The notes under the pieces are model-generated. The model was not told the DNA's origin and did no database searches. It was given only the letters and a program-made list of their open reading frames with translations. 43,889 nucleotides of DNA from positions 1 through 43,889 of the forward strand of contig CALWTF010000017.1 in the NCBI GenBank assembly GCA_944384415.1. The letters run 5' to 3'. This DNA is from an uncultured Clostridia bacterium. Its GTDB lineage: Bacteria > Bacillota > Clostridia > Christensenellales > UBA1242. Positions 1 to 43,889 of this stretch are shown here, one piece after another. Position numbers and translations under genes: made by a program. Every line of letters starts with the position of its first letter. The stretch's first letter is position 1.

Positions 1-512
1 AACTCCGCGTCTTTCCGTAAACATTCAGCCTTCTTATCCTTCTTGCTTTATCTCCGCCTCGGAATATTTCTTTTCATCCGTACTATTTTTTCGTCCCGGA
101 ATATTTCTTATCCTTTTTTCTCTTCCGGCAGACGGATTAATCGGACTGAAACGAACAGCACTGCACGTTCACCGCCTTTAACTGCTTTGCACTGTGTTTA
201 ATCCCGCCTCTTTCAATAATAACATCGCTCCCCTTTTACATTCAGCCTTCTTGTACTTTTTGCTTTATCTCCGCCACGGAAGATTTCTTTTCATCCGTAC
301 TATTTTTTCGTCCCGGAATATTTCTTATCCTTTTTTCTCTTCCGGCGGACGGGTAAATAAATCTGAAACAAAAGGCCTCTGTACGCCCTCCGAGCCAGGT
401 CCCTTTCACTACGCTTAACTCCGCCTCTTTCCGTAAACATTCAGCCTTCTTATCCTTCTTGCTTTATCTCCGCCCCGGAAGATTTCTTTTCATCCGTACT
501 TTTTTTCCACTC
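1..512. repeat. Imperfect tandem repeat array downstream of 16S
   Basis: Three related blocks can be aligned by eye. The shared word ACATTCAGCCTTCTT starts near 21, 238 and 437, so the units are 217 and 199 bp apart. Each copy continues with CTTTATCTCCGCC and TTTCATCCGTACT; copies one and two also share a long stretch around TTTTTTCGTCCCGGAATA. The third copy decays after about 490. Inside a unit, GGAATATTTCTT recurs 37 bp later (61 and 98). The plus strand is pyrimidine-rich and clearly more GC-rich than the rest of the window. I see no tRNA, 5S or 23S sequence here. The array may continue beyond position 1. The only long reading frame (194-418) merely crosses the repeat. Confidence 0.85.
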
Positions 513-555
513 CGAAACTCCCCTTCCCCTCTTGCAACACTATGTTTTTCCGCAT

Positions 556-581
556 AAAAAAATCGCAAGCTCTCGCTTGCG
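556..581 (-). terminator. Intrinsic terminator after 16S rRNA
   Basis: Read on the minus strand, CGCAAGC, a GAGA loop and GCTTGCG form a perfect 7-bp GC-rich stem with a GNRA tetraloop. A single A and seven T follow. It lies about 130 nt past the 16S 3' end in the direction of transcription, with no 23S or tRNA in between. Antitermination could in principle read through it. Confidence 0.75.
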
Positions 582-704
582 TTTCTCCAGCCCTCAGAGA
601 ATAGACAATACTTAAACTCCACAGTCTCCCTTTTGATGGTTGCTTCCAGGCAGCCCATCCCTGCCTCGCGGATCTCTCCGCCATCGACTTGCAGGTTCTC
701 CCTG

Positions 705-2224
<1,520 letters not shown>

Positions 2225-2447
2225 AAATCTTAACTCAGAAACCAAAAATCACTAACGTAAAATTGATTTCTGTCTTGTTTAAATTAATAAAAATCATATC
2301 AATAAAAGATTACTCTTTCAATTTCAATGTCGGAATTGACAAGACCGAAAAACCTTAATTTTAAGAATATTAAATTGATAATGTGCACGCTATCATTCGC
2401 TAGATTTGTGACTAAACATCAACTCATCTGCAAGTGATAACGATGTC

Positions 2448-2476
2448 ATTATACAAGTAAAACACAATAATGTCAA
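2448..2476 (-). promoter_or_regulatory. Consensus sigma-A promoter of the 16S gene
   Basis: On the minus strand, TTGACA (2476-2471), a 17-nt spacer and TATAAT (2453-2448) match the vegetative consensus perfectly. The predicted start is near 2441. Such a perfect promoter is typical of rRNA genes. Confidence 0.88.
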
Positions 2477-2732
2477 CACCTTTTTTAAAAAAAAATAAAA
2501 AAATTTTTAAAATTTGGCAATTTTTGGGCTTTTTCTTACTTTTCCCATAAAACACACCCGGGTGTTCATTTGTTTTTATGCTTATTTACCATTAAAATTT
2601 CAATTGTAAAAGCACTTTTATTAAAGAAATTTTTTTATTTTAAATATAATCTTATAATTTTTTTTACTTGATTAATAACATTCCCTACCCCATATATATA
2701 TATTATAAGAAAAGAAATTTTAATTAGAACCC

Positions 2733-2760
2733 TTGTTTTTTATAACATATATGATAAAAT
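2733..2760 (+). promoter_or_regulatory. Probable ung promoter
   Basis: TTGTTT (2733-2738), a 16-nt spacer and TAAAAT (2755-2760) lie just before the ung ribosome site AAAGGAAAT. The match is moderate in very AT-rich DNA. Confidence 0.4.
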
Positions 2761-2784
2761 ATAAAAAACATTAAAGGAAATAAT

Positions 2785-3453
2785 ATGGTAATTACAAAAA
2801 GCTGGTATAAGATTTTAAAACCCGAATTTGAAAAAGATTATTATAAAAACTTAGAGAAATTTCTAGGAAAAGAATATTCACAATATACAATATACCCTGA
2901 AACAAAAGATATTTTTAGAGCACTTAATCTAGTAAAATATGAAGATGTAAAAGTTGTTATTATTGGTCAAGACCCATACCATGGGCCCAAACAAGCACAT
3001 GGATTGTGTTTTTCAGTTCAAAAAGGTGTTCCAATTCCACCATCTTTACAAAACATTTATAAGGAAATAAATCGAGATGTGGGTTGCAAAATTCCTCATA
3101 ATGGAGACTTAACGAAATGGGCAAAACAAGGTGTTTTACTTTTAAATTCTGTTTTAACTGTTCGTGCCGGAAACGCAAATTCACACAAAAATAAGGGCTG
3201 GGAACAATTAACTTCTGCAATAATTGAAAAATTAAATAGACGAGAAGACCCAATTGTTTTTATTTTGTGGGGAGCAAACGCAAAAGAAATTGGAAAAAAC
3301 ATTGATACATCAAAACATTTTATCTTAACAGCGCCTCACCCTAGCCCACTTTCTGCTTATTCTGGATTTTTTGGATGTAAACATTTTTCAAAAACCAATG
3401 AATTTTTAACTGCAATCGGGAAAAAACCAATAGACTGGCAAATTGAAGATTAA
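2785..3453 (+). CDS. ung: Uracil-DNA glycosylase (family 1)
   Basis: It removes uracil from DNA by cleaving the N-glycosidic bond, the first step of base excision repair of deaminated cytosine. The 222-aa length is normal for family-1 UDG. The water-activating motif GQDPYH is at residues 61-66 (Asp63 the general base), followed by the uracil-binding segment AHGLCFS. The minor-groove loop HPSPLSA is at 185-191 with His185. The ATG has the ribosome site AAAGGAAAT. The gene is transcribed away from the divergent 16S promoter and meets galU tail-to-tail with no bases between the two stop codons. Both stops are TAA and no terminator hairpin lies between them. Identification is secure. Confidence 0.97.
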   Translation: MVITKSWYKILKPEFEKDYYKNLEKFLGKEYSQYTIYPETKDIFRALNLVKYEDVKVVIIGQDPYHGPKQAHGLCFSVQKGVPIPPSLQNIYKEINRDVGCKIPHNGDLTKWAKQGVLLLNSVLTVRAGNANSHKNKGWEQLTSAIIEKLNRREDPIVFILWGANAKEIGKNIDTSKHFILTAPHPSPLSAYSGFFGCKHFSKTNEFLTAIGKKPIDWQIED

Positions 3454-4242
3454 TTAATTTAATTTTATTTTCAAATTTTTAATATAATTAAGAACTTCTT
3501 TTTGAGTTTCTTCATTTTGTAATCCTTGATAAATACAAGCTTTCACAAACCCCGCTTTTGAACCAATATCAAAACAATGTCCTAAAATTGAAACAATTTG
3601 TATAGGATTTTTTTTTGAACATTTAACTAAACAATCAGTAAATAATTCCTGTTTTTTTAATTTTTGTAAATAATTGAATATTGTTGGTTTTAATATATAT
3701 TGTCCGATAAGAACCATATTTGATGGTGCTTCATTTTTACTAGGTTTTTCCTTAATATCCACTAAATATTTAATTTTGTTTAATTCATTATATTTTACAC
3801 AACCGTATAAGTGCAATTTTGATTTTTCCATCCTTTTAGTTGCCACAATCAAATTATTTGTTTTTTTAAATTGATTTATCATTTGCTTTACGCTAGAAAC
3901 TTTCGAAAAAAATAAAATGTCACCAAACAACAAAAGAAATGGTTCATTTTTTACAAAGTATTTAGCATGTAATAAAGCATCAGCAACCCCTAATGGTTCA
4001 TTAGGATAAATATATGTAAAAATTGCTTTATCGTTTTTAAAATAATTTTGTATACTTATTTTATCTTTACTAGAAATTATTAAAATCTGATTTATTCCAC
4101 TATCAATTAAATCATTTACAAGATATTGCATTGCAGGTATATCAACAATGGGAAACATTTCTTTAGGTATAACTTTGGAAGCTGGTCTCATTCTTGTTGC
4201 TAAACCACCTGCCAAAATAACAGCTTTTTTTATATTTACCAT
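3454..4242 (-). CDS. galU: GalU-like UTP-glucose-1-phosphate uridylyltransferase
   Basis: This nucleotidyltransferase probably makes UDP-glucose from UTP and glucose-1-phosphate for glycolipid, wall or exopolysaccharide synthesis. The N-terminus has the nucleotide-binding signature of the GalU clade: LAGGLATRMRPASK at 10-23, then IPKEMFPIVD. A LLLFGDILF segment supplies the metal-binding Asp. At 262 aa it is about 30 residues shorter than typical GalU (near 290), so some surface loops are trimmed. The GalU-type PKEM-PIVD string argues against RfbA or GlmU. I see no clear Shine-Dalgarno before the ATG, which is unusual in this window. Another hexose-1-phosphate substrate is possible. Confidence 0.8.
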   Translation of the reverse strand: MVNIKKAVILAGGLATRMRPASKVIPKEMFPIVDIPAMQYLVNDLIDSGINQILIISSKDKISIQNYFKNDKAIFTYIYPNEPLGVADALLHAKYFVKNEPFLLLFGDILFFSKVSSVKQMINQFKKTNNLIVATKRMEKSKLHLYGCVKYNELNKIKYLVDIKEKPSKNEAPSNMVLIGQYILKPTIFNYLQKLKKQELFTDCLVKCSKKNPIQIVSILGHCFDIGSKAGFVKACIYQGLQNEETQKEVLNYIKNLKIKLN

Positions 4243-4300
4243 AAAATTATTATATTCAAAATATACAAAACTGTGAGACTAATAATAAACAAAAAAATAA

Positions 4301-4325
4301 AAAGCAAGAAAACTATTTCTTGCTT
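4301..4325 (-). terminator. Terminator of tsaD
   Basis: On the minus strand, AAGCAAGAAA and TTTCTTGCTT form a stem with a short loop, followed by a run of T. It starts 15 nt beyond the tsaD stop and separates tsaD from galU. Confidence 0.7.
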
Positions 4326-4339
4326 ATGTTTAATATGTT

Positions 4340-5395
4340 TTATAAAGGAATACTAGGCTTAGCACTAATATTTAATTCTGCAGGCTCTTCAGTTAACATA
4401 TTGAAATAACCTAAAGCACCTATCATTGCAGCATTATCGGTGCATAATATTGGTGAAGGAAATTTAACATCAACACCAAATTCTTTTCCACATTTTTGCA
4501 ACTCTTCACGCAAATAACTATTTGAAGCAACACCGCCAGCTAATGTCAATACAGATAATCCATTTTCTTTACAAGCTCGCAAAGCTTTTCTAACAAGCAT
4601 ATCAACCGCTTGTTTTTGAAAAGAAGCACAAATTTGTGGAACATCAAGTGAATTGCCTGCTTGTTGCTGAGAATGAACATAATTAATAACAGCTGTTTTT
4701 AACCCACTATAACTTACATCATATGAATTTTCAAAAGTATCGTGTTTTAAAAATTCTATATTAGCGTTAACACCTTTTGAAATTTTATCTATTTTAGGCC
4801 CTCCAGGATATCCTAATCCTACTACTCTGGCAACTTTATCAAAAGCTTCACCTATTGCATCATCTTGAGTACTACCAATTAGCTTGAAACTATTATAACT
4901 ATCAACTTTTACAATTGCAGTATGTCCACCACTTACTATCAAACAACAAAATGGAGGTTCTAAATTTTTATGTTCAATAAAATTTGCGGCAATATGCCCT
5001 TTTATATGGTTAACTGCTATAAGCGGTTTATCTAATGAAAATGCAAGAGCTTTTGCAGTACTAACACCAACCAACAATGCCCCAACAAGCCCCGCCCCCT
5101 GAGTTACTGCAATTGCATCAATATCTTTTAAAGTTAAATTAGCTTGTTTTAATGCTTGTTCAATAATAGGATTTATACTTAATATGTGGTTCCTACTAGC
5201 CACTTCTGGAACTACACCACCAAACCTAGTATGTATATCAATTTGAGAAGATATTATATTACTTAATACATTCCTTCCATTTTCAACAATAGCAACACTG
5301 GTTTCGTCACAAGATGTTTCAATAGCCAAAATACGAACAACTTTTTGTTTTCGCAATTCTTCTATTTTAAATTTCATTCTTTCGTAATATAACAT
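4340..5395 (-). CDS. tsaD: tRNA N6-threonylcarbamoyladenosine transferase TsaD
   Basis: With TsaB and TsaE it transfers the threonylcarbamoyl group to A37 of ANN-decoding tRNAs (t6A synthesis). ILAIETSCDETSVA at 22-35 opens the ASKHA fold. The metal ligands HIKGH are at 130-134. IVSGGHTAI and GDAIGEAFDKVAR-type nucleotide-binding segments follow, here beginning DDAIGEAFDK. The C-terminal TLAGGVASN and DNAAMIG segments are present. Length is 351 aa against a usual 335-345. The extra residues are N-terminal, and Met7 is an alternative start. The upstream TGAGGT, 5 nt from ATG, supports the longer start. It lies 31 nt after prfB and probably shares its transcript. Confidence 0.96.
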   Translation of the reverse strand: MLYYERMKFKIEELRKQKVVRILAIETSCDETSVAIVENGRNVLSNIISSQIDIHTRFGGVVPEVASRNHILSINPIIEQALKQANLTLKDIDAIAVTQGAGLVGALLVGVSTAKALAFSLDKPLIAVNHIKGHIAANFIEHKNLEPPFCCLIVSGGHTAIVKVDSYNSFKLIGSTQDDAIGEAFDKVARVVGLGYPGGPKIDKISKGVNANIEFLKHDTFENSYDVSYSGLKTAVINYVHSQQQAGNSLDVPQICASFQKQAVDMLVRKALRACKENGLSVLTLAGGVASNSYLREELQKCGKEFGVDVKFPSPILCTDNAAMIGALGYFNMLTEEPAELNISAKPSIPL

Positions 5396-5426
5396 AAATA
5401 AACCTCAGTTTAAATTTAAAGTAATT

Positions 5427-6527
5427 TTATTTTGAAGCATTTTTTTTAAGATATTCGTTTATAAACGGTTGCAAATCTCCATCCATAACTCCATTTACAT
5501 CACTAGTTTCATAGTCAGTACGATGGTCTTTTACCATATTATAAGGGTGAAACACATAACTTCGTATTTGATTTCCCCATTCAATTTTTTTTAAACTGCC
5601 TTGAATTTGATTAATATTTGCTTGCTGTTGCTCCTCTTGTAACTGTGCCAATTTAGAACGCAATACATTTAAAGCATTTTCACGATTTTGAATTTGACTT
5701 CTTTCATTTTGACATTGAACAACTATTCCAGTAGGAATATGTTTAATTCTAACAGCACTATCTGTTGTATTTACACCTTGTCCACCACATCCACCACTAT
5801 GATATGTGTCAATTTTTAAATCTTCTGGTTTTATTTCAATTTCATTTTCATTCTCAATCTCTGGTATAACTTCAACAGAAGCAAAACTTGTGTGTCGTCT
5901 GGCATTACTATCAAATGGCGAAATTCTAACCAAACGATGTACACCCTTTTCAGCTTTTAAGTAACCATATGCATTATCACCTTCAACACGCATAGTCACA
6001 CCTTTTATACCAGCACCATCACCTTCAGCAACATCAAGAATTTGATACTTAAAACCTTGTTTAACAAAATAATGTTGATACATACGCAAAAGCATATCTG
6101 CCCAATCGCACGCTTCAGTTCCACCTGCACCCGATTGAATAGACAAAATTGCATCCAGTTTATCATATTTGCCCGAAAATAAACCTTTTAAATGTAAATT
6201 ATCACTTTGTTTTTCTAAATTTAGTAATTCTGTTTCAATTTCTTTTAAAATATCAAAATCTTCATCTTTACACTCATTTACTAAGTATGTTATGTTGTCA
6301 AACTGAACATTTATTTTTTTTATTGTTTCAATTTTTTGTTGAATGTTTGCTAATTTTTTACCAACTTTTTCAACCTTCTTCCTGTCGTTATAAAAATCTG
6401 GCGCGTTTTGTTCCTTTTCCAAATGCTCAATTTCATCTTGTAACTTTTCAAAAGGGAAAAGCACTTGAATATCATCAAGCACTTTTTTAATATTTTCTAA
6501 CTTTTCTTTTATTTGGTCTAAATTCAT
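5427..6527 (-). CDS. prfB: Peptide chain release factor 2, encoded without a frameshift
   Basis: RF2 terminates translation at UAA and UGA. The codon-recognition motif SPF is at 203-205 and the catalytic GGQ at 248-250. The residue after GGQ is Gly where His is common. Length (366 aa) is normal. In many bacteria prfB needs a +1 shift at an in-frame UGA near codon 25. Here codons 19-30 (DIQVLFPFEKLQ) read straight through in one frame from the ATG at 6527, which has AGGTG as its ribosome site. The secA-prfB order is the classical one. TGA is a used stop in this window (recD2, engB, hsdM), as expected with a functional RF2. Confidence 0.96.
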   Translation of the reverse strand: MNLDQIKEKLENIKKVLDDIQVLFPFEKLQDEIEHLEKEQNAPDFYNDRKKVEKVGKKLANIQQKIETIKKINVQFDNITYLVNECKDEDFDILKEIETELLNLEKQSDNLHLKGLFSGKYDKLDAILSIQSGAGGTEACDWADMLLRMYQHYFVKQGFKYQILDVAEGDGAGIKGVTMRVEGDNAYGYLKAEKGVHRLVRISPFDSNARRHTSFASVEVIPEIENENEIEIKPEDLKIDTYHSGGCGGQGVNTTDSAVRIKHIPTGIVVQCQNERSQIQNRENALNVLRSKLAQLQEEQQQANINQIQGSLKKIEWGNQIRSYVFHPYNMVKDHRTDYETSDVNGVMDGDLQPFINEYLKKNASK

Positions 6528-6568
6528 ATTTCACCTGTTTTTATATATGCCTTTAATATTAAATTAAA

Positions 6569-9268
6569 CTATGAATTATTTCTACCACAACAATTTTTAT
6601 ATTTCTTTCCACTTCCACACGGACATGGTTCATTTCTTCCCACAGAATTTCCACTGTTAACAACGGTTTGTTGTCTTATACTTTTAGTTGCACCACCACC
6701 TGATGTTGGCACGGCTTGAACAGGTGCAGGTTGAGGCCTTACTTGAACAGTTGGTTTTTGAAGATGCAAAAGAACAGTTGAAACATTTTCTCGAATTTTA
6801 GTTATCATTTGGTCAAACATTTCAAAACCTTCGCGTTTATACGCAATTACTGGGTCATTTCTACCAAAACCTTGTGCACCAATTTCATTACGCAAAGTAG
6901 ACATAGCATCTATATGTTCCATCCAAGCACGGTCTACAATTTGCAGCATTAACATTCGTTCAATAATTTCAAAATTTATAGAACAAGCTATAATCTCTTC
7001 TTTTTTAGCTTCATATCTTTTCAATATTTCATCTGTTAAAAGTTGAGTTAATTCTTCAACCGAAGTATCTTCTAACATTTCTTCTGTAACAAAATTTTCA
7101 CCTTTTTCAAACAATCTATCTTCTAAAGAATGATTGATTTCTTGTAAATCCCATTCAAAACTAGGTTTGTCTGCATCAACACTTTTAAGTAATGCTTCAT
7201 TAACAATTTCAGGAAACATATCTAAAATTTCAGCATGAATATCTACTCCATCAAGAATTTTATTTCGTTGTTCATAAATTAATGTTCTTTGTTTATCAAT
7301 AACATCGTCATATTCCAACAAATGTCTACGAATAGCATAATGTTGAGCTTCCACACGCTTTTGAGCATTCTCAATTTGTTTAGAAAGCATTTTAAGTTGA
7401 AACGGAGTGTCCTCATCTATCCTAAAAAATTCACTCACTCGTTTCAAGCGGTCTCCACCAAACAACCTAATTAAATCATCTTCTAGTGAAATATAAAAAA
7501 CTGACTTTCCAGGGTCACCTTGACGACCAGCACGACCACGCAACTGATTATCAATTCTTCTGCTTTCATGTCGTTCAGTACCAATAATTAAAAGACCACC
7601 TTGTTCTAAAACTTTTTCCTTTTCATCATCGGTTTGTTTTTTAAATTGTGCATAAATTTCATCAAACTCGGCTTTTATAGCCTTTTCTTCTTCAGTTTCA
7701 GCAGGTAAAAACGATGAAGCTTTTTCTACTTCCTCATGAGTTCTTCCCAACTTTTCCATTTTTGATTTTGCCGCATATGATGGATTACCACCCAGTAAAA
7801 TATCAGTTCCACGACCTGCCATATTGGTTGCAATGGTAACCATACCAAAACGACCAGCTTGAGCAACAATTTCACCTTCTTGTGCGTGATTTTTTGCATT
7901 TAATACATTGTGTGGAATTTTTCTTTCTTTTAAAAGTTTACTAAGTTGTTCACTTTTATCAATAGTTATTGTACCTACTAAAACAGGCTGACCACGGTTG
8001 TGTGCTTCTTCTACTCTATCTACAATTGCTTTTAGTTTTCCTCTTATACTGGTGTAAATAACATCGTGTTCATCAATTCTTTTGTTAGGTAAATTTGTAG
8101 GTATTGTAACAACATCTAGATTGTAAATTTTATTAAATTCACCTTCTTCTGTTTTAGCAGTACCAGTCATTCCGCTTAATTTTTTATAAAGTCTAAAATA
8201 GTTTTGCAAAGTAACGGTAGCAACAGTAAGCATTTCATCTTTAATTTGAACGCCTTCTTTTGCTTCAATAGCCTGATGTAAACCATTTGAATATCGTCTA
8301 CCTTCCATAACACGACCTGTGAATTCATCAACCAATAAAACAGCACCATCACGAACAATATAATCACTATCACGCTTCATCATATAATTTGCTCGTAAAG
8401 CATTCATAATATGTTGATTAAGTTCCAAACAACTGATATCACTTAAACTTTCAACACCAAAATATTTTTCTGCTTTTTCTGAGCCTTCTTCTGTTAAATG
8501 GATAGCTTTTTTCTCTTCATCAACAGCATAATCTTCATCACGACGCAATGTTCTAATAAATTTCTGTGCTTTAACATAATTATCACTACTTTTAAAACCC
8601 CGACCACTCATAATTAAAGGAGTTCTTGCTTCATCAATTAAAACACTATCTACCTCATCTATTATTGCGAAATTATAGCCACGACCCATTCTGTCTTCTT
8701 TTCTAGTAACCATATTATCTCGCAAATAATCAAAACCCAATTCGCTATTTGTACAATAAGTTATGTCACAAGCATATGCATCTCGTTTTTGCTGGGGCGA
8801 CATATTTGAAAAACTGCAACCAACAGTTAAACCTAAAAAACGATGTACTTTTCCCATCCAGTCAGCATCACGACCAGCTAAATACTCGTTTACAGTTACA
8901 ATATGAACACCTTTACCAGATAAAGCATTCAAATAAGCTGGCAAAGTAGAAACTAAAGTTTTACCTTCACCTGTTCTCATTTCTGCAATTCTTCCTTGAT
9001 GCAAAACAATTCCACCAATTATTTGAACATGAAAATGCTTCATATTTAAAACTCTGTAACTAGCTTCTCGAACAACAGCAAAAGCATCATACAAAATGTC
9101 ATCTAAAGTTTCACCGTTTGCAATCCTTTGTTTTAAGATATTAGTTTGATTGCGCAACTCGTCATTTGACATAGATTGATATTTAGGTTCCAAAGCTTCA
9201 ACTTGTAACGCCATTTTTTCCAATTTTTTTAAACTTCTAGTGTTATCAGATGCAAAAATTCCAAACAT
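6569..9268 (-). CDS. secA: Preprotein translocase ATPase SecA
   Basis: SecA is the motor that drives unfolded preproteins through SecYEG. Walker A MRTGEGKT is at 97-104, the DEAD-like IIDEVDS and helicase motifs TNMAGRGTDI and QLRGRAGRQGD follow, and the extreme C-terminus has the zinc-binding CPCGSGKKYKNCC. The 899-aa length is typical of a full SecA1 with the C-terminal linker. The linker before the zinc site is Pro/Gln-rich. The start has AGGAG 9 nt upstream. The stop is TAG. The gene sits between comF and prfB; no terminator is visible in the 85 nt to comF, so readthrough from recD2-comF is possible. Confidence 0.98.
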   Translation of the reverse strand: MFGIFASDNTRSLKKLEKMALQVEALEPKYQSMSNDELRNQTNILKQRIANGETLDDILYDAFAVVREASYRVLNMKHFHVQIIGGIVLHQGRIAEMRTGEGKTLVSTLPAYLNALSGKGVHIVTVNEYLAGRDADWMGKVHRFLGLTVGCSFSNMSPQQKRDAYACDITYCTNSELGFDYLRDNMVTRKEDRMGRGYNFAIIDEVDSVLIDEARTPLIMSGRGFKSSDNYVKAQKFIRTLRRDEDYAVDEEKKAIHLTEEGSEKAEKYFGVESLSDISCLELNQHIMNALRANYMMKRDSDYIVRDGAVLLVDEFTGRVMEGRRYSNGLHQAIEAKEGVQIKDEMLTVATVTLQNYFRLYKKLSGMTGTAKTEEGEFNKIYNLDVVTIPTNLPNKRIDEHDVIYTSIRGKLKAIVDRVEEAHNRGQPVLVGTITIDKSEQLSKLLKERKIPHNVLNAKNHAQEGEIVAQAGRFGMVTIATNMAGRGTDILLGGNPSYAAKSKMEKLGRTHEEVEKASSFLPAETEEEKAIKAEFDEIYAQFKKQTDDEKEKVLEQGGLLIIGTERHESRRIDNQLRGRAGRQGDPGKSVFYISLEDDLIRLFGGDRLKRVSEFFRIDEDTPFQLKMLSKQIENAQKRVEAQHYAIRRHLLEYDDVIDKQRTLIYEQRNKILDGVDIHAEILDMFPEIVNEALLKSVDADKPSFEWDLQEINHSLEDRLFEKGENFVTEEMLEDTSVEELTQLLTDEILKRYEAKKEEIIACSINFEIIERMLMLQIVDRAWMEHIDAMSTLRNEIGAQGFGRNDPVIAYKREGFEMFDQMITKIRENVSTVLLHLQKPTVQVRPQPAPVQAVPTSGGGATKSIRQQTVVNSGNSVGRNEPCPCGSGKKYKNCCGRNNS

Positions 9269-9353
9269 AAAAACAACTCCTGAAAATATAATAGTTTAAT
9301 TATATACTAAACCAAAAAAAAAGAAAAGAGATTTAATGCAAATAAATGTCATT

Positions 9354-10163
9354 TTATTTACTTAATAATCCCTTTTCTGTTGGAATTTGCAATGGTGTAT
9401 GTGCTAAAGTTAAAACATAAACTTTTTTAACATTTTTATTTTTTAAAATCAAAGAACAAATATCTGCAGTGGCACCAGTAGTAAAAATATCATCAATAAA
9501 AAGAATATTTTTATTTGTTAAATCAACATCGTTAACAATCCTGATGCTTTTCTGTAAATTAGTTTGTCTTTCACTATATGATAATTTAGATTGTTGAGAT
9601 GTATCTTTTGCTTTAATTAATATATCAAGAAATTTTAATCCAGTTTTTTCACAAAAAGATTTTGCTAAAAGTTCAGCTTGATTATAACCACGCTTTCGCT
9701 TTCTTTTAATTGACATAGGTGCACAAACTACAGCATCTATTTCCCAATCTGTTTCTTTATAATAATTAGCTAACAAAGCGCCAAAAGTTTCTGACATATA
9801 AGGACAATTGTTAAATTTAAACTTTACAATTAATTTTCTAACTTCACCTTCATATTTAAAAATACTTCTTGCCATTTCAAAATTTCTTGGTTTACCTTTA
9901 CAAACTAAACAAAAATTTCCATCACCATTTATTTCATCACCACATTTTAAACATAATTTTTTAACACGAAAATTTGATAATTTCTTAAAACAATTTTCAC
10001 AAAATTCTATTTCTTGAACCTTAGATAAATCTCTGCCACATAATAAACATTTTATACCTTTAGGGAAAAGCAAATTGCAAAAAATTTTAGATATTTTATT
10101 AAATAAAGACAATTTTATATTGTTTTTCTCGCAATTTTCTTCACAAATTTTAATTTTACTCAT
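9354..10163 (-). CDS. comFC: ComF family protein (ComFC-like phosphoribosyltransferase)
   Basis: ComFC-type proteins are needed for DNA uptake during natural transformation in several bacteria; the exact reaction is unclear. The N-terminal third has four CxxC pairs at 39/42, 55/58, 71/74 and 85/88, enough for two zinc sites. A type I PRTase domain follows, with RGYNQAELLA at 158-167 and the PRPP-binding loop LFIDDIFTTGAT at 221-232. The 269-aa length is slightly longer than average because of about 30 extra N-terminal residues. Its ATG overlaps the recD2 stop in an ATGA, so the two genes are translationally coupled. No other competence gene is in the window. Confidence 0.9.
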   Translation of the reverse strand: MSKIKICEENCEKNNIKLSLFNKISKIFCNLLFPKGIKCLLCGRDLSKVQEIEFCENCFKKLSNFRVKKLCLKCGDEINGDGNFCLVCKGKPRNFEMARSIFKYEGEVRKLIVKFKFNNCPYMSETFGALLANYYKETDWEIDAVVCAPMSIKRKRKRGYNQAELLAKSFCEKTGLKFLDILIKAKDTSQQSKLSYSERQTNLQKSIRIVNDVDLTNKNILFIDDIFTTGATADICSLILKNKNVKKVYVLTLAHTPLQIPTEKGLLSK

Positions 10164-12412
10164 TTTAACAAAAACTCCATATTGGCACTTTGTTCTTTTA
10201 AAAATATTGATAAAGCACTGTATCTTTTTGCTGTATAATTATTCTCAACCATAAATTTTAATTGATATTTTTTACCAACTAAAACAACCATTTTTTTTGC
10301 ACGCGTAACACCTGTGTATAGTAAATTTCTAGTTAAAATTGTTGGAGCACCTCCAATAATTGGCATAATCACAACATCAAATTCTGAGCCTTGACTTTTA
10401 TGAACAGTTATAGCATAACTTAAATTCAATTGCGAAATATCTGTTCTGTTATACACAGCAACTCTACCATCTTCAAAGGTTACTTCCAAATTTCCTATTT
10501 GCCTATTAACACTGGTAATAAAGCCAATATCACCATTAAAAACACCTTCACCATATTCAACAAATTTACCAACTATTTTTTGCCACTCTAAATCATAATT
10601 ATTTATTGTTTGCATAACTTTATCACCCTTTCTAAAAATTGTTTGTCCTACCATAATTTCTTCACTTGATGCATGTTGCGGATTAATAACTTGCTGAAGC
10701 TTGTTATTAAGATTATCAACACCACAAACACCAGATTTTAAAGGTGAAAGTACTTGTATTTTTGATGTATCTATTTTTAAAAAATTTGGTATGCGCTTTG
10801 ATTGTAATTCTACAATAGTATTTAAAATATCTTCTTGCTCATTTTTTTGCTCAAAGAAAAAATCTTTACTAGAATTGTCTAACTTAGGCATTTCTCCATT
10901 ATTTATTAAATGAGCATTTGTTACAATCAAACTTTTTTCATTTTGTCGGTAAATTTGCGTTAAGTTACAACATTCAATTTCACCAGAATTAATAATATCT
11001 GCTAATACATTACCAGCACCAACACTTGGTAACTGATTTTTATCACCCACCAGCAAAAGCTTTGAACCACTTTTTAAAGCTTTTAATAAATGTGAAGCCA
11101 ATATAACATCTACCATTGAAACTTCATCAACAATTACAACATCAAAAGGTAATCTGTTTTTTTCGTTATAAATAAACATATTGTCATCTTCATCTAAAAG
11201 ACCATCTTTTTTTGATGGATTAATCATTAAAGCGCGATGTATTGTACTTGCTGGCTGACCACAACTTTCACTCATACGCTTGGCAGCTCTACCAGTTGGG
11301 GCTAATAAACCAACGGTTTTATTTTGAGCTTGTAAAATACTCAAAATACATTGTATTATAGTAGTTTTACCAGTTCCGGGGCCACCTGTTATCACACAAA
11401 CACCTTGATTAACTGCCATTTCTATTGCTTTTTTTTGGTCATTATGAAACTGAATTTTATTAATTCTTTCAAAATCTTCAATTTCTGAACTTAAATCAAG
11501 ATTCATTGATGGAGATTCTTCGCGTAATTTAATTAGCCTTTGAGCAACTTTTCTTTCTGTAATAAAAAATTTATCTAACATTAAACAAACTTCTTCATTA
11601 AATTCAATTTCCCTTACAATTCCATCAAACATAAGCTTATTAACAACATCAGATAACAAATCACTTTTCTCATGAAAATCAATATCTAAAAGTCTGGAAA
11701 GTTGTTCAATTAAAATTAATTTAGGCAAAAAAGTATTACCATCTCGTTCACTTGTTTCTTTTAACAAATGTAATATACCTGCTCTTATTCTAAACTCACT
11801 TTCCGGATTAATTCCCATTTTTTGAGCAATTTTATCTGCTGTAGAAAAACCTATTCTTCCTACATCTTCAACCAATTTATATGGATTATTTTGAACAATG
11901 TTTATAGTATCTTTTTGATAAATTTCAAATATCTTTATAGCTAAATTGGTTGAGATGCTATGTTCCTGTAAAAAAATAACTGCATCTTGCATATTTCTCA
12001 ATTGTAAAAAACTTTTTCCTATCTCTGAAGCCTTTGTTAAACTTATTCCGTGAATGTCTGCAAGTTTTAAAGGGTTGTATTCAATTATTTCAAGTGTTTT
12101 ATCTCCAAAAGTGTTTACAATTAAATTTGCTGTAACAGGTCCAACCCCTTTAATCAAACCACTTGATAAATATTTTTTTATACCTTCTATTGATGATGGT
12201 ATGACAATATCATAAGATGTTACAGAAAATTGTTCTCCCCATTTTTGAGATGAAACAAATTTCCCCGTTGCCGAAATTGTTTGCCCTTCACCAACATTAG
12301 GCATAGTCCCAACAATGGTTACAAGCTCACCATTACTATCTACATCAGCAACAGTCCAGCCATTTTCTCGGTTTTGAAAAACTATGTGTTCAATAACACC
12401 CTTTATAACCAT
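10160..12412 (-). CDS. recD2: RecD2-type 5'-3' DNA helicase
   Basis: RecD2 is a superfamily 1B helicase found in bacteria without RecBC, working in replication-fork maintenance and repair. The N-terminal region carries the helix-hairpin-helix segments of the family (GLIKGVGPVTA and similar). Walker A GGPGTGKT is at 343-350, Walker B-like VIVDEVSMVD follows, and the C-terminus has YAITVHKSQGSEFD and TGVTRAKK. The 750-aa length is normal. I place the start at ATG 12412 because AAAAGGA lies six bases upstream of it; an in-frame TTG two codons earlier would sit directly against that site. It follows the engB terminator and is coupled to comF. Confidence 0.95.
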   Translation of the reverse strand: MVIKGVIEHIVFQNRENGWTVADVDSNGELVTIVGTMPNVGEGQTISATGKFVSSQKWGEQFSVTSYDIVIPSSIEGIKKYLSSGLIKGVGPVTANLIVNTFGDKTLEIIEYNPLKLADIHGISLTKASEIGKSFLQLRNMQDAVIFLQEHSISTNLAIKIFEIYQKDTINIVQNNPYKLVEDVGRIGFSTADKIAQKMGINPESEFRIRAGILHLLKETSERDGNTFLPKLILIEQLSRLLDIDFHEKSDLLSDVVNKLMFDGIVREIEFNEEVCLMLDKFFITERKVAQRLIKLREESPSMNLDLSSEIEDFERINKIQFHNDQKKAIEMAVNQGVCVITGGPGTGKTTIIQCILSILQAQNKTVGLLAPTGRAAKRMSESCGQPASTIHRALMINPSKKDGLLDEDDNMFIYNEKNRLPFDVVIVDEVSMVDVILASHLLKALKSGSKLLLVGDKNQLPSVGAGNVLADIINSGEIECCNLTQIYRQNEKSLIVTNAHLINNGEMPKLDNSSKDFFFEQKNEQEDILNTIVELQSKRIPNFLKIDTSKIQVLSPLKSGVCGVDNLNNKLQQVINPQHASSEEIMVGQTIFRKGDKVMQTINNYDLEWQKIVGKFVEYGEGVFNGDIGFITSVNRQIGNLEVTFEDGRVAVYNRTDISQLNLSYAITVHKSQGSEFDVVIMPIIGGAPTILTRNLLYTGVTRAKKMVVLVGKKYQLKFMVENNYTAKRYSALSIFLKEQSANMEFLLK

Positions 12413-12440
12413 ACACAATCCTTTTAATAACTAATTTAAC

Positions 12441-12464
12441 AAAAGTGCAGTTTCCTGCACTTTT
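12441..12464 (-). terminator. Terminator of the lon-engB operon
   Basis: AAAAGTGCAG and CTGCACTTTT form a perfect 10-bp stem with a GAAA loop on the minus strand, ending in TTTTGTT. It begins a few bases after the engB stop. Confidence 0.8.
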
Positions 12465-12466
12465 GT

Positions 12467-13057
12467 TCAAACTTGTTCTATTTTTTCATCAATAACTTGC
12501 CAAACTTTTTCCATTCCAATTTTTTTTGAAGAACTAACAGCTATTATATTAGCAACCCCAATGCCTAAACTAGATGCCAACATATTCAAATTATTGCGTA
12601 ATTCATTTTTGCTTAATTTATCAATTTTTGTTGCAATAATGGTAAATGGAATTTGATAAATATATAAATATTTTAACATTTGCTCATCTTTTTCACTTGG
12701 TTTATGACGACAATCAACTAAAACAAAAACATGTTTTAACTGTTTACTGTTTTCAAAATAATCACCTATCAAATGTTGCCAATTCTGTTGTTCAGATTTG
12801 CTTGCTTTTGCAAAGCCGTATCCAGGCAAATCTACAAAATGTATTTTTTTATTTACTTCAAATATATTTAATAAACGAGTTCTTCCCGGCGTTGAACTTG
12901 TTTTTGCTAATTTGTTCCGTTGTACCAAAGCATTTAATAAACTTGACTTTCCAACATTACTTCTACCAACAAATGCAAACTGAGGTAAAATATCAAAATT
13001 AGATAAATCTTTTGCGTTGGCAATACTTGTTATAAATTCTGCTGATTTAACAACCAT
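12467..13057 (-). CDS. engB: Ribosome biogenesis GTPase YsxC/EngB
   Basis: This small Era/EngA-family GTPase is required for assembly of the 50S subunit. The G1 P-loop GRSNVGKS is at 31-38, G3 DLPG at 76-79, and G4 ATKIDK follows; SSSKK fits G5. At 196 aa it is the usual size for a single-domain EngB. I chose ATG 13057, 8 nt after AAAAGG. A GTG three codons upstream would sit on the ribosome site. It lies 24 nt behind lon; lonA-ysxC is the arrangement in Bacillus. The stop is TGA. Confidence 0.95.
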   Translation of the reverse strand: MVVKSAEFITSIANAKDLSNFDILPQFAFVGRSNVGKSSLLNALVQRNKLAKTSSTPGRTRLLNIFEVNKKIHFVDLPGYGFAKASKSEQQNWQHLIGDYFENSKQLKHVFVLVDCRHKPSEKDEQMLKYLYIYQIPFTIIATKIDKLSKNELRNNLNMLASSLGIGVANIIAVSSSKKIGMEKVWQVIDEKIEQV

Positions 13058-13081
13058 TATATACACCTTTTATAAATATTA

Positions 13082-15418
13082 TTATTGAAGTGCAATTTCT
13101 AATACCTGTTTAATGTTGTCAACTAAAACAATTTCCATACTGTCACGCACAACTTTTGGCAACTGTTCTAAATCCAATTCGTTTTCTTTAGGAATGATAA
13201 CTTTTTTTATTCCCGCCCTATTAGCACCAATAAGTTTATCTCTAATTCCACCAACAGGCAAAACTCTTCCACGCAACGAAATTTCACCAGTCATTGCCAA
13301 ACCTTCTTTAACTTTTCTTCCTGTGAAAGCTGAAGCAATAGCAACGGTAGTAGCAATTCCAGCACTAGGACCTTCAATACCATTAGTTGCTGGTATATGA
13401 ATATGTAAATCAGTTTTGTTAAAATCTTTGCTTATGTTAAGCTCTTCCCTCATGTTTTTTATTAATGAAAATGCAGCATTACTACTTTCTTGTGCCACTT
13501 TACCAAGTTGACCTGTTAATAAAAGTTTTCCAGTTCCATCTTCAACAAGCGCTTCTATTAACAAACAAAAACCCATTCCATAGGCAGGAATTACACCCAA
13601 TCCAACAACTTCACCAACATTTCCACCTTGAAAAAATTTGTTTTCGTGAACAAAATCAGAACCCAAAAATTTACGAATATTTCTGCTTGTAATTTCAATT
13701 TCAGGTTTATCCATAGCAGTGTTTGTTGCATACTTACGACAAATTGTTGCTATTTCGCGTTCTAATCCACGAACCCCTGCTTCATAAGTGTATTCTCGAA
13801 TTATTTGTCTTAATAAATCATCACTTAATTTAACAGTGCCTTTTTTAAGACCGCACAATTTTTCTTGCTTACCTATTAAATATTTTTTTGCAATTTCAAT
13901 TTTTTCAAACTCTGTATAACTACGCAACTCAATAACTTCCATTCTATCTAAAAGAGGTTTAGGGATATTTTCCAAACTATTAGCAGTAGTTATAAACAAA
14001 ACCTGAGATAAATCATAAGGAATTTCTAAGAAATTATCCTTAAAATGATTATTTTGTGCTGGGTCTAATACTTCTAACAATGCACTAGCTGGGTCTCCTC
14101 GTATATCCTTAGATAATTTATCAATTTCATCTAATAAAAATACTGGATTAATTGTTCCTGCGTGTTTCATACCAGCCAATATCCTACCACACATTGCGCC
14201 AACATATGTTCTTCGATGTCCTCGAATAACACTTTCATCACTTATTCCGCCAAGTGAAACCTGTACAAATTCACGCCCCATTGACTTAGCTATAGATTTT
14301 GCAATAGAAGTTTTTCCAACCCCAGGAGGACCAGCCAAACAAATTATTTGTCCACTAATTTTGTTTGTTAATTTCATTACGGCTAAACATTCTAAAATTC
14401 TTTCCTTAACTTTATCTAACGCATAATGTTCATCATCAAGCACTTTTTTAGCTTTTGCAATATCTAAATTATCTTCAGTACGCTTTGTCCAAGGTAATTC
14501 TAAAACAGTTTCAACAAAATTCCTTACATATCCAAGCTCAGGTGAACCAAATGGTAATTTCCCTAGTCTTCGAACTTCTTTTAAAACTTTTTCTTCATTC
14601 TCAGGTTTTAAATGCAAAGCTTTTACTTTATTTGTATAATCTTCAATTTCATCAACATCACCATTTAATTCCTCATTAATAACATGAAGTTGTTCTCGTA
14701 AAAACATTTCTTTTTGAGATTTACTTATATTAGCATTAACCTTTTCATCAATTTCCTTTCGCCACATTGATGTGCTTATAGATTTTTCTAAAAGACCTTT
14801 TAAAATATCTAACCTTTTTTCTACATCTGTGGTTGATAAAAGGGTTTGTTGCTCGTTAATATCTTTTGTTAAAAGATGAACTAATCTGTCTGAAAATTCT
14901 GAAGGTTGCAATTCGTTATAAATAATCTGCGATTCAACTTCAATAGGTAAAAAATGTTCAAATCTACTAGCTTCTCGACATTTACGCTTCAATTCGGCAA
15001 CTTTTTGAAAAGCTTCAGGTGTGTTCTTATTTGTGTCTTGCAATTCATATGCATAAATTGAAAACAATTCGTTTTCTTTAATAATTTTTTCAATTTTAGC
15101 TCTTCCCACACAATCTAAAATTGCCTTGACTGTACCATTATTTTGATTAATAATTTTTTTAATAACAGCAATACAACCAAATCCAAAAAAATCATCTACA
15201 TTTTTTGGTGTAACCATTTTACCGTCTTTACTTGAAACAATAATTATTTTTTCGCCTTTTTCATAAGCGCTTTTTAATCCACTAATTTCAATATCACTAC
15301 CCAAATCACAAGTTAAATTCACACTTGGTACTGGAACCATATTTATTAAATGCAAAGCAAAATATTTTTTTACTTCTTGAACTTCTGGTTGAACAATTTG
15401 TTCATTTGTTAAACTCAT
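13082..15418 (-). CDS. lon: ATP-dependent protease La (LonA)
   Basis: LonA degrades damaged and regulatory proteins. It has an N-terminal substrate-binding domain, a coiled-coil linker, an AAA+ module with Walker A GPPGVGKTS and Walker B FLLDEIDKL, and a C-terminal serine-lysine protease domain. The catalytic Ser is at about 685 in GIEGPSAGIA and Lys at about 728 in GGIRDKLIGA. The 778 aa and lack of a transmembrane insert mark LonA rather than LonB. AGGAG lies 6 nt before the ATG. It has its own promoter at 15448-15476 and is first in an operon with engB. I see no CIRCE element. Confidence 0.97.
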   Translation of the reverse strand: MSLTNEQIVQPEVQEVKKYFALHLINMVPVPSVNLTCDLGSDIEISGLKSAYEKGEKIIIVSSKDGKMVTPKNVDDFFGFGCIAVIKKIINQNNGTVKAILDCVGRAKIEKIIKENELFSIYAYELQDTNKNTPEAFQKVAELKRKCREASRFEHFLPIEVESQIIYNELQPSEFSDRLVHLLTKDINEQQTLLSTTDVEKRLDILKGLLEKSISTSMWRKEIDEKVNANISKSQKEMFLREQLHVINEELNGDVDEIEDYTNKVKALHLKPENEEKVLKEVRRLGKLPFGSPELGYVRNFVETVLELPWTKRTEDNLDIAKAKKVLDDEHYALDKVKERILECLAVMKLTNKISGQIICLAGPPGVGKTSIAKSIAKSMGREFVQVSLGGISDESVIRGHRRTYVGAMCGRILAGMKHAGTINPVFLLDEIDKLSKDIRGDPASALLEVLDPAQNNHFKDNFLEIPYDLSQVLFITTANSLENIPKPLLDRMEVIELRSYTEFEKIEIAKKYLIGKQEKLCGLKKGTVKLSDDLLRQIIREYTYEAGVRGLEREIATICRKYATNTAMDKPEIEITSRNIRKFLGSDFVHENKFFQGGNVGEVVGLGVIPAYGMGFCLLIEALVEDGTGKLLLTGQLGKVAQESSNAAFSLIKNMREELNISKDFNKTDLHIHIPATNGIEGPSAGIATTVAIASAFTGRKVKEGLAMTGEISLRGRVLPVGGIRDKLIGANRAGIKKVIIPKENELDLEQLPKVVRDSMEIVLVDNIKQVLEIALQ

Positions 15419-15447
15419 ATAAATCTCCTAATAAAGCTATACAAATT

Positions 15448-15476
15448 AGTATAACCCAAAAAGCACTAAAAATCAA
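15448..15476 (-). promoter_or_regulatory. Sigma-A promoter of lon-engB
   Basis: On the minus strand TTGATT (15476-15471), 17 nt and TATACT (15453-15448) give a good vegetative promoter about 30 nt upstream of the lon start codon. Confidence 0.65.
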
Positions 15477-15563
15477 CAAAAATCTTTTATATTATTTTGT
15501 AAAAAAATAATTTGAACATTAATACGCCAATAAAATCACAACTTTTGTATGTAAAGTTTTAAT

Positions 15564-15584
15564 AAAAAAACCACCTTAAGGTGG
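15564..15584 (-). terminator. Terminator after the 197-aa hypothetical gene
   Basis: CCACC TTAA GGTGG followed by seven T on the minus strand, just beyond the TAG stop at 15591. Confidence 0.7.
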
Positions 15585-15590
15585 AAATTA

Positions 15591-16184
15591 CTAATTTTTT
15601 TCGTATACTAAATCTTTACTTAAATTTTCATATTTTAAATTATTTTCTTTTAAAAATTTATTTTCACAAACTTTTCCTATAACCTTTGGTTTAACTGATA
15701 AAATTTTCATATACTTGTCAATTTCAAAATTTTGTAAATCATTGTATATGCTTACTTTTTTAGGATTTTTATGTTTATAAATAGCTAAAGATACCAACCC
15801 TAAAGCCACTGCTTCAGAAGCCAAAAAACCTTTAATATCTATTACATCTAAACGGTTCAAAGTTAAAGCTGTAACATTAACAGCTAAACTACCAAAAGAA
15901 TATTTTAAATTTTTTAAATAATCTAATTTATATCTATCATAGCAATATGGATATTTTAATATCAAATGGTGCTTAAGCCCATTTAAAGCAAGTTTTCCCA
16001 AAATTTCAATGTCTACATCTTGTAAAGATTCTTGACTAGAATGAAAATTCCTTCTCATACTTTTATAACTTGAATATAAAACATCACAAATTTCATCATC
16101 AATTTCTTTGCTTTGAGTTTTAGATATTAAATTCTGTTTTCCTTTAATTCTTTGTTTAATTTGATTATAAATTAATGTTGTCAT
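15591..16184 (-). CDS. Hypothetical protein downstream of sigF
   Basis: I do not recognise this 197-aa protein. The N-terminal 80 residues are charged and Ser/Lys-rich, and there is a tyrosine-rich stretch near 80-95 (LKYPYCYDRYKLDYL). Residues about 95-140 are moderately hydrophobic (GSLAVNVTALTL, ASEAVALGLVSLAIY) and could form one membrane segment or a buried helical core. The C-terminal 60 residues are charged. There is no signal peptide and no catalytic motif I can name. It lies 87 nt after sigF on the same strand and ends in its own terminator, so it may be read from the spoIIA transcript or be a sporulation-stage gene. That link rests on position only. Confidence 0.75.
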   Translation of the reverse strand: MTTLIYNQIKQRIKGKQNLISKTQSKEIDDEICDVLYSSYKSMRRNFHSSQESLQDVDIEILGKLALNGLKHHLILKYPYCYDRYKLDYLKNLKYSFGSLAVNVTALTLNRLDVIDIKGFLASEAVALGLVSLAIYKHKNPKKVSIYNDLQNFEIDKYMKILSVKPKVIGKVCENKFLKENNLKYENLSKDLVYEKN

Positions 16185-16271
16185 TTTTTACCCTTTATAG
16201 TTCTTTATCATAATAAGAGTATACCATAAAAAGCATATTTTGTCAATTCTTAAAATTTATACACATTAACT

Positions 16272-17006
16272 TTAAACATTGTCATTATTTAAAAAAACAG
16301 ATTTCATACTGTCTAAAATTTTATTCTCAAGTCTTGAAACTTGAACTTGCGATACACCTAATTCATTAGCTATTTCGCTTTGTGTTTTATCTCTATAATA
16401 TCTCATTATAATAATTTTTCTTTCTCTTGGCTCTAAATTTTGAATTAATTGCTTAAGAACAAAATGGTCTATTATTTGCTCTGTGCTGTTATTATCTTCA
16501 ATTCTATCTTGCAAACTCGTACTTTGGTCATCACTTGAAGAACTATCACCTGCCGATAAACTAATAGGATAAGCATTTGCATCTAAAGCAAAAACAACCT
16601 CTTGTGAATCTATGCCAAAATGTTCGGCTATGGTTTCAATATCAACTTGTTTACCAATTGATTGTTGTTCATCTATAAATTTTTTAATTTTAATTGACTG
16701 TAATTTTATAGCACGACTTACTTTTATATAACCATCATCACGCAAAAATCTTTTAACTTCACCCGCTATCATAGGAACAGCATAAGTTGAAAATTGAACA
16801 TTAAAACTATCATCAAAATGATTTATGGCCTTAACAAACCCAACACAACCCAATTGAAACAAATCATCGTAATCAACACCTTTATTACAATATCTTTTTA
16901 TAACACTTTTTACAAGAGGATAATTTTCATTTATAAGTTGATTTTTAGCTTCTTCATCACCTTGTTGTGCCAACTTTATTAAAGCCAAAGTTCTTTTTGC
17001 ATCCAT
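16272..17006 (-). CDS. sigF: Forespore RNA polymerase sigma factor SigF
   Basis: SigF directs the first compartment-specific transcription in the forespore. Region 2 shows VDYDDLFQLGCVGFVKAI and FSTYAVPMIAGEVKRFLRD; region 3 follows; region 4.2 is TQSEIANELGVSQVQVSRLE. The 244-aa length fits SigF/SigG. Its place as third gene behind spoIIAA and spoIIAB identifies it as SigF rather than SigG. The ATG follows the spoIIAB stop by one base (TAAAATG), with a G-rich AGGGGG ribosome site, so the two are coupled. Activity should be held off by SpoIIAB until SpoIIE dephosphorylates SpoIIAA; spoIIE is not in the window. Confidence 0.95.
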   Translation of the reverse strand: MDAKRTLALIKLAQQGDEEAKNQLINENYPLVKSVIKRYCNKGVDYDDLFQLGCVGFVKAINHFDDSFNVQFSTYAVPMIAGEVKRFLRDDGYIKVSRAIKLQSIKIKKFIDEQQSIGKQVDIETIAEHFGIDSQEVVFALDANAYPISLSAGDSSSSDDQSTSLQDRIEDNNSTEQIIDHFVLKQLIQNLEPRERKIIIMRYYRDKTQSEIANELGVSQVQVSRLENKILDSMKSVFLNNDNV

Positions 17007-17007
17007 T

Positions 17008-17454
17008 TTACCCCCTATTTAACATTGCCTTTTTACCTTCCAATCTTTTTGTCATAACAATTTCAACACCTGAATCTTTTGAAGAAACAACAACATTATC
17101 CATAAAACTTTCCATAACAGTAAATCCCATTCCTGCTCTTTCCTCACTTGGTTTAGTTGTAAAAAACGGTTCACGAGCTCGTTTTATATCTTTTATACCC
17201 ACACCCCAGTCCCTAACTTTTACTACCACAGTTTGGTCTGAAACACCTACCCAAATTTCAATTTGTCCCAATGATTTTGGATAAGCATGCACTACACAAT
17301 TAGTAACAGCCTCACTTACGGCAGTTTTAATGTCAGTTATTTCATCAAGAGTTGGATTAAGCTGAACACAAAAACCCGCAACAGCAGCTCTTGCAAAACC
17401 TTCATTTACAGAAAGTGAATTAAACCTAAGTGTCATTTCATTTTTATATTCCAT
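17008..17454 (-). CDS. spoIIAB: Anti-sigma F factor SpoIIAB (serine kinase)
   Basis: SpoIIAB binds and blocks SigF and phosphorylates SpoIIAA with ATP. It has the GHKL ATPase N box (AVSEAVTNCVVHAY), the G1 box RDWGVGI, and the mobile lid EPFFTTKPSEERAGMGF, whose sequence is diagnostic of SpoIIAB. At 148 aa it is normal. AAAAGGA lies 6 nt before the ATG. It is the middle gene of the operon, 11 nt after spoIIAA and 1 nt before sigF. Confidence 0.96.
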   Translation of the reverse strand: MEYKNEMTLRFNSLSVNEGFARAAVAGFCVQLNPTLDEITDIKTAVSEAVTNCVVHAYPKSLGQIEIWVGVSDQTVVVKVRDWGVGIKDIKRAREPFFTTKPSEERAGMGFTVMESFMDNVVVSSKDSGVEIVMTKRLEGKKAMLNRG

Positions 17455-17465
17455 ACAAAATCCTT

Positions 17466-17774
17466 TTAATTTATTTTTGGCATAATTTGATACATTGCAG
17501 TCATTTTAAAAATTTTATCCGCATGTGTAGATGGATTAGAAATAAAAATTGGTATATTTTTTTCTTTCATTTTTTTATATCGACCAATCATAACACCAAT
17601 TCCAGTTGAATCCATAAACTCTAATTCAGATAAATCTATAATTACTTGTTTAAAAAATCCTTCTTCTAATAATCTATCCATATTTTCTCTAGCATAACTA
17701 GCACTATGTTCGTCAAGTTCTCCCTGTATACTTAAGTACAAAGTATCTTGAAACATATGTGAATTTATCTGCAT
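17466..17774 (-). CDS. spoIIAA: Anti-anti-sigma factor SpoIIAA
   Basis: This STAS-domain protein releases SigF by binding SpoIIAB when unphosphorylated. The phosphorylated serine is Ser56 in LEFMDSTGIGV (Ser58 in B. subtilis). ATG 17774 is the start because a full GAGGAGG ribosome site lies just upstream; an in-frame TTG nine codons earlier would swallow that site. The protein is then 102 aa. It is the first gene of the operon. A SigH promoter would be expected, but I cannot find a convincing one in 17775-17880; a TATAAT-like hexamer without a good -35 is present. Confidence 0.95.
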   Translation of the reverse strand: MQINSHMFQDTLYLSIQGELDEHSASYARENMDRLLEEGFFKQVIIDLSELEFMDSTGIGVMIGRYKKMKEKNIPIFISNPSTHADKIFKMTAMYQIMPKIN

Positions 17775-17881
17775 AATTCCTCCTCTTTTAAAACCTAACA
17801 AACAAAATTATAACACTAAAAAATATTAAAAAAATAAGAAAATAACTCGTAAAAACACTATTTTTTTGGTATTTATATAAC

Positions 17882-17914
17882 AAAAAACAAACAGTCATTA
17901 ACTGACTGTTTGTT
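17882..17914 (-). terminator. Terminator of the subtilase gene
   Basis: AAACAAACAGTCA, a 5-nt loop and TGACTGTTTGTTT form a 13-bp stem followed by T-rich sequence on the minus strand, directly after the stop at 17920. It insulates the spoIIA operon from the protease gene upstream. Confidence 0.75.
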
Positions 17915-17919
17915 TTAAA

Positions 17920-19062
17920 TTAAACATTTAAAAAAGAATTATAAGCATCTAATAATCCAAATCCACATTCATTTTTATCACATTGTAAATGTTTAGATGA
18001 GTTTAATAATATTGTTTTTATTCTGTTTGGTTTTAAAAACTGATATTCACCTAAAAGTAATGCACACACTCCCGCAACCATAGGCGTTGAAACACTTGTT
18101 CCGCTCATTTGTGTATAAAAAGTTTTTTTATTAGTAGTTGAAGTTATATCAACACCAGGTGCAATCAAATCTGGTTTAACATAAGAAAATGCAGGTCCAC
18201 GAGAGCTAAATGGAGCAACTTTTATATTATTATTTGTTATTATTTTATCCGCACTTCCAACAGTAATTATTTTGGGACTTGCACCAGGGCTTTTTATAGA
18301 GTTTGATTCAGGTCCATCATTACCAGATGCCGAAACAACACAAATTCCATTATCCCACAATATTTCTGCACCTTGAATTAAAGGGTCTTGCCTGTTTAAT
18401 GGTACACTTCCAAAACTCATACAAACAACTTTTATATTATATTTTTTATTATTATCATAAATCCACTGCATTGCATCCAGTATGGTAAAAGCTTGTGTCT
18501 CACCATATTTATCTAAGGCCTTTAAAATTATTAAATCGCAAGCAGGTGCTATACCACAAAATTTACCATTACTAGCCAATCCATTACCTGCAATAACACC
18601 AGTAACAAAAGTTCCATGTCCATTATCATCATACGGAAAATTTTTATTATTAACAAAATCTTTAAAAAAAATAATTCTATTTTTACCTATCACAAAATCT
18701 AGATGATTATAACACCCAGTATCAATAACAGCAACTGTAACGCCTTGACCAAAAATTTGATTTTTATGTAATTTATCTACACCAAGTATACCACAAGAAG
18801 CATCCATTAATATACTAGCTTTTTGTACACTTGTTACATATTCAATCCAAGGAAATTCATTAAGTTTTAGCAAATCCTTATTTTTTATTTTCAATCCAAA
18901 TGCATTTATGAATGGAAACTTTTTAATAATGCAATCATCATTAAAAATATTTTTTAACATTTTATATGAATTTTCCCAATTATTAACCCAAACAACACAT
19001 TTTATGTAATCATCTTTTAAACTTTGAACTTTATAAAACAAACTTTCATCAATTTTAAACAT
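17920..19062 (-). CDS. Subtilisin-like serine protease (S8, probably cytoplasmic)
   Basis: The catalytic residues are Asp114 (VAVIDTG), His149 (NGHGTFVTG) and Ser323 (MSGTSVSTPMVAG); the oxyanion Asn248 is in SASGNDG. Residues 1-80 resemble an inhibitor-I9-like propeptide and end in WIEYVTSVQKA before the catalytic core. There is no signal peptide, so an intracellular or AprX-like peptidase is likely. At 380 aa it is a minimal subtilase without extra C-terminal domains. The ATG has no strong ribosome site and lies 5 nt after the upstream small gene, which suggests coupling. The position beside spoIIA is suggestive of a sporulation role, but the sequence does not show one. Confidence 0.93.
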   Translation of the reverse strand: MFKIDESLFYKVQSLKDDYIKCVVWVNNWENSYKMLKNIFNDDCIIKKFPFINAFGLKIKNKDLLKLNEFPWIEYVTSVQKASILMDASCGILGVDKLHKNQIFGQGVTVAVIDTGCYNHLDFVIGKNRIIFFKDFVNNKNFPYDDNGHGTFVTGVIAGNGLASNGKFCGIAPACDLIILKALDKYGETQAFTILDAMQWIYDNNKKYNIKVVCMSFGSVPLNRQDPLIQGAEILWDNGICVVSASGNDGPESNSIKSPGASPKIITVGSADKIITNNNIKVAPFSSRGPAFSYVKPDLIAPGVDITSTTNKKTFYTQMSGTSVSTPMVAGVCALLLGEYQFLKPNRIKTILLNSSKHLQCDKNECGFGLLDAYNSFLNV

Positions 19063-19067
19063 TCAAA

Positions 19068-19385
19068 CTAACTTAAATAATTTAATAAATTTAACATTTT
19101 TGCTCTTTGTTCATCATTTAAAAGTGGTGCAATTTGCATAGCTGCTTTTTTTATCTGTTCAGCATCAAACTTTCCTTCTTGTTTCTGTTTTTTTATTAAT
19201 TTTAACATTTCATCTAACAATTGACTTTCATCCATAGAACCATACTTTTTTAAAAACTCTTCTGCTAAACCCTGATAATCCATAACATTTTCATTGTTTA
19301 TTGTTTTTTCTTGTTTAACATTTTCATCTTCCAATTCTTTATAATCAATTGGAATTTTAGCAAAATCTTTTAAATCCATTTTCAT
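19068..19385 (-). CDS. Small helical protein upstream of the subtilase
   Basis: I do not recognise this 105-aa protein. It is acidic and lysine-rich, predicted almost all helix. A segment near YGSMDESQLLDEMLKLI is followed by a second helical block around MQIAPLLNDEQRAKMLNLL. No cysteine, signal peptide or membrane segment is present. Start ATG 19385 follows AAAAGGA; a GTG seven codons upstream would cover that site. The stop is TAG and the subtilase ATG begins 5 nt later, so the two are probably one operon. It could be a substrate, adaptor or inhibitor of the protease, but this is inference from position. It diverges from the gene at 19461 across 75 bp. Confidence 0.75.
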   Translation of the reverse strand: MKMDLKDFAKIPIDYKELEDENVKQEKTINNENVMDYQGLAEEFLKKYGSMDESQLLDEMLKLIKKQKQEGKFDAEQIKKAAMQIAPLLNDEQRAKMLNLLNYLS

Positions 19386-19413
19386 ATTTCCTTTTATGTT
19401 TTTCACTTTATAT

Positions 19414-19429
19414 TATATGAATTCATATA
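19414..19429. promoter_or_regulatory. 16-bp perfect palindrome in divergent intergenic region
   Basis: TATATGAATTCATATA is a perfect palindrome midway between the two divergent small genes. On the minus strand it continues as CATATAAT, which resembles the -10 of SigE-type sporulation promoters; the -35 is not convincing. It may be an operator, overlapping promoters, or chance in AT-rich DNA. Confidence 0.35.
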
Positions 19430-19460
19430 TATATTTGACAAAAAATGTTGGAGAAATGTT

Positions 19461-19892
19461 ATGGATATCACAGAAATTATAAAATTACTATCAACACTAT
19501 TTTCCAATAAAAACGAGTACTATTCTTCGCAAAACTCTAATTCTGAAAGTACTATGCAACCTGAAAATCCATCAAATATGCAAAATTTTAACAGTTCCTA
19601 CTGGTCTTTACCTAACTATGAATGGAAAGAACCCAACAAACAACCCACCCCATCAAGCTCAACTGATTTTACAAATTCTACGCCACAGAAAAACAATGAA
19701 CCTCAATCATCTATTTTAAATTTATTAAATCAAATTGATATTGAAAAAGTAATTCCATTAATATTAAAACTTTTACCAAATAAAAACTCAAACTCACAAC
19801 AATCAAACCAAGAAAAAAAAGATGACAAAGCATCTTTTCACAATGATACTTTTGAAAATAAATTTGTAAAAACTGACGACTATAATTATTAA
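19461..19892 (+). CDS. Low-complexity Asn/Ser/Pro-rich hydrophilic protein
   Basis: I do not recognise this 143-aa protein. It starts with a short hydrophobic helix (MDITEIIKLLSTLFSN), continues into a long disordered region rich in Asn, Ser, Gln and Pro (about 17-85), then a second helix (ILNLLNQIDIEKVIPLILKLLP) and a polar tail. Two amphipathic helices joined by a disordered linker suggest a scaffold or spore-surface type of protein, but nothing proves it. GGAG lies 7 nt before the ATG. It ends one base before the convergent HTH gene (19894). Confidence 0.65.
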   Translation: MDITEIIKLLSTLFSNKNEYYSSQNSNSESTMQPENPSNMQNFNSSYWSLPNYEWKEPNKQPTPSSSTDFTNSTPQKNNEPQSSILNLLNQIDIEKVIPLILKLLPNKNSNSQQSNQEKKDDKASFHNDTFENKFVKTDDYNY

Positions 19893-19893
19893 T

Positions 19894-20250
19894 TTATTTT
19901 CGTTTTTTTGATATTGTTTTTTGTTTATTTAAAATTAGTATTGTATATATTGTAACAGCATCTTCAAATTCTCTAACATCTAACCCAGTGATTTTTTTTA
20001 TTTTTTCAATTCTATAAAGCAAAGTATTTCGATGCATAAAACCGTTTGTACTTGTTTTTGATATGTTTAAATTGTTTTTAAAAAAAATCTCTACCGTTCT
20101 TACCAATTCATCATCACTTAAAAAATTTTTAATATTTTCATCATCAATAACATTATTACACCAACCTAAATCTTCATTATTCAAATTTTTTAATAATGTT
20201 GGTAACATAGATGAGTTGGTAAAAATTTTATCCTTAAAATTATTTATCAC
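19894..20250 (-). CDS. Orphan PucR/CdaR-type helix-turn-helix protein
   Basis: The C-terminal half is the PucR-family HTH: FMHRNTLLYRIEKIKKITG, then LDVREFEDAVTIYTILIL. Normally this domain closes a 300-500-aa regulator with sensor domains. Here the whole protein is about 118 aa, and the N-terminal 50 residues show no known sensor. I chose GTG 20250, which has GAGGG 8 nt upstream; an in-frame TTG at 20265 is the alternative but lacks a spaced ribosome site. Either start overlaps the 3' end of the ABC gene, so the two are translationally coupled. It could be a DNA-binding partner of that protein or the remnant of a larger regulator. Confidence 0.75.
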   Translation of the reverse strand: MINNFKDKIFTNSSMLPTLLKNLNNEDLGWCNNVIDDENIKNFLSDDELVRTVEIFFKNNLNISKTSTNGFMHRNTLLYRIEKIKKITGLDVREFEDAVTIYTILILNKQKTISKKRK

Positions 20251-20902
20251 CTTTTTTACCCTCAATACTTCCCGAATTAATTTTTATTGTTTTGTTAGTA
20301 ATATCTTTATATTTTGATGCATCAGTGCAAGCAATAACAAAAATTTCTGGTTCACTAACTTCAAGCAAAATTTTTAAAGATTTTATTACCTTAGCAAAAA
20401 TTTTTTCATCTTCTTCAATTTCTAAGTCATCACAAAGCAAAACATTTAATTTACGCAAACTTAAACGCGCAAACTGAACAATACGACGGTCACTTCCACA
20501 CAAAGTACCTACCTTTTCATTTTCCAAAGACTTTATTCCAAATTTTTTCAAAACATCATCAATTTGTTTTTTCCACAAATTTTTATCAATGCCTCTAATT
20601 TTTAACACATATTCTAAATTTTTATAAACCGTTTTATTTTCAAAAAAAACGGGTGGTGTTGAAATATAACCTAATGAAATATCACGCTCAAAATTAATTC
20701 TGTTCAAAGGTGTATTATCAAAATAAATTTCACCTTTTTTAATATTTTCTAAACCTGCTATAACCCTAAGCAAAGCAGTTCTTCCACTGCCTTTATCACC
20801 GGATAAAGCAACACTATCACCACTTTTTAAAGTTAATGATATATCATACAAAGCAAAATATTCTCGATTATAAGCAACAAAAACATTTTTTAATTCTATC
20901 AT
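20240..20902 (-). CDS. Degenerate ABC-type ATPase without permease
   Basis: Overall order and spacing are those of an ABC ATPase of about 220 aa (YNREYFALYDISLTLKSGD, then the P-loop). Every key motif is altered. Walker A is GDKGSGRTA, with Arg for the essential Lys. The signature LSGGQ is replaced by LCGSD followed by RRIVQFARLSL. Walker B LLCDD has Asp where the catalytic Glu should be. The switch His is absent (FVIACTDAS). It therefore probably binds nucleotide poorly or hydrolyses it slowly, if at all. No permease gene adjoins. Start ATG 20902 follows AAAAAGGA; an upstream in-frame GTG covers that site. It is coupled to the HTH gene by overlap. Confidence 0.85.
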   Translation of the reverse strand: MIELKNVFVAYNREYFALYDISLTLKSGDSVALSGDKGSGRTALLRVIAGLENIKKGEIYFDNTPLNRINFERDISLGYISTPPVFFENKTVYKNLEYVLKIRGIDKNLWKKQIDDVLKKFGIKSLENEKVGTLCGSDRRIVQFARLSLRKLNVLLCDDLEIEEDEKIFAKVIKSLKILLEVSEPEIFVIACTDASKYKDITNKTIKINSGSIEGKKGDK

Positions 20903-21066
20903 AAAAATTTCCTTTTTATTAGAATACACTTTTTAAAAAATTTTTTCAACTAAATTTTATTAAATAATAATAAAAAATTATATTATATATTAACCTAAAA
21001 TTGCTAGCCAAATATTAAATAAATTGTTATAATAATGGTGTATTTATTTAATTGGAGTTAACTATT

Positions 21067-22287
21067 ATGAAAGATTTATTTGAAAAATGTCAACAGTATA
21101 ACAAAGTAAATATTATAAAAGAAAATAATATGTATCCTTATTTCCACTACCTTAACAGTGGTCAAGATATAGTTGTTAATATGGAAGGACATCGTGTTAT
21201 TATGATTGGTTCAAACAACTATCTTGGTTTAACAAGCCACCCAGAGGTTATTGAAGCAAGCATAAAAGCAACAGAAAAGTATGGTTCAGGTTGTTCTGGT
21301 TCTCGTTTTTTAAACGGAACACTTGATTTGCACTTAGAACTAGAAGCTGAACTTGCTGAATTTTTACACAAAGAAGAAGCTGTTATATTTAGCACTGGTT
21401 TCCAATCAAATTTAGCTATAATTAGTGCTATTGCAGGAAGAAATGATTACATAATTTGCGATAAAGAAAATCACGCAAGTATATATGATGGTTGTCGATT
21501 AAGCTTTGCCCGTATGTTAAGATATGAACACAGTGATATGATAGACTTGGAACGACAACTGCAACTTGTTCCAGAAGATAAGGGTTGTTTAATTGTAACT
21601 GATGGTGTTTTTAGTATGGGGGGTGACCTTTGCAAATTACCTGAAATTGTTAAACTTGCTAAAAAATATGGTGCCCGAATTATGATTGATGATGCTCATG
21701 GTTTAGGTGTTTTTGGCGAACACGGAAGAGGTACCGCTGAATATTTCGGATTAGAAAATGATGTAGATATTATTATGGGAACTTTCAGTAAATCACTAGC
21801 ATCTTTAGGTGGATTTATGGTTGCCAAAAAAGAAGTATGCAACTACATTCGACACACATCAAGACCATTTATATTTGCAGCATCAATACCACCTTCTTGT
21901 GTAGCAAGTGCACTAACTTCATTAAGAATTTTAAAAAGAGAACCTGAAAGGGTTAAAAATTTGCTTGATATAACAGAATATATGCGCAATAATTTAAAAG
22001 CTCGAAATTTACCTATTCGTGAAAGTCAAGCACCTATTATTCCAATAAACACATATGATGATATAAGAACTTTTTATGCGTGCAAAGTTTTATTTGATAA
22101 TGGTGTTTATGTTAATCCTTGCATATCACCTGCTGTTCCTGTTGGTGAAGCTATAATAAGAACAAGCTACACAGCCACTCACACAAAAGAACTTATGGAT
22201 GAAGCGGCAGATATTATTAAAAAAGTTTTTGATGAATTGCCAAGTGTTGAATACTTTAAAAAGTTTGCTGAAGAAAATAATTTATAA
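21067..22287 (+). CDS. Alpha-oxoamine synthase (serine palmitoyltransferase-like)
   Basis: This PLP enzyme condenses an amino acid with an acyl-CoA, releasing CO2. The PLP lysine is Lys242 in TFSKSLASLGG, and the cofactor-binding DDAHGLGVFGEHGRG begins at Asp208. The GSGCSGSRFLNGTLDLHLELE stretch, with DKENHASIYDG, resembles bacterial serine palmitoyltransferases and AONS more than KBL. No biotin genes adjoin. ATG 21067 has GGAG 9 nt upstream; a TTG five codons earlier overlaps that site. At 406 aa the length is normal. It converges with a glycosyltransferase and shares a terminator. The substrate pair (serine, glycine or alanine; which acyl donor) cannot be read from sequence. Confidence 0.88.
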   Translation: MKDLFEKCQQYNKVNIIKENNMYPYFHYLNSGQDIVVNMEGHRVIMIGSNNYLGLTSHPEVIEASIKATEKYGSGCSGSRFLNGTLDLHLELEAELAEFLHKEEAVIFSTGFQSNLAIISAIAGRNDYIICDKENHASIYDGCRLSFARMLRYEHSDMIDLERQLQLVPEDKGCLIVTDGVFSMGGDLCKLPEIVKLAKKYGARIMIDDAHGLGVFGEHGRGTAEYFGLENDVDIIMGTFSKSLASLGGFMVAKKEVCNYIRHTSRPFIFAASIPPSCVASALTSLRILKREPERVKNLLDITEYMRNNLKARNLPIRESQAPIIPINTYDDIRTFYACKVLFDNGVYVNPCISPAVPVGEAIIRTSYTATHTKELMDEAADIIKKVFDELPSVEYFKKFAEENNL

Positions 22288-22290
22288 AAA

Positions 22291-22317
22291 AACACGGAAG
22301 ATTTCCGTGTTTTTTTT
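22291..22317. terminator. Bidirectional terminator between the oxoamine synthase and GT2 genes
   Basis: AACACGGAA GAT TTCCGTGTT is a 9-bp stem with a 3-nt loop, with A's on the left and eight T on the right. It serves the plus-strand gene, and the opposite polarity suits the minus-strand glycosyltransferase. Confidence 0.85.
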
Positions 22318-23680
22318 AACCATTTACAAATTTTTTTGTAGCTTGTTCATCTTCATCTTCATCACAATTAATATCTGAGCTATCTGCAATTTCAACAATT
22401 GTATTATTGTTTTTTATGTCACTAACAGTAATACTTTGGTCGTGTTTAATTGGCACCCAAGTTACATTCTTTTGAAAAAGCGCAGTAACAGCTATTGGGA
22501 AATATGTGAACATAAATAAAGGGAAAGTAAACATTGTAATTATTTTTTTAAATGTTGTTGTGTGTATTTTTTTCCATTCTGTTATTATTGTTAACATACC
22601 AACCACAAACAATAAAGCATAAAAATACGCTAGTTGTATTGCTAATGTTAAAGCCGAAGCTATCATAATTTCAGAACTTAACATACAAAGCCCGCATATA
22701 AAAAATCCTAAATCAACTATCATCATTCCTAAACTAACTAATAATGCTGGCGCAATTGTTGTAAACATATCATAACAACTAAAACCATTTTTACTAAAAA
22801 AGCTTTTTATAAGTTTACCACCATTTTTACCTACAACTTGATAAAAACCTTTTGCCCATCGTTTTCTTTGATTCCAAGATTGCTTAAAAGTGTATGGTTG
22901 TTCATCATAAAGTACTGCATCTTTAGCATAACCTATTTTACCACCTTTTAAAACATAATCAGTAGTAAATTCAATATCTTCAGTTAATAATGCACATTTC
23001 CAACCACCAAATTCTTCCATAACCTTTTTTGAAATGACCCAACCAGTTCCACTAATAGCACAACTAGTGTTTAACACCATTCTTGGACCATTCAAATATC
23101 TTGATTCTCTTAAAAACCAAGTTGCATAACCTGACGATATCCAGTTTTGACCAAAATTTTTACTGTTTCGGTAACTAGTTATAACCTCGTAACCACTGTC
23201 AAAAACTTTGTTTATTTCTTCAATATAGTTAGTTTCAAGCAAATTGTCAGCATCTAAAACCAAAAAGGCCTCATAATTTTTGTTTTTATAATCATCACTA
23301 AGCAAAATATTAAATAAATATTCCAATAAATAACCTTTTCCCTTTTTTTCGCTGTTATTTCTAGTAATAACTATTGCGCCTTTTTCGTTTGCAATTTTGG
23401 CAGTGTTATCAGTGCTTCCATCATCACCAACAATAATATCAATTAAATCTGATGGATAATTTTGATTTTTTATTGAATCTATCAAATGCCCTACAACTGC
23501 TTCCTCATTTTTGGCTGGTATTATTACTGCAAATTTATGTTTTTGAAACTCAGTTTTTTTAAGTTTGGGTTGTTTTATTAAACCAACAAACAAATAAAAA
23601 ATTTGGTGAGCATACATAACTGTAAACAAAACACCTAATGCAAAACTTATCCATGTTAGAATTGATACTAAAACAGACAT
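22316..23680 (-). CDS. Membrane family 2 glycosyltransferase
   Basis: A processive-type GT2 (cellulose/hyaluronan synthase-like fold). There is one N-terminal membrane segment (about 3-34), then the cytoplasmic GT-A domain with DDGS at 86-89, DAD at 143-145, TED at 233-235 and QRKRW at 271-275. About three membrane segments follow between 305 and 415, and an acidic C-terminal tail closes the 454 aa. D, DxD, TED and Q(R/Q)xRW are the substrate, metal and acceptor motifs of polymerising GT2 enzymes. No partner polysaccharide gene adjoins, so the product (glycolipid or polymer) is unknown. The nearby galU-like enzyme could supply UDP-glucose. Confidence 0.9.
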   Translation of the reverse strand: MSVLVSILTWISFALGVLFTVMYAHQIFYLFVGLIKQPKLKKTEFQKHKFAVIIPAKNEEAVVGHLIDSIKNQNYPSDLIDIIVGDDGSTDNTAKIANEKGAIVITRNNSEKKGKGYLLEYLFNILLSDDYKNKNYEAFLVLDADNLLETNYIEEINKVFDSGYEVITSYRNSKNFGQNWISSGYATWFLRESRYLNGPRMVLNTSCAISGTGWVISKKVMEEFGGWKCALLTEDIEFTTDYVLKGGKIGYAKDAVLYDEQPYTFKQSWNQRKRWAKGFYQVVGKNGGKLIKSFFSKNGFSCYDMFTTIAPALLVSLGMMIVDLGFFICGLCMLSSEIMIASALTLAIQLAYFYALLFVVGMLTIITEWKKIHTTTFKKIITMFTFPLFMFTYFPIAVTALFQKNVTWVPIKHDQSITVSDIKNNNTIVEIADSSDINCDEDEDEQATKKFVNG

Positions 23681-23868
23681 TTCTTTTTCCTTTTATTTTC
23701 TAATTGTAAATTATCAATTTTAAGGTAAATAGTTTAGTAATTTTAGCATATATATTTTAGCCATATACTATTAATTTTAAAAGTAATTAAATCTTAAATT
23801 AAACTATATTAAATTATTATATAATTTTAAATTTATTTTGGTCACACTTTAAATATATAACAATTATA

Positions 23869-23899
23869 AATGCAAACCACCTTGTAGGCGGTTTGCATT
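23869..23899 (-). terminator. Hairpin terminator after the Ppx-like gene
   Basis: AATGCAAACC and GGTTTGCATT form a 10-bp stem, nearly extended by further pairs, immediately beyond the stop at 23900. The T tail is short, so efficiency may be modest. From 23681 to 23868 I see only AT-rich DNA that would hold the glycosyltransferase promoter. Confidence 0.6.
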
Positions 23900-25486
23900 T
23901 TAAAGCAATTCAAGTGTTTTACCAAAAACCTTTTTAAAATCGGAACCAGCACCCGCAGTAACCCTTAAAACAAAAGTTATATCACTTTCAGTAACTGTTT
24001 TCATAATCACAGAATCCCCTAAAACATCACAAACTATGTCAGTTACAGCATTTTGATTAACACAATCTAAACTAGAAGCAATTCTTACAATAACAGATAG
24101 TTTTTTTACTGCTTGTAAATCTTCATCATTAACTATGTCTTTATACTTTACCCATTCTGATAACAAAAATTCTTCATTATATTGGCTATGAGCAACAAAA
24201 GCAGCAGTTACTAAATCTCGGTGTGATGCGCCATAAATTTGAGAGTTTAAAATAACATGTAATGAATCTTTATGTGTTGGTTGAAAGCGAATTCTAGAAC
24301 CACTGTTTGCCATATAACAAGCAATTTTAAGTGGTTTAATATAAGACCTTGGCAATCGATGCATAACTCGCAATTGCTTAAACAACAAAGTTGCCAATTC
24401 AAAAACATGTGCGCCATTTGTATGATTTGGTTGGTAAAACCTTTGGTTAACTTGTAAACTATACCCCAACAAATCTTGTATAGGTTTTTCGTTGGTAATA
24501 GGTACACAGTGTTTAAACAATACCCCAGTGGTTATATCAGTTGCCGAAATTTTAATTTGTTCAATATTAAAAACTTCAATTGCAGCACTTATCATACTAA
24601 GCCCACAAGCAATACTTCCAGCACTTTCTTGCGAAACCCCTTTTATAACCGCATCTTTATCAACTTTTAGGTTTTTAATGGCATTGTAAACATTTTCAAA
24701 ATCTTTTTTTGTCATAACATAGTTATGTGGCATATCCAAAGGATATTTTTTACCCTTTCTGCTTATTTTACCCGCACTTAAAAAAATTTGACCAACACCA
24801 ACAAATTGCAAATCTTCTATTCCAAGTTCATTAACCCAATCATTCATTTGCCACTGTTTTTTTATAAACTCTTGAATAACTGCACATTGTTCTTCAAAAT
24901 TTGTTTCATTATCCATAAACAATTTTTTCAAAGTGTCAGAACCAAATTGAATTGTAGAATATTGCAAAATAACTCGCCTTGCATAAGCAATAATTTGCGT
25001 TTGTTCTTTGTCAATATTAAAAATAACACCCTTATCAACATCCAAACTGTTAATAACACCAGTATAAACTGCATTTATTTCTTCATCTTCACTTAACAAA
25101 TGAAACTTAAAACCCGAAGATAATTCCATTTCATCTAAAAAACCATAATGGTTTTTAGCTGAACGAATATCGTGTGTTGCAAAAGCAATGCTTTTACCAA
25201 TTTTAAGAGCATCACACAATTTACGATACATCGTTACAATTTGTTTACTTTCGGCAATTTCAGCAGGTTTAATAACACCATCACGCTCAATATCATCATA
25301 AATGCGAACTGGTTCAACATACTCATCATAAACTTCAAAACCAGAACCATTTTCACCATACCAAGCAAGCACCAATTTTATTTCGTGTGAAGTTATTTCA
25401 ACAAGTGCAATTCTATCTTTTAATGTTTTATCTTGAATTTTAGATAATGAATCTGAAATCTCTATTCCTGAAAAATCTTTGCTCAA
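23900..25486 (-). CDS. Degenerate Ppx/GppA-like protein
   Basis: The architecture is that of exopolyphosphatase / guanosine pentaphosphatase: an ASKHA N-terminal half and a helical HD-like C-terminal half, 528 aa. Recognisable elements are LVEITSHEIKLVLAW (strand 1), ATHDIRSAKN at 103-111 in the place of T(R)DA-N, and LLSEDEEINAVYTG around 132-136 for the usual GEEEA. The DIGGGSTE phosphate-binding loop is replaced by FNIDKEQTQII at 156-166. The HD site reads CYMANSGS instead of LLHDIG. So catalysis is doubtful and a sensing or binding role is possible. It lies 20 nt after the ferredoxin gene, in the same direction. Confidence 0.8.
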   Translation of the reverse strand: MSKDFSGIEISDSLSKIQDKTLKDRIALVEITSHEIKLVLAWYGENGSGFEVYDEYVEPVRIYDDIERDGVIKPAEIAESKQIVTMYRKLCDALKIGKSIAFATHDIRSAKNHYGFLDEMELSSGFKFHLLSEDEEINAVYTGVINSLDVDKGVIFNIDKEQTQIIAYARRVILQYSTIQFGSDTLKKLFMDNETNFEEQCAVIQEFIKKQWQMNDWVNELGIEDLQFVGVGQIFLSAGKISRKGKKYPLDMPHNYVMTKKDFENVYNAIKNLKVDKDAVIKGVSQESAGSIACGLSMISAAIEVFNIEQIKISATDITTGVLFKHCVPITNEKPIQDLLGYSLQVNQRFYQPNHTNGAHVFELATLLFKQLRVMHRLPRSYIKPLKIACYMANSGSRIRFQPTHKDSLHVILNSQIYGASHRDLVTAAFVAHSQYNEEFLLSEWVKYKDIVNDEDLQAVKKLSVIVRIASSLDCVNQNAVTDIVCDVLGDSVIMKTVTESDITFVLRVTAGAGSDFKKVFGKTLELL

Positions 25487-25506
25487 AATATTAGTTTCCT
25501 TTTCAA

Positions 25507-25677
25507 TTATTTTTCAATTTTAATTGCTTGTACTGGACAAATATTCTCACAAGTTAAACATTTAATGCATTTTTCTTTGTCTATAACAGCTTTTCCATCT
25601 TTATCAAATGAAATTGCATTAACAGGACACATATTAACGCAAGAACCACATCCAATACATTTTTCTTTATTAACCAT
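25507..25677 (-). CDS. 2[4Fe-4S] ferredoxin, clostridial type
   Basis: A 56-aa electron carrier with two CxxCxxCxxxCP motifs: CIGCGSCVNMCP and CIKCLTCENICP. Each binds a [4Fe-4S] cluster. Size and spacing are those of the small ferredoxins that serve anaerobic redox enzymes such as pyruvate:ferredoxin oxidoreductase and hydrogenase. ATG 25677 has GAGGT 8 nt upstream; a GTG five codons earlier overlaps that site. It is upstream of the Ppx-like gene and may be co-transcribed with it. No redox partner gene lies nearby. Confidence 0.95.
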   Translation of the reverse strand: MVNKEKCIGCGSCVNMCPVNAISFDKDGKAVIDKEKCIKCLTCENICPVQAIKIEK

Positions 25678-25930
25678 AATATAATACCTCACTTATTTTT
25701 TTTGCAATATAGCACAGCACACAACTTTTGTCAACCCTGTTTTTGAAAATATTTTTTAAAACAAGTTTTATGCACAGTTTTATTTGTTTTTAGCACATAA
25801 ATACAAAATTAAATTAAAATAAATTAAAACAAAATAATCAAAAAACATAAAATTTAATTAAAGCATAGCTTTAAATTTACAGTGATATAAATTAAAGTAA
25901 ACATTAAAAATATATAGTTTTTATTTTTAC

Positions 25931-25959
25931 TTGACAATAAAAACAAAAACTGTTATACT
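25931..25959 (+). promoter_or_regulatory. Promoter of tRNA-Leu
   Basis: TTGACA (25931-25936), a 17-nt spacer and TATACT (25954-25959), 24 nt before the tRNA. The rest of the gene-free stretch 25678-25930 is featureless AT-rich DNA apart from the ferredoxin leader. Confidence 0.8.
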
Positions 25960-25983
25960 ATTATTATCTAATTTTTATATTAT

Positions 25984-26072
25984 GCGGCCGTGGCGGAATG
26001 GCAGACGCGCAAGACTAAGGATCTTGTGATAGTTTAAATATCGTGGAGGTTCAAGTCCTCTCGACCGCACCA
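25984..26072 (+). tRNA. tRNA-Leu (anticodon AAG)
   Basis: Class II tRNA, 89 nt with encoded CCA. The anticodon stem CAAGA/TCTTG is perfect and the loop CTAAGGA gives anticodon AAG (codon CUU). A long variable arm and T loop TTCAAGT are present. The acceptor stem pairs except for a C5-A68 mismatch. A34 is uncommon in bacterial tRNAs other than Arg-ACG and would probably need deamination to inosine to read more than CUU. It has its own promoter and terminator and stands alone between the ferredoxin and the restriction operon. Confidence 0.93.
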
Positions 26073-26081
26073 AACAAGAAT

Positions 26082-26116
26082 AAAACGAACCTTATAAAAA
26101 ACAAGGTTCGTTTTTT
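26082..26116. terminator. Terminator of tRNA-Leu (also facing hsdS)
   Basis: AAAACGAACCTT, a 9-nt loop and AAGGTTCGTTTT form a 12-bp stem followed by T's on the plus strand. The symmetrical A/T flanks make it usable from the minus strand at the end of hsdS. Confidence 0.85.
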
Positions 26117-26146
26117 AATTAAAATTTAATTTAAGATTTTGTTTGT

Positions 26147-27364
26147 TTATTCTTTGAAAGTTACCTGCCCATTCATAAGAAGTGGCAACAAGAAATCACG
26201 AAGCGAAGATAATTCTTTATTTTGTTCTTCATTTTTTATTTCCATATTTATTAAAATATTAAAAATTGCAAATTTATTAACAATTTCTTTACAATAAGGA
26301 ATATTCATTTCGTTCAGATGACTATCATTTACAACTTTTTGAATTGAACCACTTGAAACATCTTTCATTCTACTAATAAATTTTGATATAGTTAAATAAG
26401 AATACAATAGTCTATTTTCTTTTGGTGTAAAGGCGGCAGCAGCTCTTCCTAAAGATATTTTATTATTACAAATAGCCATAGCACCAATAGACCCTGCAAC
26501 CGACATTAAAATATCATTTTTATGTGCATATCTTCTACTGGCATTTGTTTTTGCTTGACAATCTACCAATAAACCATTTCTCATATCACCAGCCCCTGAA
26601 CAATATAAAATTGCATCATTTCCATTATAATTCGAAGATAGTATGTTTTCTCCATCTGGACATTGTCCCCAAGTTACACTGCAAATATCCCTTATATTTA
26701 CAACTTCCCAGCCTTCGGGGATTTCTCGTTTTAATTGTTCATTGTAAACCATTTTACCACCCGATGATTTATAAGGTTTGCCTTGTTCATTTGGAAATTC
26801 AAATTGCAAAAACCAATAATCATAAATTGTTTTCGCCAATTCTTCAAGCTGTGAATTGATTTGATTATTGTTATTTATTTTTTTAGTTAAAATATTATAT
26901 ATTTTTGCAATCAGTTTTTGCTCGTTTAATGTTAAAATAGGTATTTTTATAGATTTAAACATAGAATGTGTCAAATCAGATTGTACTGAGTTCTTAGCTT
27001 TAATTAGTGCTTGATTTTTAAAAAATGTTGAATTTAAAACTGTAAACAAATAATCTTTATCTATTTTTTTACTATTCAATTTTACTATAAAAGAGTTATT
27101 GTGCACCACTCCACAAAATCCCTTAAAAACCAATCCTATTTGACCAGTTCTAGTATATATTATATCCTCTGGAGAAACTACAACATTTTTGTTCACATCA
27201 GTTGAAATAAATTTAGTAAATTTATTTTCTAACATATCTGCTATTCTTAATAGTGGTAAAACAAATTTATCTTGTTTCTTATTACTTATCAAATGTTCTG
27301 TAGTTTTGTTTATTGCTAATCCCTGATTTAATGATACAAATAATCCTACTTCCTCAAGTTTCAT
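26147..27364 (-). CDS. hsdS: Type I restriction-modification specificity subunit HsdS
   Basis: HsdS gives DNA sequence specificity to the HsdM and HsdR complex. The 405 aa show two target-recognition domains: one at about 1-145 and one at about 220-365. The first is followed by a conserved helical spacer (LNEQKLIAKIYNIL, QLEELAKTIYDYWFLQFEFP) and the second by its C-terminal counterpart (EEQNKELSSLRDFLLPLLMNG). TRD2 opens with IPEGWEVVNI. Both halves are intact. It overlaps the hsdM stop by 11 nt. No second hsdS, invertase or inverted repeats adjoin, so nothing suggests phase variation. The target site cannot be read from sequence. Confidence 0.94.
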   Translation of the reverse strand: MKLEEVGLFVSLNQGLAINKTTEHLISNKKQDKFVLPLLRIADMLENKFTKFISTDVNKNVVVSPEDIIYTRTGQIGLVFKGFCGVVHNNSFIVKLNSKKIDKDYLFTVLNSTFFKNQALIKAKNSVQSDLTHSMFKSIKIPILTLNEQKLIAKIYNILTKKINNNNQINSQLEELAKTIYDYWFLQFEFPNEQGKPYKSSGGKMVYNEQLKREIPEGWEVVNIRDICSVTWGQCPDGENILSSNYNGNDAILYCSGAGDMRNGLLVDCQAKTNASRRYAHKNDILMSVAGSIGAMAICNNKISLGRAAAAFTPKENRLLYSYLTISKFISRMKDVSSGSIQKVVNDSHLNEMNIPYCKEIVNKFAIFNILINMEIKNEEQNKELSSLRDFLLPLLMNGQVTFKE

Positions 27365-29015
27365 ACTTCAACTCCTTAAGACTTTTCTTTATTTCATCTT
27401 CAAGAGTTTTATTTTCTGCAAACAAGTTATTTAGGTTGTTTGTATATTCTTGAATTTTTGCATCAAATTCTTGTTGGGTTAATTGCACATATTCAATTTT
27501 AACATCAAAATATTGTCCAGCAGAAAAAGAATAGTTTTTATTTTTAATTTGTTCATAAGAAACAGCAATACTAAAATCATCTTCCACAATGTGTTCAGTA
27601 AATGTTTTTACAATTTTTTCAAGTTCTGTATCACTTAAAACTGTTTTTTGGTTTTTACCAACTTTTACTTTATCACCCAATTTTGAAGCATCAACAAGCA
27701 AAACATCACCATCTCTGTTTGTTTTATCTATAAACAACACCGAAACATTTGTTCCTGTGTTTGCAAATATATTTGATGGCATTGAAATTACACCACGAAG
27801 CCAATGGTTATTAACAATATGTTCTCGAATTTTCTTTTCAATGCCAGATTGTGCTGTTAAAAAACCAGTTGGAACAACTATTGCTGCTTTTCCACCATCT
27901 TTTAACGAATATAAGATATGTTGTATAAAACAAAGATAAATTGCCATAGATTCTTTTTTTGTGTTTGGAATTTTAGGAACTCCGGCAAAAAATCTTGAAG
28001 TGTTTTTCCAATTAACTTCAATTTCATTCCTTGTTGAAGAAAAATCTGTTTTAAATGGTGGATTTGAAGTTATAAAATCAAAAGTTTTCAACCCCGAACT
28101 GTCATCTCCTTGAATTTTAAAATGTGCTGGAGTTTTTAAGGTATCACCTTCAATTATATTATTTAAAGATTCCATTAAACCATTTAACAACATATTAATT
28201 CTTAAAAACCTTGCCGATTTTTGAGAAATATCTTGCGTAAAAACCACTGCTCGGTTTCCAAATTTGCCTTCACCAAGTTCGTTTGCTAAATGCAAAACCA
28301 AAGAACCTGAACCTGCGCTTGGGTCATAAATTTCATATAATTTATCTTCAATTGGCGCCATATGAACAAGAATTTTTGCAATTGCACTTGATAATGCTTG
28401 CGGTGTAAAGTATTCGGCATAAGTTCCGCTTGCCACATTATAGTTTTGAATTAAGTATTCAAAAATAGTGCTAAAAAAATCATAGTTACCTTCAATGGTT
28501 TCACCAAAATCAAATTTATCCAATGTTATGCACGAAAAAATATTTTTTGCAAAAGCATTTCTTTTTGTTGTTGGAATAAATTCGCTAATAGGTGTAAACA
28601 AAGGTTTAAACTCACCCTCGGCAGTTTCTATGCTAAAAGCTTTATTTTTAGGATATTTAGAAATTCTTATTAAAGCCTCATCAAATTGTTTATAGAAATC
28701 ATCATCACCAATATGCCCTACCAAATATTCAATTGTATCTTCATAAGCAAACGCAACATCGTTTGAATAAGTATCATAAAAAGCATCTAAATAATTATTT
28801 TTGTTTTGCTTTATATCTTCAATGCTCATATTTGTATCTTTTGCAAATTTTTTTAAGTTTGCAATAAATTTATCATTTAAAAATTTATACAAAAAAACTG
28901 ATGTAACAATAATTTCTTCCGAAGCAGTATTTGATAAACCATTAGTGTTGCAAAGCCCTTGAAGGTCATCAATAATATTTTTGATATTTTGTTCCAATTT
29001 AGTATAATCTGACAT
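27354..29015 (-). CDS. hsdM: Type I restriction-modification methyltransferase HsdM
   Basis: N6-adenine methyltransferase subunit, 553 aa. An N-terminal helical domain (about 1-170) precedes the SAM-dependent methyltransferase core. Motif I is DPSAGSGSLV at 231-240 and the catalytic NPPF is at 318-321 (N-P-P-F, gamma class adenine methylation). The C-terminal helices contact HsdS. The stop is TGA within the start of hsdS, so translation is coupled. It follows hsdR by 9 nt in a single operon. Confidence 0.96.
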   Translation of the reverse strand: MSDYTKLEQNIKNIIDDLQGLCNTNGLSNTASEEIIVTSVFLYKFLNDKFIANLKKFAKDTNMSIEDIKQNKNNYLDAFYDTYSNDVAFAYEDTIEYLVGHIGDDDFYKQFDEALIRISKYPKNKAFSIETAEGEFKPLFTPISEFIPTTKRNAFAKNIFSCITLDKFDFGETIEGNYDFFSTIFEYLIQNYNVASGTYAEYFTPQALSSAIAKILVHMAPIEDKLYEIYDPSAGSGSLVLHLANELGEGKFGNRAVVFTQDISQKSARFLRINMLLNGLMESLNNIIEGDTLKTPAHFKIQGDDSSGLKTFDFITSNPPFKTDFSSTRNEIEVNWKNTSRFFAGVPKIPNTKKESMAIYLCFIQHILYSLKDGGKAAIVVPTGFLTAQSGIEKKIREHIVNNHWLRGVISMPSNIFANTGTNVSVLFIDKTNRDGDVLLVDASKLGDKVKVGKNQKTVLSDTELEKIVKTFTEHIVEDDFSIAVSYEQIKNKNYSFSAGQYFDVKIEYVQLTQQEFDAKIQEYTNNLNNLFAENKTLEDEIKKSLKELKYET

Positions 29016-29024
29016 TTATTTCTC

Positions 29025-32000
29025 CTAAATACTTTCTTTATATATAAGCAAGTTTGTATATAAAATTTCTAATAAAACATTATAACTATCTTTTATTTTA
29101 GCATATAGTTCTTTTGTTAACAATTCTTGCGTGATTTTTGTTTTTAGCGAATTTACAAAACCTTTTTTACCTTGAACAATTAAAACATCATCATAAATTG
29201 TATCTTTTATATTATCATAAACCACCTTTAAAAATGCTTCAATAATTGAACGGTCAATTTCTGTTTCTAACACAGCATCACTAAGTGTTTTAACAAAACC
29301 ATAACTTCCACCATATGATTTAGATAATCTTTCATTTTCTTCATTTAATTTTTTTGCTTCCTCATAAGCAAATCTTAACTCGTCATTTAATTCATCAAGG
29401 CTAGCATATTCAAACATTTGTAACTTTTCAAAAATTTGTTTCAATAAATCTTCTAATTTTTGAATTTTTATATCTTTTTTGTTCTTATTCTTTTTTATTT
29501 CGTTTTGAACATTTGTTAATTGTAATTTAACTTTTTCAAACTCTTGGTCGGTTAGCACAAATTTTCCTAAATCAAGAACTGTAATTTTTGTTTTTATAAA
29601 TTCATAAACAACACTTACAACTTCATTATTGTTCATTATATCAAGTGTGTTTATTGTTTGTGTGGTTAAATTAATAAATGAAATTCTATCATTAACTGCT
29701 TTTAAATATTTGTTAATTCTGTCAATATCAATCAAGTTATAGTATTCTTCAGCCCTAGAAAGTTTAAATTCTATTGAACATTCTTTTATGGCTGTTAACA
29801 ATTTTTTTATTTTAAACAATGCTTCCTTAGTATAAAGTTGCATCATCTGAACAAACAATTCAATATTATCTTGGTTAATAAACAGCTTTAATTCTTGTTT
29901 TAATCTATCAAATTTTCGTTTTATATCATCTTTATCAACAATTAAACCAGAAAGTGAAACATCATCATCACTATCAGCATTCAAATCATCTTCAAGTTCT
30001 TTTATATATGCATTTAATGTGTTGTTGTATTCTTTTTCTATGTCAACAAAATCTACTATGTATCCATATTGATAAACTTTTCCTGTTGGGCTTTTATATG
30101 GTCTATTTACCCTTGAAATTGTTTGTAACAAAGCCTGTGCGTGAGGACCACGCAACAGATACATTTTTTTCAATCTTTTTACATCATAACCTGTAGTTAA
30201 CATATAATGCACAACCAATATATCAGGAAAACCATTTTCTCGAAAATTTATTTGATTTTGTTCATTAATAACATTTTGCACCGCGGTATTTTCGCTGTCT
30301 GACATAACCAAACCAGTTTTTAAACTGCTATTCTTATTAAACCATTCATTTATAAGTTTTGCTTGTTTGTTAGACCTGCAAACAATCATTCCACCAATAG
30401 AATTATCGGTGTTTATAAGCCTAAATTGTTTGAAATCTCTTTCAATATATTTACTTATACTTTCAACATAATCATTAGATTCATAAACATCTTTACTATC
30501 TAAATTTTTATTTTCAAGCTCTAAATTTTCTCGAATTTCTGCTTTTGCTGCAGTGTCTATTTGCTCTTTTTTTATTCTTAATGTATATCCATCGGCAATG
30601 GATTTATCATAAAAGTATTTGTGTATATAATCACCAAACTTTAAATTTGACCTTTCTTTTTTTGTTAAAAGTGGCGTTCCAGTCATTGCAATATAAATAC
30701 CATTACTATCACAAGTCATAAGATTTTTATAAAATTCACCGTGCAAATTATATGAACGATGTGCTTCATCAACAAAAAATATTCTTTGTACTTTAACATC
30801 ATAAAAATTATCCACATTAGGCATTTTTGATTCTTCCATTAATTTTTGAACATTTACTATACAAATTGTTCCAACGCCATTATTAGCACTATTTAATGGT
30901 TTTTTTAACTCTTTGGAAAATTCTTCCTTTGTATTTACATTAATTACATTAAAATCACGATTAACAAATTCTGTTGTTGCTTGTTTCATTAAATCAAGTC
31001 TATCTACTATAAAAAAGAATTTAGTACTTACATTTTTATTTGTAAAAAAATCCTTAATTACACGGGTTGCATATGCACTTAGTGCAGTTTTCCCTGAACC
31101 CTGAGTGTGCCAAATAATTCCATTTTTGTTTTTTTCACCAAGTCTTTTAATAATAGCACGAGTAGCAAAAAATTGAGGATATCTCATAATTTGTTTTTGT
31201 TTTACAGGAATTTCTTCAAATTTATTTAAGGTTTCATTATGTATCCTTTTTATTTCTGTTAAATACATAATACCATAATGAAGCATATACATAAATCTTT
31301 CTTTATCATAAAAAGATGTGATAAATCTATTGCAAGGTGTAATATCAAGCAAATTTGTTTGAAACTCGGAAGTTTCAATTTCTTCGGGATTGTATCCCCC
31401 ATCCTTTACAATATATTTGATTGTTTCTTCACTAACTTCTTTAAGGTTGTATCTTGCGTGATATTCTTTTATATCTTCTCTAAAAAATGAAAAAGTTGTG
31501 TTTTGTCCATTAGGTGTTGTATAAAACGAACCAGCCTTCACCTCCTCGGCAATATCATCATCTGATTCTTCATATTCCATATTATTTGAAAAAGACACAA
31601 TTTGAATAAGATTAAAATATTTTCTGTAATCATCATTTTTTAATCTTTTATTTATCATTCTTTCAAACTCAACTTGTATGCCACCACTGTTGTTAGGATG
31701 TTTAACTTCAAGAAATGAAAGAGGAATACCATTTATCAAAATATTTATATCTGGCCTAAATGAACCCTCTTCACTACCTTCTTTTACACTAAACGGCAAT
31801 TCATCAACAACAGCAAAATCATTATTTTCAATATTTTCAAAGTCAACAAGTTTTGTTTCATACTCTACCGATGTTAGCCTTTTATAAAATTCTTTTCCTA
31901 AATCATTAAATTGTATTAAAGAGTTAATCTCATCAATTAACTTAAAAATTTCTTCATCACTATATTTCCTTCCATTAATTTTTTCAATAGCAGGCTTAAA

Positions 32001-32129
32001 ACGATTTAAAAAAATCTTAGTATGAAAATCAACATTAGCACCTTTTATAGACTGATAGCTATAACCCAATCTTAAAAAATGAACAGTGGCTGGAAATTTT
32101 ACTCTTGTATCCTCGTTAAAATGCAACAT
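29025..32129 (-). CDS. hsdR: Type I restriction endonuclease subunit HsdR
   Basis: HsdR translocates and cuts unmethylated DNA. The N-terminal PD-(D/E)xK nuclease is visible as RPDINI (Asp127) and FLEVKH (Glu141, Lys143). The SF2 motor has Walker A TQGSGKTA at about 342-349, FVDEAHRSY and TGTPLL, and a helicase C domain with LTTGYDVKRLKKMYLLRGP and QTISRVNRPY. The last 300 residues are helical and lysine/glutamate-rich, as expected for the HsdM-binding end. At 1034 aa it is complete. AGGAG precedes the ATG. It is the first gene of the hsdR-hsdM-hsdS operon; its promoter should lie in 32130-32200, but I cannot pick it out. Confidence 0.96.
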   Translation of the reverse strand: MLHFNEDTRVKFPATVHFLRLGYSYQSIKGANVDFHTKIFLNRFKPAIEKINGRKYSDEEIFKLIDEINSLIQFNDLGKEFYKRLTSVEYETKLVDFENIENNDFAVVDELPFSVKEGSEEGSFRPDINILINGIPLSFLEVKHPNNSGGIQVEFERMINKRLKNDDYRKYFNLIQIVSFSNNMEYEESDDDIAEEVKAGSFYTTPNGQNTTFSFFREDIKEYHARYNLKEVSEETIKYIVKDGGYNPEEIETSEFQTNLLDITPCNRFITSFYDKERFMYMLHYGIMYLTEIKRIHNETLNKFEEIPVKQKQIMRYPQFFATRAIIKRLGEKNKNGIIWHTQGSGKTALSAYATRVIKDFFTNKNVSTKFFFIVDRLDLMKQATTEFVNRDFNVINVNTKEEFSKELKKPLNSANNGVGTICIVNVQKLMEESKMPNVDNFYDVKVQRIFFVDEAHRSYNLHGEFYKNLMTCDSNGIYIAMTGTPLLTKKERSNLKFGDYIHKYFYDKSIADGYTLRIKKEQIDTAAKAEIRENLELENKNLDSKDVYESNDYVESISKYIERDFKQFRLINTDNSIGGMIVCRSNKQAKLINEWFNKNSSLKTGLVMSDSENTAVQNVINEQNQINFRENGFPDILVVHYMLTTGYDVKRLKKMYLLRGPHAQALLQTISRVNRPYKSPTGKVYQYGYIVDFVDIEKEYNNTLNAYIKELEDDLNADSDDDVSLSGLIVDKDDIKRKFDRLKQELKLFINQDNIELFVQMMQLYTKEALFKIKKLLTAIKECSIEFKLSRAEEYYNLIDIDRINKYLKAVNDRISFINLTTQTINTLDIMNNNEVVSVVYEFIKTKITVLDLGKFVLTDQEFEKVKLQLTNVQNEIKKNKNKKDIKIQKLEDLLKQIFEKLQMFEYASLDELNDELRFAYEEAKKLNEENERLSKSYGGSYGFVKTLSDAVLETEIDRSIIEAFLKVVYDNIKDTIYDDVLIVQGKKGFVNSLKTKITQELLTKELYAKIKDSYNVLLEILYTNLLIYKESI

Positions 32130-32302
32130 TATTTTCTCCTAATAAAACATATAGCATTTTTCATTATAACATAAAACAAGAAAAATATCTTCAAAATTTT
32201 TATATTTTGTTAAAATATCGTTAAAATTTAAAAAACAAATTTAGTGTATAACACATAAATTAAAACATTTTGCACATATTAACGAAAAAGGAGGTAATTT
32301 TT

Positions 32303-32545
32303 ATGATGTGGATGCGAATAGTTAACCTTATTGCATTTATTTTGCTATTAATTGGAGGAATAAATTGGGGGCTTGTTGGTATTTTTAACTTTAACCTAGT
32401 TTCAGCTATTTTTGGAGAAGGTATGAACATTGGCTCATCAATAATCTATTGTTTAGTTTGCGCATCAGCAATTTGGTTAATCATTTCTGCTATTATAAAC
32501 AATGGAAAAATTCACCTTAATCCAACAGCAGAAGAAAATAAATAA
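32303..32545 (+). CDS. DUF378 small membrane protein (YuzA-like)
   Basis: An 80-aa protein with two hydrophobic helices. The first contains the family hallmark IGGINWGLVGIFNFNLVS; the second is IIYCLVCASAIWLIISAI. DUF378 proteins are small membrane proteins of unknown role. A very strong AAAGGAGGT precedes ATG 32303, so the in-frame TTG at 32270 upstream of it is not the start. It is a single gene, closed by a strong terminator. Confidence 0.88.
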   Translation: MMWMRIVNLIAFILLLIGGINWGLVGIFNFNLVSAIFGEGMNIGSSIIYCLVCASAIWLIISAIINNGKIHLNPTAEENK

Positions 32546-32556
32546 TAAAAAATAAT

Positions 32557-32585
32557 AAAAGCAAGGTATATGTTACCTTGCTTTT
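32557..32585. terminator. Bidirectional terminator between DUF378 and Nudix genes
   Basis: AAAAGCAAGGTA, a 5-nt loop and TACCTTGCTTTT form a 12-bp stem with T-rich flanks on both sides. It ends at the Nudix stop codon. Confidence 0.8.
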
Positions 32586-33039
32586 ATATTATTTTACAAT
32601 CAAATTCAATTAAAGGACGATTAAGAGCCAAACCAAAATTTTGAATATCTTTTAACAGTTGATTTTTAACCTCATAAGGATATATGTTGCAATTTTTAAT
32701 TTCTGATAAAGGAATTGTTGTTGGTTCATATGTACCATATAAATTAATATCATTTGATGTATATTCTTCGGCATCTGTTTTATGTATATCACCTGAAATC
32801 CAATCACAAACAAAAAAACCTTGAATTGTGTTCCCCTGTTTAATTTTATAAATCATATTTTTTGCTTTAACAGTAATTCCAAACTCTTCAAAAATTTCTC
32901 GCTCGCAACATTGTTTTTCTGTTTCACCATTTTCTAAAGTTCCACCTGGAAAAACATAAAAATTTTGATTGTTTTTAAATCTTTTCATTACTAATAATTT
33001 TCCATCTTTAATTATAATACCCCTGTATTTTTCAAACAT
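32584..33039 (-). CDS. Nudix hydrolase
   Basis: The Nudix box GX5EX7REUXEEXGU is complete, from Gly33 through Glu39 to R47-E48-x-x-E51-E52-x-G54. PGGTLENGE is preceded by FYVF. Such enzymes hydrolyse nucleoside diphosphates linked to another moiety; the substrate is not evident. Start ATG 33039 has AAAAAGG 9 nt upstream and gives 151 aa. The upstream in-frame codons have no ribosome site. It lies 119 nt after the SGNH hydrolase gene in the same direction. MutT-like cleanup of oxidised nucleotides is one option. Confidence 0.9.
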   Translation of the reverse strand: MFEKYRGIIIKDGKLLVMKRFKNNQNFYVFPGGTLENGETEKQCCEREIFEEFGITVKAKNMIYKIKQGNTIQGFFVCDWISGDIHKTDAEEYTSNDINLYGTYEPTTIPLSEIKNCNIYPYEVKNQLLKDIQNFGLALNRPLIEFDCKII

Positions 33040-33158
33040 AACACACAACCTTTTTAAATAATAAAAAATTGATTTAAAAATCAATATAAATATAATTTTT
33101 TAAACATTTTTTTGCAAATAAAACATATGCAACAAGTTATTAATAAAATTTTTTATAT

Positions 33159-33866
33159 TTATTTCCAATTATTTATTTGGTCAATTATAAATTTTGCCAT
33201 ATATTTATGCCCTTCTTCATTAGGGTGCACACCATCTTCACAAAGCAACTTGTCATAATCTCGGCACATTAAAAAACTTGAACGGAAATCTATAAGCTTA
33301 CACTTTTGTTTAACAGCACATTTTGTTATTGCCATATTCATAGCTTCTTGATATCTGTATATATTTGTTTTATCGTTATTTAAAAATTGCAAAACTTTTT
33401 TAGGGTCGGCAACTTTTGATATAACCTTATCAAAATATCTTTCAGCATTAACAGGTGGAATTGATGTTAAAATTACTGTAACTTTTTTCTTTAAAAGTTT
33501 AGTAATAGTATCATTTAAAAGTTTTGTAAATTCTTCAACCGTAGTTTTAGATTTATGTTCTTCATTTGGTGTTTTTGCAACTTCAACCCAATTAAAATCA
33601 GCATCATTACCACCAATAGATAAAACAACTATATTTTTATTTTTTCTTTTAATGTTTTTAATGTAATCATCAATCAAACCTTTTTCACAAATTCTTTTTA
33701 AGGTTTGTCCATAAACAGATTGATTTTGAATTTCAACATCGTAGTGTTTAGACAAAAGATTAACAACATTATCATCTAAAACTTTTAGTTTATTATTTTC
33801 AGTAACAATACCTTTTGGTACAGAATCCCCAAATACCATTATTTTTGCATTTTTAGGAACTTGCAT
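33159..33866 (-). CDS. SGNH/GDSL-family hydrolase
   Basis: A 235-aa esterase-fold enzyme. Block I is VFGDSVPKG with nucleophile Ser15, block III is IGGNDADF (85-88 GGND), and block V is EDGVHPNEEGH with Asp211 and His214. There is no signal peptide or membrane anchor, so it probably acts in the cytoplasm, for example on acylated sugars or lipids; the substrate is unknown. A G-rich site (AAGGGGG) precedes ATG 33866 by 9 nt. The upstream 283 nt (33867-34149) are gene-free and hold the operator and promoter of the divergent XRE gene. Confidence 0.9.
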   Translation of the reverse strand: MQVPKNAKIMVFGDSVPKGIVTENNKLKVLDDNVVNLLSKHYDVEIQNQSVYGQTLKRICEKGLIDDYIKNIKRKNKNIVVLSIGGNDADFNWVEVAKTPNEEHKSKTTVEEFTKLLNDTITKLLKKKVTVILTSIPPVNAERYFDKVISKVADPKKVLQFLNNDKTNIYRYQEAMNMAITKCAVKQKCKLIDFRSSFLMCRDYDKLLCEDGVHPNEEGHKYMAKFIIDQINNWK

Positions 33867-34077
33867 ACCATTAACCCCCTTGATTTATATCAATAAAACA
33901 TATTTTTATTTTAAAATTAATTTTTATAATCAATTTAATACTATCGATTCATTTTATAATACAAAATTTTAATTACATTTAAGCAATAATAAATTGTACA
34001 CTTTCTTATTATATTTAATTTAAGTAAAAAAGGCTACATATTTTTAGTTATTAAATTATACAATCAAAATCATAAAA

Positions 34078-34118
34078 AGTAGAGTTGTATTTTGGTCAAT
34101 TCTACTAACAGTAGAATT
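34078..34118. promoter_or_regulatory. Operator-like cluster of three AGTAGARTT half-sites
   Basis: AGTAGAGTT (34078-34086), AATTCTACT (34098-34106) and AGTAGAATT (34110-34118). The last two form a perfect 9-bp inverted repeat around AAC; the first and second form a wider imperfect one. The cluster ends 23 bp before the -35 of the XRE gene and could also serve the divergent hydrolase gene. Confidence 0.55.
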
Positions 34119-34141
34119 AAAAATAATATCATAAAAAACGC

Positions 34142-34170
34142 TTGATTTTGTGTTTACATACAGATATAAT
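34142..34170 (+). promoter_or_regulatory. Promoter of the XRE gene, apparently leaderless
   Basis: TTGATT (34142-34147), 17 nt and TATAAT (34165-34170). The expected start of transcription, 6-8 nt beyond, falls on the ATG at 34177, and no ribosome site is present. Confidence 0.65.
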
Positions 34171-34176
34171 ATTTTT

Positions 34177-34794
34177 ATGGATAATATAAAAGAATCAATA
34201 GCTGAAAATATATCAACTTATAGAAAACAAGCCAAATTAACCCAGGTTGAACTTGCTGAAAAATTAAATTATTCAGATAAAGCAGTAAGCAAATGGGAAC
34301 GAGGAGAAGCAATTCCAGACATAATTATATTAAAACAAATTGCCGATCTATTTGGAATAACTGTTGATGACTTAATAAAAAAACCAAAACAATCAAAAAG
34401 TAATAAGTTTTTTCAAATTCCCGCAATATTAAAAAATAAAAGACTTTTAATAACCATACTTTCAGTGATTTTAGTTTGGTTAGTAGCAACAATATTATTT
34501 GTTATGTTTAGTATTTTTGCCAAAAATGTATATCCAATTTGGATAGTTTTTATACTAGCACTACCAGTTTCTGCAATCGTATTAACTGTGTTTAGTTCCC
34601 TTTGGGGAAACAATATTACAACATTTATAACAGTTACAATTTTAATTTGGACTACTTGTCTTTCTATATACTTAGTTTTCAGTTCTCCAAAAATTTGGTT
34701 AATATTTCTAATAGCCATACCGCTTCAAATATTAGCAGCCTTATGGTTTCTTGTTTGGAAAAAAATGTTTAAAAATCCAAAAATAAAAATTTAA
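34177..34794 (+). CDS. XRE-family regulator with four membrane helices
   Basis: Residues 5-66 are a HTH_3 domain (LTQVELAEKLNYSDKAVSKWERG), the form common in Bacillota. After a lysine-rich linker come four hydrophobic helices at about 90-113, 120-141, 148-168 and 172-195, so DNA binding is tied to the membrane. The 205 aa hold no other domain. ATG 34177 is preferred: an upstream in-frame GTG lies inside the promoter. There is no Shine-Dalgarno. The half-site cluster upstream may be its own operator. The closing terminator is shared with hpf. Confidence 0.88.
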   Translation: MDNIKESIAENISTYRKQAKLTQVELAEKLNYSDKAVSKWERGEAIPDIIILKQIADLFGITVDDLIKKPKQSKSNKFFQIPAILKNKRLLITILSVILVWLVATILFVMFSIFAKNVYPIWIVFILALPVSAIVLTVFSSLWGNNITTFITVTILIWTTCLSIYLVFSSPKIWLIFLIAIPLQILAALWFLVWKKMFKNPKIKI

Positions 34795-34797
34795 CAA

Positions 34798-34830
34798 AAA
34801 AAGAAGATAAAAATTTTTTATCTTCTTTTT
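34798..34830. terminator. Bidirectional terminator between XRE gene and hpf
   Basis: GAAGATAAAAA and TTTTTATCTTC form an 11-bp AT-rich stem with A and T flanks that extend it, placed between the two convergent genes. Confidence 0.7.
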
Positions 34831-34846
34831 ATTTGAAATTTATTTA

Positions 34847-35386
34847 TTAATCGTAATTTGGTTCAATTATTCCAAAATCCCCTGCAGAACGCCTGTACAT
34901 AATATTAACTTTATGTGTTTCATTATTTAGATAAATATAAAAAGTATGGTCACTATTTTCTAAATACATTTGTGCATCTTCAACACTAAGTGGTACAATA
35001 TCAAATTTTTTAATTTTAGATACACCAATTTTTTCAACTATCTTATCTTCTTCATCATCATGGAACAACCAATCTTTTTCCATTAAAGCTTTCTTTTGCA
35101 TTTTGTCTTTTAATTTAGAACTATATTTGATAATTTGTTTTTCAACTTTTGGAAGAACCATATCAATATTTTGATACATATTATCTGATGTAACTTCACT
35201 TCGGAATAACATACCCTTATCTTTTATAGTAAGTTCAAGACGACAAATATCTTTTTCTTTTTTACAAACAACACGAACATCTGCATCATCACTAAAGAAA
35301 CGGTCCATACGACTTATTTTCTTTTCAATAATATCTTTTAATTTATTACTTACTGTATAATTTTTAGAACTAATTTCTATTTTCAT
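34847..35386 (-). CDS. hpf: Long-form ribosome hibernation promoting factor
   Basis: HPF binds the 30S decoding centre and, in the long form, dimerises ribosomes into 100S particles in stationary phase. The N-terminal sigma-54-modulation domain spans about 1-95 (MKIEISSKNYTVSNKLKDII). A linker follows, and the C-terminal dimerisation domain at about 122-178 includes PLSVEDAQMYLEN and HKVNIMYRRSAGDFGIIEP. At 179 aa it is a typical long HPF. AAAGGAG precedes the ATG. It has its own promoter in the gap behind clpC. Confidence 0.96.
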   Translation of the reverse strand: MKIEISSKNYTVSNKLKDIIEKKISRMDRFFSDDADVRVVCKKEKDICRLELTIKDKGMLFRSEVTSDNMYQNIDMVLPKVEKQIIKYSSKLKDKMQKKALMEKDWLFHDDEEDKIVEKIGVSKIKKFDIVPLSVEDAQMYLENSDHTFYIYLNNETHKVNIMYRRSAGDFGIIEPNYD

Positions 35387-35415
35387 AATGTATGCTCCTT
35401 TTTCATTATATAACT

Positions 35416-35445
35416 ATTATATCATAATTTACTTATAAATTACAA
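35416..35445 (-). promoter_or_regulatory. Promoter of hpf
   Basis: On the minus strand TTGTAA (35445-35440), 18 nt and TATAAT (35421-35416), about 30 nt before the hpf start codon. Confidence 0.55.
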
Positions 35446-35451
35446 ACATAA

Positions 35452-37917
35452 TTAGGCAGGTTTAATTGAATTAAATTTAATCTTTAATGTACCATCTTTT
35501 TCATCAATTGTAACTCTTGCTCCGCCCTCTATTTTTGAAGATAAAATTTCATCTGCCAATCTATCCTCAATTTCTTGTTCAATAACCCTACGCAATGGTC
35601 TTGCTCCCCACTCGATATTATTACCTTTTTCAACCAAATACCTTAACGCACCCTCGGTTAATTTAATATCTATTTGTTGAGATTTCAACTTATTTGAAAG
35701 CTTAGTTATTAAAATTTTTGCAACTAAAGCCAACTGTTGTTTAGTTAAAGATTTAAAAATAACAATTGAATCAATTCGATTAATAAATTCTGGTCTAAAT
35801 TGCTTTTTTAAGGCATTCATTAAAATCTCTTCTGCTTCATTATCTAATTTTTCAATTTCTTCAATGTCAGTAGTTTGTTGAAATTGTTTTCTGTTTTTTT
35901 GATATGCACTTTCACCAACACCTGCATTACTTGTCATAATTACTATTGCATTTTTAAAACTAACAGTTCTTCCGTGGCTATCAGTTAATCTTCCATCATC
36001 AAGCACCTGTAGTAAAATGTTGAATATATCTGGGTGAGCTTTTTCTATTTCATCAAATAAAATAACAGAATAAGGTTTGTGTCGAACCTGTTCAGTTAAT
36101 TGTCCACCATCATCGTGTCCAATATATCCAGGAGGCGAACCAATTAATTTACTAACCGAATGAGCTTCCATATATTCACTCATATCTAATCTAATAATAT
36201 GATTTTCATCATCAAACATTGCCTCGGCTAACGCTTTGCTTAACTCGGTTTTTCCAACACCAGTTGGCCCTAAAAACAAAAATGAACCAATTGGTCTATT
36301 TGGGTCTTTTAAACCTGCCCTAGCCCTTCGAATAGCCTTGCTAACAACCTCAACTGCTTTATCTTGACCGATAACACGCTTATGCAAAATTTCTTCCAAT
36401 TTTAACAATTTTTCCCTTTCAGTTGAAGTTAATTTTGTAACTGGGATATGAGTCCAAGCACTTACCACACGAGCAATATCTTCTTTGTGAATAACTGGAA
36501 CATTGTTTTGCCTTTCTTGGTTATATTCATCTTCGCATTTTTCAATTTCGCTACTAACTTTTGCAATTTGGTCGCGAATTGATGCAGCCATTTCAAAATT
36601 TTGAGCTATAACTGCTTCTTTTTTATCGTTTTCCAACCTTGTCAACAAATCTTGTTTTTCTTTTAATGGTTCAGGGGTTGCCGTTCCACTTACTTTTGCT
36701 CTAGCACTAGCTTCATCAATAAGGTCAATCGCTTTGTCTGGCAAACTTCTATCCATAATATATCTATCACTTAACTGTGCAGCAGATTCAATTGCTTCAT
36801 CTGTAATTTTAACATTATGAAATGCTTCAAAAGAATCTCTTAAACCATTTAAAATCAAAATAGTTTGTTCAACACTTGGTGGATTAACAATAATTGGCTG
36901 AAATCTTCTTTCAAGTGCTTTATCTTTTTCTATAAATTTTCTATATTCGTCAGTAGTCGTAGCACCTATTGTTTGAAGTTCTCCCCTAGCTAAATAAGGT
37001 TTTAACATATCAGCTGGACTTATTTCGCCATTATCACCACCAGCTTGTGCTAAAGTGTGCAATTCATCAATAAATACTATAATATTTCCATTTTGTATTA
37101 TTGTTTCTATTGCATCTTTTAATTTTTCTTCCATACTTCCACGAAATTTCGTTCCCGCAACCAAACCACCTATTTCAAGCGAATAAACTATTTTATTTTT
37201 AAGTTGGTCAGGAACATTGCCTTTAACAATCGCTTGTGCCAATCCCTCAACAACTGCACTTTTTCCAACACCTGCTTCTCCAATTAAAACTGGATTGTTT
37301 TTTGTTTTCCTACATAAAATTTCAATAACTCGTTCAGTTTCTTGTTCTCTTCCTATAACAGGGTCAAGTTTGTTCTCTCTTGCTTTTTCTGTAAGGTCAA
37401 TCCCCATATCTAAAAGTTTTTTAGGTAAAGCACTGTTACCCTGTGTAACTGACTGCTCTTCTTGTTCACCACCATTACTATCACGCAATGCACTAACTAC
37501 CTCTTGTTTTAAATGTTCTATATTAACTTTAAAACCTCGTTCTAGCATGGTTACAGCAACACATTCATTACTAGACAACAAAGCTAACATAATATGTTCA
37601 GTTCCAACAAAATCGTGTCCTAAATTATTAGCAACCGCCTGTCCAACACGCAAAATTTCTTTTACTCTTGGCGTAACTTCAATAATTTCTGGGTCAGAAA
37701 AACTATTGCCCTTTTCCATACTTTCATCAAATAGCTGTAAATAAGTTTGCTGAGTAACACCATATTTAGCAAGTAATTTACTTGAAAGACAATCTTGTAC
37801 CGAAATTATACCAAAAAGCAAGTGTTCTGTTCCCAATTGTTCATGTCCACTTTTCATTGCTAATTCATTTGCATTTTGTAAAACTTTTTGAACCATTCTT
37901 GTAAATCCTTGATACAT
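35452..37917 (-). CDS. clpC: Clp protease ATPase subunit ClpC
   Basis: ClpC is the AAA+ unfoldase of ClpCP; in Bacillota it degrades arginine-phosphorylated and adaptor-bound proteins. Two N-terminal Clp repeats cover about 1-145. AAA-1 has GEAGVGKS at 213-220. A middle domain with UVR-like helix ([21 protein letters not shown]) and AAA-2 with [16 protein letters not shown] follow. The UVR/M domain distinguishes ClpC from ClpB and ClpE. Length is 821 aa. AGGAAGTGA precedes the ATG. It lies 15 nt behind mcsB in the mcsA-mcsB-clpC operon. Confidence 0.97.
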
Positions 37918-37932
37918 TTCATCACTTCCTTA

Positions 37933-38931
37933 TTATAAATTTTTAAAAAATGTATTTAAAAGTTTTGCCCTCTCAATATCACATTCTTCAATTGACATAA
38001 CCCGTCCATTTAATATTTGCAATTGCGCAGGTGCACAATCTTCAATTAAATCATCAAATTCCTGTTGATTTCTTATTTTTATTATACCTAAACTTATACC
38101 TAGCTTCACTTTCGCAAACATTTTCAAAAAGGTATTATGATTGATTGAATAACTGTTTTCTAAAATATTTTCTGCTTGTAATATTTCACTTTTTAATTTG
38201 TTAGGATTACGCATATATAAATCTTGCCTTGCTTTTTGTTCTAAATTACAAATTTTTTCCACTGTATCATTTATATTATTTATTATATTTTCTTCGTTTA
38301 TTCCAAAAGAACTTGAATTACTAACTTGATAAAAATAACATTCAGCATTACTACTTTCACCATATGCACCACGAACAACAATTCCAAGTTTATTAACTGT
38401 ATCAATAACTTTACTAATACGAGAAGTTAAAGTTAACCCTGGCAAAAATAACATAATAGATGCACGCATCGCCGTTCCTAAATTGGTTGGACAAGCAGTT
38501 AAAAAACCTAATCTTTTATCATACGCAATTTCTAAATTTTCCATAAATAATGCATCAATTTCATTTAATGTTTCCCATGCTTGCAAAAGTTTAAATCCCT
38601 TCAATATACACTGTTCTCTAAAATGGTCTTCTTCATTTAGCATTATACTAATTGTTTGGTCATCGTTTAAAATTAAAGCACCTAAATTTGAATTATGTAC
38701 TAAATCATTACTTACAAGATGTTTTTCAATTAACATTTCTTTATTTAAAGCCGCAATATTTTTAAGTAAAAAAAATTGCATTTCTTTACCTTTTAAAATT
38801 TTTTGACACGGTATAACTACCTCATCTAAAGCCTGTTTTTCAGTCATTCGTGACGGAAAAGGTAGCCCTTTTATGTTTCTTGCAAGTCTAATTCTACTAC
38901 TTAAAACACAGTTATCTAAACATTGCAACAT
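37933..38931 (-). CDS. mcsB: Protein arginine kinase McsB
   Basis: McsB phosphorylates arginines on aberrant proteins and on CtsR, tagging them for ClpCP. It is related to phosphagen kinases: SSRIRLARN near the start, NEEDHFREQ for binding, and GFLTACPTNLGTAMRAS for the guanidino/nucleotide pocket. The 332 aa are slightly shorter than the usual 350-365; the C-terminal domain is intact by eye. Start and stop overlap by one base with mcsA (TAATG), so translation is coupled. Confidence 0.95.
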   Translation of the reverse strand: MLQCLDNCVLSSRIRLARNIKGLPFPSRMTEKQALDEVVIPCQKILKGKEMQFFLLKNIAALNKEMLIEKHLVSNDLVHNSNLGALILNDDQTISIMLNEEDHFREQCILKGFKLLQAWETLNEIDALFMENLEIAYDKRLGFLTACPTNLGTAMRASIMLFLPGLTLTSRISKVIDTVNKLGIVVRGAYGESSNAECYFYQVSNSSSFGINEENIINNINDTVEKICNLEQKARQDLYMRNPNKLKSEILQAENILENSYSINHNTFLKMFAKVKLGISLGIIKIRNQQEFDDLIEDCAPAQLQILNGRVMSIEECDIERAKLLNTFFKNL

Positions 38932-39212
38932 TATTCACCACCTTGTTTTATGCAATCAATTTCTTTTTTCAATAAACTTGCATACTCATAATTTTCTTCA
39001 ATAACGGCCTTTTTCAATTTCTCTTGTAATTCACTCAATCTAGGTTCATCATCAAAAAAATTTTTAGAAAAACTGCTTGTATGCTCATTCAAACCAAACA
39101 TACGAAAAATAACAGGTTCAATAACTTCTGACAAATTTTTATAACATTCAGAACACCCCAAAAAACCAGTTTCTAAAAACTGGCTACTTGTACACCCGCA
39201 AACAGAACACAC
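38931..39212 (-). CDS. mcsA: Short McsA-like activator of McsB
   Basis: McsA activates McsB and binds heavy metals through zinc fingers. The sequence matches the C-terminal half of normal McsA: a CxxC...CxxC finger (CSVCGC, then GCSEC) and a UVR helix (ELQEKLKKAVIEENYEYASLL). The usual N-terminal finger is missing. The only standard start is GTG 39212, which begins right at the finger and has no ribosome site. The frame is open further up to the TAG of the amidohydrolase gene (39339-39341). In that stretch, ATT 39329 lies 5 nt after an AGGGGG and would give about 133 aa. A non-standard start, or loss of the first finger, must be assumed. Confidence 0.75.
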   Translation of the reverse strand: MCSVCGCTSSQFLETGFLGCSECYKNLSEVIEPVIFRMFGLNEHTSSFSKNFFDDEPRLSELQEKLKKAVIEENYEYASLLKKEIDCIKQGGE

Positions 39213-39338
39213 TGTTTTATTGGTATTTTTTTGTTTATTAGGTGAAGATGAAACAAAATCAAAAAATTCACCAACATTTACAGTTGTAAATTCATCATCA
39301 GATAAATTTTTATCATTCCAGTTGATAATGCAATCCCC

Positions 39339-40643
39339 CTAGGAATTTGATTTTTTTATTGTATCTTTTAACCTTTGTATATTTTGTAAACAATGCTCAC
39401 AAATTGAACTATAACTGTGACCTATATAAAAATTCCCTTTCTCGTAAAGAACACTTCCAGCTACAACTGTCATAACAACATCGCTAGCATCAGCAGAATA
39501 AACAATGTTAGAAAGAACATTATTTATAGGTTGCCAATGCGGTTCTTTTATACTTATTCTAATAAGGTCCGCTTGATAACCCGCCGTTAGTTGACCAATT
39601 TTATCTTCCATTTGTAATGCTTTTGCACCACCACGAGTTGCCATTAAAATTACATCTTTTGCAGAAACAACTTTTGCATCTTTTAAATAGCCTTTTTGAA
39701 CTGTCGAAACTAAATACATTTCTCTAAACATATTTAAAGCATTATTTGAAGCCACACTATCTGTACCTAAACAAAGATTTACACCTTTTTCTAAATAAGA
39801 AGTAACAGGAGCTATACCACTTGCAAGTTTTAAATTACTGCCCATATTAATAGCAACACTAACATCATATTTTTTTAATATCTCTATATCATTTTTATCA
39901 ACATGTACACCATGAGCTATAACTGTTGGATAATCAAAAAATCCCTCTTGTTCTAAATATTCAACTGGTGTAACGCCACGCTCTTTAACACAATTTCCAA
40001 CCTCATTTAATGTTTCACAAAGATGAATACATTGTGGTAAACCATATTTTTTGGCAATTGATGTACAATCATTTAAACCCTGTTCATCAACAGTAAATAT
40101 TGAATGACTAGAAACAAAAAATGTTACCAAAGGGTTCCCCTTATCTAATGAAGCGTGCCTGTTCTCCCACTCTTTTTTTCTAACTTCAGCAGGAACCCGA
40201 TATTTTACATCAACACCTATTGCTGCACGCATACCACTTGTTTCAAATGCTTGTGTCATACTTGGTTGATGAAAATAAGTTGTTAAAGTGCTAGTTGTTC
40301 CACCACGAACCATCTCAGCAATTGAAAGCATTGTTGACCAGTACATATCATCTTCAGTTATAATTTCCTCAAATGGACGAATGTTATCATACCACCAATT
40401 TTGAAAATCGCAATCTTCCGCAACACCTCGAAAAATTTGCATTGGAACATGTGAATGTGCATTTATTAAACCTGGCATAACAATGTCACCCCAACAATTT
40501 ACAACCTTATCTGCCATAAAATTTATTTTTGGTGGACCAACATAAACTATTTTATCATCTTCAATCCAAACTTCACCATTTTCATATATATCAAAATTAT
40601 CATTACAAGTTATAACATAAGCATTGTAAAGCCTTATCTTCAT
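39339..40643 (-). CDS. Amidohydrolase, MTA/SAH deaminase-like
   Basis: A metal-dependent deaminase of the amidohydrolase superfamily, closest by motif to methylthioadenosine / S-adenosylhomocysteine deaminases (MtaD/SsnA group). The beta-strand-1 metal ligands HSH are at 63-65 after GLINA, metal-binding His follows in IHLCE and IAHGVHV, and the catalytic Asp is in LCLGTDSVASNN. Flanking beta-sandwich pieces of the composite domain are seen at both ends. ATG 40643 has TTGGAGG 7 nt upstream, giving 434 aa. The gene ends in TAG directly in frame with mcsA. It occupies the place where ctsR would precede mcsA. Confidence 0.88.
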   Translation of the reverse strand: MKIRLYNAYVITCNDNFDIYENGEVWIEDDKIVYVGPPKINFMADKVVNCWGDIVMPGLINAHSHVPMQIFRGVAEDCDFQNWWYDNIRPFEEIITEDDMYWSTMLSIAEMVRGGTTSTLTTYFHQPSMTQAFETSGMRAAIGVDVKYRVPAEVRKKEWENRHASLDKGNPLVTFFVSSHSIFTVDEQGLNDCTSIAKKYGLPQCIHLCETLNEVGNCVKERGVTPVEYLEQEGFFDYPTVIAHGVHVDKNDIEILKKYDVSVAINMGSNLKLASGIAPVTSYLEKGVNLCLGTDSVASNNALNMFREMYLVSTVQKGYLKDAKVVSAKDVILMATRGGAKALQMEDKIGQLTAGYQADLIRISIKEPHWQPINNVLSNIVYSADASDVVMTVVAGSVLYEKGNFYIGHSYSSICEHCLQNIQRLKDTIKKSNS

Positions 40644-40732
40644 AAATTCCTCCAATGTTATATAAGTATATAACAAAATTCACACTTTTGCAAAACATTT
40701 AAACTAATTTTATTCAAAATTTGTTTAATATA

Positions 40733-40761
40733 TGGACATTAAAAAAAACTTATGCTATAAT
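40733..40761 (+). promoter_or_regulatory. Promoter of dinB
   Basis: TGGACA (40733-40738), 17 nt and TATAAT (40756-40761). Two GAACA half-sites follow at the expected transcription start, but no full LexA inverted repeat is present. Confidence 0.65.
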
Positions 40762-40791
40762 TAGAACAAACGAACAAAATATGGAGTTGTT

Positions 40792-42021
40792 ATGGATAAA
40801 GAACCTGTTATTTTGCACTGTGATATAAACAATTTTTATGCATCAGTTGAATGTGTTTTAAATCCTAAATTAAAAACAATGCCAGTAGTTGTTGCTGGAA
40901 ATCCTCAAATGCGACACGGTGTTGTTCTTGCAAAAAACGAAATAGCAAAAAAAAGAGGCATCAAAACAGGACATGTACTTTGGGAGGCAAAACAACTTTG
41001 TCCTAACCTTATTTGTCTTCCTCCACAACATTCAATTTATCAACAATATAGTAGACAAATTTTTGAAATTTATACAAGATTTACCGATAAAGTAGAAAGT
41101 TTTGGACCAGATGAATGTTGGCTTGATGTAACAGATTTTACTCACCTTTTTGGAACTGGTGAACAAATTGCAAATAAATTGCGTAAAATAGTTTTTGAAG
41201 AAACTGGTCTTACTATATCAGTAGGGGTTTCATTTAATAAATATTTTGCAAAACTAGGAAGTGACCTAAAAAAACCAAACGCTACAACAATAATAAATAA
41301 AAATAATTTCAAGCAAAAAATAGGAAATTTACCTGTAAATTCACTTATTATGATAGGTAAAAAAACATATGAAAAATTAACAAAACTAAATATACACACA
41401 ATAAATGAACTTGCCGATGCAGATGTTAATTTATTAAAACAAAAATTTGGAATAATTGGTGAAAAACTTTCTAAAATAGCAAACGGAACTGATGACACAA
41501 AAATAGCTTCTTGTAATACCGCAACTGTTACAAAAAGTGTTGGAAATGGTTATACAACAAAATACGACTTAAAATCTATTGATGAAATTGAAACTCTTAT
41601 TTGTACAATTTCTGAAAAAGTAGCTTTTCGAATGCGCCAAAAAAATGTAAAGGGAAAAACTGTTCATGTTTGGTTAAAAAATTGGGATTTAACAACATCA
41701 TCACATTCACAAAGTATGTGTGAATCAACAAATATAGCAAGTGAAATTTCTGATTTCGCTATTTCAATGTTGCATAAATATTGGAAAGTAGACACTCTTT
41801 GCCTGCGTGCAATTAGAGTTTCGGTTAGTTCTTTGGAACAAAATGACACAAAAACACAAATAAAAATGTTTGAAAGTAAAAAACACAATAATATGCAAAA
41901 ACTTGATAAAATTATTGATAAAATGCGCGACAAATATGGATATCATATTATAAAATCCGCCAAAACTGTTAATTGTGATTTTATTGATTTATTTGAGGCA
42001 AGTGATGAAAATGAAGATTAA
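40792..42021 (+). CDS. dinB: DNA polymerase IV (Y family)
   Basis: Translesion polymerase. Catalytic acidic residues are Asp11 (HCDINNFYASVE) and Asp107-Glu108 (SFGPDECWLDVTD), the latter a Clostridia-type variant of the S-DEA-LD motif. The thumb HhH region and little-finger domain follow. The 409 aa lie near the usual 350-420. The C-terminus has no classic clamp-binding QLxLF box; KTQIKMFESK around 353-360 is a possible weak version. GGAG lies 6 nt before the ATG. It stands alone with its own promoter, divergent from the amidohydrolase. Confidence 0.93.
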   Translation: MDKEPVILHCDINNFYASVECVLNPKLKTMPVVVAGNPQMRHGVVLAKNEIAKKRGIKTGHVLWEAKQLCPNLICLPPQHSIYQQYSRQIFEIYTRFTDKVESFGPDECWLDVTDFTHLFGTGEQIANKLRKIVFEETGLTISVGVSFNKYFAKLGSDLKKPNATTIINKNNFKQKIGNLPVNSLIMIGKKTYEKLTKLNIHTINELADADVNLLKQKFGIIGEKLSKIANGTDDTKIASCNTATVTKSVGNGYTTKYDLKSIDEIETLICTISEKVAFRMRQKNVKGKTVHVWLKNWDLTTSSHSQSMCESTNIASEISDFAISMLHKYWKVDTLCLRAIRVSVSSLEQNDTKTQIKMFESKKHNNMQKLDKIIDKMRDKYGYHIIKSAKTVNCDFIDLFEASDENED

Positions 42022-42086
42022 TTTTTATTAAGGATATAACAAAAATTTTTATAAATAAAAAATTAATAAAAATTTATGAAAATCTG

Positions 42087-42115
42087 TTGACAATATTAAT
42101 AAAATAATGTATTAT
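42087..42115 (+). promoter_or_regulatory. Promoter of the tRNA operon
   Basis: TTGACA (42087-42092), exactly 17 nt and TATTAT (42110-42115), 25 nt before the first tRNA. Confidence 0.8.
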
Positions 42116-42139
42116 AAAAATGTTATATCACATTTCCAA

Positions 42140-42216
42140 CGGGATGTAGCGCAGTTGGCTAACGCACTTGATTTGGGATCAAGGGACCGGGGGTTCGAGT
42201 CCCTCCATCCCGACCA
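42140..42216 (+). tRNA. tRNA-Pro (TGG)
   Basis: Acceptor CGGGATG/CATCCCG with the C1-G72 pair typical of bacterial tRNA-Pro. The anticodon stem CTTGA/TCAAG and loop TTTGGGA give TGG. T loop is TTCGAGT. CCA is encoded. First of six tRNAs. Confidence 0.97.
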
Positions 42217-42254
42217 TTGCTATTGATATAACACTATTATAGCATACTTAATAA

Positions 42255-42331
42255 GGCCTGGTAGCTCAGTTGGTTAGAGCGCCTCCCTGTCACGGAGGAG
42301 GTCGAGAGTTCGAGTCTCTTCCAGGTCGCCA
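42255..42331 (+). tRNA. tRNA-Asp (GTC)
   Basis: Acceptor GGCCTGG/CCAGGTC with one G-T pair. The anticodon loop CTGTCAC gives GTC. CCA is encoded (discriminator G, as usual for Asp). Confidence 0.97.
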
Positions 42332-42361
42332 TTTTTTTACCCAGTAACAAGGGTTTTTTGA

Positions 42362-42438
42362 GGGACTTTAGCTCAGTTGGTTAGAGCAATCGGCTCATAA
42401 CCGATCGGTCCAAGGTTCGAGTCCTTGAAGTCCCACCA
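42362..42438 (+). tRNA. tRNA with CAT anticodon (Met elongator or lysidine-type Ile2)
   Basis: Acceptor GGGACTT/AAGTCCC is perfect; the anticodon loop CTCATAA gives CAT. It is not the initiator, because position 1-72 is paired. Its body resembles Ile2/Met forms of Bacillota, and sequence alone does not decide between elongator Met and the tRNA whose C34 is changed to lysidine by TilS. CCA is encoded. Confidence 0.93.
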
Positions 42439-42457
42439 TAAAAAAACATCGGCCCAC

Positions 42458-42476
42458 ATAAAGCATTTTGCTTTAT
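42458..42476 (+). other. Spacer hairpin between CAT-tRNA and tRNA-Phe
   Basis: ATAAAGCA TTT TGCTTTAT is a perfect 8-bp stem two bases before tRNA-Phe, without a T tail. It is probably an RNA-processing structure. Confidence 0.45.
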
Positions 42477-42478
42477 AT

Positions 42479-42554
<76 letters not shown>

Positions 42555-42557
42555 TAT

Positions 42558-42632
42558 GCTGGCGTGGCTCAACGGTAGAGCAGCTGACTTGTAATCAGCA
42601 GGTTGGAGGTTCGATTCCTCTCGCCAGCTCCA
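42558..42632 (+). tRNA. tRNA-Thr (TGT)
   Basis: Acceptor GCTGGCG/CGCCAGC is perfect; the anticodon loop CTTGTAA gives TGT; discriminator T; CCA encoded. It starts 3 nt after tRNA-Phe. Confidence 0.97.
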
Positions 42633-42654
42633 TTCTCACACTTGTTGTGAGAAT
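42632..42654 (+). other. Spacer hairpin between tRNA-Thr and tRNA-Tyr
   Basis: ATTCTCACA CTTGT TGTGAGAAT is a perfect 9-bp stem starting at the last A of the tRNA-Thr CCA. No T tail follows. A second inverted repeat (ACTGGTG/CACCAGT, 42664-42690) precedes tRNA-Tyr. Confidence 0.45.
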
Positions 42655-42697
42655 AGTTAATAAACTGGTGTTTGCATTTTGTTTCACCAGTAACTAT

Positions 42698-42783
42698 GGA
42701 CAGTTTCCAGAGCGGCCAAATGGAGCAGACTGTAAATCTGTTGTCGGAAGACTTCGGTGGTTCGAATCCACCACTGTCCACCA
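42698..42783 (+). tRNA. tRNA-Tyr (GTA)
   Basis: Class II tRNA, 86 nt. Acceptor GGACAGT/ACTGTCC is perfect; the anticodon stem CAGA/TCTG with loop CTGTAAA gives GTA; a long variable arm and T loop TTCGAAT follow; CCA encoded. Last tRNA of the operon. Confidence 0.97.
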
Positions 42784-42816
42784 AAAAGGTTTGTTTTTGC
42801 AAGCCTTTTTATTTTT
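42784..42816 (+). terminator. Terminator of the tRNA operon
   Basis: AAAAGGTTTG, a short T-rich loop and CAAGCCTTTT form a stem with one G-T pair, then a long T-rich tail. It starts directly after tRNA-Tyr. Confidence 0.85.
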
Positions 42817-42826
42817 ATGATTGAAA

Positions 42827-42862
42827 AATAAAAAGCACTTTTAAAGTAAAGTGCTTTTTATT
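42827..42862 (-). terminator. Terminator of the AT-hook membrane gene
   Basis: AATAAAAAGCACTTT and AAAGTGCTTTTTATT form a 15-bp stem with a 6-nt loop; the outer A/T part supplies the T tail on the minus strand. It overlaps the stop codon at 42861. Confidence 0.75.
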
Positions 42863-43526
42863 AATTATGCGTATTCTTTTCCCAATCAATAATTTTAAAT
42901 CTACCAATAAATGGCAGTGGGTCTGCCCTTCCATAACAAGCATTATAAATGCCAATATTTAAGAATATAATATTAAAAATAAATGTTAAAGGTAAAAAAA
43001 TCATACCTAAAGGCAACCAAATAAAATATAAAGCTGTTGAAACACCATAAGTTACAATAGCAAACAATAACAATAATAAACCTTGATTAGAATGATATTT
43101 TGCAAATTTTTCATCTTTAAACCAAATAAATGGTAAAAAGAACAAAATATAAGAAAGTGCAGCAACAAGTTCAACTTTTGGTTTTGAATTATTTATATAA
43201 TGTAATCGCAAGTCATCATTAAAATTTACATCATCTTTATATAAAGCATTTTTGTGAACAACCACTTTTTCACCATTTTTAGGTTCATCTTGATTGATTG
43301 TTTTTTGCTGTAATGCCCTTTCTTTTGCTATTTTCCTAGCCTTTGCTGAATTCTTTGGAGGACGACCACGACGAACAATTGGAGGTCGCCCCCGTTTTGC
43401 CTTTTTGTTTTTTCTTTTACCTTTATCACTATCAACTTTTACCAAATCCAACTGTTCCTCTTTTCGTGTTGAAACAGAATCGTTTAAATCACTTGAAGCG
43501 GTATTCTTAATATTTGTTTCCGCCAT
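42861..43526 (-). CDS. AT-hook plus DUF4870-like membrane protein
   Basis: 221 aa. Residues 30-75 are highly basic and contain two AT-hook cores, KRGRPP at 44-49 and RRGRPP at 52-57, eight residues apart. Such hooks bind the minor groove of AT-rich DNA. A linker leads to a compact membrane domain at about 119-213: VELVAALSYILFFLPFIWF, then KYHSNQGLLLLLFAIVTYG, two more hydrophobic helices, and NACYGRADPLPFIGRFKI. This resembles the DUF4870/Tic20-like four-helix membrane family. The protein could tether DNA to the membrane. ATG 43526 is preceded by AGGGGGATAAA. No partner gene is visible. Confidence 0.82.
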   Translation of the reverse strand: MAETNIKNTASSDLNDSVSTRKEEQLDLVKVDSDKGKRKNKKAKRGRPPIVRRGRPPKNSAKARKIAKERALQQKTINQDEPKNGEKVVVHKNALYKDDVNFNDDLRLHYINNSKPKVELVAALSYILFFLPFIWFKDEKFAKYHSNQGLLLLLFAIVTYGVSTALYFIWLPLGMIFLPLTFIFNIIFLNIGIYNACYGRADPLPFIGRFKIIDWEKNTHN

Positions 43527-43758
43527 TTTATCCCCCTAAATTTTTATAATTCTATATACTCATTCTATTATAATATAAAAGAAAAAGCAAATATTTTTTA
43601 TTAATTAATTACATTTTGTAACATTTAAAATACTGTATATACTTTTTCTTATATAGTTATTTTAACAATAAAATAACAAAACTATGCGTAAAAAGTACTA
43701 TGCAATATAAAAAAATGAAGTTTAGTCAAGCAATTTTGAAACTAGCAGAATATTAAAG
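43527..43758. other. Gene-free AT-rich region upstream of the AT-hook gene
   Basis: It contains the ribosome site and a probable minus-strand promoter (TTGCTT, 17 nt, TAGAAT near 43560-43595). Two very short frames (8 and 13 codons, 43684 and 43715) have no support. I see no RNA gene. Confidence 0.4.
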
Positions 43759-43795
43759 AGAAACATAGGTAAAAACCACCTATGTTTTCTTTTTG
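43759..43795. terminator. Terminator near the right edge
   Basis: AAACATAGGT, a 7-nt loop and ACCTATGTTT form a 10-bp stem flanked by T-rich sequence on the plus strand and CTCTTT on the minus strand. It probably ends the minus-strand gene that enters from the right. Confidence 0.65.
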
Positions 43796-43809
43796 CACTT
43801 AATTCTCTC

Positions 43810-43889
43810 TTAATTGCAAAAAAAACGAATACTTCTGCCGTTGTCATAGGTTGTTATTATAATTTTCAATTTGCAAATTTTTAGACATT
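43810..43889 (-). CDS. Possible 3' end of a gene entering from the right edge
   Basis: One minus-strand frame is open from the window end to a TAA at 43812-43810, encoding about 25 residues ending in TTYDNGRSIRFFCN. A terminator follows 15 nt later. The fragment is too short to identify, and the frame could be open by chance. Confidence 0.25.
   Translation of the reverse strand, partial: CLKICKLKIIITTYDNGRSIRFFCN

Follow-up and report, generated by a model that had tools for sequence, protein, structure and literature searches.

Two overlapping genes on the reverse strand

The window analysed here, a stretch of 43,889 nucleotides from an uncultured Clostridia bacterium, carries two overlapping genes on its reverse strand. 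The upstream gene (20240-20902, ATG start; a longer frame with a GTG start extends to 20929) encodes a protein of 220 residues. Its reading frame, its motifs and a Pfam match (ABC_tran, 74.4 bits against a cut-off of 25) identify it as the nucleotide-binding domain (NBD) of an ABC ATPase, predicted to be dead for hydrolysis and called here a pseudo-ABC. When the motifs are read directly, the Walker A (GDKGSGRT, residues 35-42, encoded at 20777-20800 on the same strand) has an Arg in the place of the Lys, the signature reads TLCGSDRR where LSGGQ is expected, the Walker B (LLCDDL) has an Asp for the Glu, and the His-switch has been replaced (IACTDA). The Q-loop Gln is absent as well. An AlphaFold2 model of the protein is that of a complete NBD (pLDDT 90.3, pTM 0.87), and its closest folds are GlcV (Z 25.4, rmsd 2.8 over 214), E. 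coli MalK (Z 25.1) and 7x0q (Z 24.7), with sugar-importer ATPases ranking first and other NBDs tied within about 1 Z unit. The protein thus has an NBD fold like that of the CUT1-type multitask sugar-importer ATPases MsmX, MsmK and MalK, among them B. subtilis MsmX (6yir) and C. thermocellum Clo1313_2554 (7x0q). Unlike these, it stops after the NBD and so has no C-terminal regulatory domain, and it also lacks the signature GG, the catalytic Glu and the His-switch.

The downstream gene (19894-20265, TTG start) encodes a protein of 123 residues in which the C-terminal HTH of PucR (HTH_30, 64.1 bits, cut-off 27) is the only PucR/CdaR domain found by Pfam, the N-terminal sensor and GGDEF-like domains being absent. 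The protein aligns with the tail of full-length CdaR and corresponds to about the C-terminal third of a CdaR/PucR-type regulator. Its model (pLDDT 79.8) is closest to a fragment of the PucR-type Rv2242 (Z 13.3, rmsd 1.6, 84 residues) and to BAD_0249 (Z 12.3 over 84 residues), followed by LysR-type domains with Z of about 9. HTH_30 and its fold are therefore shared with these regulators but, unlike them, the window gene encodes only about the last 100-140 residues and misses the sensor and GGDEF-like domains. The start of the HTH frame overlaps the end of the ABC frame by 26 nucleotides (20240-20265), an arrangement in which translational coupling is possible. A preliminary description of this DNA had already recorded two frames at these coordinates, the Arg of Walker A, the LCGSD signature, the Walker B Asp, the missing switch His, a bare PucR/CdaR-type HTH overlapping the ABC gene and the lack of a permease beside it. 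All of this stands: the ORF list and Pfam confirm both ORFs as genuine, and no permease gene adjoins the window ABC gene. The loss of the Q-loop Gln was a point missing from that description.

Distribution within the window's family

In a set of 60 relatives, the ABC protein was matched at E<1e-25 in 26 of the 36 genomes of the window's family and in none of the 24 genomes of other families, where the best match reached 6.7e-21 and the matches listed were mostly longer ABC proteins. The HTH query matched 22 of the 36 family genomes, in short open frames of 103-166 codons. A larger sample of 297 family genomes gave a strong ABC match (profile E<1e-50, a threshold set after inspection of the match list) in 200 genomes and a credible HTH profile match in 92, G161 having been left out of 93 because its match spans 30 positions, a stop codon among them (E 8.6e-4). 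Both a strong ABC and an HTH occur in 64 genomes, a strong ABC without detectable HTH in 136 of the 200, and in 28 an HTH accompanied by an ABC match that is weak or divergent. Where the loci of these last were read (18 genomes), an ABC gene lies directly upstream of the HTH gene in 15, counting a fragment at the contig end in G069. The HTH gene has no adjoining ABC gene in two genomes (G013 and G021, loci L089 and L090), and the contig of G064 starts at the HTH gene. Altogether 41 family HTH loci were read, L123 and L125 not being counted separately from L070 and L061, whose contigs equal theirs in length, and in 38 of the 40 with the upstream side on the contig the ABC gene is directly upstream on the same strand. 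These pairs occur in more than one gene neighbourhood, with frames that often overlap.

All 92 credible HTH matches are short by open frame except that of G030, whose open frame has 300 codons, yet the ORF from its start codon has 126 residues. The family shows a series of forms, the first being a dead ABC of 291-387 residues with a C-terminal part, followed by a short HTH (11 loci). The further forms are an NBD-only dead ABC of 203-256 residues with a short HTH, and an NBD-only ABC alone.

The expectation that the two genes co-occur in order was borne out in one direction, since the HTH gene nearly always stands behind an ABC gene, but not in the other, given the 136 strong-ABC genomes that lack an HTH match. 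These genomes indicate that the ABC protein also has, or has gained, another role, and the initial idea of an ABC domain that serves the HTH alone is not supported. Given the many HTH-less genomes, control of the HTH cannot be the sole use of the NBD, unless another regulator has replaced the HTH protein.

The reading that we put forward is that the dead NBD would control the bare HTH protein in the manner of MalK and MalT. By this analogy we consider it quite possible, if somewhat short of probable. The two genes might also be separate survivors, with a small HTH protein that regulates locally by itself and a dead ABC that has an unrelated, non-catalytic role, such as a scaffold or a nucleotide sensor for some other partner, so that their adjacency would be merely inherited from the MsmK-CdaR pair. 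This account, which we hold to be possible though doubtful, fits the many genomes with the ABC and no HTH as well as the two with an HTH and no adjoining ABC. It also fits the constraint on the ABC in HTH-less loci, for which two pairs (L114/L115 and L116/L117) gave dN of 0.17 and 0.14, with dS saturated above 2. It agrees less well with an order kept in 38 of 40 loci, in more than one neighbourhood and often with overlapping frames.

Motif loss, permeases and selection

Motifs were counted in 48 family ABC proteins, which were picked by search rank and HTH position and are not a random sample. The signature GG is intact in none of the 48. Walker A has its Lys in 40, an Arg in three (the window, L073 and L084) and another residue in five, and the Walker B Asp is kept in 46; the catalytic Glu was found in four proteins, the Q-loop Gln in five and the switch His in one. 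The loss of catalytic motifs is a trait of the family and no local defect. When the altered motifs of the window are followed through the family, the broken signature is common to all 48 proteins, but the Walker A Arg is not conserved. With the Lys present in 40, most family members probably still bind nucleotide. The kept Lys and Walker B Asp agree with binding that is not followed by hydrolysis. Judging from the generally known roles of the motifs, they would likely do so without hydrolysis, and they would likely form no canonical ATP-sandwich dimer. The loss of the signature GG throughout the sample thus speaks against dimerisation of that canonical kind; the preliminary description had allowed for dimerisation.

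Signature and catalytic residues that are changed, and kept so by selection, are a feature that the window ABC has in common with the degenerate sites of type I ABC exporters, in which a Walker A Lys to Arg change is also reported (PMC7756269). The dead NBD might likewise be the non-catalytic half of a heteromeric ABC transporter whose intact NBD partner is encoded elsewhere, a role in which degenerate nucleotide sites are known (PMC7756269), and other ABC proteins are present in the family genomes. The exporter sites, however, belong to a two-NBD transporter, and neither a permease nor a second NBD is a constant neighbour of the ABC in the mapped family loci. Moreover, seven of nine genomes of the window's genus have the ABC but no BPD_transp_1 permease, and with the signature GG missing from all 48 proteins, a site formed jointly with a partner would be damaged as well. 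We consider a heteromeric transporter improbable.

The family at large has few candidate clients. An ATPase with an OB_MalK domain was found in none of its 36 genomes, against 15 of the 24 genomes of other families; BPD_transp_1 permeases are lacking in 12 of the 36 and number one to three in the remaining 24, whereas each of the 24 genomes outside the family has between 3 and 46. The clients of MsmK are thus probably gone from the window's family, which is a further difference from the MsmK/MalK systems.

Both genes are under purifying selection. In three genome pairs, dN/dS (NG86) was 0.105, 0.169 and 0.125 for the ABC gene and 0.018, 0.078 and 0.070 for the HTH gene, compared with 0.030, 0.098 and 0.078 for the neighbouring sigF and 0.026, 0.173 and 0.079 for the neighbouring SpoIIAB (both named by reading their translations), although dS approaches or exceeds 1 in two of these pairs, which makes those ratios approximate. 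We therefore find it very improbable that the pair is a decaying remnant without function, even though both genes are shorter than their homologues, the catalytic motifs differ among genera, and the ABC, the HTH or both are absent from part of the family. Relatives from other families do have the ATPase intact and the regulator at full length, which the preliminary description would have taken as the mark of a remnant, but decay itself is contradicted by the ratios (0.10-0.17 for the ABC and 0.02-0.08 for the HTH), which lie in the range of functional neighbours and indicate that the pair is not decaying. In addition, the frames are open in many genera, and the HTH proteins of the family have kept the recognition region and a nearly invariant core. 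It is more improbable still that the ABC drives an unrecognised importer with an ATPase activity that is very low or non-canonical. Most members keep the Walker A Lys and the Walker B Asp, and four of the 48 the catalytic Glu, but none of the 36 family genomes has an OB_MalK ATPase, their BPD_transp_1 permeases are few, and the signature GG is lost in every protein counted.

Likely origin and proposed control of the HTH protein

The ABC-HTH pair is likely the stripped, retained descendant of an ancient clostridial pair made up of an MsmK/MalK-type ATPase and a CdaR-like regulator. Such pairs were found in two of the 24 genomes of other families (G052 and G058), where a MalK-type ATPase of 373-374 residues is followed on the same strand by a full CdaR of 359-363 residues. 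According to Pfam, the ATPase of G052 carries OB_MalK and TOBE and its regulator GGDEF_2 and HTH_30, and the latter two domains also occur in the full-length CdaR homologue at L091. In G055 an intact MalK-type ATPase gene and a full CdaR-like gene adjoin divergently. Named genomes were scanned by HTH alignment alone, and the best 80 loci comprised five of the family type and 75 others. Among these best 75 non-family loci the HTH sits in a longer regulator of 243-421 residues (L179 is cut by the contig end), and in 19 a MalK-type ATPase gene of the same strand lies upstream at a distance of at most 1.4 kb. Of these 19 ATPases, 17 have LSGGQ, that of L187 is truncated at the contig end and that of L162 is dead. 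In 33 further ATPase loci, taken from the family of L162 and four other genomes, the short flank contains a regulator HTH of the same orientation in 15, and the motifs are intact in all but L231, which is the same gene as L162; the signature of L235 escaped the motif pattern, and the gene of L126, in the same genome, reads LSGGQ. The order of the window pair matches that of these clostridial genes, and since an intact ATPase and a full-length regulator stand in the same order outside the family, the pair looks descended from a normal one. This adjacency is not universal, as Clo1313_2554 is described as a standalone gene in PMC9601137.

The best solved single-NBD relatives of the family ABC profile are 7x0q, 2it1 and MsmX (6yir), ahead of FtsE and MJ0796; two-NBD exporters outscore the sugar ATPases in total because both of their domains count. 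In an NBD tree the dead ABCs form one group (100/97), whose long branches do not allow the tree to place it with MsmK or with FtsE. The tree does not put the dead ABCs inside MsmK, and we do not rest a descent from MsmK on it. The C-terminal parts of the long family forms resemble the MsmK domain weakly (hhalign probability 3-4%, P 0.003 global and 0.015 local), and their last residues, of the type FDxxTGxxI, resemble MsmK by eye; Pfam gave no OB or TOBE match in the C-terminal part of the six long forms scanned. In a PDB profile search of the long forms, the best rows, which are two-NBD exporters, cover the NBD, three rows extend to position 268, and the MalK C-terminal domain appears in none of them.

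The dead ATPase of L162 (2815-3927, forward strand), from Clostridia bacterium UC5.1-1E11, is a full-length MsmK type that has kept Walker A and Walker B. Its Q-loop Gln has changed to Pro, its signature reads LTTSQ, and its switch His is replaced by Glu, with an Asn after it. It adjoins an intact CdaR of 361 residues and is a separate dead MsmK, apart from the window's family.

Two other arrangements of CdaR genes were seen. In the loci L126-L200 an FtsE-like ABC gene with LSGGE often lies downstream of a full-length CdaR gene, an S41 (CtpA-like) peptidase gene following in some, and a tie of full-length CdaR to cell-wall genes is possible. In a genome of another family of the order (G049), an HTH-only CdaR of 113 residues (L095, 7700-8041, reverse strand) is followed by an S41-like peptidase and has no adjoining ABC gene; it is apparently a separate truncation.

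For the control of the HTH protein by the dead NBD we propose the following course. The family would have lost its carbohydrate ABC importers; the ATPase would have shed its signature motif, catalytic Glu and His-switch, as well as the C-terminal domain in most of the genera read, and the CdaR-like regulator its sensor domains, both staying under selection. The dead NBD would act as an adaptor that binds nucleotide without hydrolysing it. Where the HTH gene is present, it would bind the HTH protein and set its DNA-binding activity, perhaps by holding or releasing it according to nucleotide state. The analogy is with E. coli, where MalT is bound by MalK and so kept at the membrane in the absence of sugar transport (PMC10427625), a case of a sugar-ABC NBD controlling a transcription regulator to which the window pair may be likened. 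Unlike the window pair, with its dead NBD and bare HTH, the E. coli system combines a STAND protein, MalT, with a transporter ATPase, MalK, that is active. A wider version, which we rate as rather unlikely, would have MsmK double as a direct controller of CdaR throughout the Clostridia, with the window's reduced-genome family keeping the signalling half alone and L162 as a second, independent case. In that family a nucleotide-binding NBD that no longer hydrolyses would then gate a bare HTH protein, the two forming a regulator in two pieces made out of parts of a transporter.

Among open-licence PubMed Central papers we found no recognisable report of an MsmK-CdaR pair or of a dead ABC with a bare HTH. 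The ABC-HTH pair is an oddity that selection maintains family-wide and whose likely origin can be traced, and not a wholly new kind of system. If the proposed control is true, nature would here have separated signalling by a sugar-transport ATPase from transport itself, and the proposed MsmK-CdaR link could be tested in the many clostridial pairs that are intact. Whether or not the HTH is controlled, a transporter-type ATPase has been kept by selection across a whole small-genome family after losing catalysis and, as it seems, its clients.

In the window's genus, the HTH protein might act on the promoter of the gene divergent from the ABC gene. That gene (21067-22287, forward strand; the listed ORF begins at 21052 with TTG) encodes a PLP enzyme like BioF, Kbl and serine palmitoyltransferase, the last being its best model (555 bits, below the cut-off of 640); sphingolipid precursors are a conceivable product. 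A BioF/Kbl-like gene is divergent from the ABC-HTH genes in 15 family loci. In the window its promoter contains the element CTAGCCA-N17-TATAAT (21004-21033, forward strand), and TAG[TC]CA stands 16-18 nucleotides ahead of a TATAAT-like -10 box in 9 of the 15 divergent promoters, being absent from the other six (L061, L070, L075, L076 and L083, with HTH, and L085, without). The pattern CTAGYCA-N17-TAYAAT has a single copy per genome in six of the nine genomes of the genus, always at the divergent promoter, against none in the backwards control; as the pattern was derived from the same promoters, this shows the lack of other copies and boxes that are conserved between diverged spacers. Based on these sequences, we regard the element as a candidate operator of the HTH protein, and its location at -35 is suggestive of activation. 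We make no case for an HTH regulon beyond this one promoter: allowing one mismatch, TTGRCTAGYNAA occurs 82 times in the window's own genome and 53 times in the backwards control, and its three exact occurrences all lack a TATAAT-like box at a distance of 16-18 nucleotides.

Some other neighbours may be mentioned. Convergent with the HTH gene is an ORF of 143 residues (19461-19892, forward strand), of low complexity and rich in N, Q, S and P; many family loci carry an ORF at this place, which evolves fast (dN/dS 0.24-0.31 in three genome pairs). Beyond it, an S8 peptidase and an unknown protein of about 100 residues (cluster 3) are encoded at 17920-19406 on the reverse strand, and these are, after the HTH, the commonest neighbours of the ABC gene, in 29 and 24 of 49 loci, respectively. 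Further along the window, three genes on the reverse strand (26147-32129) were read by eye from their translations as a type I restriction-modification set (S, M and R).
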